Assembly: GCA_903825245.1 (NCBI GenBank)
Contig: CAIJZX010000030.1
Span: forward strand, 1-52,636
Source: Candidatus Kerfeldbacteria bacterium
GTDB lineage: Bacteria > Patescibacteriota > Patescibacteriia > SBBC01 > CAIJZX01
DNA: 52,636 bases
Direction of reading: 5' to 3'
A model generated the notes under the pieces. The model did not search any database and had not been told where the DNA came from. It saw nothing but the letters and a program-made list of their open reading frames with translations. Of this stretch, positions 1 to 52,636 are shown one piece after another. A program made the translations under genes and the position numbers. How positions within the stretch are numbered: position 1 is the stretch's first letter; every line of letters begins with the position of its first letter.

Positions 1-1
1 C

Positions 2-397
2 GGTATCGTTATAATTAATGGCAATCTGAACATCAACAAGAATCTTTCCTATGGAACAGGAACTATTGCTGATTTACGAAAATTGGCCTCGATTACCTTT
101 ATCGTCAAGGGCAACCTGACCATTGATAATTCCGTTACGAACTTAGTGGGAGCGTATTATGTTACCGGTACGGTGTTTACGTCGTCGAATAAATTAGCAA
201 ATAATTTAAATCCACTCAAGGTTTCCGGATTGATGATTGCCAAGACCTTTGATTTTGGCCGAATGTTTGCCGGGACGATTGAGAATCCGTTGCCGTCTGA
301 ATTATTTGTTTTTGACGGCCGCATACAATCAAATCCGATGCCGGGTTTGGTTGATTTCGCTAGCGCCCTGCCGAATTCCGCGCAAGTTGGCCCCTAG
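2..397 (+). CDS. C-terminal part of a beta-helix-like protein next to the pilus locus (5' truncated)
   Basis: The frame is open from the first bases of the window to a TAG stop, so only the last 131 residues are seen. They contain spaced repeats rich in Val/Ile/Gly/Asn (GNLNINKNLSY, GNLTIDNSVTNL, GAYYVTGTVF), a pattern expected of a right-handed beta-helix or polymer-forming domain. The end carries a short FDGRIQSNPMPG segment. Proteins of this type often sit next to pilM in CPR genomes, so a secreted, pilus-associated role is inferred. The start, signal peptide and most of the protein lie outside the window. No enzyme motif is visible. Confidence 0.6.
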   Translation, partial: GIVIINGNLNINKNLSYGTGTIADLRKLASITFIVKGNLTIDNSVTNLVGAYYVTGTVFTSSNKLANNLNPLKVSGLMIAKTFDFGRMFAGTIENPLPSELFVFDGRIQSNPMPGLVDFASALPNSAQVGP

Positions 398-412
398 ACG
401 AAAATCCGTACT

Positions 413-441
413 TTGACGTTTTGGTGTTTTTATGATATAGT
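413..441 (+). promoter_or_regulatory. sigma70-type promoter of the pilM operon
   Basis: TTGACG (413-418) and TATAGT (436-441) are separated by exactly 17 bp. The expected transcription start is near 448, giving a leader of about 58 nt before pilM that contains a perfect hairpin. Confidence 0.7.
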
Positions 442-459
442 CATGTATATTCATTGACC

Positions 460-498
460 ATTTTTCAGCCTTGAGCTTGTGGACAACTGCTGAAAAAT
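460..498 (+). promoter_or_regulatory. 10-bp hairpin in the pilM leader
   Basis: ATTTTTCAGC (460-469) and GCTGAAAAAT (489-498) are perfect reverse complements around a 19-nt loop. The right arm ends 7 nt before the pilM ATG. There is no U-tract after the stem, so it is not a terminator. It could control ribosome access or mRNA stability, or bind a protein. Confidence 0.55.
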
Positions 499-505
499 TG
501 GACCT

Positions 506-1570
506 ATGGCAACATTCAATCCAAAACAAAGCTTTCTCGGTGTCGATATTGGAACCTCTGGCATTAAAGTGGTTCAACTTGGGTTAGATAACCAACGGCC
601 TCGGCTGATGACCTATGGGTACGTTGAATTGCCGACAGATATCATAAAAAATGACTCGGCAGCGAGCCGGACAGTCGTCGTCAGCGCACTCAAATCGTTG
701 CTCCGCGAGTCGCACGTAACTACCACCAAGGTAGTGGCTGCATTGCCGAGCTTTACAGTCTTTACCTCTATTATCAGCTTACCGTTGATGAGCCGGAAAG
801 AGTTAAATTCAGCGGTGCGGTTCGAAGCGAAGAAGTTCGTGCCGATGCCGATTGACGAATTGGTACTCGATTGGAAACTCCTCAAGGACACCAGTGGCGC
901 AAAAGTGAACCTACAGGCGCCGAAAAACCTACGTGTACTCATTACCGCCGCCCCAAAGAGCCTGGTCAAACGGTATATCGAAATTTTTAAAGCCGCTGGA
1001 TTGCAGATTACCGATCTCGAAACGGAGGCGTTAGCACTCGAACGTTCGCTCATCGGTACCGATCCCGCGCCGGTGATGATTGTTGATATTGGTTCGATGG
1101 CTACGGATATCGCGGTGGTCGTTGATGGCATTCCGTTGATTAATCGTTCGATTGATGTCGGCGGATTAACGATTACGAAATCAATCGCTCAAAGTTTGAA
1201 TGTCGATCAGGAGCGCGCTGAGCAATTCAAACGTGATTTTGGTATGGGTGGTGCACAGACCGAAACGACACAGATACCGAAGACCATTGAATTTATCATC
1301 TCCTCGATTGTGAACGAAATTCGGTTTGTTCTAAACCTGTACCGATCGCAAGGATCTGGCGCGATACAGCACATTGTTCTGAGCGGTGGGTCGTCGTTTT
1401 TAGCTAATCTTCCGATGCATTTGGAAAAAAGCTTGTCGATGAAAACCTTCATCGGCGATCCGTGGGCACGTATTGTCTACCCAGTGGAACTGAAGCCGGC
1501 ACTGGAAGAAGTTGGTCCGCGGCTATCGGTGGCGGTCGGCCTTGCGATGCGAGAATTGTTGCCCTCGTAA
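506..1570 (+). CDS. pilM: Type IV pilus assembly protein PilM
   Basis: 354 aa, the usual PilM length. PilM is the cytoplasmic actin-like protein that docks the PilN/PilO inner-membrane complex onto the pilus ATPases. The actin/FtsA-type fold shows as FLGVDIGTSGIKVVQL near the N terminus (phosphate 1), VDIGSMATDIAVV near residue 195 (phosphate 2), and LSGGSSFLANLP near residue 295 (adenosine site). It opens the operon pilM-N-O-x-B-receiver-T-C behind a TTGACG/TATAGT promoter. The ATG has no Shine-Dalgarno sequence; a leader hairpin precedes it instead. Confidence 0.93.
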   Translation: MATFNPKQSFLGVDIGTSGIKVVQLGLDNQRPRLMTYGYVELPTDIIKNDSAASRTVVVSALKSLLRESHVTTTKVVAALPSFTVFTSIISLPLMSRKELNSAVRFEAKKFVPMPIDELVLDWKLLKDTSGAKVNLQAPKNLRVLITAAPKSLVKRYIEIFKAAGLQITDLETEALALERSLIGTDPAPVMIVDIGSMATDIAVVVDGIPLINRSIDVGGLTITKSIAQSLNVDQERAEQFKRDFGMGGAQTETTQIPKTIEFIISSIVNEIRFVLNLYRSQGSGAIQHIVLSGGSSFLANLPMHLEKSLSMKTFIGDPWARIVYPVELKPALEEVGPRLSVAVGLAMRELLPS

Positions 1571-1587
1571 TTTTTTGACGAAGTATC

Positions 1588-2535
1588 ATGCCAGACGTTA
1601 ATCTTCTCAAAGACACTCAGCAGCTTTCCACCGGGGCAAAGAAGCCGGTTCCTCCGCCACAACCGGAGTTATCCGATCCGACGAAGAATTCCGGCGAAGG
1701 TATTATGGCGAAGCTGAAATCGCTATTCAATCGGGTGCCGAAACCATTGCCGGTTGCTCGGCCAGTCGTACTGCCGAAGTTACCACGCCCCGACGGAACG
1801 ATGGCGACAAAAAAAATCGGCGGAGATAATGATCGAATTCTCAGTGAAAAAAGGCATAATGGTCCAGCTGTTGTGCCGCTTCCAGAGGATGACGATGCTG
1901 GATTTAATGTAAATCTGTTAACAGAAGAGTTGGTTATGCCGTCGAATCCGCGACGACGACTGATACAGCTCGGTGTGATTGCGGGTGGTGCTATTGTGGT
2001 GGTGGGGTTAGCCTTCGGTGGCTTATTGCTCTACCAACAGAACATCAAAAAACAAATCACCTCTACCGAGTCGCAACTGACTGATGTTCAACAACGGATC
2101 GCTCAACTATCCGTGGCGCAAAAGCAAGCCGCGGCTACGACACAAAAACTGAGCGCTATCAGTTCTTTGGTGAGTCGTCATACGCGGTGGACGAAGTTTT
2201 TTGCCATGATTGAAAAGTATACGATGCCAAAGGTGACGTATGGTGCGGGGTTCAGTGGTAACCTCAACGGCGCACTATCGTTCAGTGCTACCACCGACAG
2301 CTATGAAACGGTGGCACAGCAATATTTGATTTTTGAGCAACTGGTCGCCAATCATCAATTCATTAGCGCTTTTTCCATTACCGGCGCGACGAGCTCGACT
2401 GACAAGGATGGCAAAATCCAGGTGCACTTCACCGTCTCGATGACGCTGTTACCGAATGATTTTACGCTGAGCGCCGATGAAGTGGCCGCTGTGAGTGGCC
2501 AGTCTTCGGCTGATACACCATCTCCAACCCAATAA
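1588..2535 (+). CDS. pilN: PilN-like pilus inner-membrane protein with long N-terminal extension
   Basis: 315 aa. The single membrane helix lies at about residues 125-149, followed by a coiled-coil-prone stretch and a periplasmic ferredoxin-like region, as in PilN. Classical PilN has only a short cytoplasmic tail carrying an INLLP-type PilM-binding motif. Here the cytoplasmic part is about 120 residues, Pro-rich, and has two NLL motifs: DVNLLK at residues 3-8 and FNVNLL at about 106-111. It lies 17 nt after pilM and directly before pilO. The assignment rests on topology, motif and gene order rather than strong sequence identity. Confidence 0.82.
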   Translation: MPDVNLLKDTQQLSTGAKKPVPPPQPELSDPTKNSGEGIMAKLKSLFNRVPKPLPVARPVVLPKLPRPDGTMATKKIGGDNDRILSEKRHNGPAVVPLPEDDDAGFNVNLLTEELVMPSNPRRRLIQLGVIAGGAIVVVGLAFGGLLLYQQNIKKQITSTESQLTDVQQRIAQLSVAQKQAAATTQKLSAISSLVSRHTRWTKFFAMIEKYTMPKVTYGAGFSGNLNGALSFSATTDSYETVAQQYLIFEQLVANHQFISAFSITGATSSTDKDGKIQVHFTVSMTLLPNDFTLSADEVAAVSGQSSADTPSPTQ

Positions 2536-2545
2536 TGTACCACCT

Positions 2546-3235
2546 GTGAAATACCCGAAATTTCTGACGAAAATACTTCAAAGCTACTTCCGGTTTCTCG
2601 CCGGTGGAGTGGTAATCGTGGTTTTGGTGGCCGGGTATCTCTTACTGATTGCACCAAAGATAACGGAATTGAAAACCAGTCAGGTGACCGCCCAGCAAGG
2701 CGCAGTGTCGGAATTAAAAACGCAACAGCTTTATGCAGATGCTCTCGCAAAGTCAAATACGGCGTTTGCGACGGCAATTCCGGCCGCTACCCAAAAGAAA
2801 ATTGATACCTTTTTACCATCAACCGCGAATTTCCCGAGTTTGATACTGACCGTAAAAAACATGGTGACGCAGGCGCGATTGACCTTGAATAGTATTTCGG
2901 TCTCCCAAAGTGGTCAAGTTGCCGCCGTATCGGCAGCGACGCCAATTACGAGCGGGGTGACGTCAAATGCTGCCGTGCCTAAGGCGCAGGCGGCGACCGC
3001 TACTGGCGTTGGTGTGAAAACCCAGGATATTTCCATTAGTGTCTCTGGCGGAACAACATACGAGGCGTTTAAGAGCTTCTTATCGATTATTGAATCCAGC
3101 CAGCAACTCTTTGATGTGATGACGGTTAGCTTCACGTCGGGTGGGGATACGACGGCCACCACCACTGGTGGTGCTTCTGCTGGGACCGCGACGTGGAGTT
3201 TTGTGCTGCGAACCTATTATCTTCCGACAAATTAA
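2546..3235 (+). CDS. pilO: PilO-like pilus inner-membrane protein
   Basis: 229 aa from a GTG start 10 nt after the pilN stop; this start gives a sensible Lys-rich cytoplasmic tail (MKYPKFLTK) before the membrane helix (about residues 18-36). An upstream in-frame GTG at 2495 would overlap pilN and only adds out-of-frame-looking sequence. A coiled-coil region follows, then a C-terminal domain that pairs with PilN in the alignment subcomplex. An Ala/Thr/Val-rich, low-complexity linker lies at about residues 140-170. PilO sequences are poorly conserved; the call rests on topology and position. Confidence 0.8.
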   Translation: MKYPKFLTKILQSYFRFLAGGVVIVVLVAGYLLLIAPKITELKTSQVTAQQGAVSELKTQQLYADALAKSNTAFATAIPAATQKKIDTFLPSTANFPSLILTVKNMVTQARLTLNSISVSQSGQVAAVSAATPITSGVTSNAAVPKAQAATATGVGVKTQDISISVSGGTTYEAFKSFLSIIESSQQLFDVMTVSFTSGGDTTATTTGGASAGTATWSFVLRTYYLPTN

Positions 3236-3237
3236 TT

Positions 3238-3516
3238 ATGGCTCTCGCAAAAAAACGCTCGAATTCTACTCGGTTTGTCGTTATTGGAGTTATCATTGTC
3301 GCTGTGGTCGGTGTTGGTTTTTTACTCTATCAGCAATTATTTAGCGCTACCAATACAAATGCCCGTGGTTCCTCGACGAGCGGTACTAAGGCGGTTATTA
3401 CGAATTTTGGTGAATCGATTCTTAATGATTCACGATATACATCACTTAAGTCGTATACGGTGACGACGAACGCCGATGCGAATCGAGACGGCGGTCAGAC
3501 CAACCCCTTCCATTAA
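3238..3516 (+). CDS. Small single-pass membrane protein of the pilus operon
   Basis: 92 aa: a basic N terminus (MALAKKRSNSTR), one membrane helix (about residues 13-31), then about 60 polar residues expected outside the membrane. It sits 2 nt after pilO and 3 nt before pilB, so it is co-transcribed with the alignment complex. The position is that of pilP in Proteobacteria, but there is no lipobox and no PilP beta-sandwich. I do not recognise a family; it may be a lineage-specific partner of PilN/PilO. Confidence 0.7.
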   Translation: MALAKKRSNSTRFVVIGVIIVAVVGVGFLLYQQLFSATNTNARGSSTSGTKAVITNFGESILNDSRYTSLKSYTVTTNADANRDGGQTNPFH

Positions 3517-3519
3517 TCT

Positions 3520-5274
3520 ATGCCACTGCCGCGATTGGCAACATCTCAAAGTTTAGCCGACGTTTTGCTTGAACAGAAACTCTTGACGCCGACAAAACTT
3601 GGCGAGCTTCAGGCACAGGCGCAGCAATCGGGGGAGGCGCTTGATACGATAATCGAGCATGCGAATATTGTTCGTGAGGATGACATGTTGAAGGCGAAAT
3701 CGGTACTCTACAATGTACCGCCGGTCGATTTGTTTGGGAAAATTGTACGAGCGGAAATTCTCAATATTGTTCCGCAGGAGTTAGCGGTGAATTATCGGAT
3801 GGTGGCTTTCGCCCGCGAGGGGAATGATATTTCGGTGGCGATGGCCGATCCGACAAATTTCCAAGCGTTGGAAGCGATTGAATTTATTGCTCGTAAAAGT
3901 TCACTGACGGTCAAGTATTTCATTACCTCGGAAGCGAGCTTGAAATACATTTACCGACAGTATGAGAGTCTATCGGCCGAAGTCGAAGAAGCGTTGAAGG
4001 GCGCCGAAGTAGATGCGACCAAGCAGTTAGAGCATGTTGATGTCTCGGGTGGCGGACTCGAAGAAATTGTTAAAACCGCACCAGTTTCAAAAATCGTGTC
4101 GGTCGTCCTTCGTCATGCCGTCGAGGGAAAGGCGTCCGATGTCCACATCGAGCCGGTGGGAAACGAAACACGTATCCGGTATCGAATTGACGGTATTCTT
4201 CACACCTCACTGCTTTTACCGAAACATGTTCATTCGTCATTGGTGGCGAGAATCAAAGTGCTTTCGAATTTGAAAATTGATGAAACGCGGGTACCGCAAG
4301 ATGGACGATTCCGGATGAATATTGACGGCCGAAATGTGGATTACCGTGTTTCAACTTTGCCGCTGATTAACGATGAAAAAGTGGTGATGCGTATTCTCGA
4401 TACGTCGTCGAATTTGATCAACCTAACGAATCTCGGTTTTGATGGGAAAAACTTAGAAGTGATGAAAGAAGCAACGACGCGGTCACATGGTATGTTCCTA
4501 ATTACTGGTCCGACCGGGAGCGGAAAATCGACGACCTTGTACGCGTTGCTGAATATCATGAACGAAGAAGGTGTAAACATTATTACACTCGAGGATCCGG
4601 TGGAATATTACATGCAGGGCATTAACCAGTCACAAGTGAATCCGGAAGTCGGTCTTACGTTTGCTGCCGGTTTGCGTTCTATTCTCCGGCAAGACCCGGA
4701 CATTATCATGGTCGGAGAAGTTCGCGATAATGAAACGGCCGCGCTATCGGTGCACGCTGCTTTGACCGGCCATATTGTCTTATCAACGCTCCACACCAAT
4801 GACGCCTTCGGAGCAGTCCCGCGGTTGATCGATATGCAAATTGAACCATTTTTGATTGCCTCATCGTTAAACTTGGTGATGGCCCAACGGCTAGTTCGCC
4901 GCGTCTGCCAATATTGTAAGAAGGAACTTACCTTACCAAAAAATTTAGAGGCAGAGGTGTTACAAGCGGTCAGTTCACTTGCGGCGGTAAACATTCCGAA
5001 AGATGTTTCATTAGTGCAACCTCTAAAAATGTGGCAGGGACAAGGCTGTGTCCGTTGTGAGAATACCGGGTATAAAGGACGTGTTTCGATTTCTGAAGTG
5101 CTGGAGGTGAATGAAGAAATAAAGAAAATTATTGTTTCTGGCGGTGACTTGATCGCCAATATTCAAAAATCGTTTGCAAATCAGGGGATGTTTCTTATGA
5201 AACAGGACGGTATTTTTAAATCATTGCAAGGGTTCACGACCATTGAAGAAGTTTGGGACGCGACCCGCGCCTAA
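3520..5274 (+). CDS. pilB: Type IV pilus assembly ATPase PilB (GspE family)
   Basis: 584 aa, full length. This hexameric cytoplasmic ATPase drives pilus extension. An N-terminal GspE/MshEN domain (about residues 1-160) precedes the catalytic core. The core has Walker A GPTGSGKS near residue 330, an intact Asp box (TLEDPVEY), Walker B DPDIIMVGEVRD and His box STLHTNDA. The zinc-binding four-cysteine motif is present (CQYC near 463 and CVRC near 510). All catalytic signatures match the family, in contrast to the PilT-like gene downstream. It starts 3 nt after the preceding gene. Confidence 0.96.
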   Translation: MPLPRLATSQSLADVLLEQKLLTPTKLGELQAQAQQSGEALDTIIEHANIVREDDMLKAKSVLYNVPPVDLFGKIVRAEILNIVPQELAVNYRMVAFAREGNDISVAMADPTNFQALEAIEFIARKSSLTVKYFITSEASLKYIYRQYESLSAEVEEALKGAEVDATKQLEHVDVSGGGLEEIVKTAPVSKIVSVVLRHAVEGKASDVHIEPVGNETRIRYRIDGILHTSLLLPKHVHSSLVARIKVLSNLKIDETRVPQDGRFRMNIDGRNVDYRVSTLPLINDEKVVMRILDTSSNLINLTNLGFDGKNLEVMKEATTRSHGMFLITGPTGSGKSTTLYALLNIMNEEGVNIITLEDPVEYYMQGINQSQVNPEVGLTFAAGLRSILRQDPDIIMVGEVRDNETAALSVHAALTGHIVLSTLHTNDAFGAVPRLIDMQIEPFLIASSLNLVMAQRLVRRVCQYCKKELTLPKNLEAEVLQAVSSLAAVNIPKDVSLVQPLKMWQGQGCVRCENTGYKGRVSISEVLEVNEEIKKIIVSGGDLIANIQKSFANQGMFLMKQDGIFKSLQGFTTIEEVWDATRA

Positions 5275-5285
5275 TCATTACCGCT

Positions 5286-5678
5286 ATGTCAACATCACAT
5301 ACTAAGCCGATTATTCTCCTGGTTGAGGACGACTCGTTTTTGGCCGGGATGTACGTCACGAAATTGACGATGGAGCATTACCAGGTTGAATTGGCGACGG
5401 ACGGTGAAATTGGATTAGCCAAGGCGGCAGAGGTGCATCCGGATTTAATTCTGCTGGATATTTTGTTACCGAAAATAAATGGCTTTGATGTTCTTCGTCA
5501 AATTAAGGCGAATCCCGATTTGCGCGATACGCCGGTTATTCTCCTGACAAATCTCGGACAAAAAAGCGACGTGACTCAAGGCCTTGATCTTGGAGCGGCT
5601 GATTATCTGATTAAAGCTCATTTCATGCCATCCGAAGTCGTCGAAAAAATTAAACAACATTTGCAGGCTTCGCGCTGA
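5286..5678 (+). CDS. CheY-like single-domain response regulator within the pilus operon
   Basis: 130 aa, a receiver domain only. The acidic pocket (LLVEDDSF), phospho-acceptor Asp (LILLDILLP), switch Thr (ILLTNLGQ) and conserved Lys (DYLIKAHF) are all visible. With no output domain it probably acts by binding a partner, plausibly the pilus ATPases encoded on either side, like PilG/PilH in twitching systems (inference). The ATG at 5286 is preferred because an earlier in-frame start would run into pilB. It lies 11 nt after pilB and 1 nt before the pilT-like gene. Confidence 0.9.
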   Translation: MSTSHTKPIILLVEDDSFLAGMYVTKLTMEHYQVELATDGEIGLAKAAEVHPDLILLDILLPKINGFDVLRQIKANPDLRDTPVILLTNLGQKSDVTQGLDLGAADYLIKAHFMPSEVVEKIKQHLQASR

Positions 5679-5679
5679 C

Positions 5680-6747
5680 ATGGGAGCAACTGATACTATA
5701 ACCTTTACTCGCATCCTGACGACCGCTGCTGGCTGGCACGCGTCGGATATTCATTTTGTGGTTGGCAATCAACCGACGGTGCGAATTGACGGGAAATTAA
5801 AAGCGCTGGAAGACGAACAAATTGTAGCACCGGATTTTATCGAGGTCATTGTCAAAACTGTTTTGACGGAGCCGCAACGGCAACAGCTTTTGACGCAAAA
5901 AGAATTGACCGCGGCTTTTAGCCTCAATCCGCAGATTCGTTTTAAAGTCACGGCGGTCTATCAACGCGGATCGGTCGCGATATCATTGCACAGTATTTCC
6001 TCAGCAGTTCGTCGACTCGAAGATCTCAATATGCCGCCGGCGGTGGCTACGCTGGCGCAATTAACGAAGGGCTTGGTCGTGGTCTCCGGTCCGTATGGGT
6101 CGGGGAAAACAACGACGCTGAATGCCATTGTTAATGCGATCAATGAATCGCGCTCGGCAACGATTGTGACCATTGAGTCGCCGATCGAATACCTCTTCAT
6201 TAATAACAAGAGTTTAATTGAACAACGAGAGGTTGGCCGCGATGCTCTTAGTGCTGAACAGGCAATCATCGCTGCCAGCCGTGAAGATATTGACGTCATT
6301 GTCGTCTCCGAGTCAAATACGGCCTCAGTTATTGCTGCTAGCCTTGATGCAGCCGAAGCAAGTCGGCTGGTACTAACGACGATGGCTACGGATTCGGTGA
6401 TGGGGACGATTGATAAAATTCTTAACAGCTTTCCTTCAGCCGAAGAGTCAAAAATTCGTACGCAACTTGCTTCGGTATTAGTCGGTATCGTCAGTCAGCG
6501 ACTACTACCGCGCGTTGGCGGAGGGCAAGTGGCAGTGGCTGAGATTATGATTCCTACACCGCCGGTTCGAGCAGTGATTCGTGACGGAGCCTTATTCCAA
6601 CTCAGTAACGTCTTGCAAACCTCCCGTGGTTCTGGTGTGTTATCGTTTGACCATACGCTTGTGAAACTGGTGCAAAGTGGCGTCATAACCCTAGAAGATG
6701 CTATGCTCAACGCTCAAGATCCGAACGTTTTTCATCAAGCTCAATAA
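5680..6747 (+). CDS. pilT: Divergent PilT-like retraction ATPase
   Basis: 355 aa, the usual PilT length. The N-terminal PAS-like half (ASDIHFVVGNQPTVRIDGKL), Walker A (GPYGSGKT near residue 138) and C-terminal AIRNLIRE-like helix (PPVRAVIRDG) identify the family. Several normally invariant sites are changed: the Asp box is TIESPIEY (Asp to Ser), Walker B is DVIVVSESNT (GEMRD-type sequence lost except Glu), and the His box is TTMATDSV (His to Ala). It may be a weak or regulatory ATPase paired with the canonical PilB. The reading frame is intact, so it is not a pseudogene. Confidence 0.88.
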   Translation: MGATDTITFTRILTTAAGWHASDIHFVVGNQPTVRIDGKLKALEDEQIVAPDFIEVIVKTVLTEPQRQQLLTQKELTAAFSLNPQIRFKVTAVYQRGSVAISLHSISSAVRRLEDLNMPPAVATLAQLTKGLVVVSGPYGSGKTTTLNAIVNAINESRSATIVTIESPIEYLFINNKSLIEQREVGRDALSAEQAIIAASREDIDVIVVSESNTASVIAASLDAAEASRLVLTTMATDSVMGTIDKILNSFPSAEESKIRTQLASVLVGIVSQRLLPRVGGGQVAVAEIMIPTPPVRAVIRDGALFQLSNVLQTSRGSGVLSFDHTLVKLVQSGVITLEDAMLNAQDPNVFHQAQ

Positions 6748-6771
6748 GTATCCTTCTGAACGCGAAACCTC

Positions 6772-7983
6772 ATGGCCGTCTACGATTACAAAGCAAAAGA
6801 TAATACCGGGGCGAGTATTAGCGGTGCGGTTGAGGCACCGAATGATGTGGTAGCCGCGGATACACTCAAGGAACGCGGATTAACGGTTTTATCTTTAAAT
6901 GAGCGGAAAAAAAACACGCTCTTTCAATCCAGCCTAGGATTTTTTAACAAAGTTCCGCATAAGGACATAGTGCTCTTTGCTCGGCAACTGGCGGTGATGA
7001 TTTCGGCGACGGTGCCAATTGTGCAAGCACTTCGTATTCTCGTCAAACAAACCACCAACATCACGTTTAAAATCATCATCTCGGAAATTGCCGATGAAGT
7101 GGACGGTGGCGCCCGGCTCTCGGCCAGTTTTGCGCGGTATCCGCAAGCGTTCTCCGACTTCTTTATTTATATGGTTCGGTCGGGCGAAACAACAGGAAAA
7201 TTAGACGAAACGCTGAACTATCTGGCTGATCAACAAGAAAAAGATTACGATCTCGAATCAAAAATTCGCGGCGCGATGATTTATCCGGCCTTCATTATGA
7301 GTACCATGGTCGTGATCGGTGTTTTGATGATGATCTTCGTGATTCCGAAACTGACCGATACGTTGAAAGCCGGTGGGGCAAAACTTCCGTTGCCGACGGT
7401 TATTCTGATGGGAGCGAGCTCCTTTCTGACAAACTATTGGTGGTTGCTCATTGGTATTATTGGCATTGTGTATACTTTGGCACGTCTCTATCTCCGAACG
7501 CCGGCTGGCCATCGCCAATTTGATGTCATGAAATTCCATATTCCGGTCTTCGGCAGTATTTTTGAAAAGATTTATCTCGTTCGTTTTTCGCGAAGTTTTT
7601 CAACGTTGATCGCATCTGGTATTCCGGTCACGCAAGCACTGGAAATTGTCGCCGATGTCATTGGCAATGTAATCTATAAAGAACTGACCTTACAAACGAT
7701 TCAGGAGGTCGAAGCTGGAAACTCCATTGCTTCGGTACTCGTACTCAGTAAGGTTGTACCGCCGATGTTACCGCAAATGATGATTGTTGGTGAACAAACA
7801 GGGAAACTTGACCTTATTCTCGATAAGTTAGCGGCGTTTTACGCGAAAGAGTTGGAAAACATGATTGCCAACCTGGTCAGCATAATCGAACCGTTGATTC
7901 TTGTTATTATGGGTGGGGCAGTGATGGTTATCGTTATGGCTGTGTTGATGCCGATGTATAACCTATCGAACGCGATTAATTAA
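6772..7983 (+). CDS. pilC: Type IV pilus inner-membrane platform protein PilC (GspF family)
   Basis: 403 aa, full length. It has two copies of the T2SSF domain: residues about 65-190 (HKDIVLFARQLAVMISATVPIVQALR) and about 270-390 (YLVRFSRSFSTLIASGIPVTQALE). Hydrophobic helices follow each copy near residues 170-195, 220-240 and 370-395. PilC is the polytopic platform that couples PilB/PilT rotation to pilin insertion. It is the last gene of the operon, 24 nt after the pilT-like gene. No clear terminator hairpin follows it. Confidence 0.95.
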   Translation: MAVYDYKAKDNTGASISGAVEAPNDVVAADTLKERGLTVLSLNERKKNTLFQSSLGFFNKVPHKDIVLFARQLAVMISATVPIVQALRILVKQTTNITFKIIISEIADEVDGGARLSASFARYPQAFSDFFIYMVRSGETTGKLDETLNYLADQQEKDYDLESKIRGAMIYPAFIMSTMVVIGVLMMIFVIPKLTDTLKAGGAKLPLPTVILMGASSFLTNYWWLLIGIIGIVYTLARLYLRTPAGHRQFDVMKFHIPVFGSIFEKIYLVRFSRSFSTLIASGIPVTQALEIVADVIGNVIYKELTLQTIQEVEAGNSIASVLVLSKVVPPMLPQMMIVGEQTGKLDLILDKLAAFYAKELENMIANLVSIIEPLILVIMGGAVMVIVMAVLMPMYNLSNAIN

Positions 7984-8154
7984 TACTGTTATTCGGACTA
8001 CCGTGACTGTGAGAGGAAGGAGTTTTCGTAGTGGTTAGTCAAGTACAACGCTTATCCGGCAAAGGGTTCCATTAGGGGGTAAAACGTGTGTCGTCAACAG
8101 GTATTACCCACCATGATAGTGAGGGTTACTTCAAGGTGTTTACTGTACGAGGAG

Positions 8155-8183
8155 TAGACGATGTTTGTTTCTGGCGGTATACT
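8155..8183 (+). promoter_or_regulatory. Promoter giving a probable leaderless mRNA for the receiver gene at 8190
   Basis: TAGACG (8155-8160), 17 bp, TATACT (8178-8183). The ATG begins 7 nt after the -10 box, so transcription is expected to start at or next to the start codon. Confidence 0.6.
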
Positions 8184-8189
8184 ATATGT

Positions 8190-8603
8190 ATGGCTATTTC
8201 AATGTCTGTTCCTGTTCTTCTCGTGATTGAGGATGAACTCCCATTACTTGAGGCGATTGTCGTCAAGGCCCGCCAAAATGGTTTTGAGGTAGTCTCGGGT
8301 CGTAGTGTGGCCGAAGGGATTGAGATGCTGAAGAGTATTTCCTCGGTTGATGCAGTTTGGGTTGACCATTTTTTACCCGATCAGATTGGTTTGGAACTCG
8401 TCAAATTTATGCGTAAGGATAAGCGATGGAAGACAACCCCGATTTTTTTAGTCACCAACGCAGTTGAGCCAGAAATCGTCAATCAATACCTCAAAGCCGA
8501 CGTGCAAGGATACTACACAAAAGTGTTAATGAGTCTGCAGGACATTGTCTTTGATATTAAGGCTCGATTAACGTCGACCACGGAACAGTCGAAAGTAGCA
8601 TAG
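8190..8603 (+). CDS. Stand-alone response-regulator receiver protein
   Basis: 137 aa receiver domain: acidic pair VIEDE, phospho-acceptor Asp in VWVDHFLPD, switch Thr in FLVTNAVE and Lys in YYTKVLM. There is no output domain. The ATG at 8190 is chosen because it lies just behind a TATACT -10 box and begins the conserved fold. A longer in-frame GTG start at 8088 has an AGGGGG stretch upstream, but the extra 34 residues look unlike coding sequence. No kinase gene is adjacent. The 206 bases between pilC and this gene hold only the promoter. Confidence 0.85.
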   Translation: MAISMSVPVLLVIEDELPLLEAIVVKARQNGFEVVSGRSVAEGIEMLKSISSVDAVWVDHFLPDQIGLELVKFMRKDKRWKTTPIFLVTNAVEPEIVNQYLKADVQGYYTKVLMSLQDIVFDIKARLTSTTEQSKVA

Positions 8604-8659
8604 GGCAAGGTGCCAGCGACCGGAGGGAGGACTTTTTCGTTTGCAACAATGAGGGGGAT

Positions 8660-8688
8660 TTGACGAAGATGTTCGTCTATGCTATCCT
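8660..8688 (+). promoter_or_regulatory. Promoter of the AbrB-like regulator / MFS exporter unit
   Basis: TTGACG (8660-8665) and TATCCT (8683-8688) are spaced by 17 bp. The predicted start near 8695 gives a leader of about 27 nt before the ATG at 8722. Confidence 0.6.
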
Positions 8689-8721
8689 TCGTGCCTATTC
8701 ATACTTTTCATACTTATAGCT

Positions 8722-8976
8722 ATGACACATATAAAATCACACATTGAAGTCTTCGGCACGACCAAGATCGCCGAACGGGGACAAGTCGTACTACCGATCG
8801 AAGCCCGCCGCGCCCTACGGCTCCGTCCCGGGGATACGCTGTTAGCAGTCAACTGTTGCGGCATTCTGACCCTGATGAAACCGAAGGATCTCGACCAGAT
8901 TCTCGACCGGGCGACCGCACGATTCCAGCACCAAATCAAAGGCTTGCGGACGGCGATAAAACGTCATCGTGCATAA
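8722..8976 (+). CDS. AbrB/MazE/SpoVT-type DNA-binding protein
   Basis: 84 aa. Residues about 12-55 match a swapped-hairpin AbrB domain: KIAERGQVVLPIEARRALRLRPGD followed by a short beta strand ending LMKPKD. Such proteins bind DNA as dimers or tetramers and act as transition-state regulators or antitoxins. The basic C-terminal tail (IKGLRTAIKRHRA) may add DNA or protein contacts. No toxin gene follows; the next gene, 26 nt away, is a drug-type exporter, so local control of that exporter is a reasonable inference. Confidence 0.82.
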   Translation: MTHIKSHIEVFGTTKIAERGQVVLPIEARRALRLRPGDTLLAVNCCGILTLMKPKDLDQILDRATARFQHQIKGLRTAIKRHRA

Positions 8977-9002
8977 TCTATTCATTACTAAGAAATTCTG
9001 CT

Positions 9003-10736
9003 ATGGATAAATCACATCCGAATCACAAGTGGTGGACACTCGTTACCGTTGCTCTTGGCCTATTGATGGTCGTGCTCGACGGTAATGTCGTTAACCTGGC
9101 CATTCCGAAAATTCTGCAAGACTTCGGCGCGACGTTGTCGCAAATGCAGTGGGTCAATAACGCCTATCTTCTGACCTTCGCTATTTTCCTGATTACCTTC
9201 GGTCGCCTCGGCGATGAAATGGGCCGCAAGAAGTTGTTTATTACCGGTATGGTGGTTTTCTTAGCCGGATCGTTGATGGCTGGACTGGCGGGGAATACCA
9301 CGCAACTTATTATTTTCCGTATCTTGCAAGGTTTTGGCGGAGCAGCGATGATGCCGGCAACGTTATCGCTCATCAGCGCTACGTTTGAAAAGAAAGAGCG
9401 TGGCATTGCGATGGGTGTGTGGGGCGGTGTCGCCGGATTGTCGATCGCCCTCGGGCCGATTATCGGTGGCTTCCTGACGGAATCCGGTTTAGGTCACGGA
9501 TTGAATACGTTGCTTCATGTGACGCAATTTTGGCGTTACGTCTTCTACATTAACTTGCCGATTGGTATTGCGGCGATTGTGATGGCCTTCCTGGTTATTC
9601 AAGAATCGCGTGATTCGGAAGCGACACACAAGTACGATATTCCGGGTATTATTTTGTCGGCGGTCACCATCTTCTGCCTTACCTACGGCTTCATTCAAGG
9701 GCCGAGCTACGGCTGGTGGAAGCCGTCCGCACCGTTTATGGTGGCTGGGCATTCATTACAAATCGGTTCATTGTCAGTTATACCAGGTTTCTTTGCCTTA
9801 GCGGTCATCTTTGGCGCGCTTCTCATTTGGTGGGAGCGTCGGGTGAAGGTTGACCCGTTGGTCGATATCAAGCTGTTTAGTAATCGGAATTTTTGGGTGG
9901 GCAACATCGGCGCCGCCGTTCTCAGTTTCGGCATGATGGGCTCATTCTTCTTGTTGCCGCTGTTTCTCGAATCCATTCTCGGGTATAGCCCGAAGCATAC
10001 CGGCATGAGTCTTTTACCGTTGGCGATTACGATGATGATTGCCGCGCCATTAGCCGGAAAAATTAGCGATCGTATTGGGGCAAAGTGGGGCGTGACGGTC
10101 GGAATGCTCTTGATGAGCGTCGGCGTCTTCATGTTAGCGCACTTCCACTTGGATACGACCACCGCGAATCTGATCTGGCCGTACATCGTCACTGGTCTCG
10201 GCATGGGATTCGCTATGGCGCCGATTACGAACATTACCTTGCTCGACATTCCGCCGGATGAAGTTGGTGGCGCGTCGGGCGTCCTCTCGACCGCGCGGCA
10301 GATTGGTTCAGTGATGGGTATTGCTATTCTCGGGGCGTACTTACAAAGCGTCATGCCGGCGAAAATTGAAGCCAATGTGAATGCGATTGCTGGATTGCCA
10401 ACAGCCGCAAAAACGGCGATTGTTCAAATGGCCAAGTCTGGTGAATTCACACAGGAGTCAGCTGACCCGGTGAAGTTGCAGGGGATTGTGGCGAAAGTGT
10501 TGGTAGCGGATTCGGGTCAACCAGCGACCGCGCCGACAGCCGCGCAAATTGCGCAGATGCAAAAACTCGGCGCGGAAATCTCCGTCGCCGGTCGGCAAGG
10601 ATTCGTCGACGCGGTTAATGAGACGTTAAAAATCTCAATGTTCATCGCTTTGCTCGGCGCGCTCGTCTCCCTGCTCTTCCATAATCGCCGTCCGGATAAA
10701 GATGCGGAACACAACGAGCCGGGGATTGCAGTCTAA
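9003..10736 (+). CDS. MFS drug:H+ antiporter, DHA2 (EmrB/QacA) family
   Basis: 577 aa with about 14 predicted membrane helices, the length and topology of the DHA2 branch of the major facilitator superfamily. Helix 1 carries the LDGNVVNLAIPKI motif (equivalent of D-x-TIVNVALP). Motif A-like FGRLGDEMGRKK follows helix 2, and motif C-like AGLSIALGPIIGGFL is in helix 5. The likely role is proton-driven export of hydrophobic toxic compounds from the cytoplasm. The ATG at 9003 starts the cytoplasmic tail just before helix 1. Probably co-transcribed with the upstream AbrB-like regulator. Confidence 0.93.
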   Translation: MDKSHPNHKWWTLVTVALGLLMVVLDGNVVNLAIPKILQDFGATLSQMQWVNNAYLLTFAIFLITFGRLGDEMGRKKLFITGMVVFLAGSLMAGLAGNTTQLIIFRILQGFGGAAMMPATLSLISATFEKKERGIAMGVWGGVAGLSIALGPIIGGFLTESGLGHGLNTLLHVTQFWRYVFYINLPIGIAAIVMAFLVIQESRDSEATHKYDIPGIILSAVTIFCLTYGFIQGPSYGWWKPSAPFMVAGHSLQIGSLSVIPGFFALAVIFGALLIWWERRVKVDPLVDIKLFSNRNFWVGNIGAAVLSFGMMGSFFLLPLFLESILGYSPKHTGMSLLPLAITMMIAAPLAGKISDRIGAKWGVTVGMLLMSVGVFMLAHFHLDTTTANLIWPYIVTGLGMGFAMAPITNITLLDIPPDEVGGASGVLSTARQIGSVMGIAILGAYLQSVMPAKIEANVNAIAGLPTAAKTAIVQMAKSGEFTQESADPVKLQGIVAKVLVADSGQPATAPTAAQIAQMQKLGAEISVAGRQGFVDAVNETLKISMFIALLGALVSLLFHNRRPDKDAEHNEPGIAV

Positions 10737-10740
10737 ACGT

Positions 10741-11316
10741 ATGAAATCAGTACAACGGTGCGCTTGGGTCAACCTGAGTGTGCCGTTGTATGTGACGTAT
10801 CACGATGTTGAGTGGGGCGTACCGGTGCATACGGATCGGAAAATGTTTGAATTTCTCGTACTCGAATCGGCGCAAGCCGGATTATCGTGGTTGACGGTAC
10901 TCAGAAAACGCGCGGCTTACAAGAAAGCGTTTGCTCATTTTGATTACACGAAGGTAGCGAAATTTACCAATCGCGATATTGAACGATTGATGAACAATGC
11001 AGGCATTATTCGTAATCGTCAGAAAATTACGGCAGCCGTGAAAAATGCTAAAGCTTTTCTGCAGATACGAACAGAATTCGGCACGTTCTGTAATTATCTG
11101 TGGCAATTTGTCGATGGCGAATCGTTACAGCCGAAACCAGCTACTATCAAGCACCTTCCGGCTATGACAGATTTGTCCGTTCAGATTGCCAAGGACATGA
11201 AACGGCGCGGGTTTTCATTTCTTGGGCCGACGGTGATGTATGCACACCTGCAAGCGACGGGACTCGTGAACGATCACACGCGGGATTGTTTTCGATACAA
11301 ACTCCTGCGAAGGTAA
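10741..11316 (+). CDS. tag: DNA-3-methyladenine glycosylase I
   Basis: 191 aa, the usual Tag length. Tag removes 3-methyladenine from alkylated DNA as the first step of base excision repair. The opening RCAWV, then YHDVEWGVP, and the closing DHTRDCFR supply the Cys/His/His/Cys zinc site typical of the family. The central ESAQAGLSWLTVLRKR segment, with its conserved Glu and Trp, is the base-binding helix region. It starts 4 nt after the MFS stop. No Shine-Dalgarno sequence is present. Confidence 0.95.
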   Translation: MKSVQRCAWVNLSVPLYVTYHDVEWGVPVHTDRKMFEFLVLESAQAGLSWLTVLRKRAAYKKAFAHFDYTKVAKFTNRDIERLMNNAGIIRNRQKITAAVKNAKAFLQIRTEFGTFCNYLWQFVDGESLQPKPATIKHLPAMTDLSVQIAKDMKRRGFSFLGPTVMYAHLQATGLVNDHTRDCFRYKLLRR

Positions 11317-11465
11317 TTGTGTACCGGAGTGGACGAGAGATAGTTGGCACTATCAAAACAATGATTGGCGCATATATTGGTATATATGCTAGGGTAGTAT
11401 TTCTTTATGGTTCAACCGAAGTCACAGAGTATATACTTTATTGGTAGTACCTCAATACATTAGCT

Positions 11466-11849
11466 ATGACGATGTCAAGAAAGCGAAAAATAGGATGGCT
11501 GATAACCGCTGTGATATTCGTTATTATTGTCAGCGGATGGATCGTCTATGTGCTGTTCTCACTAAGCGTATCCGAAGAAACAGTTCGGGCTGACGTTCTT
11601 CAGCTGGCCGTAGCAAGAACAAAACAGGAATGTTTGAAGGCAGGAAAACCCGCACAAATTTGTGACACCCTCACCGGAAGTGGTGGGAATGCAGATGATT
11701 GCGGTGGTCATACGTGTTGGATAGCGTATGTATACTCCAAGAATCCTTACGATTATAATGCTGACATGTATATTACTCGTGACTCATATGGTCACTACGT
11801 CATAAGTGACTTTCGGAGTGGGATTTCTCGACCGCCAGTAAACAAATGA
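11466..11849 (+). CDS. Small membrane-anchored Cys-rich protein, paralogue 1 of 3
   Basis: 127 aa. A basic start (MTMSRKRK) leads into one membrane helix (about residues 10-31), then about 95 residues expected outside the membrane. That part has four conserved cysteines (QEC, QIC, DCGG, TCW), which could form two disulfides, and a shared SKNPYDYNADM segment. I do not recognise a family. Two tandem paralogues follow at 11911 and 12311. Copies 1 and 3 are nearly identical through the membrane helix, so they arose by recent duplication. Confidence 0.75.
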   Translation: MTMSRKRKIGWLITAVIFVIIVSGWIVYVLFSLSVSEETVRADVLQLAVARTKQECLKAGKPAQICDTLTGSGGNADDCGGHTCWIAYVYSKNPYDYNADMYITRDSYGHYVISDFRSGISRPPVNK

Positions 11850-11910
11850 TCTTTAATTCTTCAATGATGGGAATCCTTGCAATTTGTCGTATTTAGGGTA
11901 GGCTCTGGGT

Positions 11911-12303
11911 ATGGTAAATTTACACAACAATACACGTAGGAAGATGATAATAGTAACTGTAATTATGGTAGTACTAGGACTTAGTGGCTACGCAGTACTT
12001 TCAAAAATTTCTCAGCATTTAGTTATCGAACAGCAACATCGTGAGGTCGAAGCAGCAAAGCCAGCAATCGCTAGGGCTAAAGAAGAATGTCTTAAGGCAA
12101 ATCAACCGATACAAGTATGTAGTAGTATTACGGGCACTGCCAGTGAAGGTGATTGCAGTGGTCGAGTTTGCTGGATTCTTAATGCATTTTCTAAAAATCC
12201 ATATGATTATAATGCAAGTATAGTTGTAGACCACAACTCAAAAGATGGGTATGTAGTAAGTGAATATAGAGCCGGAGTCTTTAGCCCCTCGAAGAATCAA
12301 TAA
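11911..12303 (+). CDS. Small membrane-anchored Cys-rich protein, paralogue 2 of 3
   Basis: 130 aa, same plan as its neighbours: basic N terminus, membrane helix at about residues 12-30, outer domain with four conserved cysteines (EEC, QVC, DCSG, VCW) and SKNPYDYNAS. It is the most diverged of the three copies and has lost similarity in the membrane helix. A TTGCAA/TAGGCT pair 16 bp apart ends 7 nt before the ATG, so it may have its own leaderless transcript. Function unknown. Confidence 0.72.
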   Translation: MVNLHNNTRRKMIIVTVIMVVLGLSGYAVLSKISQHLVIEQQHREVEAAKPAIARAKEECLKANQPIQVCSSITGTASEGDCSGRVCWILNAFSKNPYDYNASIVVDHNSKDGYVVSEYRAGVFSPSKNQ

Positions 12304-12310
12304 GCTATAT

Positions 12311-12679
12311 ATGTTAGCGTCGACAAAGCGAAAAATAGGATGGCTAATTACTGCCGTGGTATTCGTTGCAATTGTCAGCGGATGGATCGTCTATGTGCTG
12401 TTCTCACAAAGCCCATCCGAAGAGACCATTCAGACTGATGTTCTTCATCTAGCTGTAGCAAGAACAAAGCAGGAATGTTTGAAAGCAGGAAAACCCGCGC
12501 AAGTTTGTGGTTCTATTACCGGCAGTGCAAATATTAACGAATGTGGCGGACATGCTTGTTGGATAGTCTATGCATTTTCCAAGAATCGCTACGATTATAA
12601 CGCAGACATGATCGTCTCACTTGATGCTAATGACAAATATGTTGTAAGCGATTACCATAGTGGGGGCTTCCATCCTTAG
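12311..12679 (+). CDS. Small membrane-anchored Cys-rich protein, paralogue 3 of 3
   Basis: 122 aa from the ATG at 12311, 7 nt after paralogue 2. The N-terminal membrane segment matches copy 1 almost exactly (KRKIGWLITAV..VSGWIVYVLFS), and the outer domain keeps the four cysteines and SKNRYDYNADM. The C terminus is shorter than in copies 1 and 2. An earlier in-frame start would overlap paralogue 2 and is not supported. Function unknown. Confidence 0.72.
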   Translation: MLASTKRKIGWLITAVVFVAIVSGWIVYVLFSQSPSEETIQTDVLHLAVARTKQECLKAGKPAQVCGSITGSANINECGGHACWIVYAFSKNRYDYNADMIVSLDANDKYVVSDYHSGGFHP

Positions 12680-12769
12680 AAAATCAATATTACGTTAATA
12701 ACGGAATGGGAAATGTTCGATATCTAACAAATAGTACCGGAACAACGGTTTCAAATAGTAATCTCACAT

Positions 12770-12898
12770 ATGAAGCGTTTGGCAAGAATTGTACTTGATG
12801 TAGTTCATAAAGCTCCAAACGCAAAAGTTGACGACGATGCGCTCAAGCTCTTGCAACAAACTGCCAAGGGGAGTAGGGTACCGCTGTTAAGGAAGTGA
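12770..12898 (+). pseudogene. Remnant of a gene from the 13865/14752 family
   Basis: An open stretch of 42 codons reads LARIVLDVVHKAPNAKVD, then DDALKLLQQTAKGSR. This matches the C-terminal 40 residues of the intact proteins at 13865-14341 and 14752-15750 (ELAQA.LDLIAKA.NAKVD..A.KLL.QTA.GS). The upstream membrane domain is missing and a stop lies 45 nt before. It is best read as the tail of a deleted copy. The rest of the 300-base gap (12680-12979) holds nothing else I can support. Confidence 0.65.
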
Positions 12899-12979
12899 GC
12901 CCCTTTGACGCAGTACTCCGGATAGTTACCCGATAGGCGCGAATACCTCCGAATAGCCTAATGACTAGAAAATTCACAT

Positions 12980-13846
12980 ATGAACCAACCGTCATCAGAC
13001 ATCATAAGCGGCGCTCCACTCCGGCCAAAACTTCCCGGAGCAATCACGCTGCTCCAACAAGCCGGGCAGACGTTTAGGATTCATTTTGGTACTTTCTTAG
13101 GAATAATCCTTATTCCATTTGTTTTGTACGTTGCAGGCCTATCGTGGTTTGTTCCGCGGGCTGGCGCAATGAATAATTTCACCTCAACAAATATCGTCAT
13201 GCTAGTCATTGCCCCTCTTGCGCTTGGTGTGATCGCCCTGTGGACAGGCAATGCCATGTTTCAATTCTTGCTTATTGATCAACAAACAAAGAATGTTATC
13301 CAAATTTACCGCGCCACTTTTAAACGATTAGGCGCTGTTTTAACAACCAATCTTCTGCTCACTTTCGGAATATTGATCTCGTTCTTTGTCATTACTTTTA
13401 CAGACTATTTAATTACCCAGGTGGGGGTGATAGATGGCACATCATCAAACGGTCTCGATTGGGTCTCCATAGTGGTACCGTGCATCTTTTTTTTCACCCT
13501 AGTGGTAACTATCTGGCTATTGATAAAATTTATATTCACCCAGACGGTTGTCATGAAAGAAGGAAAGGCGAATTTTGCGGCGATTCGACGCAGTTCGGCA
13601 CTGATGAAAGGATTGTGGTGGCCTATCTTTTGGCGTTTTTTCATTTTTGGTCTGGCATATGCTACCTATTACATACTGATGAATTTCATTATCGGCAGCG
13701 TATTACAGACGAGTACTTCTGATACTTCCACTACTTCCTATATTTCGAATATATTTGTTACTGTAGTCGGTGAAGTAACCTTTGGCTCTATAGGATACAT
13801 TTTGATTGGACGTCTCTATGCCATCCTTGTTAACTCCTCGGCTTAG
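12980..13846 (+). CDS. Polytopic membrane protein of unknown function
   Basis: 288 aa with about six hydrophobic helices after a polar N-terminal tail of 35 residues. The layout (tail, helix pair, amphipathic LLIDQQTKNVIQIYRATFKR segment, more helices, MKEGKANFAAIRRSSALMKG loop) resembles the glycerophosphodiester-phosphodiesterase-membrane-domain or DUF975-like group, which often has a repeated loop followed by a helix. No catalytic motif is visible. It is immediately followed by the small membrane protein at 13865. Confidence 0.7.
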   Translation: MNQPSSDIISGAPLRPKLPGAITLLQQAGQTFRIHFGTFLGIILIPFVLYVAGLSWFVPRAGAMNNFTSTNIVMLVIAPLALGVIALWTGNAMFQFLLIDQQTKNVIQIYRATFKRLGAVLTTNLLLTFGILISFFVITFTDYLITQVGVIDGTSSNGLDWVSIVVPCIFFFTLVVTIWLLIKFIFTQTVVMKEGKANFAAIRRSSALMKGLWWPIFWRFFIFGLAYATYYILMNFIIGSVLQTSTSDTSTTSYISNIFVTVVGEVTFGSIGYILIGRLYAILVNSSA

Positions 13847-13864
13847 GTGACGGAAGATGTAACT

Positions 13865-14341
13865 ATGAACGTTCGCGTCTTCAGGGACAATGAATCAAAA
13901 TTGTTTTACTGGTTAGAAACTAGTATTTTAGTTCTTGTGCTCATTGCTACAGCGATCTTGGGAGTGCAGTGGTACTTAGACGTAATCTTGATTATCATCA
14001 TTTTTGGATTTTTCGTAGCGGGCCCTCCTTTGCGGGCTGAGGTAGAAAATAACGGAGTGATAAAGTTTATAAAACCAATTGGGCACACGGTGATAACTGC
14101 GGCCTTACTGAGAAGTGTTAAAGGGCAGGGTGTCCATAGTTATAGTGCGCATATTCTTTTACGGAATAAGTTTAGTCTAGTGATCATGTATCGCTGTCGC
14201 AAATACGAAAATGCTTCCGAACTGGCTCAAGCCGCCCTTGATCTCATCGCCAAAGCCACAAACGCAAAAGTTGATGACAATGCGCTTAAACTTCTCCGTC
14301 AGACAGCAAAAGGAAGTACTAAACAATTGCCGTTGAAGTAA
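13865..14341 (+). CDS. Two-helix membrane protein with a C-terminal domain shared by its neighbours
   Basis: 158 aa from the ATG at 13865 (a GTG 18 nt earlier directly abuts the previous stop). It has two adjacent membrane helices (about residues 15-60), a GPPLRAEV motif, and a PH-like cytoplasmic part (SYSAHILLRNKF.LVIMYRCRKYENA). It ends in ELAQAALDLIAKATNAKVDD. The same order and motifs recur in the C-terminal half of the 14752 protein, so they are paralogues. Function unknown. Its TAA overlaps the next ATG. Confidence 0.75.
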   Translation: MNVRVFRDNESKLFYWLETSILVLVLIATAILGVQWYLDVILIIIIFGFFVAGPPLRAEVENNGVIKFIKPIGHTVITAALLRSVKGQGVHSYSAHILLRNKFSLVIMYRCRKYENASELAQAALDLIAKATNAKVDDNALKLLRQTAKGSTKQLPLK

Positions 14342-14703
14342 TGATTTCTATCGCCTATCCAATTTCGTTCATGGTTGCGTTTGCCGCGGCTGGTATTTGG
14401 ATGATGGTTGAACAAGAGCGACTCTATGCATTGTTTAAGAAGAAAAAAAATTCAGACGAACTACTGACCTTCAAAGATTACTTCAACTTCGAGCGCAGGT
14501 TAGGCAACATGAATTTTGAGAATAGTAATTTTGGCATCGCTCGTCGTCGGTGGAAGGTGCTATTCTCGAAATATCCAGAGGATGCGGAACTAAATCGTCA
14601 GGCAAGCAAGGCGCGTTGGATGTTTGGGGTCGTTTTTCTTGTCTGGATAGGGGGCTTTGCCCTCATGCTTATTCTAGCACTTAGTTCGCCAGTTAATAGC
14701 TAG
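14341..14703 (+). CDS. Small membrane protein with N- and C-terminal helices
   Basis: 120 aa: a helix at about residues 4-22, a charged cytoplasmic middle (YALFKKKKNSDELLTFKDY, then RRRWKVLFSKYPEDAELNRQ), and a second helix at about 92-114. The ATG overlaps the TAA of the upstream gene (TAATG), so translation is probably coupled. No recognised family. The middle part resembles a short helical repeat but is too short to assign. Confidence 0.72.
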   Translation: MISIAYPISFMVAFAAAGIWMMVEQERLYALFKKKKNSDELLTFKDYFNFERRLGNMNFENSNFGIARRRWKVLFSKYPEDAELNRQASKARWMFGVVFLVWIGGFALMLILALSSPVNS

Positions 14704-14751
14704 GCGGAGTATATTTTTCTTCTGACATATGAGGTATACAGTGACAATTTT

Positions 14752-15750
14752 ATGAGACAAGCCTTCACGATATTTATTGTTATCGTCTTACTTCCTTGGA
14801 TATTTAAGATGTACCAGAAGAAAGAGACAAAGGTACATTGGGAATCTATTATCGCGCTCATATTCTTCTTTCCATTGGTATCATTCTTCATTCCACTCAC
14901 TTTTGGGAGCAACATGCACGGCATTATTCGGTTCATTCTCGAGGGTAATTTTATTTTTTGTCTAGTAGGTATTTTCTATTTGCTCGCTGTATTCTTACTC
15001 TTCGTCCGCAGGATAAAATTCCGCAACTCTATATCGCTTTTATCATTCCTGATTAGCTATATTCTGAGTTGGGTTGGGTTTGCTCGATATATTCCTAATG
15101 CCGCAATTAATGATAGTGGGTTATTCGGACTTTCTTTCGTTATACTTTTCCTTCTCATTCCCATACTTTCCATTATTTTTTATCTTCCTCTTTTCGGAGC
15201 GTTGCAGCCGGGTGCCAAACAAAGAAAGAGCAGGAGTAATGACCGCAGTATGCCTAGAGGGGTCTATACCGACATCGAGAGCAAATGGTGGTATTGGCTC
15301 CAAAACAGCATCTTTACAGGAGTGGTGATACTTTCGTTATTTGGTCCAGAACCTGCAACTCATTTTTATAATGAATCCTTCTTTTTAGTGCCCCTGTTAT
15401 TGGCTATTGATTTGGGCTTTTTGTATTTCGGTCCTCCATTACGAGCAAGGGTTGTTAACGACGCTTGCATCCAGTTTGAAGGGCCAGTCCGTTTCCAAAG
15501 AATCACACCCTTGTCATTAAAGAGAATTAAGACGGTTGGGGCTCGTACCTGGAGCGCACATCTGACGATCTATAACAAATATGGCTGGCCAATTTGGTAT
15601 CGCTGTCGACAATTTCACAACTCACCCGAACTTGCTCAAGCTGTCCTGGACCTCATCGCTAAAGCTCCAAACGCGAAGGTGGACGAAGATGCTATTAAAC
15701 TTCTCAAGCAAACTGCCGGAGGGAGTAGGAAGGCTTTGCCACTCTCATAA
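14752..15750 (+). CDS. Multi-helix membrane protein with PH-like C-terminal half
   Basis: 332 aa. The N-terminal 150 residues hold about four to five membrane helices. The second half repeats the whole plan of the 13865 protein: WYWLQNSIF helix, GPPLRARV motif, WSAHLTIYNKYGWPIWYRCRQ, and the tail ELAQAVLDLIAKAPNAKVDE. It is therefore a fusion of an extra membrane domain to that family. It is visibly AT-richer than the metabolic genes downstream. Function unknown. Confidence 0.75.
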   Translation: MRQAFTIFIVIVLLPWIFKMYQKKETKVHWESIIALIFFFPLVSFFIPLTFGSNMHGIIRFILEGNFIFCLVGIFYLLAVFLLFVRRIKFRNSISLLSFLISYILSWVGFARYIPNAAINDSGLFGLSFVILFLLIPILSIIFYLPLFGALQPGAKQRKSRSNDRSMPRGVYTDIESKWWYWLQNSIFTGVVILSLFGPEPATHFYNESFFLVPLLLAIDLGFLYFGPPLRARVVNDACIQFEGPVRFQRITPLSLKRIKTVGARTWSAHLTIYNKYGWPIWYRCRQFHNSPELAQAVLDLIAKAPNAKVDEDAIKLLKQTAGGSRKALPLS

Positions 15751-15778
15751 GTGGGAGTTACTTCCACCTAACTGCTGT

Positions 15779-15807
15779 TTGCGGTGTGGCAGGCTCGTTG
15801 GTATACT
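15779..15807 (+). promoter_or_regulatory. Promoter giving a probable leaderless mRNA for the hydrolase/MEMO operon
   Basis: TTGCGG (15779-15784), 17 bp, TATACT (15802-15807). The ATG at 15816 starts 9 nt after the -10 box. Confidence 0.65.
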
Positions 15808-15815
15808 GATGCTCC

Positions 15816-16634
15816 ATGGAGCATCACATTGTCATCGACGGCACGGATATCAAATATTGGGAATATCATCCGGAACAGCAACGGACGATATTTTTTTGGC
15901 ATGGATTTCGCGGCAGTCACCGCGGCTTGATCGAGGTCGCGGAGCGGTTGACCGACTACCGAGTGATCGTGCCTGATCTGCCAGGTTGGGGTGAATCAGG
16001 AACGTTGCGGGTAACACATACCTTTACTCACTACGTTGCTTTTCTTAAAAAGTTCATCGCACATTTTGCCCTGGATGAATTCGTGTTGGCAGGTCACTCG
16101 TTCGGCGCGTCGTTAGCGTTGGAGTATGCCGCCGCTCATCCCAAGCACATTCAACAACTGATTCTCATCGCTCCGGTGGTGAACGCAGGTTCTTTTACCA
16201 GTCGACTCGGTGAACTGTATTACGCGGTTGGGGCTAAGATTCCGCAGCCGTTCCGGCGGAAGTGGATCGGCAATCCGATGATCAACATGGGCAAGACAGA
16301 ACTGATTTCGGTGACACTTAATCCGATCAAGCGACAGAAACTTGTTCGCAATGAACAGAAAAACCTGACCTACATCCGCGATTGGGTGGAGATTGAAACC
16401 TACCAGTCGTTCTATGATGCCGACTTTTGGCAAGCCATGAAATCATTGTCTATGTCGACGACACTCATTTCCGCCACGCGCGACCGGATGACGTCGTTAG
16501 CTACCAGTCGGCAAATCGCGGCCACGATTCCCGGATGTCAGACGATTTCTCTCAAAGGCGATGGCCACTTCGTGCCGATCGAGAACCCGATTGCGGTGGC
16601 GGACGCTATGCATGAAGCACTGACATCGTCATAA
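15816..16634 (+). CDS. Alpha/beta-hydrolase fold protein
   Basis: 272 aa. The nucleophile elbow is AGHSFGAS, the oxyanion-hole segment is FWHGFRGSHRG, the acid residue is probably in SATRDRMTS, and the catalytic His is in GDGHFVPIENP. Length and cap insertion match single-domain esterases/epoxide-hydrolase relatives; the substrate cannot be told from sequence. It opens a three-gene operon with a second hydrolase 9 nt downstream and a MEMO1-family protein. No signal peptide, so it is probably cytoplasmic. Confidence 0.88.
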   Translation: MEHHIVIDGTDIKYWEYHPEQQRTIFFWHGFRGSHRGLIEVAERLTDYRVIVPDLPGWGESGTLRVTHTFTHYVAFLKKFIAHFALDEFVLAGHSFGASLALEYAAAHPKHIQQLILIAPVVNAGSFTSRLGELYYAVGAKIPQPFRRKWIGNPMINMGKTELISVTLNPIKRQKLVRNEQKNLTYIRDWVEIETYQSFYDADFWQAMKSLSMSTTLISATRDRMTSLATSRQIAATIPGCQTISLKGDGHFVPIENPIAVADAMHEALTSS

Positions 16635-16643
16635 CTACGTTCT

Positions 16644-17525
16644 ATGGCAAAACGACGCCTTGCAATGTTACCGCTTATACCGGTCCAGTTGACACAAGTC
16701 ACGACCACTGACGGCGTCGATCTGGCCGGAATCGTTATCCAGCCGAAACGCCACACTCGTCTAGCCATCATTCAGGTTCACGGTCTGAACTCATCGTTCA
16801 CTCGTGGCCATGAAATCACCCGGTGCTTAGGCGCGTATTGTCTCCGCCAAGGAATCGGGTTATTTAAATTCAATAATCGCGGTCATGATATTCTGGCCAA
16901 AGCGGGAACGAGACTCGCCGGCGGCGGGGCGGAAAAATTCACCGATTGCCTGAAGGATGTCGATGCGGTCATTGCTTTAGCCCGTCAGTGTGGCTACAGT
17001 CAATTTATACTCAGCGGTCATTCTACTGGGGCCAATAAGGCATTGTACTATACCTACAAAGGTCGGACGAAACTCGCCGGGCTCATGCTCACCGGCCCGA
17101 TGAGCGATATATCCGGTGCATATCAAACTGAAGGTAAAACGAAAATCAAGCGCTTAGTAGCGCAAGCTGAACGAATAGCACGACGCAATCCGCAACAGCT
17201 CATATCGAATGACGGAAACATTCGAACGGCTGCTCGCACCATCAGTCTCTTGAAACCCGGCCAAGCCGAGGATGTGTTTCAGTACTACCGTCACGGAACA
17301 TGGTCGGCGCTTCGTTCGGTGTGCTGCCCGTTGTTGGTCGTGATCGGGGAACACGATCAACATCTCGATCGACCGGTCGACAACTGTTTAGTAGCTTTCG
17401 GTGTGCAGGCGACCCGAGCGCAATCGGTGACGTTACGGTCAATTCCCGGAGCGGATCACGGTTTTCGCGGTAAGGAAAAGCTCGTTGTTCATGTGACTGA
17501 GGATTGGCTCCGCACGATTCTTTGA
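16644..17525 (+). CDS. Alpha/beta-hydrolase fold protein (DUF1749-like)
   Basis: 293 aa. The elbow is LSGHSTGANKALYY, preceded by VHGLNSSFTRGHE as oxyanion-hole region. The acid lies in IGEHDQHLDRP and the His in GADHGFRGK. The GHSTGA elbow with a FNNRGHD segment is reminiscent of DUF1749/UPF0-type acyl hydrolases rather than the upstream neighbour, so the two are not recent duplicates. The stop codon overlaps the start of the next gene (TGATG), indicating coupled translation. Confidence 0.86.
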   Translation: MAKRRLAMLPLIPVQLTQVTTTDGVDLAGIVIQPKRHTRLAIIQVHGLNSSFTRGHEITRCLGAYCLRQGIGLFKFNNRGHDILAKAGTRLAGGGAEKFTDCLKDVDAVIALARQCGYSQFILSGHSTGANKALYYTYKGRTKLAGLMLTGPMSDISGAYQTEGKTKIKRLVAQAERIARRNPQQLISNDGNIRTAARTISLLKPGQAEDVFQYYRHGTWSALRSVCCPLLVVIGEHDQHLDRPVDNCLVAFGVQATRAQSVTLRSIPGADHGFRGKEKLVVHVTEDWLRTIL

Positions 17526-18436
17526 TGCGACTCTCTCGTACAACTTATGTTACCGTTTTTCTTGTCAGCCTAGCGGTAGGCTATGTTGTTGTGGGCGCGG
17601 GTTCGCATTCAAGTGCGAACCCGCGCCCACGAGCCGACGCCACGGTGCGCATAACGCCGGATTATCCGAACCGAACGGTTTTTGATGATGCCTTGTTGTC
17701 TGTCCATCGTGACAACGGTTTAACCACAAAACGCATTAGCGGCATGGTCGTTAACCACCATCTGCTGGCGGCGCAATTCATTGCCGACACCTTACAATAT
17801 GCGCAAGGCCAGCACATTGATCGAATCATTCTGCTTGCGCCGAATCATTATGCTGCTGGTCATGGGGCGTTCATTACGACCTCGGCAACATTTGCCACTC
17901 CCTATGGCGATGTGCAGACGGATCAACAGTTTGTAACAAATCTTGTGGCGAATGGGATGGTGGTGAATACTGCTGAACCTTTTCAGCAGGAACACGGCGT
18001 GTATAATATTTTGCCCTTTGTTAGGAAAATATTTCCTGGTGTACCAATCGTGCCAATTATCACGCGAGATGGCACCTCGATTGCGCAGGTTGATGCGTTG
18101 CAACGACAATTGGCGAGCCTGACAACAGCGCATACGCTTGTTATTGCTTCGCTCGATTTTGCTCATAACCAAACAAACGAAGGTGCACAAGTACTTGATC
18201 AATCAAGTATTGCGATGCTGTCGGCGGTGAATCCGAATACTGTTCAACCAAATCTATCAAACATGATCCAGGTTGATTCACCGATGACGTTGCGGTTATT
18301 TCTAGGACTCATGCGAGATGTGCGGATGACACATTTTTTCCTTACACACCATAGTAATTCGGCCCTGGAAACTGGTCATCTCGACGCTACTGATGTCACG
18401 AGTCATATCACCGGAACGTATTCTCGTTTCTTCTAA
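17525..18436 (+). CDS. MEMO1 family protein (AmmeMemoRadiSam system B-like), membrane anchored
   Basis: 303 aa. An N-terminal membrane anchor or signal helix (about residues 5-26) precedes the MEMO domain, shown by VVNHHLLAAQFIADTL, ILLAPNHYAAGHG, EHGVYNILPFVRKIFP and the SLDFAHN segment. MEMO proteins have a catechol-dioxygenase-like fold with metal-binding His residues, and several of these His positions are visible; the bacterial role is not established. Here the domain appears to be outside the membrane, unlike cytoplasmic relatives. A perfect 17-bp palindrome lies inside the gene at 17591-17630. It shares an operon with two hydrolases. Confidence 0.85.
   Translation: MRLSRTTYVTVFLVSLAVGYVVVGAGSHSSANPRPRADATVRITPDYPNRTVFDDALLSVHRDNGLTTKRISGMVVNHHLLAAQFIADTLQYAQGQHIDRIILLAPNHYAAGHGAFITTSATFATPYGDVQTDQQFVTNLVANGMVVNTAEPFQQEHGVYNILPFVRKIFPGVPIVPIITRDGTSIAQVDALQRQLASLTTAHTLVIASLDFAHNQTNEGAQVLDQSSIAMLSAVNPNTVQPNLSNMIQVDSPMTLRLFLGLMRDVRMTHFFLTHHSNSALETGHLDATDVTSHITGTYSRFF
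17591..17630 (+). repeat. Perfect 17-bp palindrome inside the MEMO gene
   Basis: GTGGGCGCGGGTTCGCA (17591-17607) and its exact reverse complement (17614-17630) enclose a 6-nt loop. It encodes the linker between the membrane anchor and the domain. The stem would be very stable in mRNA. There is no U-tract after it. Confidence 0.8.
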
Positions 18437-18484
18437 ACAACGATTGTGCTACACTGCATATACTATTAATTCACAAAACTGCGT

Positions 18485-20404
18485 ATGCCAAAAACAAAAA
18501 AACCAACCGCAGAGAAAGTAATGAGTACCCCGCCGACGCCTATTATTGCTACGCCGCAGGTAACAAAAAACACTAGCCAACCACATACGCTTTGGTTGAT
18601 TATTCTTTTTGTGGCATTGGTGCTTGTTGGGGTGGGTGGGGGATATTATGCTTACCGGTTGACGCACACGAAAGCAACGACGAGCGTGGTGCTGTTGAAT
18701 ACCGGCAATGAAAATGATGAGCTGAATGGGAATACTTCGACATTTGTTACCAACACGGTATTAACAAACACTACAACGAACAATCAGGTGCTCACCAACA
18801 CCACCAGTAATACTAGTACATCAAATGTAAACACGCCGATGCCAACCGGCGGTGCAACGGTGAGTTGGAGTGCACCGAAAAAAATTGCCGATTTGAAATT
18901 GCTTGGAAAAACCGATGGTATTGATATTCAATCAAATCCGCCGTCGTACTACCAAATTGGTAGCATCACCTCCGGAAAATACGCTGGCCAGAAGTTAGTG
19001 ATGGCGCAATTTTTTTACGAAGGTCCTCAGCAATATCCAACTGCTGAGTATTATGCGGTAAGCGGATCGACCGGCACGTTACTGGCAACGCCCTCATCCA
19101 CAAATGTTGTCAATCAGTACAATACGCTCGATAGTGTCCTTCAGGGATATAAAGATCGGGGGCTGACGTACGATTCGACCACGACGTTAGCTGGATTATT
19201 TGCCCCGGCAACACTGGTTGGTCCTAAGGCTGGACAAACATTGATTCGCGATACTAGTCCGGTTGGTTTGTTCGATGCTACCGGTTTGACCGTAGCGTTC
19301 ACTGATCCGGTCTACGGGAAGGTGTATACAAATACCCAACCGAATACGCTCAATACAAATACCGAATTAATGAGCCAGGTGACCATCAATCAACGAAACG
19401 GTTTTTACCTGAAAATGGCCGACGGTATGATCGCGGTCTACCAACTGGTGTTTGATTTTGTGAAGTACGACGATACCGTTGGGCACGGACCTTACGGTGG
19501 GGGTGTGCTACAAGCCACGTGGTCAAACGGTGTAGCGAATACACAGCAGTATTCCACGACGCTTCGTACCGGTTGCGGCTCGATAAATTATACGGATGTG
19601 GTGAGTTCGAGTGAGGTCAGCATCACGAACGATTTGGTGACTGTCGGTACGACGGCGACCGGGGCAACTGTCTATGGGTATAAGGACAGCAATGCCAAAG
19701 CTTTAAAGGATTGGTACGCAAATTCGTACCAAACGAGTGACGGGTCAGCGAAAAAATCGTATGTCGCCTTTGTCGCGGATCACCCGATTGTCTTTGTGGT
19801 TGACGCTTTCGGGCGTTTAGCTCGTTTAATGAATACTACCTACCAAATTCAGGCCGAGTGCGGTAAGCCGGTGATTTATCTCTACCCAACGACGACTTCG
19901 AATGTTGATGTTTCTCTGTATCCGCAAGGTGGATTTACCGCCAGTGAACCGGCGTACAATAATGGCTGGCATGTTACGGCACAACCGAATGGACAACTCA
20001 CTGAAGTATCGAGCGGAAAAAGATACCCATATTTATTCTGGGAAGGCCGCGGCGGAATTTATACGCCACCAACGCAGGGATTTGTCATTGCCCAAAATGA
20101 CGTTCATAATTTTCTCGTTACTAAACTTGCGTTGTTAGGATTGAACCAAAAAGAAACAGATGACTTCATCGAATTCTGGGAACCAAAAATGCAGGGAAGT
20201 CCGTATTATCAAGTTTCGTTCCTGGGGAATCGAACGATGGATGTTTTGGCACCGCTCGTTGTGTCGCCGAAGCCAGACTCGGTTATCCGCATCCTCATGG
20301 ATTATAAATCACTGTCAGCACCAGTAACGATTCAGCCGCAAATCATTCATACACCGAAACGCACCGGCTTCACGGTGGTTGAGTGGGGCGGAGTACTGCG
20401 ATAG
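18485..20404 (+). CDS. Anchored surface protein with C-terminal 'CGKPVIYLYP' domain
   Basis: 639 aa. A Lys-rich cytoplasmic tail leads into one membrane helix (about residues 35-57), then a Thr/Asn-rich linker (about 75-120) and a large outer region. The C-terminal part, from about residue 458, begins ECGKPVIYLYP and continues through WHVTAQPNGQL, YPYLFWEGR and FIEFWEPKM.SPYYQVSF. This domain of unknown function recurs in CPR surface proteins. Ser/Thr/Asn-rich composition suggests cell-envelope exposure. TATACT at 18459-18464 is a likely -10 box; a hairpin terminator follows the stop. Confidence 0.8.
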   Translation: MPKTKKPTAEKVMSTPPTPIIATPQVTKNTSQPHTLWLIILFVALVLVGVGGGYYAYRLTHTKATTSVVLLNTGNENDELNGNTSTFVTNTVLTNTTTNNQVLTNTTSNTSTSNVNTPMPTGGATVSWSAPKKIADLKLLGKTDGIDIQSNPPSYYQIGSITSGKYAGQKLVMAQFFYEGPQQYPTAEYYAVSGSTGTLLATPSSTNVVNQYNTLDSVLQGYKDRGLTYDSTTTLAGLFAPATLVGPKAGQTLIRDTSPVGLFDATGLTVAFTDPVYGKVYTNTQPNTLNTNTELMSQVTINQRNGFYLKMADGMIAVYQLVFDFVKYDDTVGHGPYGGGVLQATWSNGVANTQQYSTTLRTGCGSINYTDVVSSSEVSITNDLVTVGTTATGATVYGYKDSNAKALKDWYANSYQTSDGSAKKSYVAFVADHPIVFVVDAFGRLARLMNTTYQIQAECGKPVIYLYPTTTSNVDVSLYPQGGFTASEPAYNNGWHVTAQPNGQLTEVSSGKRYPYLFWEGRGGIYTPPTQGFVIAQNDVHNFLVTKLALLGLNQKETDDFIEFWEPKMQGSPYYQVSFLGNRTMDVLAPLVVSPKPDSVIRILMDYKSLSAPVTIQPQIIHTPKRTGFTVVEWGGVLR

Positions 20405-20424
20405 GTCGTCTCTACACTTAAGAA

Positions 20425-20457
20425 AAAACCCGAGGTTACCGACTTCGGGTTTTGTGT
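20425..20457 (+). terminator. Bidirectional intrinsic terminator
   Basis: A 12-bp stem (20425-20436 with 20442-20453, one G-T pair) with a 5-nt loop, an A-run before and a T-run after. It lies between the convergent genes 18485-20404 (+) and 20490-20696 (-) and could serve both. Confidence 0.85.
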
Positions 20458-20489
20458 ACATCACGGAGGTGATGCGATCGCGGCTAGGG

Positions 20490-20696
20490 TTACGGACGTC
20501 GAGTCCCTCGTCTGAAGAGAAACTCGCGTACCTCGCCAAGGTCAACGTGATCGTGGCCGGGGGAATTCGGGATGACACCTTCTTGGCACGCACTGAACGG
20601 ACTGCTTGGTCCCTGAATGGTTGGATCGAACCAGACGGGAGCTGGCGGTGACTCATCAACAACGTGCTTCGGTTTGGAACGACCACTTTTCGCCAT
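20490..20696 (-). CDS. Small orphan protein with strong Shine-Dalgarno site
   Basis: 68 aa starting MAKSGRSKPKHVVDESPP. The start is fixed by GAGGAGG a few nt upstream, one of the best ribosome-binding sites in the window. It is polar, has no membrane helix, and ends in an Arg-rich tail (FLFRRGTRRP). I do not recognise a family. It is divergent from the DEAD-box helicase gene and convergent with the surface-protein gene, with a shared terminator downstream. An earlier in-frame start would add 31 residues but lacks the binding site. Confidence 0.62.
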   Translation of the reverse strand: MAKSGRSKPKHVVDESPPAPVWFDPTIQGPSSPFSACQEGVIPNSPGHDHVDLGEVREFLFRRGTRRP

Positions 20697-20809
20697 GAAA
20701 TCCTCCTCGTGGAGTGTCACAGTAAAAACTTTTTCCCTCGAATACTGTACTCGTATTCCTCGGAGGTGTCCAGTATCTATTTTATCCACAGTATGCTACA
20801 CTCCCGCCC

Positions 20810-22156
20810 ATGACACCTCCAGATCTTTCGGGTTTTTCCGGTCTCGGTATCGCTCCTGGCCTACTCACCGCTATTACCAAACTCGGCTTTACCGAGCCAA
20901 CCCCAATTCAACTCCGCTCAATTCCGGTCGCGATTGAAGGCAAGGATATGATTGGCGTCGCCCAAACCGGTACCGGTAAGACGATGGCTTTTGGTATTCC
21001 CATGATTCAACGTTTGGCTCAGGTGAAGGGTCAGGGGCTCATTGTATTACCAACCCGCGAGCTTGCCTTGCAAGTTGATGAGGCACTGCATAGCATTGGT
21101 AAGGGGATTGGTTTACGAACTGCGGTCTTGATCGGTGGCGCATCGATGTACAACCAGCAGCAAATGATTCGCAAGAATCCGCATATTATTATTGCCACAC
21201 CTGGAAGACTTATTGATCATCTGGAACAAAAATTTGTCAGGCTCGATCAGGTTAAAGTGCTGGTACTCGATGAGGCTGATCGGATGCTCGACATGGGTTT
21301 CGCGCCACAAGTGAATCGCATTTTAACCGATGTGCCGAAAGAGCGGCAGACGATGTTGTTCTCGGCGACCATGCCGAATGAAATTGTGGCTATTGCCCAG
21401 AAACATATGCAGTTACCGGTGCGGGTGGAAATTGCCCGTTCCGGAACCGCCGCCGCCAATGTCGTCCAAGAATTATTCTTCATCGGCAAAGAAGCGAAGA
21501 CGATGTTACTTGAACAACTGCTTCGCACGACGCCGGGTTCAGTATTGGTATTTACCCGGACGAAGTTTTCGGCCAAGAAACTTTCCCGAAGATTGCATGA
21601 TCAAGGTTTTACCTCATCGGAAATCCACTCCGATCGGAGTTTAGCCCAGCGCCGCGCCGCGCTCGACGGATTTAAGTCTGGTCGCTTCCGCGTGTTAGTT
21701 GCCACGGATATTGCCGCTCGCGGTATTGATGTCACGAATATTGAATTGGTCGTGAATTATGACCTGCCGACGAATCCGGAAGATTATGTTCACCGCATTG
21801 GCCGAACCGGACGCGCCGGATTGTCCGGACGAGCGGTATCGTTCGCTACCTTCGACCAACGCGGCGATGTCCGAGATATTGAACGGATTATGCGAACGAC
21901 CTTACGTGTTTCACCGTTGCCAAACTTGCCGCCTCAGCCAGCAACCGTTCGGCCAGCGATTCGGCCACCATTTGCTTCATCTCAGCCGCAACAACAATCG
22001 GCACCTCAGCGATATCAGCAATCGACCGGACCGCGTCGTCAACAACAGTTCCCGTCGCGGCAGCGTCGTCCGAAGTTTCAAGGTCGACGACCGCAAGCAT
22101 CTCAGCGCGCGCCACATCGTGATGAGGCGCCTCGGACGGGCTTTACCCAGTTTTAG
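20810..22156 (+). CDS. DEAD-box ATP-dependent RNA helicase
   Basis: 448 aa. All core motifs are present: Q motif (GFTEPTPIQ), I (AQTGTGKT, about residue 50), Ia (PTRELA), II (DEAD, about 154), III (SAT), V (ATDIAARGID) and VI (HRIGRTGR). The last 80 residues are Arg/Gln/Pro-rich and disordered, as in RhlE/CsdA-type helicases, and probably bind RNA. It should unwind RNA during ribosome assembly or mRNA decay. A TACACT -10 box ends 8 nt before the ATG, so the mRNA may be leaderless. Confidence 0.95.
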   Translation: MTPPDLSGFSGLGIAPGLLTAITKLGFTEPTPIQLRSIPVAIEGKDMIGVAQTGTGKTMAFGIPMIQRLAQVKGQGLIVLPTRELALQVDEALHSIGKGIGLRTAVLIGGASMYNQQQMIRKNPHIIIATPGRLIDHLEQKFVRLDQVKVLVLDEADRMLDMGFAPQVNRILTDVPKERQTMLFSATMPNEIVAIAQKHMQLPVRVEIARSGTAAANVVQELFFIGKEAKTMLLEQLLRTTPGSVLVFTRTKFSAKKLSRRLHDQGFTSSEIHSDRSLAQRRAALDGFKSGRFRVLVATDIAARGIDVTNIELVVNYDLPTNPEDYVHRIGRTGRAGLSGRAVSFATFDQRGDVRDIERIMRTTLRVSPLPNLPPQPATVRPAIRPPFASSQPQQQSAPQRYQQSTGPRRQQQFPSRQRRPKFQGRRPQASQRAPHRDEAPRTGFTQF

Positions 22157-22309
22157 CCTCGTCGTAACGGCGGGCAATTGGAGTGACACAGTTGTTAACC
22201 GTGCGCTTGACGTACGACTCGTTGTTTGTGGTGTTGTTGGACGTGCGGAGTATGTTACGGTACACTGTACATGCTGGCTGACCCAGTGAGGCAGGCAATA
22301 AAAACGAAC

Positions 22310-24271
22310 ATGGCCAAGGAAAAAAACTTTACCATTTGGTATAAACGTCGACGACGGTTTCTGGCGTTAGTAACTTTCTTTGTCGTGGTCGTGGTCTGGG
22401 TAGGGTGGATTTCTGGAATACCCTTGTTGAAAACCGGATTACCAGGTTTTCCGCCCATGAGTCCACTAGCTGCACTGGCCGCGGCTTTGTTGGCCATTAT
22501 TATTTTCCAGCCGCCGCGGATTCCGAAATCACTCTTCATGGCGATGGCAATCGGCGTCGGTACTGGAAGCTGTATTTTACTTATCTTCTCCCTATGGCCA
22601 GAGGGTAGTATGCCGTTGGTGATTAAATATTTCGTTGATGGTCCCGCTGGAATAAAGAATTACTTTGCCCCGCTCACTCCGTTGTGCTTCTTTGCGCTAT
22701 CGATTGCCGCCGGGTTGCAACTCAACAACCGCCTCTATCGGTTTCGAGAGTCAGTCATTGTGGGAACATTTTTCCTTATGTATTTGATCTTTATCGGTCA
22801 TGTCAGTCATGCCGAGTATGTACAATCATTTTCTTTTTTTGCGAACGTATCATTACCAGCGGAAATCACCATTTTTCTGGTGTCGCTAGGATTGCTCTAT
22901 AAAGAGAATGGCCAAGGTATTATGTCCTTACTTTCCAGTGACACGGAAGGTGGTTCTGTAGCCCGCGAGCTTTTAGTGGCCGTCATAATTTTTCCGGCGA
23001 TAACCACGTATTTTATCTTGTTAGGAGTTTCTGCGGGCGCCTACCAGCACACGCTGGCGACCGCCTTGAACATCGTAGTGAATGTCTTTTTCTTTGAGGT
23101 TTTTGTGTGGCGTATCGGCAACCGTCTTCAGTTATCGGAGATTGCCCGAATACGGGCCGAGCAGCAAGTCATTCAGCGGCAACGTGAGTTAGAAACCTTT
23201 CAGCGGGCGGTTGATGCTTCAACTGAGGGTGTAATTATGACTGATGCAACAGGAGCGATATGGTATGTCAATACGGCTTGGGAGGCATTGACTGGTTGGA
23301 AACTTTCAGAAGTGAAAGGAAAGAATCCTCGTCTACTGAAAAGCGGAAAAACAAGTTCATCCGTGTATCGCCGAATGTGGAAAACATTAATTTCGGGCAA
23401 ATCATTTCGTACGGAAGAAATTTTCAACATTCGAAAAGATACAACCGAATATAATGCAGATTTACGTGTGTTCCCAATTGGCCGAACGGCTAAGGATTTA
23501 GTATATGTTGGTATTGAACAAGACATTACCGAACGGAAAGCAATTGAACTCGCTAAAACGGAATTCGTGTCGATTGCTTCGCATCAACTCCGCACGCCGT
23601 TGACGGCGGTGAATTGGTATACGGAAATGCTCTTAAACGGTGATGCCGGACAGTTATCAAAAAAACAAAAAACATTTATTCAAGAGGTGGCTGACGGCAG
23701 TCAACGAATGACGGCATTAGTGAATGCACTGCTTAATGTGGCACGGATCGAGGCGGGGACATTTAGTGTGACCCCAGAACGTCTCGCCTTACAAGAGCTT
23801 ATCGCCACAGTCTTCAAAGAGAATTTGCCATCAATTCTAAAACGACATTTAAAAGTAAACGTAAAGATTAGTAGAACGGTGCCACGTATCTCTGTCGATC
23901 GGCAACTGATGTACATTATCGTGCAAAACTTGTTAACCAACGCCATCAAATATACTCCACAAAAGGGTACAATTACCATTGGTTTGATCCAGAATAGGAA
24001 AAATGTGGTTTTCAAAGTTGCTGATACCGGATATGGAATCCCGAAGGCGCAGCAGAAGAATATTTACCAAAAAATGTATCGCGCAGAAAATATTCGCAGC
24101 AAGGTGCCCGATGGCACCGGACTTGGATTATATGTTGTAAAATCTATCCTCGACCATACCGGTGGATCAATCTCCTTTGTCTCCGCGGAGGGAAAGGGGA
24201 CGACCTTTTCGGTAACCCTACCAATGAGTGGCATGTCGGCTCGACAGGGAACCAAAACGTTAATTGCGTAA
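22310..24271 (+). CDS. Membrane sensor histidine kinase with PAS domain
   Basis: 653 aa. About eight membrane helices occupy residues 15-270 in place of a periplasmic sensor. A coiled coil and PAS domain (about 295-410, ending VGIEQDITERKAIE) follow. The HisKA H-box is ASHQLRTPLTAV with the phospho-acceptor His near 425. The ATPase domain has the N box NLLTNAIKYTP, G1 VADTGYGIP and G2 GTGLGLYVVKSIL. The ATG at 22310 is preferred over one at 22271, which lies only 4 nt after a TACACT -10 box. The receiver gene 12 nt downstream is the likely partner. Confidence 0.93.
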   Translation: MAKEKNFTIWYKRRRRFLALVTFFVVVVVWVGWISGIPLLKTGLPGFPPMSPLAALAAALLAIIIFQPPRIPKSLFMAMAIGVGTGSCILLIFSLWPEGSMPLVIKYFVDGPAGIKNYFAPLTPLCFFALSIAAGLQLNNRLYRFRESVIVGTFFLMYLIFIGHVSHAEYVQSFSFFANVSLPAEITIFLVSLGLLYKENGQGIMSLLSSDTEGGSVARELLVAVIIFPAITTYFILLGVSAGAYQHTLATALNIVVNVFFFEVFVWRIGNRLQLSEIARIRAEQQVIQRQRELETFQRAVDASTEGVIMTDATGAIWYVNTAWEALTGWKLSEVKGKNPRLLKSGKTSSSVYRRMWKTLISGKSFRTEEIFNIRKDTTEYNADLRVFPIGRTAKDLVYVGIEQDITERKAIELAKTEFVSIASHQLRTPLTAVNWYTEMLLNGDAGQLSKKQKTFIQEVADGSQRMTALVNALLNVARIEAGTFSVTPERLALQELIATVFKENLPSILKRHLKVNVKISRTVPRISVDRQLMYIIVQNLLTNAIKYTPQKGTITIGLIQNRKNVVFKVADTGYGIPKAQQKNIYQKMYRAENIRSKVPDGTGLGLYVVKSILDHTGGSISFVSAEGKGTTFSVTLPMSGMSARQGTKTLIA

Positions 24272-24283
24272 GCAGGTTCTTAT

Positions 24284-24661
24284 ATGGCACAATCAAAAAC
24301 CATTCTCATCGTCGAAGACGAAGCGAATGTCCGAACACCGCTTGCGCTTCAGTTAACTGAACGAGGGTATGCGGTGTTGGAAGCTGAGAACGGAAAGCAA
24401 GGATTGCAGATAACGCTTAAACGTCATCCCGATCTGATCTTGCTTGATGTATTAATGCCGGTGATGGACGGTATGACGATGTTGAAACGATTACGTCAGG
24501 ATATATGGGGGAGAGACGCTAAGGTCATCATCTTGACCAATAATGATGATCTGCGTCAGATGGCTGACGCTCTTGGCGAGCGCGCCTTTGATTATCTGGT
24601 GAAAGTGAATTGGACTATTGCTTCAGTCATCGTAAAAATTCAACAACGTTTAGCCGAATAA
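24284..24661 (+). CDS. Response-regulator receiver protein, partner of the upstream kinase
   Basis: 125 aa, a receiver domain only. It has the acidic pocket VEDEANV, phospho-acceptor Asp in LILLDVLMPVMDG, switch Thr in IILTNNDD and Lys in DYLVKVNW. It lies 12 nt after the histidine kinase in the same direction, so the pair forms a two-component system without a DNA-binding output. Signal output must pass through protein-protein contact or a further phosphorelay. Confidence 0.93.
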   Translation: MAQSKTILIVEDEANVRTPLALQLTERGYAVLEAENGKQGLQITLKRHPDLILLDVLMPVMDGMTMLKRLRQDIWGRDAKVIILTNNDDLRQMADALGERAFDYLVKVNWTIASVIVKIQQRLAE

Positions 24662-24715
24662 CGCGCATCGCGGTCGCTGTTGCTCTTCCCGTTTGGGTGT
24701 GCCATGATGGACGTC

Positions 24716-25906
24716 ATGGCCGTCTTTACTATTACTCACCGTGCTCGACATGCTGCCGCCCGCACCGGAACGCTGCAGACACCGCATGGTGATATTTACA
24801 CTCCGAATTTTATGCCGGTGGCAACGCGCGGTGTATTTCACGGTATGGAATTGGCAGATGCGCGGGAATGTGGGGCGGAAATATTGATGTGCAATACGCA
24901 CCATCTTAATCGAACCTACGGCGTTCAAGCAATAGCTGAGGCTGGAGGTTTGCATACATTTATTGATTGGCACCATCCACTGGCGACGGACTCGGGTGGT
25001 TTCCAAGTCTTCAGTTTGGGTTGGGGGATGGTGCACGGGGTGGGAAAAGTAGCCGGCGGTATCAATGCGCGCCCAGTTGCCGAAACAACCTTAGCGCTCG
25101 CTCAGGCGACCATTGATGATAACGGTGTTATTTTTTCTGACGGTCGCGAATTGGTACGACTAACACCGGAAATTGCGGTACAGTGGCAGGAAAAAATCGG
25201 CGCCGATATTATTTTTGCATTTGATGAATGCACCTCACCATTGCACAATGAAGCGTATAACCGGAAAGCGATGCATCGGACACATGATTGGGCGCGTCGA
25301 TGTATTGCCGCTCGAACGCGACATGATCAGTTGATGTTTGGCATTGTCCAGGGTGGAACATTCGAAGCGCTGCGGAAGGAAAGTGCAACAATCATCGGGG
25401 CTATGTCCTTTGAGGGATTTGGTATTGGTGGTAGTTTTGGTCAACATGCGATGGTGGAAACCTTAGATTGGGTGATGCCATCATTACCCGATGAAAGGCC
25501 AAAACATTTGTTGGGCATCGGCTGGGTACAGGATATATTGTTAGCCGTCGATCGCGGTGTCGACCTGTTTGATTGCGTTGAACCCATTCGCCGTGCTCGG
25601 CATCAGCACGTTCTAACACCGACACAATACCTCGATATTGTTCCGCTCTCTCGACGGCAAGGAGATGGTCCGTTGGTGAACGATTGCGATTGTTCGAGTT
25701 GCCAACTATTATCAGCTACGGATATTAAGCTGTGGTGTAAAGCAAAGGATCGTCGCGGCAGTCGCGCGCTAGCGATACATAATACACGGATGATGATGCG
25801 GCTGATGGAACATATTCGAACGGCGATTACCGAGGACCGGTGGTCCGACTATTTGCAAGAACGGTTGTCTAGGATTGAGACACAGCGGCCATCGATTGTG
25901 GGGTAG
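24716..25906 (+). CDS. tgt: tRNA-guanine transglycosylase
   Basis: 396 aa. Tgt swaps guanine 34 of GUN-anticodon tRNAs for a queuine precursor. The substrate loop DSGGFQVFSLG, the FGIVQGG segment, the nucleophile region LFDCVEPIRRARHQHV, and the zinc site CDCSSC followed by a distant His (AIHNTR) are all visible. Family members usually have a DCV.PTR sequence; Ile replaces Thr here. Three in-frame ATGs (24704, 24707, 24716) compete; the last gives the best alignment of the N terminus. No queuosine synthesis genes lie nearby. Confidence 0.95.
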   Translation: MAVFTITHRARHAAARTGTLQTPHGDIYTPNFMPVATRGVFHGMELADARECGAEILMCNTHHLNRTYGVQAIAEAGGLHTFIDWHHPLATDSGGFQVFSLGWGMVHGVGKVAGGINARPVAETTLALAQATIDDNGVIFSDGRELVRLTPEIAVQWQEKIGADIIFAFDECTSPLHNEAYNRKAMHRTHDWARRCIAARTRHDQLMFGIVQGGTFEALRKESATIIGAMSFEGFGIGGSFGQHAMVETLDWVMPSLPDERPKHLLGIGWVQDILLAVDRGVDLFDCVEPIRRARHQHVLTPTQYLDIVPLSRRQGDGPLVNDCDCSSCQLLSATDIKLWCKAKDRRGSRALAIHNTRMMMRLMEHIRTAITEDRWSDYLQERLSRIETQRPSIVG

Positions 25907-25955
25907 CGCGGAGTATGTGATATGGCCGTGCCGAACCATCCGTACTGGTGAAAAA

Positions 25956-25984
25956 TTGACGTAACGCTGTTTTTGTGGTATACT
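25956..25984 (+). promoter_or_regulatory. Near-consensus promoter of the AI-2E permease genes
   Basis: TTGACG (25956-25961), 17 bp, TATACT (25979-25984). The ATG at 25995 lies 11 nt after the -10 box, so the leader would be only a few nt. Confidence 0.75.
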
Positions 25985-25994
25985 GTGTAGCGAT

Positions 25995-27038
25995 ATGGAG
26001 AAAAAAACCATCACTATCTCAATGGCCACGTTTCTCCGCCTGCTCGTTATCGGGCTGGCGGTAGCGTTCGTCTTTTTGATTCGCGATGTGATAATTATCA
26101 TTTTTGTGGCCTTAGTGCTAGCGGCCGCAATTGATCCGTGGATTACGGCGCTTGAACATCGAAAGATTCCACGTGGCGTCGGTATCGCTGTCGTTTTCAT
26201 CGTATTGTTAGCGATTATTAGTTTGTTGGTTATCTCGTTCGTCCCACTCGTGGCCGACCAGCTCTCCCAATTTGTCAAGGCTTTTCCGCAACTCTACGCC
26301 AAAGGTTTTACCCTGTTTCAGGGCGTGAAAGATCAGGCGCTGGTCAGTAGTCTGCAAAAAGGCGTCAACGCGCTCAACAGCGCCGCGTCGCAAATCACCT
26401 CCGGGTTGTTCAACGGCGTTATCGGATTCTTCGGCGGATTGTTTACGGTCATCGGTATTTTCGTCTTGACTTTCTACCTGACGATGGAAGAGCAGGGTAT
26501 GAAGCGCATCGCCGTCGATCTCTCGCCGGTGAAGTATCGGCCGTATCTGACGCAGTTGTTCCGCCGCATTGAAGACCGTCTCGGTCGCTGGCTCCGCGGG
26601 CAATTAACGCTCGGTCTTATCATTTTCATTGCTACCTACGCCGGATTGATGGCCTTACACATTAAGTATGCACTGGTGCTGGCCTTGTTCGCCGGCTTAA
26701 CCGAATTACTGCCCGCTATCGGTCCGTTCATCGGCGCTATTCCGGCCATCATCGTGGCCCTGTCGCAACGTCCACTGTATGCAGTTTTTGTCGCGGTTCT
26801 CTATCTCATTATTCAGCAACTGGAAAATCGTTTTATTGTTCCGCGGGTGATGTCGAAAGCGACGGAGACGAATCCGGTGGTTGTTATCGTGGCACTGTTG
26901 GTCGGTGCCAAAGTCGCCGGCGTGATTGGGTTGTTGTTAGCAGTACCGATGGTATTAATTATCACAACATTTCTAGAAGACTTCTTAGAGGAAAAACGTT
27001 CGGACGATATTCAACTCGAACAACCGACGACTGAGTAA
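25995..27038 (+). CDS. AI-2E family membrane permease, copy 1
   Basis: 347 aa with about eight membrane helices. The AI-2E (PF01594) hallmarks are a first helix pair ending PWITALEHRKIPRGVGI, a long loop, and the C-terminal WLRGQLTLGLIIF, LPAIGPFIGAIPA and QQLENRFIVPRVM segments. Members include TqsA, a proposed AI-2 exporter, and Na+/H+ antiporters; substrate is not predictable. A tandem paralogue begins 39 nt downstream, and a small hairpin with a GAT loop lies between them (27048-27065). Confidence 0.9.
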   Translation: MEKKTITISMATFLRLLVIGLAVAFVFLIRDVIIIIFVALVLAAAIDPWITALEHRKIPRGVGIAVVFIVLLAIISLLVISFVPLVADQLSQFVKAFPQLYAKGFTLFQGVKDQALVSSLQKGVNALNSAASQITSGLFNGVIGFFGGLFTVIGIFVLTFYLTMEEQGMKRIAVDLSPVKYRPYLTQLFRRIEDRLGRWLRGQLTLGLIIFIATYAGLMALHIKYALVLALFAGLTELLPAIGPFIGAIPAIIVALSQRPLYAVFVAVLYLIIQQLENRFIVPRVMSKATETNPVVVIVALLVGAKVAGVIGLLLAVPMVLIITTFLEDFLEEKRSDDIQLEQPTTE

Positions 27039-27077
27039 TTTGTTGCCAGCGACGATGTCGCTCTGGTTCATCGCTTT

Positions 27078-28088
27078 ATGACCACGACGGTCGATATTTC
27101 ACCTCAATCGTTTATCAACGCCCTGATCGTCATCTTGGGGGCGTGGTTATTATGGGTAGTCAAGGACGTATTGGTGTTGCTACTGCTAGCAGTGGTACTA
27201 TCAGCCGCTCTCCATCCGGCGATTACCTGGTTAGAACGGCGGGGCATACCGCGACCAGCGGGGGTCATTAGTTTATACGTCCTGATCTTGGGAGTGATGA
27301 CGATCATTGTCGTAACCTTTGCCCCATTAGTGGTTACCCAATTTCAACAAGTTGCTGTCGCGATTGCCCACCTACTCATTCGGATTACCGGCGGTGGATC
27401 AAGCGCGATCACCAATGCGATTGCCAGCAGCATGACCAGTGTGGTGAATTTTGTCAGTTCAAACGTGGTGGGAGCAATTACCTCCGTTTCCACCGTTGGA
27501 TTGTTTATTTTAGTCGCTGGTTTACTCATTTATTACTTGACAGTTGATCACGGAAGTTTTCGTCGCTTTCTCGCCAGCATAGTACCAATGCAGTATCGCC
27601 AACCACTCATTGAGCAAGGCAACACAATTGAGCGACGACTGAGCTTATGGCTGCGCGGACAACTAACGCTCGGTCTTGTTATCGCCGTTTTCAGCGGCAT
27701 CGGGTTGTTCATTCTCCAGGTTCCCTATGCCTTCGTGTTGGCCTTGATCGCCGGATTGTGCGAATTGATTCCGATGATCGGTCCGTACATCGGCATGCTG
27801 CCAGCCGCAGCCATCGGTTTTTCTGTCTCACCGTTGATTGGCGTCTTGGTTATTGCGCTGTACTACCTCATCCAACAAGTAGAAAATAATTTCCTGGCGC
27901 CAAAAATCGTGTCGCGCGCCGTCGGTTTAAAACCGGTGGTTGTCTTTCTCGCCTTGCTGATGGGCGCACGCGTCCTCGGCGTGCTCGGCATTATCCTCGC
28001 CGTACCGATCGTCATTCTGGTCGAGGCCTGTTACGCCATGTGGCGCCAAGTGCGGCAGACTCAATCGTCGGCGAAGTCCCATGCCTGA
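27078..28088 (+). CDS. AI-2E family membrane permease, copy 2
   Basis: 336 aa with the same topology and signatures as copy 1 (HPAITWLERRGIPRPAGV, LWLRGQLTLGLVIA, LIPMIGPYIGMLPAA, QQVENNFLAPKIV). The two share order and motifs but differ through the central loop, so the duplication is old and both reading frames are maintained. The last 8 nt overlap the start of rsmI in another frame. Confidence 0.9.
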   Translation: MTTTVDISPQSFINALIVILGAWLLWVVKDVLVLLLLAVVLSAALHPAITWLERRGIPRPAGVISLYVLILGVMTIIVVTFAPLVVTQFQQVAVAIAHLLIRITGGGSSAITNAIASSMTSVVNFVSSNVVGAITSVSTVGLFILVAGLLIYYLTVDHGSFRRFLASIVPMQYRQPLIEQGNTIERRLSLWLRGQLTLGLVIAVFSGIGLFILQVPYAFVLALIAGLCELIPMIGPYIGMLPAAAIGFSVSPLIGVLVIALYYLIQQVENNFLAPKIVSRAVGLKPVVVFLALLMGARVLGVLGIILAVPIVILVEACYAMWRQVRQTQSSAKSHA

Positions 28089-28758
28089 GCTTGCTTCGCT
28101 GTACGTCGTTGGTACGCCGATCGGCAATCTCGAAGACCTGACGTTTCGCGCGAAACGTATCTTTGGCGAAGTTGATGTTATCGCTTGTGAAGACACGCGG
28201 GTGACGAAGAAGTTGCTCGACCATTACACCATCACGACATCGACGACGAGTATTCACCATCATTCGTCAGCCGCAGATCTCGATCGCGTCCTCGATCGCG
28301 TTGAACAGGGGAAGAGCGTCGCTGTCGTGACCGATGCCGGGATGCCCGGCGTGTCTGATCCGGGCGGAAAACTCATTGCGCGCGCCGTTGAACGTGGCCT
28401 TCACGTTGAATCCGTACCCGGTCCGTCAGCGTTAACGACAGCCGCCAGTCTGAGCGGCGTGCCGACCGATTCGTTTTTATTTCTCGGATTTCTGCCACAC
28501 AAAAAAGGCCGCGAAACGCTGTTCAAGCGCATCGCCCAAACTGAAGAAACAGTCGTGCTCTACGAATCGCCGCATCGCCTGATGAAAACGCTAAATTCCT
28601 TAATGGGACTGAGTCTCAATAAGAAAATTATCGTTTGCCGTGAATTAACGAAATTGCATGAATCGCTCGTGCGCGGCAGTGCGGAAGAAGTGTTAAAGTA
28701 TTTTACTGACCACGCGGATGAAGTCCGTGGGGAAATTGTGATTGTCATTTCACCTTAA
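28081..28758 (+). CDS. rsmI: 16S rRNA (cytidine1402-2'-O)-methyltransferase
   Basis: 225 aa. RsmI adds a 2'-O-methyl group to C1402 in the decoding centre, using SAM. The tetrapyrrole-methylase fold shows as LYVVGTPIGNLEDLTFRA, CEDTRVTKKLLDHY, VTDAGMPGVSDPG, VPGPSALTTAASLSG and the GFLPHKKGRE segment. It lacks the C-terminal 60 residues of the E. coli enzyme (286 aa). It starts inside the end of the preceding permease gene. Confidence 0.95.
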   Translation: MPELASLYVVGTPIGNLEDLTFRAKRIFGEVDVIACEDTRVTKKLLDHYTITTSTTSIHHHSSAADLDRVLDRVEQGKSVAVVTDAGMPGVSDPGGKLIARAVERGLHVESVPGPSALTTAASLSGVPTDSFLFLGFLPHKKGRETLFKRIAQTEETVVLYESPHRLMKTLNSLMGLSLNKKIIVCRELTKLHESLVRGSAEEVLKYFTDHADEVRGEIVIVISP

Positions 28759-28770
28759 TATAATTCAGAT

Positions 28771-28841
28771 TTGTCATGGTGAGGCTCTCGAACCATGACA
28801 GCATAACTAAGTGTCACCCTTCGAGAGCCTCAGGGTGACAA
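28771..28841 (+). repeat. Two opposed palindromic repeats with complementary loops
   Basis: Hairpin 1 has arms TGTCATGG/CCATGACA (28772-28779, 28793-28800). Hairpin 2 has arms TGTCACCC/GGGTGACA (28812-28819, 28833-28840). Their 13-nt loops, TGAGGCTCTCGAA and TTCGAGAGCCTCA, are exact reverse complements. The whole unit also forms one large inverted repeat. It fills the gap between rsmI and metG. Confidence 0.8.
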
Positions 28842-28849
28842 GATATATT

Positions 28850-30280
28850 ATGAAAAAAATCTCCCTGACGACCACACTCCCATACGTCAACTCCGACCCC
28901 CACATTGGTTTTGCCTTAGAAATCATCCAAGCCGATATTATTGCCCGCTGGTATGCCCAGCAAGGATACGAGGTGTTTTTTAACACCGGTACCGACGAAC
29001 ACGGCGTGAAGATTTTCCGTAAAGCACAGGAAGCCGGAAAAGATGTTCAAGCCTACGTCGATGAATACGCGGCGAAGTTTGATAATTTAAAAACAACGCT
29101 CAATCTTTCGTACAATTCGTTTATCCGCACCACCGATTCGAAGCACATCGCCGCGGCGCAGGAATTTTGGAAACGGTGTTTAGCAAAAGGCGATATTTAT
29201 AAAAAACAGTATAGCGTCAAATATTGCAGTGGGTGTGAGCTGGAAAAAACCGATTCGGAACTCGATCACGGTAAGTGTCCGATTCACCCGAATCTCGACA
29301 TTGAAATCATCAGCGAAGAAAATTACTTCTTCAAATTCTCGGCGTATCAAAAACCACTGCTCGATTTGTACAAGAAACAGGCAGATTTCGTCGTACCGGA
29401 GCACCGCTTGAAAGAAATCCGAACCTTCGTTGAAGGTGGATTGCAAGATTTCAGCATCTCACGCTTGAAAGAGAAAATGCCGTGGGGCGTGCCGGTGCCG
29501 GACGATGAAACTCAGGTGATGTACGTCTGGTTTGACGCTTTAGTCAATTACATTTCCTGTCTTGGATGGCCGGATAAAAAATATTCTGACTGGTGGCCAT
29601 CGATTCAATTCGCCGGGAAAGACAATTTGCGCCAACAATCGGCCATGTGGCAGGCAATGTTATTGTCTGCCGACATTGAACCATCGAAGCAAATTGTGAT
29701 TCACGGCTTTATTACCAGCGGCGGACAGAAGATGTCGAAGTCGCTGGGGAACGTTGTTGATCCGTTCGCGATTGTCGATCAATTCGGCGCTGATGCACTT
29801 CGATATTATTTAGCGCGCTATGTTAAACCGTTTGAAGATAGCGATTTTACCGTCGATCGGATGAAGGAAGTGTATGCATCTGATTTGGCGAACGGTTTAG
29901 GAAATCTGGTTTCCCGAGTGACCAATATGGTGGAGAAATATTGCGGTGGTACATTCACGCGTACGCAGATACTTGGATCAGTAACCGTCAAAGCATACGG
30001 CGAAGCATTGAAGACATATCGACTTGATGAAGCGTTGAACGTCGTGTGGAAACTCGTTGATGTGGCGAATAAAATGATTGATGATGCGGCGCCGTGGAAA
30101 ATGGCGAAAGATGGAAAAGAAATGGAAGTTCGGGCATTGCTCGGGGAACTCACCAATCGCGTTCTCGATATCAATGAACTGTTGATACCGTTTATGCCTG
30201 CCACGACAGAAAAGATTACAAAAGCATTTGAACAGCCGGTGAAAAAAGCGGAGCCGTTGTTTCCGAGATTAGAGCAATGA
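28850..30280 (+). CDS. metG: Methionyl-tRNA synthetase
   Basis: 476 aa, the short form without the C-terminal tRNA-binding domain. MetRS charges initiator and elongator tRNA-Met. The class I signatures are HIGF (in PYVNSDPHIGFALE, about residue 17) and KMSKS (GGQKMSKSLGN, about 293). The zinc knuckle reads CSGC, then CPIH, so the last ligand is probably His instead of Cys. The ATG at 28850 follows the repeat unit directly and starts at the conserved Rossmann strand. The stop overlaps the next start (ATGA). Confidence 0.96.
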   Translation: MKKISLTTTLPYVNSDPHIGFALEIIQADIIARWYAQQGYEVFFNTGTDEHGVKIFRKAQEAGKDVQAYVDEYAAKFDNLKTTLNLSYNSFIRTTDSKHIAAAQEFWKRCLAKGDIYKKQYSVKYCSGCELEKTDSELDHGKCPIHPNLDIEIISEENYFFKFSAYQKPLLDLYKKQADFVVPEHRLKEIRTFVEGGLQDFSISRLKEKMPWGVPVPDDETQVMYVWFDALVNYISCLGWPDKKYSDWWPSIQFAGKDNLRQQSAMWQAMLLSADIEPSKQIVIHGFITSGGQKMSKSLGNVVDPFAIVDQFGADALRYYLARYVKPFEDSDFTVDRMKEVYASDLANGLGNLVSRVTNMVEKYCGGTFTRTQILGSVTVKAYGEALKTYRLDEALNVVWKLVDVANKMIDDAAPWKMAKDGKEMEVRALLGELTNRVLDINELLIPFMPATTEKITKAFEQPVKKAEPLFPRLEQ

Positions 30281-31026
30281 CCAGATTCAGAACATTCACC
30301 TTTATCTACTCACCTCTGATTTTTATTTTAGGATGGGTGGTGATGTTGTCGATTACATCAACAGTGCTTGGTCTGGCAGTCATGGTCGCATGTTCAATAC
30401 TAGCGTTACTGCCGTTTATTCGGACAATTCGACGTGGATATGAACAAGAATTTCGTAGGTATCTCAGTGTGCATGGTTGGCGATTGGATAATCATGGCGT
30501 GGTTTTTCCGAATCATATGTGGTCGGGAGGCGTTGAGAATACATTCGCCCGTTCGGCGCAGCAGGGTGTTATCGAAAGTGATGGCCATACGTGGACGCTC
30601 TGGTATGGCACAGTACAACAACCTGGTACCCTCCTCGAAATTCCGATTGTGGCTTTGACAGTAGGTCTGCCATCTCGTCTGTCTGGTTGGGTTCGTCTTC
30701 GCCCCGCCCATTCTGCGCTCAATGAAATGAAACATGATGCAGATCTCGAGAGTATTGATTTTAATAAACACTTTGATTGTCGGGCGAGTGATGCGCGCCT
30801 ACTCCCGGAAGTTTTTTCGCCGGACATTATGGCTCGAATGCTTGATCATGAACCGCCGGTGAGTATTATTGTAGAAAATCAAAAGCTAGCCTTAACAATT
30901 GAGGGACAGCCGAATCAGAAAAAACTAGATGAATTACTGCATGATGCAACATGGCTCGTAAAAGTGATTGAGCGAAGTGGTGCGCTTGAGGTTAGAACCG
31001 AGTCGATGTTACCAAAAACGGAATAA
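30277..31026 (+). CDS. DUF3137-like membrane protein, copy 1
   Basis: 249 aa. Two membrane helices (about residues 8-50) precede a cytoplasmic domain with the signature DLESIDFNKHFDCRASDARLL followed by FSPDIMARMLD. This matches the E-S-x-x-F-N-x-x-F-x-V ... L-x-P-x-x-M-x-x-L pattern of DUF3137-type proteins. The function is unknown. It overlaps metG by 4 nt and is followed 4 nt later by a paralogue, so the pair is probably co-expressed with metG. Confidence 0.8.
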   Translation: MTRFRTFTFIYSPLIFILGWVVMLSITSTVLGLAVMVACSILALLPFIRTIRRGYEQEFRRYLSVHGWRLDNHGVVFPNHMWSGGVENTFARSAQQGVIESDGHTWTLWYGTVQQPGTLLEIPIVALTVGLPSRLSGWVRLRPAHSALNEMKHDADLESIDFNKHFDCRASDARLLPEVFSPDIMARMLDHEPPVSIIVENQKLALTIEGQPNQKKLDELLHDATWLVKVIERSGALEVRTESMLPKTE

Positions 31027-31030
31027 TTTT

Positions 31031-31786
31031 ATGAACTGGAAAAAGTACATTCGATTCATTCCGCTGTTGGCGCTACTAGTATATTACTTTTTTCCAGTGA
31101 GCAATGTTTGGGGGCAATCGTCAATCATGACCGTCGTGCTCCCAATCCTTATTTTCGGACTGGTCATCGGTGTAGGCTTGTTGTATCCGAAATATTCTCG
31201 GAAGAACGTCGACATGCTTAAACAAGAATTATTAACTGCCGGATGGCAGGTTTCGAACTTGCCGATTCCATTGATGGATGCAGTGCTGCACCTGCTGAGC
31301 GGAGGTTTCGGCGGCGGACACGAACATCGCATCGATCTTGCGATGTCGAAAGATGTAAATGGTTGCGCCATCACTATTCTCGCTCTTAACATTATTATAC
31401 GCTCCAATCGAAGTTCACGTATTATTCCACTGACGGTAGCGCTATCGCAATTGCCGGGAAAGGTAAATGGTTGGGGAAGAATCCGCGATGCGAATACCAT
31501 TTTTGCCGGTTTCGACCGAGACGTCGATCTCGAAAGCGTTGAATTCAATAAACACGTTGAAGTGCGCGCGAATCCGAAAGAGCTTGCGTATGCACTCTTT
31601 CCGCCCGAAGTGATGTCGCATTACCTTGATCTGCTTGAGAAACCGTGGTTCCATATTGAAGGGGGTTGGCTAGCAACGGTGCAAGAAAAACAAGTGGTTG
31701 ATGCAGCGGAGCTTTCAGCTTTAGTAAACGAGCATCGGTTTATGTATAAAGAATTATTGGATGAAGGTGTATTTGTGAAAAACTAA
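31031..31786 (+). CDS. DUF3137-like membrane protein, copy 2
   Basis: 251 aa, with two N-terminal helices (about residues 7-24 and 31-52) and the same domain as its neighbour: DLESVEFNKHVEVRANPKELAYALFPPEVM. The two paralogues align over the domain but differ in the Gly-rich loop (LLSGGFGGGHEHR) found only here. The ATG at 31031 gives a basic tail before helix 1. Function unknown; paired copies suggest a heteromer (inference). Confidence 0.8.
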   Translation: MNWKKYIRFIPLLALLVYYFFPVSNVWGQSSIMTVVLPILIFGLVIGVGLLYPKYSRKNVDMLKQELLTAGWQVSNLPIPLMDAVLHLLSGGFGGGHEHRIDLAMSKDVNGCAITILALNIIIRSNRSSRIIPLTVALSQLPGKVNGWGRIRDANTIFAGFDRDVDLESVEFNKHVEVRANPKELAYALFPPEVMSHYLDLLEKPWFHIEGGWLATVQEKQVVDAAELSALVNEHRFMYKELLDEGVFVKN

Positions 31787-31825
31787 AAAATTTTCCGTCC
31801 ATCAAGAAAAATACCATCATTATTT

Positions 31826-32875
31826 ATGAATCCAGAGTCGAGAAACATACCAGAAGAACCCACAGACGTAGAGCTTTCAATAGTGCCACCAGAGCCTGAG
31901 AACGTTGTCTTAGGGGAACGTGGTGATGTCAATGGGAAACCCATGAATGCTTTTGAGCGCTTCGAAAAAAGTGCAATCGGGAAATTCATAGAAATAGCAG
32001 CCGCGACCGCTTTCGCAGCGCCGTGCGCAAACATACTCCTGAATAGAATGTCTTCCGAAGAGGCGTGGAATGAATTTCGTAGTCATCATCACGAACAGTC
32101 AGAAATCCTATATCCAACTCTAGAAAACGTTCCTGAATCGCAACGCGAAACGGTGTTCAAGCAACGCGATCACCAATATGTCGATCGAGTGAAAGATGGA
32201 TTACGGTTATATATTGAAAGAAATTTACCGCGAGCCACGACGCCGGAATTACGCCACGCTTTGCATCAACGCGTACATGAGTTTCAAAAACGCCTCGAAC
32301 AATTCCGGCCGTCAGTCTACGATCGGGCTTTATTGGATGCCGGAATGGGTTCGATGGTGCGAACGGATCATCCATTTCCGGTGGTCCAATTTATGAATTT
32401 GGATAATGCACTTGCTGGTGAACACATTACCACTTCTGATGCTGGCATACCGGACACAATATATGTTGATACTGATCCCACGAACGCATGGTTCGCAACC
32501 GAAGTCATGGAACACGAATATTTACATACCACGCAATCTGGTTATGAACATGGTGATCGCATAAGCCATCAACCTGCAACCGATCACCTAGAGAAGTTAG
32601 GATCGAAGTTAGTTGTCAGCGCCTTCAATGAAGGATCAAATGAGTTGCTACGTGGAAAACTCAATACGCTCTTGAAGCGTCAATTTCATCAAGCCTACCC
32701 GAAAGAGGTGCACCAGGTTCAAACGATTGAGAAAGCCGTCGGATCAGATAATTTTTGGCACACCTATGCCAAAGGTCGATATGCTGATATTGAAACATCA
32801 TTTAATCAGCACATCGGGGTTGACAAGTTTCACCAACTATTCACTTCAAATCCGGAACAACATTCGCATGAATAG
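31826..32875 (+). CDS. Putative zinc metallopeptidase (HEXXH protein)
   Basis: 349 aa. EVMEHEYLHTTQ at about residues 227-238 contains an HEXXH zinc motif. FNEGSNELLRG, about 35 residues later, offers a Glu as third ligand, as in gluzincins. A short hydrophobic stretch near residues 52-68 is not a clear signal peptide. No family-wide similarity is recognised, so peptidase activity is inferred from motif and spacing only. It follows the DUF3137-like pair after 39 nt. Confidence 0.65.
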   Translation: MNPESRNIPEEPTDVELSIVPPEPENVVLGERGDVNGKPMNAFERFEKSAIGKFIEIAAATAFAAPCANILLNRMSSEEAWNEFRSHHHEQSEILYPTLENVPESQRETVFKQRDHQYVDRVKDGLRLYIERNLPRATTPELRHALHQRVHEFQKRLEQFRPSVYDRALLDAGMGSMVRTDHPFPVVQFMNLDNALAGEHITTSDAGIPDTIYVDTDPTNAWFATEVMEHEYLHTTQSGYEHGDRISHQPATDHLEKLGSKLVVSAFNEGSNELLRGKLNTLLKRQFHQAYPKEVHQVQTIEKAVGSDNFWHTYAKGRYADIETSFNQHIGVDKFHQLFTSNPEQHSHE

Positions 32876-32906
32876 ACTACCTTTCTGCTGCGGCAGAGAG
32901 CAACTC

Positions 32907-32935
32907 TTGTGAAAAACTCCTAACTCTTCTACACT
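32907..32935 (+). promoter_or_regulatory. Promoter giving a probable leaderless cvpA-tatD mRNA
   Basis: TTGTGA (32907-32912), 17 bp, TACACT (32930-32935). The cvpA ATG at 32942 is 7 nt after the -10 box. Confidence 0.65.
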
Positions 32936-32941
32936 ACCCAT

Positions 32942-33478
32942 ATGCACTTCTCCTGGTTCGACATCCTTCTCCTGGCAACAGTATTTGGGTATGTGTGGGG
33001 TGGGTTTTGGACTGGCTTGATTCAATCGATCGGCGGCGTCATTGGTTTGTTTGTCGGTGAAATTTTGGCTAGCCGTTACTATGAACACTACGCGTCGTGG
33101 GTCGCGCCGGTGTTCAACGGAAACCAAATCTTAGCGAAAGTGTTCGCCTTTATCCTGATTTTCCTGATCGTCAGCCGTTTGGTCGGCATGCTCTTCTGGT
33201 TCGTGAATAAAGTCTTTCACTTTATTGCTATCGTGCCGGGACTGAAACTCGTGAACAAGCTTGGTGGTGCGATTTTCGGCTTTATTGAAGGTTCACTATT
33301 CATCGGCATCGTTCTACAATTCTTAGTGCGCCTGCCAATCTCGGTCGCTTTCGCCGGAACAATCAATAACTCAAAAATCGCGTTGTATTTCTTGAGCATT
33401 ACCACTTGGCTGGTGCCGCTGTTTCCGAAAATCATTAAGCAGGCGACGGACGCGACCAAAACTATTATTTCGAAATAA
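32942..33478 (+). CDS. cvpA: CvpA family membrane protein
   Basis: 178 aa with four to five membrane helices, the CvpA size and topology. It opens with FDILLLATVFGYVWGGFWTG, followed by a Gly-rich second helix (SIGGVIGLFVGEIL), then FAFILIFLIVSRLVGML and the conserved LGGAIFGFIEG motif. CvpA is linked to colicin V production, and more generally to envelope stress and membrane integrity. The TAA overlaps the tatD ATG. Confidence 0.88.
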   Translation: MHFSWFDILLLATVFGYVWGGFWTGLIQSIGGVIGLFVGEILASRYYEHYASWVAPVFNGNQILAKVFAFILIFLIVSRLVGMLFWFVNKVFHFIAIVPGLKLVNKLGGAIFGFIEGSLFIGIVLQFLVRLPISVAFAGTINNSKIALYFLSITTWLVPLFPKIIKQATDATKTIISK

Positions 33479-34314
33479 TGACTCCCACCACCCCTGCGCC
33501 CCTCCTCAGGCAGGAGGGGGCAACACTTCGGTTGATCGACACTCACTGCCACCTCCAAATGCCCGATTACGACGGCGATCGGGCGGAGATGATTCAGCGA
33601 TCGCTTGATGCCGGAACCGGCATGATTGCTATCGGCACGACCTTGATTGATAGCATCGCCGGCGTACGACTTGCGGAAAAGTATCACGACCAGCCGATCT
33701 GGGCGGCGATTGGCATTCATCCGACAGATGAACAGATTGACGACGTTCGGGTCGACGATCTCGCGGCCTTGTTGCCGAATACAAAAATCGTCGGTATCGG
33801 CGAATGCGGCCTCGATTATTTTCATGTTCCCGATCCTGAAGACCAGCAAGTGCAAAACGATTTGTTTGAACAGCAAATATTACTGGCTCAGCAGGTGAGT
33901 TTGCCGTTGATTATTCACTGCCGCGACGCGAACGGCGTCTACGTGGCGTACGATGATGTACTGGCGTTGCTCACGCGACACAGTATGAAGAACTTCGTGA
34001 TGCACTGTTTCTCCGGCGACGAGACGTATGCCGAAAAGTTTCTCGATCTCGGTGGGATGTTGTCCTTTACCGGAATTGTGACCTTTCCGAAGAGTGAAAT
34101 AATGCAACGCGTGGTGAAGCAGATACCAATTGATCGGATGATGATTGAAACCGACGCGCCGTTCCTCGCGCCGGTACCGCATCGCGGCCAACGCAATGAA
34201 CCGTTCTACGTGGCGGAAGTAGCGAAGAAAATCGCCGAAGTGCGCGGGGTATCGGTTGAGGAAATTGCGCGAGTGACGACAGAAAACGCGCAACGATTCT
34301 TTCGATTGCCGTAG
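33478..34314 (+). CDS. tatD: TatD family metal-dependent deoxyribonuclease
   Basis: 278 aa. The metal site is complete: DTHCHL near residue 21, GECGLDYF, HCRD, HCFSGD and ETDAPFLAP. TatD proteins are 3'-5' nucleases acting in DNA repair or turnover. The first 18 residues (MTPTTPAPLLRQEGATLR) are not part of the fold; they are encoded by a palindromic repeat (33499-33519) found elsewhere between genes here. A TTG at 33532, next to the first conserved strand, is an alternative start. Confidence 0.93.
   Translation: MTPTTPAPLLRQEGATLRLIDTHCHLQMPDYDGDRAEMIQRSLDAGTGMIAIGTTLIDSIAGVRLAEKYHDQPIWAAIGIHPTDEQIDDVRVDDLAALLPNTKIVGIGECGLDYFHVPDPEDQQVQNDLFEQQILLAQQVSLPLIIHCRDANGVYVAYDDVLALLTRHSMKNFVMHCFSGDETYAEKFLDLGGMLSFTGIVTFPKSEIMQRVVKQIPIDRMMIETDAPFLAPVPHRGQRNEPFYVAEVAKKIAEVRGVSVEEIARVTTENAQRFFRLP
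33499..33519 (+). repeat. Palindromic repeat (CTCCT-CAGGC-AGGAG family) inside the tatD start
   Basis: CCCCTCCT and AGGAGGGG form an 8-bp stem around a CAGGC loop. The same core and loop occur at 39849-39871 between atpE and atpF. Here it is read through in frame as PLLRQEG. Confidence 0.75.
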
Positions 34315-34328
34315 TAATTCTACGAGCC

Positions 34329-34349
34329 TAATGGGATTCAGTCCCATTA
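34329..34349 (+). repeat. Palindromic repeat (TAATGGGA family), copy 1
   Basis: TAATGGGA (34329-34336) and TCCCATTA (34342-34349) flank a TTCAG loop. A near-identical but longer perfect copy lies at 50048-50078. It sits between the convergent tatD and orphan genes. Confidence 0.75.
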
Positions 34350-34365
34350 AGGATATTTCTAAACA

Positions 34366-34397
34366 TAAAAACAGGCCGCCTCGCGAGAGATGACCTG
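34366..34397 (-). terminator. Intrinsic terminator of the minus-strand orphan gene
   Basis: Read on the minus strand, a stem of about 11 pairs with one mismatch (CAGG...CCTG, 34372-34397) is followed by TTTTTA (plus-strand A-run 34366-34371). It lies 39 nt after the stop of the gene at 34436. Confidence 0.7.
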
Positions 34398-34435
34398 ATT
34401 GGGATGTGGCCTTTTCGGTGGCCAGGGAAAGAGCG

Positions 34436-35218
34436 TTACGGTGAGCAACAGAGTGCGCAGTGAGACACGGTAGCCAGGAGCAGGTGACGCGTGGCGTCGC
34501 GACGATTGGTCAGGATGTCGTTGCCGTCGGAGGTCATGAAGTGCCTTGATAGCGGTATCGGAGCAACCTCCAGATTGGCTAGGAGCCACAGACTCGCTTC
34601 ATAGAGCGCGAGCGCCATACTTCGCTGTTCGTGGCGTCGATTCTTCGTTGCCTGTCGGTGCCAGGAGAGATTATTGAGGGCGAAGCACGCCTCTTGCAGG
34701 TCATCGAGCCGCTTGATGCACAGCACCGGATTCGTCAGGAATTCCTCCGGCAGTTCGGCCAGCACTTGCACCCAGTACGTCTGGATGAGTGTGGCGTAGT
34801 GCCACGCCAGCATTCGCTTCGGCAAAGGCTCGGCTTGCTGGTCACGGTTTAGCCACGGATCGAGCCGCTGGCCTTCGAATTGAGAATAACGGTGCTTCGG
34901 ACCGAGGTTGCGAAGCGCGTGACGCAACATGTAGGCGTCGTGCAGTTCGTGATTCTGGCTTTGCGCACGAAGGCGGTCGATCGAGCGGGTGACGGACGTA
35001 GTCCACACCGACCGAGTCAACGAAATTTCCTTGCGCCGAAACCACGCGTGGATCATCAGGAGCCGCCCGTTGATCTCGAAATGGGCGATGGTCCGCAGAT
35101 CGTCGGTGATGACAGGCGAACCGGTCGGGTTCCAACTAGCGAGAATGTTCGAGGTGGGAACCTTTCGGAACGGATTTCTTCGTTGCCGGGGGACGACATA
35201 GTCGTTCACGGTAGACAT
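34436..35218 (-). CDS. Orphan soluble protein with its own promoter and terminator
   Basis: 260 aa, starting MSTVNDYVVPRQRRNP after a GGAGG site 4 nt upstream. It is rich in Arg, Leu and Trp with many predicted helices and no membrane segment. A middle section (NHELHDAYMLRHALRNLG ... HYATLIQTYWVQVLAELPEEFL) suggests an all-helical fold. No family recognised. The well-formed promoter, ribosome-binding site and terminator show a self-contained unit on the strand opposite to its neighbours. Confidence 0.7.
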   Translation of the reverse strand: MSTVNDYVVPRQRRNPFRKVPTSNILASWNPTGSPVITDDLRTIAHFEINGRLLMIHAWFRRKEISLTRSVWTTSVTRSIDRLRAQSQNHELHDAYMLRHALRNLGPKHRYSQFEGQRLDPWLNRDQQAEPLPKRMLAWHYATLIQTYWVQVLAELPEEFLTNPVLCIKRLDDLQEACFALNNLSWHRQATKNRRHEQRSMALALYEASLWLLANLEVAPIPLSRHFMTSDGNDILTNRRDATRHLLLATVSHCALCCSP

Positions 35219-35267
35219 CAATCCTCCGATGGTGGAAAGAGCGAGAGAACTTCAAAAACGGGGCTCA

Positions 35268-35296
35268 ATACTAGCCTAAAACGCCCACCTTGTCAA
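35268..35296 (-). promoter_or_regulatory. Consensus promoter of the minus-strand orphan gene
   Basis: On the minus strand TTGACA (35296-35291), 17 bp, TAGTAT (35273-35268). Its -35 box overlaps the -35 box of the plus-strand rmuC promoter. Confidence 0.75.
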
Positions 35297-35319
35297 TAAC
35301 TGAAGATACCTGGTACAGT
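35290..35319 (+). promoter_or_regulatory. rmuC promoter, overlapping a divergent promoter
   Basis: TTGTCA (35290-35295), 18 bp, TACAGT (35314-35319). The rmuC ATG is 7 nt after the -10 box. The two divergent promoters share the TTGTCAA heptamer. Confidence 0.6.
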
Positions 35320-35325
35320 GTGGGT

Positions 35326-36381
35326 ATGACATATATTCTCATCGCCATTGCAATCATCTCTCTCGGAGCCGTTATTTTCGTCATCCAAAAGCTCTCCGCG
35401 ACGACCCAAGTCTTGAACGAGTGGAAAAACGCGCAGGGGAAAGACCAGACCGCGCTGTTGATTAAGGAGGATTTGCGGGCGATTCACGAACGCATGGATC
35501 GGCAGAATGATTCGATGCAAAAATCGATTCAGTCGCAATTCGGCGAAAGCGCGAAGATCATCGAACGCGTAACGGAACGACTCACAAAACTCGACGAGAC
35601 GAACCGCCAAGTCGTCAGTTTCGCCGACCAACTGAAAAAATTGCAAGACACGCTCAATAATCCGAAACAACGCGGCGTGCTCGGCGAATATTACCTTGAA
35701 ACGGTGCTGAAAAACGTTCTGCCGCCGAAACACTATAAATTGCAGTACAAATTCAAGGACGGCGAAATTGTCGATGCGGCAATATTCTTGCAAGATAAAA
35801 TTATTCCCGTTGACGCGAAGTTTAGTTTAGAAAACTACAATCGTCTGTCCGAATTAAATCCCGGATCCGACCATGATGCTGTCGAACGGCAATTCAAGCA
35901 AGACCTGAAAAATCGTATTGACGAAACCTCGAAATACATTCGTCCGGCGGAAAATACGATGGACTTCGCCTTTATGTTCATTCCGGCCGAAGGCATTTAC
36001 TACGATTTGCTCGTCAACAAAGTCGGCGCTGCCGGCGTCTCCTCGCGCGATTTGATTGATTACGCGTTTAAGGAAAAGCACGTCATCATCGTTTCCCCGA
36101 CGTCATTCTTCGCGTACTTGCAAACTGTCTTGCAAGGATTGCGCGCCATGCAAATCGAAGAGTCGGCGAAAGAAATTCGGAAGAACATCGAAGTCCTGGC
36201 AAAGCACATTCAATCCTACGACGGCTACATGCAAAAGCTCGGCGCCTCGATGGGCACGACGGTCAATCAGTACAACCTCGCCTACAAAGAATTCAAGAAG
36301 ATTGATAAGGACGTCGTGAAAATTTCGGAAACAGAAACAACGATTGAACCGATGGTGTTAGAGAAACCTACGACAGAATAA
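35326..36381 (+). CDS. rmuC: RmuC family DNA recombination protein
   Basis: 351 aa. One N-terminal membrane helix (about residues 2-20) is followed by a long coiled coil (about 35-115) and the RmuC domain: RGVLGEYYLETVLKNVLPP, IVDAAIFL, IIPVDAKFSLENY, FAFMFIPAEGIYYDLL and VIIVSPTSFFAYL. RmuC limits rearrangements at inverted repeats and its core resembles restriction nucleases (D...DAK). The ATG at 35326 lies right behind a TACACT-like -10 box, so the mRNA is probably leaderless. Confidence 0.92.
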   Translation: MTYILIAIAIISLGAVIFVIQKLSATTQVLNEWKNAQGKDQTALLIKEDLRAIHERMDRQNDSMQKSIQSQFGESAKIIERVTERLTKLDETNRQVVSFADQLKKLQDTLNNPKQRGVLGEYYLETVLKNVLPPKHYKLQYKFKDGEIVDAAIFLQDKIIPVDAKFSLENYNRLSELNPGSDHDAVERQFKQDLKNRIDETSKYIRPAENTMDFAFMFIPAEGIYYDLLVNKVGAAGVSSRDLIDYAFKEKHVIIVSPTSFFAYLQTVLQGLRAMQIEESAKEIRKNIEVLAKHIQSYDGYMQKLGASMGTTVNQYNLAYKEFKKIDKDVVKISETETTIEPMVLEKPTTE

Positions 36382-36397
36382 CTAAGAGAGATATACC

Positions 36398-37171
36398 ATG
36401 AGTATTGAGCAAGGCGGGTATATTCCGCCAGAAACAACGACGGAGTTTTCAGAACAAGAGATGCCGACGGTTATTCTTCGGGGTTTAACGAAGGAGGAAT
36501 TACTAGCGGAGAGCGCCGCAAAACCCTTTGGGAACATCATTGAACGCGTGCCAGAGCGTTTTCGCGAAGCCGCGCGCCGAGCATTAGAAATTCGTAATCA
36601 CGCTCAAGACCTTCACGCGGCGAAGAACTTCGATGAACTTGACGCTGTGCTACGTCAGCTTTCAGGAATTCAAGGTACTCAAAAAACATATGAAATACCA
36701 GAATTATGTAGCTTGATTGATGCCATTCGCTCTGGATCAAAATCAATTGAATATTTAACGCGGACGGAAGGTTTACGGGGGAAGGTTGAGGAACTGATGG
36801 CGAAAGGGGTGCTCGAGCGATTCCCAATCGGACCCGATTCGGATGCACTGCCATTACCTGAAACTGATTGGGAAAAAATTCAAGCTGGCATATCTCCGGA
36901 TAGGGCATATAGCAAAGCTGAGCGGCACTCACCGGCACTGCGGTCTATTGGATTTCGAACGCACTATGGAGCAATCAACGGTCCAATGATTTGGTTTGAC
37001 GGAATTCGTGCTATTTTTGACACGCCGCAGGGTAAATTAGTTGTATCTGCTGAGGCTCTACTTGGACCTGACGGCCTTTCCCTCGAAGATCATAGAAAAG
37101 CAAAAGAGACAGAGGAGGGTGATCAACGTCGCCGTCGACAGCAGCAACAATCACGGCAGATGCAGCTGTAG
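36398..37171 (+). CDS. Hypothetical cytoplasmic protein
   Basis: 257 aa, 16 nt after rmuC. It has an acidic N terminus, a helical middle (RFREAARRALEIRNHAQDLHAAKNFDELDAVLRQL), a probable beta-rich part (FRTHYGAINGPMIWFDGIRAIF) and a basic, Gln-rich tail (RRRRQQQQSRQMQL). I do not recognise a domain. Only a weak AGAGAG precedes the ATG. Co-transcription with rmuC is likely from spacing. Confidence 0.68.
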   Translation: MSIEQGGYIPPETTTEFSEQEMPTVILRGLTKEELLAESAAKPFGNIIERVPERFREAARRALEIRNHAQDLHAAKNFDELDAVLRQLSGIQGTQKTYEIPELCSLIDAIRSGSKSIEYLTRTEGLRGKVEELMAKGVLERFPIGPDSDALPLPETDWEKIQAGISPDRAYSKAERHSPALRSIGFRTHYGAINGPMIWFDGIRAIFDTPQGKLVVSAEALLGPDGLSLEDHRKAKETEEGDQRRRRQQQQSRQMQL

Positions 37172-37258
37172 TCTATTCCAGTTTATTACAACGCTGACTA
37201 AATTCCCCTTTGTCATTAATTGCGAAATCTTTGCTTGCACTACGCTAGAAATAGTACT

Positions 37259-37690
37259 ATGAATAACACCCGCATCAATGCCCGCGCAATTATCCAACAT
37301 GATGGTAAACTTTTGTTGTGCCGTCTCGAGGGAAAGAAGTATTATTTCTTTCCTGGCGGGGGAGTTGAGTTTACCGAAGATGTCGTCGAAGGTTTGCGGC
37401 GCGAAATGCAGGAAGAGCTCGGCGTCAAACTGCTGAGCGCGAAATTTATCGGTGGCGTGGAAAATCTTTTTGATAATGATGGCTCGCCGTATCACGAACT
37501 GAATGTGCTGTTTGATGCCACGATTGATGACCATTCAGCGCAATCGAAAGAAGTCGGCCACATAGAATTTTCTTGGATGCTGATTACCGACCTCGAACGC
37601 GAAAATGTTTTACCGAAAAAACTTATTGCGGCGGTTGTGCAATGGTTGCAAGATGGGAAAACGTTTTGGGTCGGGTTGCATACGTCATAA
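37259..37690 (+). CDS. Nudix hydrolase
   Basis: 143 aa, a single Nudix domain. The box is complete: GGGVEFTEDVVEGLRREMQE continuing ELGV, matching G-x5-E-x7-R-E-x2-E-E-x-G-V with its metal-binding glutamates. Nudix enzymes cleave nucleoside diphosphates linked to another moiety; the substrate is not predictable here. The ATG at 37259 gives a strand beginning RINARAIIQHDGKLLLCR, typical for the fold. It converges on the minus-strand operon, with a terminator between. Confidence 0.92.
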   Translation: MNNTRINARAIIQHDGKLLLCRLEGKKYYFFPGGGVEFTEDVVEGLRREMQEELGVKLLSAKFIGGVENLFDNDGSPYHELNVLFDATIDDHSAQSKEVGHIEFSWMLITDLERENVLPKKLIAAVVQWLQDGKTFWVGLHTS

Positions 37691-37710
37691 ACGTTACGAA
37701 GAATACGGAA

Positions 37711-37739
37711 AAGAAAAACGCCCGAGATTACTCAGGGCG
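37711..37739 (-). terminator. Intrinsic terminator of the minus-strand nuclease-like operon
   Basis: On the minus strand a CGCCC/GGGCG stem extended by GAG/CTC (37719-37739) is followed by TTTTTCTT (plus-strand 37711-37718). The stop codon of the 48-aa gene lies within the hairpin. Confidence 0.75.
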
Positions 37740-37874
37740 GTTATCACGCGTGCGCGTGAAATGATCTTCGAAGAAGTGACAGAGCGGGGAGAACAGGAAT
37801 TTCAACGTGTCGGCGAGGTCGTTCCAATATCCAGACGGGGAGTCATCGTCAGTTTTGATCTGCTGATCGTCCAT
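37728..37874 (-). CDS. 48-aa orphan protein, second gene of the minus-strand operon
   Basis: The start is chosen from AAAGGAG placed 6 nt before the ATG at 37874. The product has a very acidic first part (MDDQQIKTDDDSP) and an aromatic, more hydrophobic centre (YWNDLADTLKFLFSPLCHFFEDHF). It overlaps the end of the upstream gene by 26 nt in another frame, and its stop lies inside the terminator hairpin. An earlier in-frame ATG would add 16 residues but lacks the binding site. No family recognised. Confidence 0.6.
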   Translation of the reverse strand: MDDQQIKTDDDSPSGYWNDLADTLKFLFSPLCHFFEDHFTRTRDNRPE

Positions 37875-38340
37875 GACCATCTCCTTTCGGTAAGAACTTA
37901 CCGTGGAGTGACATTGCTTCACGAAGGTTTTTGAATTCGGTCAATGCGGCGCGATAGATTTCGCAATCTGTCAAACGGTCATTGACGATGACGATCCCGA
38001 CGCGCAACTGGCGTTCGCCGTTATACCGCTTCATACTTCGCCGACGATCGAATTGCTTGGCCTGTATAACCAAACTCTTCACTTGGACGAACAGCGGACC
38101 GTTATTGGTCGTTACGACGACATCAATTCCCTGGTAATCCTGAACCAGGGTACCAAGCTCGATCTTGATGAGCCACGTTGGCGCATGAGGATCTTCGACT
38201 AACCGATGTTCAAAGATCTCGATCAATCGACGCTCGTTGATGGTGGCATGGCTTGGTGACGACGTGACGCGTCGGATCATTCTCCCGATGTGTTGGAGGT
38301 ATCCAATTCGTTTCATACGATTGGCACTTCCGGTTTTCAA
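37849..38340 (-). CDS. Putative PD-(D/E)XK-like endonuclease
   Basis: 163 aa starting from TTG, supported by AAAGGAGGG 5-6 nt upstream; an ATG eight codons in (38316) lacks such a site. IELGTLVQDYQGIDVVV then GPLFVQVKS gives Asp73, Gln86 and Lys88 with a candidate Glu61. This is the D...QxK arrangement of restriction-type or Holliday-junction-type nucleases. Function is inferred from this motif alone. It heads a two-gene minus-strand operon divergent from the ATP synthase genes. Confidence 0.62.
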   Translation of the reverse strand: MKTGSANRMKRIGYLQHIGRMIRRVTSSPSHATINERRLIEIFEHRLVEDPHAPTWLIKIELGTLVQDYQGIDVVVTTNNGPLFVQVKSLVIQAKQFDRRRSMKRYNGERQLRVGIVIVNDRLTDCEIYRAALTEFKNLREAMSLHGKFLPKGDGHGRSADQN

Positions 38341-38442
38341 GGCTCCCTCCTTTCGCCTCCGCTGTAAAAGGACGACTTGTGGCTAAGATAACAGATAAAA
38401 CACTATACCATTGGAAGAATACGTCAATAAAATAATAGAAAA

Positions 38443-38460
38443 TTGGCTAATATTAGCCAA
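38443..38460. promoter_or_regulatory. 18-bp perfect palindrome between two divergent operons (candidate operator)
   Basis: TTGGCTAATATTAGCCAA is a perfect, gap-free palindrome in AT-rich DNA. It lies 15 bp upstream of the -35 box of the ATP synthase promoter and upstream of the minus-strand nuclease-like operon. The form suits a dimeric DNA-binding protein. Confidence 0.55.
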
Positions 38461-38475
38461 AAATAATTTGTACCC

Positions 38476-38504
38476 TTGCGCGGTAGGCTGAAAAGTAGTA
38501 AAAT
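38476..38504 (+). promoter_or_regulatory. Promoter of the ATP synthase operon
   Basis: TTGCGC (38476-38481), 17 bp, TAAAAT (38499-38504), predicted start near 38511. A second TACACT box at 38532-38537, 8 nt before the first ATG, could give a leaderless start but lacks a -35 box. Confidence 0.6.
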
Positions 38505-38544
38505 GCTGGCGCTCTTTTCTTGTTTTTCCTGTACACTATTCGAT

Positions 38545-38787
38545 ATGGATTCACCGCAACGAAAAGCCCTCTGGCAAGCCCTAGGTATGGCCTGGGAACT
38601 TGGCTATACGATAGCTGTACCGCTCGTCATCTTCGCCCTCGCTGGGCGATGGGCTGACGGTCGTTTTCATACCAAACCGTGGTTGTTTCTCGCCGGCGTT
38701 GTCCTAGCGATAATCGCCACGTCAATCCTCCTCGTTCGTAAATTTACGCGGATAATCCGCGAATTCAACACCCCTAAGCCTCAATGA
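38545..38787 (+). CDS. atpI: AtpI/AtpZ-like ATP synthase assembly protein
   Basis: 80 aa with two membrane helices (about residues 17-34 and 44-64) joined by a GRWADGRFHTKP loop. This is the size and topology of AtpI/AtpZ-type proteins, which assist c-ring assembly or magnesium supply to the F-type ATP synthase. It is the first gene of the operon and overlaps atpB by 4 nt (ATGA). Confidence 0.82.
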   Translation: MDSPQRKALWQALGMAWELGYTIAVPLVIFALAGRWADGRFHTKPWLFLAGVVLAIIATSILLVRKFTRIIREFNTPKPQ

Positions 38788-39557
38788 CCGCTCTGAATAT
38801 CTCACTCGCCGCTGAACCGATCTTCCATATTGGAAGCTTTCCGGTGACGAACTCGATGTTAGGGTCGTTGGTGGCGGCCGGGGCGTTAATGCTCCTGGCG
38901 CGGGCGATCGGTAAACGCACCAAAGCTAAACCGGGAAAATTGCAGGCCGGCGCGGAACTGGTGATCGAATTTTTGCTGAACTTGATGGACGGCGTGACGA
39001 ACGACCATCAAAAATCGAAGAAGTTTTTCCCGATTATCGCCACGATTTTCCTGTTTGTGGTAACCATGAACTGGTTCGGTTTGATTCCGCTGTTCGGCAC
39101 GATCGGATTGCGCGAAGTCGTCGAAGGCCATAAAGTGCTGATTCCGTTCCTGCGCGCCGGAACGGCTGACTTGAATATGACGATTGCTATCGCCTTGATT
39201 TCCCAAGTCGCGGCGCAAGTATTTGGCACGATCTATGTCGGCGGTAAGCAGTACTTAAAAAAATTCTTCAATCCGAATCCGACCTTTACCTTCGTTGGGT
39301 TGATTGAGTTTATTTCCGAATTCACGAAAGTCATTTCGTTTTCCTTCCGGTTATTCGGCAATGTCTTTGCCGGTGAAGTGCTGTTACTGGTCATTTCTAA
39401 TCTCGTACCATACGTCGCACCGATTCCGTTCTACTTCCTCGAGTTGTTTGTCGGTCTCATTCAGGGCTTCGTCTTCGCCCTGCTCACCCTCGTCTTCTTC
39501 ACCATCGCGGCCACCAGCCACGAACATGAGGAAGGCACCGCCGAAGCGGCGCACTAA
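38784..39557 (+). CDS. atpB: F0F1 ATP synthase subunit a
   Basis: 257 aa with five to six membrane helices. Subunit a forms the proton half-channels against the c-ring. The essential Arg lies in SFSFRLFGNVFAGEVLL (near residue 189), and the ELFVGLIQGFVFALLTLVF helix completes the channel. The early MNWFGLIPLFG segment is also typical. The start overlaps the stop of atpI. Confidence 0.95.
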   Translation: MTALNISLAAEPIFHIGSFPVTNSMLGSLVAAGALMLLARAIGKRTKAKPGKLQAGAELVIEFLLNLMDGVTNDHQKSKKFFPIIATIFLFVVTMNWFGLIPLFGTIGLREVVEGHKVLIPFLRAGTADLNMTIAIALISQVAAQVFGTIYVGGKQYLKKFFNPNPTFTFVGLIEFISEFTKVISFSFRLFGNVFAGEVLLLVISNLVPYVAPIPFYFLELFVGLIQGFVFALLTLVFFTIAATSHEHEEGTAEAAH

Positions 39558-39570
39558 CATTACTTATTAG

Positions 39571-39822
<252 letters not shown>

Positions 39823-39832
39823 CTCCCTCCTC

Positions 39833-39888
39833 CTCAGCACTTCGTGCAGCTCCTCCTCAGGCAGGAGGAGCACCGTAACGAAGCTGAG
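39833..39888 (+). repeat. Structured spacer between atpE and atpF with a CTCCT-CAGGC-AGGAG repeat
   Basis: GCAC-TTC-GTGC (39837-39847) and GCTCCTCCT-CAGGC-AGGAGGAGC (39849-39871) form two hairpins. CTCAGC (39833-39838) and GCTGAG (39883-39888) can close an outer stem. The second hairpin belongs to the family also found at 33499-33519. Confidence 0.7.
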
Positions 39889-39899
39889 AAACACATTCC

Positions 39900-40409
39900 A
39901 TGTCAGAATTATTTTCAAAACTCGGCATTGATTGGCGGCTCCTGATCGCCAACACCATCACGTTCTTCATCGTGCTGTGGGTGTTGCGGAAATTCGCTTT
40001 CGGTCCGATTATGGACGTCTTGGAAAAACGGCAAAAAACCGTCGGCGACGGCTTATCTGCCGCCAAGCGTTCGTCGGAAGAGTTAGCGGCCATTCAGAAA
40101 GATAAAGTGGAAATCCTCAAAGCCGCGAAGACGGAAGCGCTAGCGATTGTCCATGAAGCAAAGAAGCAGGGCGAGACCGTGAAAGCGAAGTTAGCCGAAG
40201 ATGCACAGGCGGAAGCGATGGCCACGCTGGAACGAACGAAGAAGCTTCTGGAACGCGAACGCGAAACGATGGTCAATAAGGCGAAAGTCGAATTGGCCGA
40301 TATTATCGTGGCCGCGTCGGAAAAAGTCGTGGCGGTAGCGCTCGACGCCAAAACGAAAAGCGCTATGACCAAGGAAGCAGTCGCCGCGTTAAAGGAGGTA
40401 CAGTCCTAA
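39900..40409 (+). CDS. atpF: F0F1 ATP synthase subunit b
   Basis: 169 aa. One membrane helix (about residues 13-33, LLIANTITFFIVLWVLRKFAF) precedes a long charged, heptad-rich helix that forms the peripheral stalk. Only one b-type gene is present, so a b2 homodimer is expected. The final codons contain AAAGGAGGT, which doubles as a ribosome-binding site for the HD-domain gene, whose ATG overlaps the atpF TAA. Confidence 0.94.
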   Translation: MSELFSKLGIDWRLLIANTITFFIVLWVLRKFAFGPIMDVLEKRQKTVGDGLSAAKRSSEELAAIQKDKVEILKAAKTEALAIVHEAKKQGETVKAKLAEDAQAEAMATLERTKKLLERERETMVNKAKVELADIIVAASEKVVAVALDAKTKSAMTKEAVAALKEVQS

Positions 40410-40882
40410 TGTCCAGCCGGTACGATCTCTTCATTCGTGATCTCCTGAGCCATCCTGATGTTCAGGAGTTGCATCGTACCACTGCACATTGGCGGCGCGA
40501 TCGTTTTGATCACAACTACGCCGTCGGCCAACTGTCGTACCGCTTAGCGACGGCATTCCACGCCAATGTTGTGGTGGCCGCGCGAGCCGGTTTTCTCCAC
40601 GATTGGTATCACGGTCACGCGCCGGAACGCCAACGGTTCGTGAACGCCGACCAACATCACTTCCGCATCGCCCATCAAGCGGCTAGCCAGTATGGCGAAC
40701 ATCCGCGCATTCTTCACGCCATTCGCACACACTTCTGGCCATGGGGACGGACGTTGCCGAAGACGCGCGAAGCGTGGATCGTCTGGATGGCGGACAATAT
40801 CATTTGGCTCGACGATATTTGGCAGAGTTTGAAAATCGTTACGCGCCAGGGATTCGGTTACTTCATCTTCGGAAATGCATGA
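40409..40882 (+). CDS. HD-domain protein inserted in the ATP synthase operon
   Basis: 157 aa. An HD-type metal site is visible: His35 (FDHNYAVGQ), His64-Asp65 (GFLHDWYHG) and Asp129 (WMADNI), with extra His at 83-84 and 98. HD proteins are usually phosphohydrolases of nucleotides or (p)ppGpp. The ATG overlaps the atpF stop (TAATG), and AAGGAGGT sits 9 nt upstream, so it is translated with the ATP synthase. It is not a known subunit. Nucleotide-linked control of the enzyme is a speculative role. Confidence 0.8.
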   Translation: MSSRYDLFIRDLLSHPDVQELHRTTAHWRRDRFDHNYAVGQLSYRLATAFHANVVVAARAGFLHDWYHGHAPERQRFVNADQHHFRIAHQAASQYGEHPRILHAIRTHFWPWGRTLPKTREAWIVWMADNIIWLDDIWQSLKIVTRQGFGYFIFGNA

Positions 40883-40883
40883 T

Positions 40884-40957
40884 CCTGTTAGGCAGCCCAT
40901 CTTCCATATATCGCACTATGCAAACTTCCTCCACTAAAAAATTGACTGTCTAACGGG
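40884..40957 (+). repeat. Inverted-repeat element ending at the atpH start codon
   Basis: CCTGTTAGGCAG (40884-40895) pairs with CTGTCTAACGGG (40946-40957) over 12 bp including two G-U pairs, with a 50-nt loop. The right arm directly abuts the atpH ATG. Same family as 42854-42955, 51038-51112 and 51860-51935. Confidence 0.75.
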
Positions 40958-41350
40958 ATGAAACGACTCTCCGCCACCACCTACGCCCAACTTTTATTCG
41001 AAAGCACTGTCGATAGCACAGGTGCTGAACGCCATGAGGTTGTTCAACATTGGTTACAACTCGTACGTCGTCATCGGGCGATGAAACTGATGCCGCGCAT
41101 CATTGCCCACCTGGAACGTTTCACGGATACGGCAGCCAAGCAAACGCGCGTCCGTGTGACCGCCGCGACCACCGAAGATGCTCAGAACATTACCGACGAA
41201 CTGACTGATGTTCTCGGTCGTGTCGTCATCGACCTGACGGTCGAACCTGCCCTCCGCGGCGGGCTCGTCCTCCGGGTCGGCGACGACGAAATTGACAGTT
41301 CACTTCAGACTCGTTTCCGCCAACTTCATCAACACTTGATCAATTCCTAA
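40958..41350 (+). CDS. atpH: F0F1 ATP synthase subunit delta
   Basis: 130 aa, shorter than the usual 175-180 aa. The N-terminal YAQLLFES helix and the C-terminal segment ([12 protein letters not shown] ... [29 protein letters not shown]) match the delta/OSCP fold. It joins the F1 head to the b stalk. The start is preceded by TCTAACGGG instead of a Shine-Dalgarno site. It lies 4 nt before atpA. Confidence 0.88.
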
Positions 41351-41354
41351 GCGT

Positions 41355-42848
41355 ATGTCAGAAACCATCCTTGATGTTTTAAAGAAAGAACTGACGGATT
41401 TCACCGCCTCGGCGACGACCAGCCAAGTCGGAACCGTGCTTGATGTCGGCGATGGTATTGCGCGGTTATCGGGTTTAGGGAGCGTCCAATCGCAGGAAAT
41501 GGTGGAATTTGCCAACGGGACGATGGGCGTGGCACTCAACCTCGAAGAAGACACCGTGGGCGTCATGATTCTTGGTTCGACCACCGGCATTACCCAAGGG
41601 CAGACCGCCAAAGCCACCGGAAAAATTCTCCAAGTTCCGGTCGGTCCGAACGTGGTCGGCCGCGTGGTTAATCCGCTTGGTGAACCGATTGACGGCCAAG
41701 GGACGATTGCCAGCAAAGAATTCGCGCCGGTAGAAAAAATTGCGCCAGGCGTCATTACTCGACAATCAGTCACTGTGCCGTTGCAAACCGGCATCAAAGC
41801 GATCGACGCCATGATCCCAATCGGTCGCGGTCAGCGCGAATTGATTATCGGCGATCGCCAAACCGGAAAAACCGCAATCGCCGTTGATACCATCATCAAT
41901 CAAAAAGGCCAAGATGTGATTTGCATTTACGTCGCCATCGGCCAGAAGGAATCGAAGATCGCGCGCATCGTCGCAAAACTGCAAGAAGCGGGAGCGATGA
42001 GTTACACCACCGTCGTTGTGGCCGGCGCATCTGACCCGGCATCATTGTCCTACATTGCGCCGTACGCCGGTTGTGCTATGGGCGAGTACTTCATGAGCAA
42101 AGGCAAAGACGTGCTTGTGGTCTACGACGATTTATCGAAGCATGCCTGGGCCTATCGCCAAGTATCGCTCTTGCTCCGACGCCCACCGGGACGTGAAGCC
42201 TATCCGGGCGATATTTTCTACGTACACTCACGTCTCCTTGAGCGCGCGGCCAAGCTGAACAAGGATTTCGGCGGCGGCTCATTAACGGCCTTGCCGATTA
42301 TCGAAACGCAAGCCGGCGACGTCTCAGCCTACATTCCGACCAACGTCATCTCCATTACGGATGGTCAAATATATCTCGAATCAGATTTGTTCTACCAAGG
42401 TATTCGTCCGGCTCTCAACGTCGGTTTGTCCGTCTCGCGCGTCGGTTCAGCCGCGCAGACAAAAGCTATGAAAAAAGTAGCTTCGAAACTGCGGCTCGAC
42501 TTAGCGCAATACCGTGCCCTCGAAGCGTTTTCGCAAATCGGATCAGACCTTGATGAAGCAACCAAGAAGCAAATTGACGGCGGCCGACGCATTACCGAAG
42601 TTTTGAAACAAGGACAATATGTGCCGATGAGCGTCGCACACCAAGTAGCGATTCTCTACGCGGCGTTGAACGGGTTTTTGGATGCGGTTGCCGTTGATGA
42701 TGTCGCCGCATTCGAAGCCGGATTACATGACTATCTCGACACGCGCGGACAGAAGTGGGTTGACGCGGTTGGTGACAAAAAAGATTTGACGCCGGAACTC
42801 GAAGATGAATTGAAAACGATTCTTACTGACTATACGCAAACGCGATAA
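41355..42848 (+). CDS. atpA: F0F1 ATP synthase subunit alpha
   Basis: 497 aa, full length. The P-loop GDRQTGKTA is near residue 166, and the nucleotide-binding core is intact with [30 protein letters not shown] and the [16 protein letters not shown] signature. Alpha carries the non-catalytic nucleotide sites of the F1 head. No Shine-Dalgarno sequence. It is followed by a 107-nt spacer with an inverted-repeat element before atpG. Confidence 0.97.
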
Positions 42849-42853
42849 CTTGT

Positions 42854-42955
42854 CCCGTCTGAAATTGCCACACATGAATACTCAACCGACAAGCAACAGA
42901 CAGCAACGAAAGTATGACGATGCCGCCATGTTTATTTATCTAAATTTCTAACGGG
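42854..42955 (+). repeat. Inverted-repeat element ending at the atpG start codon
   Basis: CCCGTCTGAAATT (42854-42866) pairs with AATTTCTAACGGG (42943-42955) as 5 bp, a 2-nt internal mismatch and 6 bp, with a 76-nt loop. The right arm directly abuts the atpG ATG. Confidence 0.7.
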
Positions 42956-43867
42956 ATGCCTTCCGCCGGACGCGATATACAGCGACGGATTCGTTCCGTC
43001 ACGAGTACCAAGAAGATCACCAAAGCGATGGAGCTGGTGGCGAGCGCAAAAATGCGCAAAGCTAGCGCCGCTGTTTTGGCGACTCGGCCGTACACCGATC
43101 GCGCCTGGGACATGCTCTTGAATTTAGCCCAGCGAACCGAATCGTCGCAGCATCCGTTGCTCGTCGAACGACTGGAGACGAAAAAGGTGGGCGTGATATT
43201 AGTCGCTTCGAATCGCGGCTTAGTCGGCGGATTTAATACGCAACTTACTGCCACCGTTGCTCGAGGAATCAAAGCATTATTCACAACAACCGAAGTTTCT
43301 GCCGAAGTGATTTTGATGGGAAACAAGGGCAAGATGATTCTGTCCCAGCATGGAATACCGATTTCCGCCGAATTCCCGAAGCAAGATGTGGTGACTGATG
43401 TGCTCGGTATTCGGCCGATGGCGAAAATGGCGATTGATCGTTTTCTCTCCGGCGACTATGATCGCGTTCTCGTCGGTTATATGGATTTTGTATCGATGCT
43501 TGTGCAACAACCGAAACTTCGTCAAATATTGCCGCTCAACACCGCTGGTTTCCTGAACGGTGATCACGAGAAAAAAGCCGAAGAAAAAACTTCGGAACTC
43601 GCCTCATTTGAATATCAATTTGAGCCGAATGCTGACGAGGTGCTCGAATATATATTACCGCGGCTTGTGGAAATGCAATTGTATCGCGCGGTCTTAGAAA
43701 CGAATGCCTCCGAACAAGCGGCGCGGATGGTGGCCATGAAGAGTGCCTCCGATGCAGCCGGTGACTTAATCGATGATTTAACCTTAACCTTTAACCAGGC
43801 GCGCCAAGCGTCGATCACGCAAGATCTGTCGGAAATTTCCGCCGGACGCGCCGCCCTCGAATCATAA
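42956..43867 (+). CDS. atpG: F0F1 ATP synthase subunit gamma
   Basis: 303 aa. The N-terminal helix of the rotor reads RDIQRRIRSVTSTKKITKAM, continuing ELVASAKMRKA. The C-terminal helix carries AARMVAMKSASDAAGDLIDD. Both are the family hallmarks, and together they form the coiled-coil shaft. The central Rossmann-like part has VASNRGLVGGFN. The start follows TCTAACGGG directly, as in atpH. Confidence 0.96.
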   Translation: MPSAGRDIQRRIRSVTSTKKITKAMELVASAKMRKASAAVLATRPYTDRAWDMLLNLAQRTESSQHPLLVERLETKKVGVILVASNRGLVGGFNTQLTATVARGIKALFTTTEVSAEVILMGNKGKMILSQHGIPISAEFPKQDVVTDVLGIRPMAKMAIDRFLSGDYDRVLVGYMDFVSMLVQQPKLRQILPLNTAGFLNGDHEKKAEEKTSELASFEYQFEPNADEVLEYILPRLVEMQLYRAVLETNASEQAARMVAMKSASDAAGDLIDDLTLTFNQARQASITQDLSEISAGRAALES

Positions 43868-45262
<1,395 letters not shown>

Positions 45263-45264
45263 GA

Positions 45265-45588
45265 ATGGAACGTACTGAACATCATTCTGAACAAGAACTC
45301 CAACCGAGAAAATTGAAAGCGTGGGTTGAGTTTGGCCTTGATGCTCACGAAAAAGAATATGTATTTAATGTTGAACATCTTGCAGCAGAGAAGACCATGG
45401 ACGTTCCGTCGAATATCATCCAGCAGTTGGAAGAACTTATCGGTGCTGACTGGGAAATCATTGATCGGGGTACGCGAGTTGAGATACGCAATCGAAAAGA
45501 GTATGGCCGTCGGGATGATGAAATCATTCGTAAAGCTGTGGAACAAGCGATCGGTGATAAATTCATACTCATTCCAGTAAAAGAGTAA
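45265..45588 (+). CDS. Hypothetical protein between atpD and the cutA-like gene
   Basis: 107 aa, highly charged, no membrane helix or signal peptide. It has alternating strands and helices (KAWVEFGLDAHEKEYVF, NIIQQLEELIGADWEII, EIIRKAVEQAIGD). It starts 2 nt after atpD, so it is co-transcribed with the ATP synthase. I do not recognise a family. Its place in the operon suggests a link to the enzyme, but nothing in the sequence shows one. Confidence 0.68.
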   Translation: MERTEHHSEQELQPRKLKAWVEFGLDAHEKEYVFNVEHLAAEKTMDVPSNIIQQLEELIGADWEIIDRGTRVEIRNRKEYGRRDDEIIRKAVEQAIGDKFILIPVKE

Positions 45589-45598
45589 AACCGATTTT

Positions 45599-45931
45599 AT
45601 GACTATCAAACAAATCATCGTCAGCTGCAACAGTACGGCCGAAGCCGCCAAAATCGGCCAAGCGTTATTGAAATTACGATTCGTGGCGTGTATTGATGTG
45701 CTCCCAAAAACATCGTCGATGTATTATTGGCCGCCGAAGAAAAAGAAACTGTCAAAAGGGAAAGGCGTAATTCTCACGGCCATGACCTTACCGCGTCATG
45801 TGGCGAAAGCGAAACTGTTGATTGTAAAGAAGCATAGCGACAAAGTTCCGTTTATCGGTACAATCGACATTCATGATGTCAGTCACAACTATTATCATTG
45901 GTTAACCGGTGAACTCCGCGACCATGCCTAA
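45599..45931 (+). CDS. cutA: CutA1-like protein in the ATP synthase operon
   Basis: 110 aa, the length of CutA1. The opening QIIVSCNSTAEAAKIGQALLKLRFVACIDVLP matches the CutA1 pattern (V..T.P....A..IA..LV....AACVNI.P), with SMYYWPPKK where the family has S.Y.W.G. CutA1 is a very stable PII-like trimer of uncertain role, tied to divalent metal tolerance. The last 8 nt overlap atpC, so translation of the two is probably coupled. Confidence 0.78.
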   Translation: MTIKQIIVSCNSTAEAAKIGQALLKLRFVACIDVLPKTSSMYYWPPKKKKLSKGKGVILTAMTLPRHVAKAKLLIVKKHSDKVPFIGTIDIHDVSHNYYHWLTGELRDHA

Positions 45932-46379
45932 AACATTCGAACTCATTATTGCGACCCCGGAACGGCAAGTCTATAAAGATGTTGTCGAGAGCGTGACGTT
46001 GCCGACGACGACCGGGTACATTACGGTATTAGCGAATCACGTAGCGTTATCGACGATTTTGAAAGCCGGTGAACTTGTCATTACGAAAAACGGCACTGCC
46101 GAACCATACGCCATCGGCGGGGGATTTCTCGAAGTGCAAGGAAATCAATTGGTGGTCTTGGCAGATACTGCGGAGCATGTGACCGAAATCGATCAACAGC
46201 GTGTTGATGAAGCGATTGCTCGCGCGAAAAAGTTGAAGGAAGAAATTCGAGAAGATCATTCCGAATATGCGTCGGTAACAGCGAAACTTGAACGTGATCT
46301 CGCGCGTCTCCATGTGATTCGCAAGCATGCGCATCGCGGCCATCAGGGGATTCCCTACGAGGGCGTGCGGAAAGATTAG
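45924..46379 (+). CDS. atpC: F0F1 ATP synthase subunit epsilon
   Basis: 151 aa. The N-terminal beta-sandwich reads FELIIATPERQVYKDVVESVTLPTTTGYITVLANHVAL and GGGFLEVQGNQLVVLAD, as in epsilon. The C-terminal inhibitory two-helix part follows (IDQQRVDEAIARAKKLKEEI). The last residues (HRGHQGIPYEGVRKD) extend beyond the usual end. The ATG at 45924 is chosen over an upstream GTG because it begins the conserved strand. It closes the operon. Confidence 0.94.
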   Translation: MPKTFELIIATPERQVYKDVVESVTLPTTTGYITVLANHVALSTILKAGELVITKNGTAEPYAIGGGFLEVQGNQLVVLADTAEHVTEIDQQRVDEAIARAKKLKEEIREDHSEYASVTAKLERDLARLHVIRKHAHRGHQGIPYEGVRKD

Positions 46380-46447
46380 CCCATAATCCTAGGCGTCTTT
46401 CAGGTGACCCAAGTACGTCCCAAGGAGGCGTCTTGTAATTGTTCGAT

Positions 46448-46476
46448 TTGCGAACGGTGAAGAAAAACGCTATACT
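46448..46476 (+). promoter_or_regulatory. Promoter upstream of the YkuK-like gene
   Basis: TTGCGA (46448-46453), 17 bp, TATACT (46471-46476), predicted start near 46483. A GTG at 46488 would then be nearly leaderless; the preferred ATG is at 46536. Confidence 0.65.
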
Positions 46477-46535
46477 GTATTTCCGACGTGAATCCTGGAC
46501 TGAGTGATTCCGCTGGAAGACAGAATTGGCGCCGT

Positions 46536-47060
46536 ATGGGCTCAACCGAACAGTTCAACAGTCCAACCTATGGAACGGTCGATCAATCGCAAGTCGTGGC
46601 GCGAATGCGGGATTTTGTGCAACAAAAAACTGATCGAGATTATCGTCTGATTGTGGGGTCTGATTCATTACCGGGACGCGGTGGACAAGTCTATTTAGTA
46701 ACCGCTATCGTACTGCATCGTGTCGGCAATGGTGGAATATATTACTGGCAGCGGAAACTGTCATCGAAAATCCATACACTTCGTGATAGAATGTATGCCG
46801 AGGCGATGGCGTCAATTGCCATGGCTCAGCAACTAGAATATATACCCGAACTACAACCGTTATTGAAGCATCACATTGAAATCCACGTCGACGTCGGCGA
46901 GGTGGGTCCGACGCGAGCCATGATTCAAGAACTTGTCGGTATGATTGTTGCTCATGGGTATATGGCGCGAACGAAACCGGAATCGTTTGCCGCTTCAAAA
47001 GTCGCCGATCGTCACACGATTCCCGGACCGAAACTTATTTTTGTACCAACTATTTACTAA
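46536..47060 (+). CDS. YkuK-like ribonuclease H-like protein (DUF458)
   Basis: 174 aa. The N terminus FNSPTYGTVDQSQVV, then RLIVGSDSLPGRGGQVYLVTAIVLHR and IHVDVGEVGPTRAMIQELVG, match YkuK-type proteins, which have an RNase H-like fold with an Asp in the GSDS segment. The molecular role is not established. The ATG at 46536 gives the family's usual length; a GTG at 46488 would add 16 residues and fits the promoter position. The final KVADRHTIP segment is also typical. Confidence 0.82.
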   Translation: MGSTEQFNSPTYGTVDQSQVVARMRDFVQQKTDRDYRLIVGSDSLPGRGGQVYLVTAIVLHRVGNGGIYYWQRKLSSKIHTLRDRMYAEAMASIAMAQQLEYIPELQPLLKHHIEIHVDVGEVGPTRAMIQELVGMIVAHGYMARTKPESFAASKVADRHTIPGPKLIFVPTIY

Positions 47061-47071
47061 GTACATAGCGT

Positions 47072-47299
47072 ATGGACGACACGAATACATTGATGGATAA
47101 ACCATTTAGCAAAGGCGATAGTGTTCCTAAGGAAGGCGATTACGTTTGCTTACCCTGCGGTTATCAGCATCACTACAAAGCCGGTGAGCAATTCGGTGAG
47201 TGTGTTTCCTGTATGAGTGGCACGCCGGGCGGTCAGCACGAAGAGTTTGTGGAAGGTGAAGAAATGTGGGAAAAGATGACGTTGCCGAAAGCCGAATAA
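47072..47299 (+). CDS. Small zinc-ribbon protein
   Basis: 75 aa with two CxxC knuckles, Cys26/Cys29 (VCLPCGYQHHYKAG) and Cys44/Cys47 (ECVSCMSG), spaced like a rubredoxin-type zinc ribbon. The GDYVCLPCGYQ...G..F..C..C pattern recurs in small CPR proteins of unknown role. The tail is acidic. It lies 11 nt after the YkuK-like gene and 2 nt before the next one. Confidence 0.78.
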   Translation: MDDTNTLMDKPFSKGDSVPKEGDYVCLPCGYQHHYKAGEQFGECVSCMSGTPGGQHEEFVEGEEMWEKMTLPKAE

Positions 47300-47301
47300 C
47301 C

Positions 47302-48333
47302 ATGTCACCGAAAAAAACAAAACTTCCCGGGACAATACTCGCGGTTGCTATCGGCCAAAGCGCATCGAATGTTTCGACCAAGGGCTTAACACCGCTGAAG
47401 ACGGTGCGCAGTTTTCCGACCTACGCCAGCCATCTACCGGAATACCGGAAATTGAAGGAGCAAAAGATAGTTGTCCAGGGGGTGAATGTAACGTTGACCT
47501 TGAAAGCGGTGCCGCCGGAGAACTTTATCGTTGAGGCGAAAGCCGAGTACGATGACATGTTTGGCGACAACGTGCTCGCGCTGAAAGACGCGATGTTGCA
47601 GGCCGCAGAAAAACTTCTCTTCCAACAAGAAACAGAGCCGGATTTCAAAGAAGAGTTTACGTTTTTCTGTGTCAAGGCGTATTCCGGTGATCCGCTTAAG
47701 TTTCTGAAATATGCGGATCGGATTGTGCCGCTCCTGAAGAGTGAAAGTACGGAACTTAGCGATTCGGAAATTCAAAAAACAATTCGCGAATCGAGTTTAC
47801 AGTATGCGAAGAACGATCTCACTATCGTCGATTGGGACGGTGCGTTCGTATTCGATACCGACGGTGATTGGCAAGATACGATAGATGTCTTGGAAGTAGC
47901 TAATGTTAATCTTCTTCGTTTGCGACGTCTCGACCAATTGATTGACCAGCGCCTGGATGCGATGGTTGACATTCTGCAACGTGTACCGAAAATTTCCAAT
48001 AAAGAAGTACGAAAAATGATGACCGAGTTGATGCGTTTGCGAACGCAATCAGTAGCTGAGTTCGAACATGCTGAACGCGACATTCAGCTGATCGGGGATT
48101 GGTACGCCGGTCGGTTGTATGCTTTGGCCAGTAAGAAACTTCACCTTGATCGCTGGCGAGAAAGTATCAAACAAGTTTTGGAAAGCTTAGAAGATATTTC
48201 TTCGGTAGCGGCAGATCACTTTAGTATTTCCACCGAACACCGCGCGGAGCAAATTCAGCAATTCTTGTGGTTTGTCCAACTAGCTGGTTGGTTTGCGTTG
48301 CTGTTCTTCGAGTGGCGGATAATGAAAGGATGA
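47302..48333 (+). CDS. Tail-anchored membrane protein, possibly DUF155/RMD1-like
   Basis: 343 aa. The soluble part includes NDLTIVDWDGAFVF, then VLEVANVNLLRLRRLDQLIDQRLD and a long helical stretch, and one helix closes the protein (FLWFVQLAGWFALLFFEW). The order, with 'ANvNLLRLRrLDq.iD.rLd' and a C-terminal helix, resembles DUF155/RMD1-type proteins, but I am not sure of the family. The ATG at 47302 follows the zinc-ribbon gene after 2 nt. The stop overlaps the next start (ATGA). Confidence 0.65.
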   Translation: MSPKKTKLPGTILAVAIGQSASNVSTKGLTPLKTVRSFPTYASHLPEYRKLKEQKIVVQGVNVTLTLKAVPPENFIVEAKAEYDDMFGDNVLALKDAMLQAAEKLLFQQETEPDFKEEFTFFCVKAYSGDPLKFLKYADRIVPLLKSESTELSDSEIQKTIRESSLQYAKNDLTIVDWDGAFVFDTDGDWQDTIDVLEVANVNLLRLRRLDQLIDQRLDAMVDILQRVPKISNKEVRKMMTELMRLRTQSVAEFEHAERDIQLIGDWYAGRLYALASKKLHLDRWRESIKQVLESLEDISSVAADHFSISTEHRAEQIQQFLWFVQLAGWFALLFFEWRIMKG

Positions 48334-49589
48334 GTACCACTCATCAGGAATTACTTTCGTATCTGACGTCCATTGTAGGGCATGATGTAACCATTGACGA
48401 AGGCTTAACTGTCCTTATTGAGGGTGTCAGGCGTTTTGTCGATGACCACCCGGAACGCCATCTCGTCATACTCCTAGCTGGTGGCACAGCTTCAGGAAAA
48501 ACGAGTCAAGGCGCAGGAAGATTATTACAGGCTTTCCCAGGACGTTCTATGATTTTTCCTATCGATATGTTTTATCGCGGGAAGCGCGGTTTAGCTGTTC
48601 TTCAGAAACAGTACGGACACGAAATTTCCTGGGATGAACCATTAGCACTCGATCTCGATGATGCCGGAGAACAATTAGAGCATTTACGAAACGGACAGAA
48701 TGCCACGATTCCGATGTACGACTTTGGCGAAAGTGAACGTGTTGGGAGTGAATCGGTATCCTCACAACCGATTATTATTGCTGAGGGTTTGTTTGCTTTA
48801 CATGACAGTATTCGTATACATGGAGATCTTGGTGTGTATGTAGACGTTGATGTTCACGGTCAGATTATTCGTCGTGTGCTTCGTGATATTGTGCGGAAGA
48901 AGCGCGAGCCGAACGACATTCTGTTTGAACTGGCGCAAACGGCAATTCCGAAGCAATATGAACACGTCACGACGACGCGTCAATATGCTGACATCATTAT
49001 CAATAATGATTATCGGCCAGAGACAGAAACAGCGCGACAAGCGAGCCAATTGGCCCAAGTAAAAGTTGCCGGATGGCCACCGCTCGGTCGAATGGCAGAG
49101 CTTGGCGCTGAGTATCTAGGATCATTCCAGGGATACGATCGGTACTTTACGGCCAAAGATCGGAATCTGGCCGCGACCGGTGAAGAGTTACGTATTCGTG
49201 ATGAATCGGGTCGCTTGATGTTGACCTACAAAGGCCCACACGTTGGTGTGGTTGGTGAGCGATTTGTTTTTACCTGTTCGATAGAAGCAGTAACAGTACA
49301 GGCGTTAATGAAGTATTATCATGAGGCGCTCGTCTATGTTCGTAAGTCTCGTCGGCTCTTCTTGCTTCCTGGTGTCCTCTTATCGCTTGATGTTGTCACG
49401 TTGACAAACCCTGGCGGTACAGTTGTTGAAGAGCAGCAAGTGACGGAGATACGGTTGACTCGGCGTCATGATAATGGCGTTGAAGTCGTGAATGAGACGA
49501 TCCAGCAACTTGGTCTCGATCCGAAAAAATCAACGACCGCTTCGTACTTCTCGATTGCGCTCAATCCGTCCCTGCTCCCACTCGACTAA
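48330..49589 (+). CDS. Uridine kinase-CYTH fusion protein
   Basis: 419 aa. Residues 1-240 are a uridine kinase-like P-loop domain: AGGTASGKT (about 50-58), the IFPIDMFYRG substrate loop, IPMYDFGESERV, and the IIIAEGLFALHD strand. Residues about 255-400 resemble a CYTH triphosphate-tunnel domain (LRIRDESGRLMLTYKGP, RFVFTCSIEAVTV, VTEIRLT). The classical ExExK at the start of CYTH is not preserved (AELGAEYLG). The same domain order occurs in plant TTM1/TTM2. The activity may be on nucleosides, pyrophosphate or triphosphates. Confidence 0.85.
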   Translation: MSTTHQELLSYLTSIVGHDVTIDEGLTVLIEGVRRFVDDHPERHLVILLAGGTASGKTSQGAGRLLQAFPGRSMIFPIDMFYRGKRGLAVLQKQYGHEISWDEPLALDLDDAGEQLEHLRNGQNATIPMYDFGESERVGSESVSSQPIIIAEGLFALHDSIRIHGDLGVYVDVDVHGQIIRRVLRDIVRKKREPNDILFELAQTAIPKQYEHVTTTRQYADIIINNDYRPETETARQASQLAQVKVAGWPPLGRMAELGAEYLGSFQGYDRYFTAKDRNLAATGEELRIRDESGRLMLTYKGPHVGVVGERFVFTCSIEAVTVQALMKYYHEALVYVRKSRRLFLLPGVLLSLDVVTLTNPGGTVVEEQQVTEIRLTRRHDNGVEVVNETIQQLGLDPKKSTTASYFSIALNPSLLPLD

Positions 49590-49605
49590 CGTTGAGCGGT
49601 TTTTA
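49581..49605 (+). terminator. Weak intrinsic terminator of the kinase-CYTH operon
   Basis: CTCGAC-TAAC-GTTGAG (6 bp with one G-T pair) is followed by CGGTTTTTA. The stop codon of the preceding gene lies in the loop. Confidence 0.5.
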
Positions 49606-49607
49606 TG

Positions 49608-49636
49608 TTGACAATATTTGACAGTTTTGTTTAACT
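49608..49636 (+). promoter_or_regulatory. Promoter of the orphan gene at 49682
   Basis: TTGACA (49608-49613), 17 bp, TTAACT (49631-49636). A second TTGACA lies at 49618-49623 without a good -10 at normal spacing. The leader of about 40 nt ends in AGGAGG. Confidence 0.5.
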
Positions 49637-49681
49637 GGCCTGGCGGAACTATGTCGCTTCATCCTTTGCAAGGAGGAGCTC

Positions 49682-50014
49682 ATGCCAAAGCAAGCGTTGT
49701 GCATCCGTTTGACATCGGTTGGAGAAGGTGGCAAGGAAGAATCCATCGAGGTAAAATTCGGTTCGCGTCTCGAATACGGACAAAAGTACGATCAGGTGTG
49801 TGCGTGGGGAGGCCTGTGTTTGAGAGTTCTGTTCGACCGTTTCAGCTTGCACCTCGAACACGAGACGATGGCAGAAAAAATGCTCCACATTGTTCCTTCC
49901 CGACCCGATCGAGCTGGGTCATGGCAATTTCCACGTGAATTAAAATCGCGGTGGTTGCCCGCCTGGATCGGTAATGACGGTCAGGTCACGTGTGAAGTCA
50001 AAATGGGCGCCTGA
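49682..50014 (+). CDS. 110-aa orphan protein with strong Shine-Dalgarno site
   Basis: AAGGAGGAG lies 5 nt before the ATG. The protein is mixed alpha/beta, soluble, with no recognised motif; it opens LCIRLTSVGEGGKEESIEV and ends WIGNDGQVTCEVKMGA. It has its own promoter and a good terminator 10 nt after the stop, so it is a single-gene unit. Composition suggests a small beta-rich domain. Function unknown. Confidence 0.65.
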   Translation: MPKQALCIRLTSVGEGGKEESIEVKFGSRLEYGQKYDQVCAWGGLCLRVLFDRFSLHLEHETMAEKMLHIVPSRPDRAGSWQFPRELKSRWLPAWIGNDGQVTCEVKMGA

Positions 50015-50023
50015 TTCCCTTAT

Positions 50024-50050
50024 CCACCTAGCTGAATCTGGGTGGTTTTT
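50024..50050 (+). terminator. Intrinsic terminator of the 49682 gene
   Basis: CCACCTAG-CTGAAT-CTGGGTGG, an 8-bp stem with one G-T pair, is followed by TTTTT. Confidence 0.85.
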
Positions 50051-50078
50051 CTTAATGGGACTCAGTCCCATTAAGAAA
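50048..50078 (+). repeat. Palindromic repeat (TAATGGGA family), copy 2
   Basis: A perfect 15-bp inverted repeat around a single central C, with core CTTAATGGGACT / AGTCCCATTAAG (50051-50062 and 50064-50075). It starts within the T-run of the preceding terminator. Copy 1 is at 34329-34349. Confidence 0.85.
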
Positions 50079-50124
50079 CACGCATCACGTACCTAGTAGG
50101 CTTACTGCCGCATGATTGCTATTC

Positions 50125-50153
50125 TTGACAGCTGTCCGATTTCGGAGTAGATA
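50125..50153 (+). promoter_or_regulatory. Promoter of the orphan gene at 50227
   Basis: TTGACA (50125-50130), 17 bp, TAGATA (50148-50153). The leader of about 65 nt has a small GGGC/GCCC hairpin just before the AGGAGG site. Confidence 0.5.
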
Positions 50154-50226
50154 AACAACAGCCACGTTGTACCTTAAAACTCCAGCACCCAGCCGGGTCA
50201 AAGGGCGGAATGCCCAGGAGGCAACA

Positions 50227-50754
50227 ATGCGTAACGATCTGTCGTTCAGTAACAGGAGCAAGAACTTGGTTGACCAACACCTTCTCGATCGGTTGCTCAA
50301 GGAATTTCCATTCCTTTGGGCGGTAGAGCAGGACTGGGAACCCAGCGATCAGTTGTTCATCAGGATCCGTCGTTTGTATCGACCCGAGCACCGGCATAAT
50401 CTTGTGACCATGTTAGACACAAAGCCGTACCAGACCAACGCGTGGCTCGCATACCGGAACCGGTGCAATTGGCCAAAGATGATTGACGTTGATCTGAATG
50501 AGGAGGAATTCGGACCAAGCAAAAAGACCATCGCTGAATCTTTGGACGAAGGGAATTACATTGAAGATAGTTCGGAGGGCGGTGAGTTTACAAATATTCT
50601 CGTCATCATGTCTCACCGTAGCTACCATCAAGTGGCTGATGAATACGGTCATGCGACCACGATCACTATCTTCCTCGATCACGAACGCGGTGGGCACATT
50701 CGGCAGTGTCTCAATATGGCGCTGACTTCGGAAGAAATAACTACAGGCGACTAA
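50227..50754 (+). CDS. 175-aa orphan protein with strong Shine-Dalgarno site
   Basis: AGGAGG lies 5 nt before the ATG at 50227, which fixes the start. The product is soluble and charged: LVDQHLLDRLLKEFPFLWAVEQDWEP, an RRLYRPEHRH segment, a DLNEEEFGPSKKTIAESLDEG acidic stretch and a closing strand-helix part (TTITIFLDHERGGHIRQCLN). No domain recognised. It converges with rpmB. The 97-nt gap between them is GC-rich and palindromic. Confidence 0.65.
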   Translation: MRNDLSFSNRSKNLVDQHLLDRLLKEFPFLWAVEQDWEPSDQLFIRIRRLYRPEHRHNLVTMLDTKPYQTNAWLAYRNRCNWPKMIDVDLNEEEFGPSKKTIAESLDEGNYIEDSSEGGEFTNILVIMSHRSYHQVADEYGHATTITIFLDHERGGHIRQCLNMALTSEEITTGD

Positions 50755-50778
50755 CTATCGTCTTTTTCTTTTCTGCAA

Positions 50779-50850
50779 AACCGCCTTCCGCGAGGGGAGG
50801 GGTCAGGGGTGGAAACCCCCTCTCCTGTATTCAGGGGAGGATGGGGTGGG
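50779..50850. repeat. GC-rich palindromic intergenic region between convergent genes
   Basis: Several overlapping G-run/C-run inverted repeats lie here, including CTCC...GGAG around CTGTATTCAGG (50822-50840) and GGGGTGGAAACCCC (50806-50819). The style is that of short interspersed repeats. It may end transcription from both sides, but no clear U-tract follows a stem. Confidence 0.5.
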
Positions 50851-50851
50851 G

Positions 50852-51037
50852 TTAGACCTTCGCCTTCAGGTGCTTCGTTTCGGTACGAATGCAGGCGGCA
50901 CACGCCTTGACTCGCTTGCCGTCTTTGAGAACGGTTTGCAAATTGACGTGCTGTTTGGTCTTGGTAGCGATATTGGAGTGGCTGCGGGTGAAGCTATTCA
51001 TAGCTCCGCGGCCGCAGACGGTACATGTTCGTGCCAT
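50852..51037 (-). CDS. rpmB: 50S ribosomal protein L28 (bL28)
   Basis: 61 aa, minus strand. The zinc-binding form is shown by CTVC at residues 5-8 and CAAC at 46-49. GRGAMNSFTRSHSNIATKTK and the HVNL strand are typical of bL28. The ATG is directly preceded by TCTAACGGG, the same 9 nt that precede atpH and atpG. It is convergent with the 50227 gene and divergent from the M50 peptidase gene. Confidence 0.93.
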   Translation of the reverse strand: MARTCTVCGRGAMNSFTRSHSNIATKTKQHVNLQTVLKDGKRVKACAACIRTETKHLKAKV

Positions 51038-51112
51038 CCCGTTAGACAGTTATTCAATAAGTGGTATATGGTCTGTCAGACGAGTATCCTTCGATGTAGG
51101 GCTGTCTAACGG
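51038..51112 (-). repeat. Inverted-repeat element ending at the rpmB start codon
   Basis: CCGTTAGACAG and CTGTCTAACGG (plus-strand 51039-51049 and 51102-51112) are perfect 11-bp inverted repeats 52 nt apart. Read on the minus strand, the proximal arm abuts the rpmB ATG, as in atpH and atpG. Confidence 0.8.
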
Positions 51113-51127
51113 AACCATAGGAAAATC

Positions 51128-51166
51128 AAGACAAATTCGATGAGCTGTGCTACGATAGCACGGCTC
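51128..51166 (+). promoter_or_regulatory. Promoter of the M50 peptidase gene overlapped by an 11-bp hairpin/operator
   Basis: AAGACA (51128-51133), 17 bp, TACGAT (51151-51156). GAGCTGTGCTA (51142-51152) and TAGCACGGCTC (51156-51166) form an 11-bp stem with one G-T pair and a CGA triloop that covers the -10 box. As DNA it could be a repressor site. Confidence 0.5.
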
Positions 51167-51206
51167 AGCAAGAAAGGCAAGCCTGGAATCACCTCGACCT
51201 ATCACT

Positions 51207-51851
51207 ATGTTCACCGTCGGCCAAAGCTCCGTTTATACCACCCTGATCTTCTTTTTGGCTTTGATTTTATCAGTCGGTTTTCATGAATTCTCACACGTTC
51301 TCAGCGCCTATCTCCAGGGTGATCAAACGGGGAAAATGCTGGGCCGGCTCACGCTCAATCCGATCAAACACCTCGATCTCCTCGGCACTATTTTCATGAT
51401 GTTGGCCGCCTTTACCGGTTTTGGTATTGGTTGGGGAAAACCGGCGCCGTTTAACCCCTACAACCTTCGTTTTCGCCGTTGGGGATCGGCGTTGGTAGCG
51501 ATCGCCGGGCCAATATCGAATATCTTCCTCATGGCCCTCGCTGGGTATATTTTACTCTTCGCTGGTTCTGGCTTGCCGAACGGGAATCTGCTCGGGACGT
51601 TTTTAGCCTATTTAATGATTATTAACGCCTCTTTAGCGCTTTTTAATCTCCTGCCAATTACCCCGCTTGACGGGTCACACCTGCTCTCTGCGTGGCTTGG
51701 GCCGAACAACCCGCTCGTGGTTACCCTGCACCGGTATGGGATATATATCTTGGTCATCATGTTGGTTCTTGGTGGAAATTTCCTGACGTGGTACATCACG
51801 GGTGGGGTTCATATCCTCTTAAAAATCCTGGGGCTAAGCAGTTTGGCCTAG
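51207..51851 (+). CDS. Site-2 protease family (M50) membrane metallopeptidase
   Basis: 214 aa with about six membrane helices, the compact M50B form. The zinc site is HEFSH (residues 26-30) in the first helix, and the third ligand Asp lies in LPITPLDGSHLLSAWL near residue 155. There is no PDZ domain. GKMLGRLTLNPIKHLDLLGT is the typical loop. Such proteases cut within the membrane, usually to release regulatory domains; no substrate gene is evident nearby. Confidence 0.92.
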   Translation: MFTVGQSSVYTTLIFFLALILSVGFHEFSHVLSAYLQGDQTGKMLGRLTLNPIKHLDLLGTIFMMLAAFTGFGIGWGKPAPFNPYNLRFRRWGSALVAIAGPISNIFLMALAGYILLFAGSGLPNGNLLGTFLAYLMIINASLALFNLLPITPLDGSHLLSAWLGPNNPLVVTLHRYGIYILVIMLVLGGNFLTWYITGGVHILLKILGLSSLA

Positions 51852-51859
51852 TGGGTTTG

Positions 51860-51935
51860 ACCCCGTTAGAGCGCCCGAGGCCATCACCAATATAAAGAAA
51901 TAGGGACCAACTATTCTTCCCCACTCTAACGGGGT
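51860..51935 (+). repeat. Inverted-repeat element between the M50 gene and the rpsL promoter
   Basis: ACCCCGTTAGAG (51860-51871) and CTCTAACGGGGT (51924-51935) are perfect 12-bp inverted repeats 52 nt apart. The left arm follows the M50 stop by 8 nt; the right arm directly abuts the -35 box of the rpsL promoter. Fourth copy of the family. Confidence 0.8.
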
Positions 51936-51964
51936 TTGACAGTTCTTTGGATGAATGGTAGAGT
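51936..51964 (+). promoter_or_regulatory. Consensus promoter of the rpsL-rpsG (str) operon
   Basis: TTGACA (51936-51941), 17 bp, TAGAGT (51959-51964), predicted start near 51971, giving a leader of about 95 nt, long for this genome. Confidence 0.75.
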
Positions 51965-51988
51965 GAGCACGGTTTCACTCGCTTTTTC

Positions 51989-52010
51989 GTCGCTTTCCTT
52001 AGCGACTTTT
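51989..52010 (+). promoter_or_regulatory. Hairpin plus T-run in the rpsL leader (possible attenuator)
   Basis: GTCGCT-TTCCTT-AGCGAC forms a 6-bp stem followed by TTTT, about 20 nt after the predicted start and 56 nt before rpsL. It could end transcription early or mimic an S7/S12 rRNA site. Confidence 0.4.
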
Positions 52011-52065
52011 GATACTGCCATTTTGCCTAACATGAGGTAGACTCGGCGGAAAACTGTAATTCACT

Positions 52066-52491
52066 ATGCCAACCATCAATCAACTCGTTCGAAAAGGCCG
52101 TCGCGTAACGCCGAAAAAGTCAAAAACGCCGGCACTTGAGTCCATCATGAACGCTGTTCATCGTGAACGAACGTACTTACCGAAAGGCAGTCCGTTTAAA
52201 CGCGGCGTCTGTACAAAAGTGACGACCACGACCCCAAAGAAGCCGAACTCCGCGTTGCGAAAAATTGCCCGTGTTCGTTTGTCGAACGGTCAAGAAGTCA
52301 CCGCCTATATTCCGGGCGTCGGCCATAACCTCCAAGAACACTCGATCGTATTGATTCGCGGCGGTCGCGTGAAAGACTTGCCAGGCGTTCGCTATCACAT
52401 TGTTCGCGGTGTCTATGATACACAAGGCGTGGCTGATCGCCGACAAAGTCGGTCTGTGTATGGCGCGAAGCGCCCGAGCGAGAAGAAATAA
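52066..52491 (+). CDS. rpsL: 30S ribosomal protein S12 (uS12)
   Basis: 141 aa, longer than the E. coli protein (124 aa) because of an insertion after KSKTPAL ([20 protein letters not shown]) and a longer tail. The decoding-centre loops [19 protein letters not shown] and [13 protein letters not shown], and [17 protein letters not shown], are intact. It begins the str operon, 26 nt before rpsG. No Shine-Dalgarno sequence precedes the ATG. Confidence 0.98.
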
Positions 52492-52517
52492 TACTTCATC
52501 CTAATTCCTGAATCTCC

Positions 52518-52636
52518 ATGAGAGGTAAACAAGCACCCGTCCGAAATATTCTCCCTGATCCGAAATTTGACTCGGTCGTTTTAGCGAAGTTCATCAACAA
52601 CATCATGACTCGCGGTAAGAAATCCGTGGCGCGAAA
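52518..52636 (+). CDS. rpsG: 30S ribosomal protein S7 (uS7), 5' part only
   Basis: The first 39 residues are present before the window ends. [17 protein letters not shown] then [21 protein letters not shown] match the N terminus of uS7, which nucleates assembly of the 30S head and often represses the str operon. It follows rpsL in the standard order. Confidence 0.93.

Follow-up and report, generated by a model that had tools for sequence, protein, structure and literature searches.

The window and its elements

The DNA described here, referred to below as the window, is a complete stretch of 52,636 nucleotides from Candidatus Kerfeldbacteria. Three of its genes begin immediately after the same nine bases, TCTAACGGG, which lie directly before the ATG at 40949-40957 (+), 42947-42955 (+) and 51038-51046 (-). 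These positions were noted in a preliminary description of the sequence, which named the genes correctly: Pfam identifies them as OSCP/delta (atpH), ATP-synt gamma (atpG) and Ribosomal_L28 (rpmB). It also judged chance to be an unlikely cause, and here, too, we agree, since placement before start codons is far above chance. The window contains two further occurrences that had escaped mention, at 51862-51870 (-) and 51925-51933 (+), and these are both arms of one more copy of a larger structure. Five occurrences compare with 0.32 expected from shuffling, and five were reached in 0 of 100 shuffles.

Genome-wide there are 57 occurrences of the 9-mer and 11 of a reversed control. In 15 of the 57 a start codon comes next, opening an ORF of 45 codons or more; most of the rest belong to the same inverted repeat as its other arm. 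The 9-mer, that is, forms one arm of CCCGTTAGA-(about 45-120 nt)-TCTAACGGG, a structure of which this 1.3-Mb genome of Kerfeldbacteria type (Patescibacteria) has about 30 copies, with more in other phyla. A variant anti-Shine-Dalgarno pairing was considered and rejected: the 9-mer has its pairing partner in the distal arm of the same structure. A search of the literature found no description of the motif in this setting, and a search of plasmid sequences gave no match. The elements of the window, and the genes and short ORFs that accompany them, are as follows:

40879..40882, +: left target copy ATGA of the atpH element; TGA is duplicated at 40959-40961
40879..40953, +: 24-codon upstream ORF; starts at the left ATGA, crosses the element and ends with TAA 4 nt before the atpH ATG (MILLGSPSSIYRTMQTSSTKKLTV)
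40884..40957, +: 74-nt element upstream of atpH; the left arm (CCTGTTAGGCAG) shows slight decay, the right arm reads CTGTCTAACGGG
40958..41350, +: atpH (delta subunit), PF00213; start codon made up of the element's terminal A and the duplicated TG
42854..42955, +: 102-nt element upstream of atpG; the left arm (CCCGTCTGAAATTG) is decayed, the right arm is intact
42956..43867, +: atpG (gamma subunit), PF00231
50854..51037, -: rpmB (ribosomal protein L28), PF00830
51038..51113, -: 76-nt element upstream of rpmB, with TCCGTTAGACAG as its left arm and CTGTCTAACGGG as its right; predicted fold z = -1.9
51050..51118, -: 22-codon upstream ORF; runs from the left ATGG copy and stops at a TAA, 12 nt short of the rpmB start codon
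51855..51861, +: left flanking repeat of the fourth element, GTTTGAC
51862..51933, no strand assigned: fourth element, 72 nt, in the -35 box between an M50 peptidase gene and rpsL; predicted fold z = -4.2
51934..51940, +: right GTTTGAC repeat; restores the -35 box TTGACA (51936-51941), 17 nt before TAGAGT (51959-51964)

Left arms are partly decayed in the start-codon copies of the window; in the atpH element 10 of 12 arm bases pair, and the predicted fold has z = -2.1. The left ATGA of this copy also closes the preceding gene, 40409-40882 (stop 40880-40882), for an HD-domain protein. That this gene lies between atpF and atpH, inside the operon for ATP synthase, is an observation in its own right, as is the brevity of the delta subunit: its 130 aa align only to positions 64-172 of the OSCP model, and the N-terminal part seems to be missing.

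Architecture of the element

The genomic survey was made by fetching 4 kb around every genomic copy of the 9-mer, and end pairing was examined in 237 distinct copies drawn from this genome, its relatives and public genomes. The consensus is Y-CCCGTTAGA-NNN ... N'N'N'-TCTAACGGG-R, 63 to about 140 bp in length with an arbitrary interior. The termini are 13-bp inverted repeats. Each begins with an outer Y:R pair, continues with nine invariant bases and finishes with three positions that differ from copy to copy but pair with their counterparts in the same copy. The outer base (-1/R) is complementary in 222 of the 237 copies, and bases 10, 11 and 12 are complementary in 227, 215 and 218, respectively, with several types of base pair represented. 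Complementarity at these positions accordingly stands at 91-96%, and it drops to chance level from base 13 on. That these end bases vary, and yet remain complementary, suggests that the ends may be recognized in a folded strand, or else that one arm may be repaired from the other by way of the hairpin.

Most interiors are unrelated from copy to copy. Homologous dispersed copies, with near-identical interiors at different sites, are few (L078/L080, and three copies in L148/L167). Some interiors are curious. One element (L320; G399 C64:8767-8860), within a tRNA cluster, has as its interior a complete tRNA-Pro(CGG) gene. In G296, G261, G385, G129 and G143, a 63-72 nt sub-type has an interior of two GC-rich hairpins, giving a three-way junction, and looks like a separate amplifying lineage. 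Copies are nested in G041 (L125, L128), one element inside another with arms shared. In G007 (C2:25584-25741, C6:49931-50088 and C13:9909-10067; L106, L108 and L114) two differing elements lie side by side with only a 5-bp target copy between them, as if a second element had struck the rebuilt start codon.

Evidence for mobility

Flanking repeats and placement were examined in three sets of copies, 23 from this genome, 64 from relatives and 91 from public genomes. The copies are flanked by direct repeats of 3-5 bp, far above what shuffled pairing gives: 5-bp repeats at offset 1 occur in 9/23, 11/64 and 25/91 copies of the three sets, compared with 1.2, 1.0 and 2.1. The length of the repeat is not constant within this 3-5 bp range, and some start-codon copies, such as that of atpG, have no clear repeat. 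The atpG copy of the window shares this property with the start-codon copies of L189, L344, L345, L152 and L035; the far side in this set reads ACTTGT or ACCTGT, and the far copy of the start codon is TTG or CTG.

Relatives supply the sites without the element. The preliminary description had expected the 9-mer to be more frequent beside start codons than away from them, and to be retained by orthologues in close relatives. The first expectation is borne out by strong enrichment; the second is not. The rpmB gene of G003 provides an empty orthologous site, and the atpG element, present in this genome (G000) and in G003, is lacking in G002 and in G005-G010. The fourth element tells the same story for a promoter. 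Upstream of rpsL, G000 has GTTTGAC-element-GTTTGACA, whereas the -35 box is single and intact in G001 and G003, whose promoters run on uninterrupted (TTGACA...GTAGAGT in G001, TTTGACA...GTACAGT in G003). Direct repeats together with orthologous empty sites mark these as miniature insertion elements rather than a conserved leader; the hairpin-forming insert, apparently, is mobile.

Placement on start codons and -35 boxes

Gene starts here are simple ORF calls, not the output of a gene finder or of experiments. On this basis, ORFs of 70 codons or more begin exactly at the edge of the element (offset 0) in 9/23, 31/64 and 36/91 copies of the three sets, compared with values near 1-4 at other offsets. 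A fresh set of about 60 copies behaves likewise, 34 having an ORF start at offset 0. Among copies flanked by R|TGRA, 73 of 86 lie on start codons, against 6-12% of those TGRA sites of the same DNA that are either non-coding or at a start, and the genes downstream of the 86 are diverse, falling into 73 protein clusters. About half of all copies lie off start codons, some of them on -35 boxes. The latter make up a second class, with a right edge of R|TTGAC and a -10-like hexamer 17 nt farther on; the -10 score is at least 5 in 7/35 of these, compared with 0.8 in shuffles.

At start codons, the original start is still present in the left flank (ATGA-T| or ATGAA-C|), and R+TGA appears at the right edge. 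In C/G-type copies the ATG has become GTG, so the first base of the rebuilt start is supplied by the element. Start-codon copies often occur inside ATGA overlaps, where the TGA of the upstream gene falls within the duplicated target and its stop is at -1/-2 of the left edge. Judged from its junctions, insertion evidently spares the gene: the terminal R and the duplicated target rebuild the start codon—ATG, or GTG if R is G—or the -35 box.

The element might, instead, be mobile without being selective. Random insertion at T(N)NA sites, followed by selection that removes the rest, would leave a preference for start codons and -35 boxes that is one of retention only. Copies that rebuild a signal would be expected to survive in this case, and the open upstream frame of start-codon copies, described below, does show selection on or after insertion. 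The same sequence is found about ten times more often at neutral intergenic sites, however, yet only 13 of the 86 TGRA copies lie there, and retention alone would have to act against most intergenic DNA. We consider this explanation rather unlikely; that so few copies occupy comparable neutral sites speaks for a degree of preference for start codons.

In other phyla, TATAAT-like boxes are common 18-21 nt before the edge in the left flanks of start-codon copies, and SD-like motifs are found in a minority. This is suggestive, and only suggestive, of leaderless promoters: many of the genes hit in these phyla may have very short leaders, or none.

An upstream ORF and a possible translational relay

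In the taxonomic order to which the window belongs, the duplicated start opens a reading frame that begins at the left ATG copy, crosses the element, and ends at TAACGGGATG or ATGA. Within TCTAACGGGATGA, a TAA closes frame 1 four nt short of the start codon, frame 2 runs out at the TGA contained in ATGA, and frame 0 would fuse with the gene. Among Kerfeldbacteria start-codon copies of 70-80 nt, the sense frame is open in 31 of 43, compared with 17.4 expected when interiors are shuffled, a signal that emerged from the initial sets, was then refined, and is to that extent post hoc. The antisense frame is open in 8 of 43, and copies away from starts are open on 21 of 62 strands, which is at the chance level (Fisher p = 1.5e-4). 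The excess is steeper at ATGA-overlap sites in the non-zero frames (19/21 open, 7.6 expected), and it persists when one copy is taken per downstream protein cluster (20/27 versus 10.5). In the fresh set the frame is open in 8/28 copies against 6.1 expected; the copies from G006 with an upstream start copy, the only ones of the window's order, are open in 4 of 6. As a general property of the element the upstream ORF was therefore rejected: it is seen in the window's order and absent in other clades.

The stop of the upstream ORF in Kerfeldbacteria start-codon copies is mostly at -4 or +4. That of atpH, a TAA ending 4 nt before the ATG, falls within the short gap (about -8 to +10 nt) over which a stop and the next start may be coupled. 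Termination-reinitiation coupling is known from ATGA overlaps (PMC6728339, PMC10666635); it depends on overlapping genes or on gaps that are very short, and is almost abolished when the gap reaches about 20 nt (PMC10666635). An untranslated insert of 75 nt at an ATGA overlap should therefore uncouple the two genes, and an ORF that crosses it and ends at -4 or +4 would restore the coupling, if such a relay works. The pattern of frames is consistent with a relay of this kind. The left duplicate would keep the old start signal; ribosomes would initiate at the left ATG, translate the element as an upstream ORF of ~25 codons, terminate at TAACGGGATG or ATGA beside the rebuilt start, and begin again on the gene proper. 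Without this, the rebuilt start would stay hidden in the hairpin, and expression would come to depend on the relay. The likeness to known coupling lies in the ATGA or short-gap stop-start junctions at both ends of the upstream ORF; the difference is that the ORF here comes from an inserted element. If translation is affected at all, this would follow from the insertion, and the upstream frame is the best-supported part of such an effect.

Mobilization, and other readings of the hairpin

Probably, then, TCTAACGGG forms the terminus, on the side of the gene, of a non-autonomous miniature mobile element that sits preferentially on start codons and -35 boxes, rebuilds them and, in the window's order, would carry a relay ORF. 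Such an element would be moved by an enzyme acting in trans, one that recognizes folded or base-paired ends and inserts the element by a staggered cut. The transposase families PF01797 (Y1/HUH, RAYT), PF01609 (DDE_Tnp_1) and PF13701 (IS1380-type) are all missing from this genome, and were rejected as the mobilizer for that reason. No long element bounded by these ends appears among the arm positions listed for the better-assembled relatives, and the only long spans in the fetched loci are of 327 and 534 bp, in L174.

REPINs, palindromic non-autonomous elements that RAYT transposases (TnpA-REP, HUH) move as single-stranded hairpins, come to mind at once. They consist of two inverted REPs with a variable spacer between them (PMC3116915), and the elements described here are likewise palindromic, hairpin-forming and dispersed, with structure-dependent ends, a variable spacer, and no transposase linked to them. 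PF01797 is absent, however, from this genome and from G014 and G041, all of which have copies. The ends match neither of the tags named in the title of PMC3733652, GTAG and CGTC, and the flanks of the copies are of the R-T(N)NA type, instead. The direct target repeats and the start-codon and -35 sites set these elements apart, and a search of PMC3116915 gave no match for targeting of start codons. We regard a REPIN/RAYT origin as improbable.

The preliminary description had proposed a translational switch, in which the distal arm buries the start codon. Part of this survives. A pairing arm is present in all three cases (40884-40895, 42854-42867 and 51102-51113), and predicted RNA folds set it against the ATG at atpH and rpmB, although the fold at atpG does not exceed chance; a strong hairpin is predicted for the copy at 51862. 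Placement before starts and a pairing arm thus stand, and a conserved, riboswitch-like leader that hides the start codon and regulates translation would, in addition, account for the inclusion of the first base of the start codon in the Y:R pair and for the variation of bases 10-12 with pairing kept. What does not stand is the conservation of the switch. Interiors are unrelated, the genes downstream are as diverse as we have seen, target sites are duplicated, copies occupy -35 boxes and other sites away from starts, orthologues lack the element, and pairing stops sharply after 13 bp. No Rfam model matched in the window at gathering score, and five other loci gave only tRNAs. As an ancestral leader the hairpin is largely refuted, and we think a regulatory RNA of this kind very unlikely.

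Integron attC sites, too, are folded and recognized by structure with variable sequence, and GTTAGA and TCTAAC resemble their core sites (GTTRRRY / RYYYAAC), but the identification is scarcely credible and was rejected: the arms are reversed (GTTAGA ... TCTAAC here, GTT first and AAC last, versus RYYYAAC first and GTTRRRY last), there are direct repeats on both sides and no gene cassettes, and what lies downstream are core genes such as rpmB and atpG.

Among known elements, the insertion element proposed here may be compared with bacterial MITEs, which are also short, non-coding and dispersed, with terminal inverted repeats, direct target repeats, and empty sites in relatives. It differs in that most interiors are non-homologous, the inner bases of the inverted repeats vary between copies while remaining complementary within each, the preference for start codons and -35 boxes is strong, and no parent transposon was found. 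Rickettsia palindromic elements are tolerated within gene sequences, in frame inside ORFs; the elements described here, in contrast, sit exactly on start codons and are mostly out of frame.

Distribution and significance

The exact two-arm pattern is present in 11 of 57 relatives and in 35 of 380 genomes of the phylum; the reversed control is zero in every genome listed. Public genomes, among the matches listed, include Kerfeldbacteria, many other Patescibacteria, and bins labeled Deltaproteobacteria, Nitrospirae, Planctomycetota and others, in a scan that allowed six gap lengths, with ~20 matches estimated to arise by chance and errors of binning possible. Single matches outside the Patescibacteria are weak. 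Five stretches of IMG/VR (viral) contigs carry the element (L346-L350), and in two of these an ORF starts exactly at its edge (260 codons in L348, 640 in L349); L348 also has a short, near-minimal palindrome of both arms.

This is an insertion element with an unusual design of its ends and an unusual, function-preserving preference of target. Whether it belongs to something larger we can say only tentatively. It is conceivable, and we put it somewhat short of an even chance, that the copies represent a mobile-hairpin system that crosses phyla, in which a new mobilizer reads paired ends, not a fixed sequence, accepts any interior, even a tRNA gene, and targets and rebuilds start codons and -35 boxes, with a relay ORF that in one order keeps the host gene translated. 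Known mobile elements mostly avoid genes or break them, whereas these land on the signals with which genes start, and rebuild them, in genomes of down to about 1 Mb. For annotation there is a warning: what passes for a short leader at rpmB, atpG or atpH in these genomes may have arrived by insertion. If the larger reading is true, it would offer a lead to an insertion enzyme that acts on folded ends, and a way for uncultivated bacteria to acquire new upstream ORFs and, with them, coupled translation; and insertion would have, in nature, a rule for landing safely.
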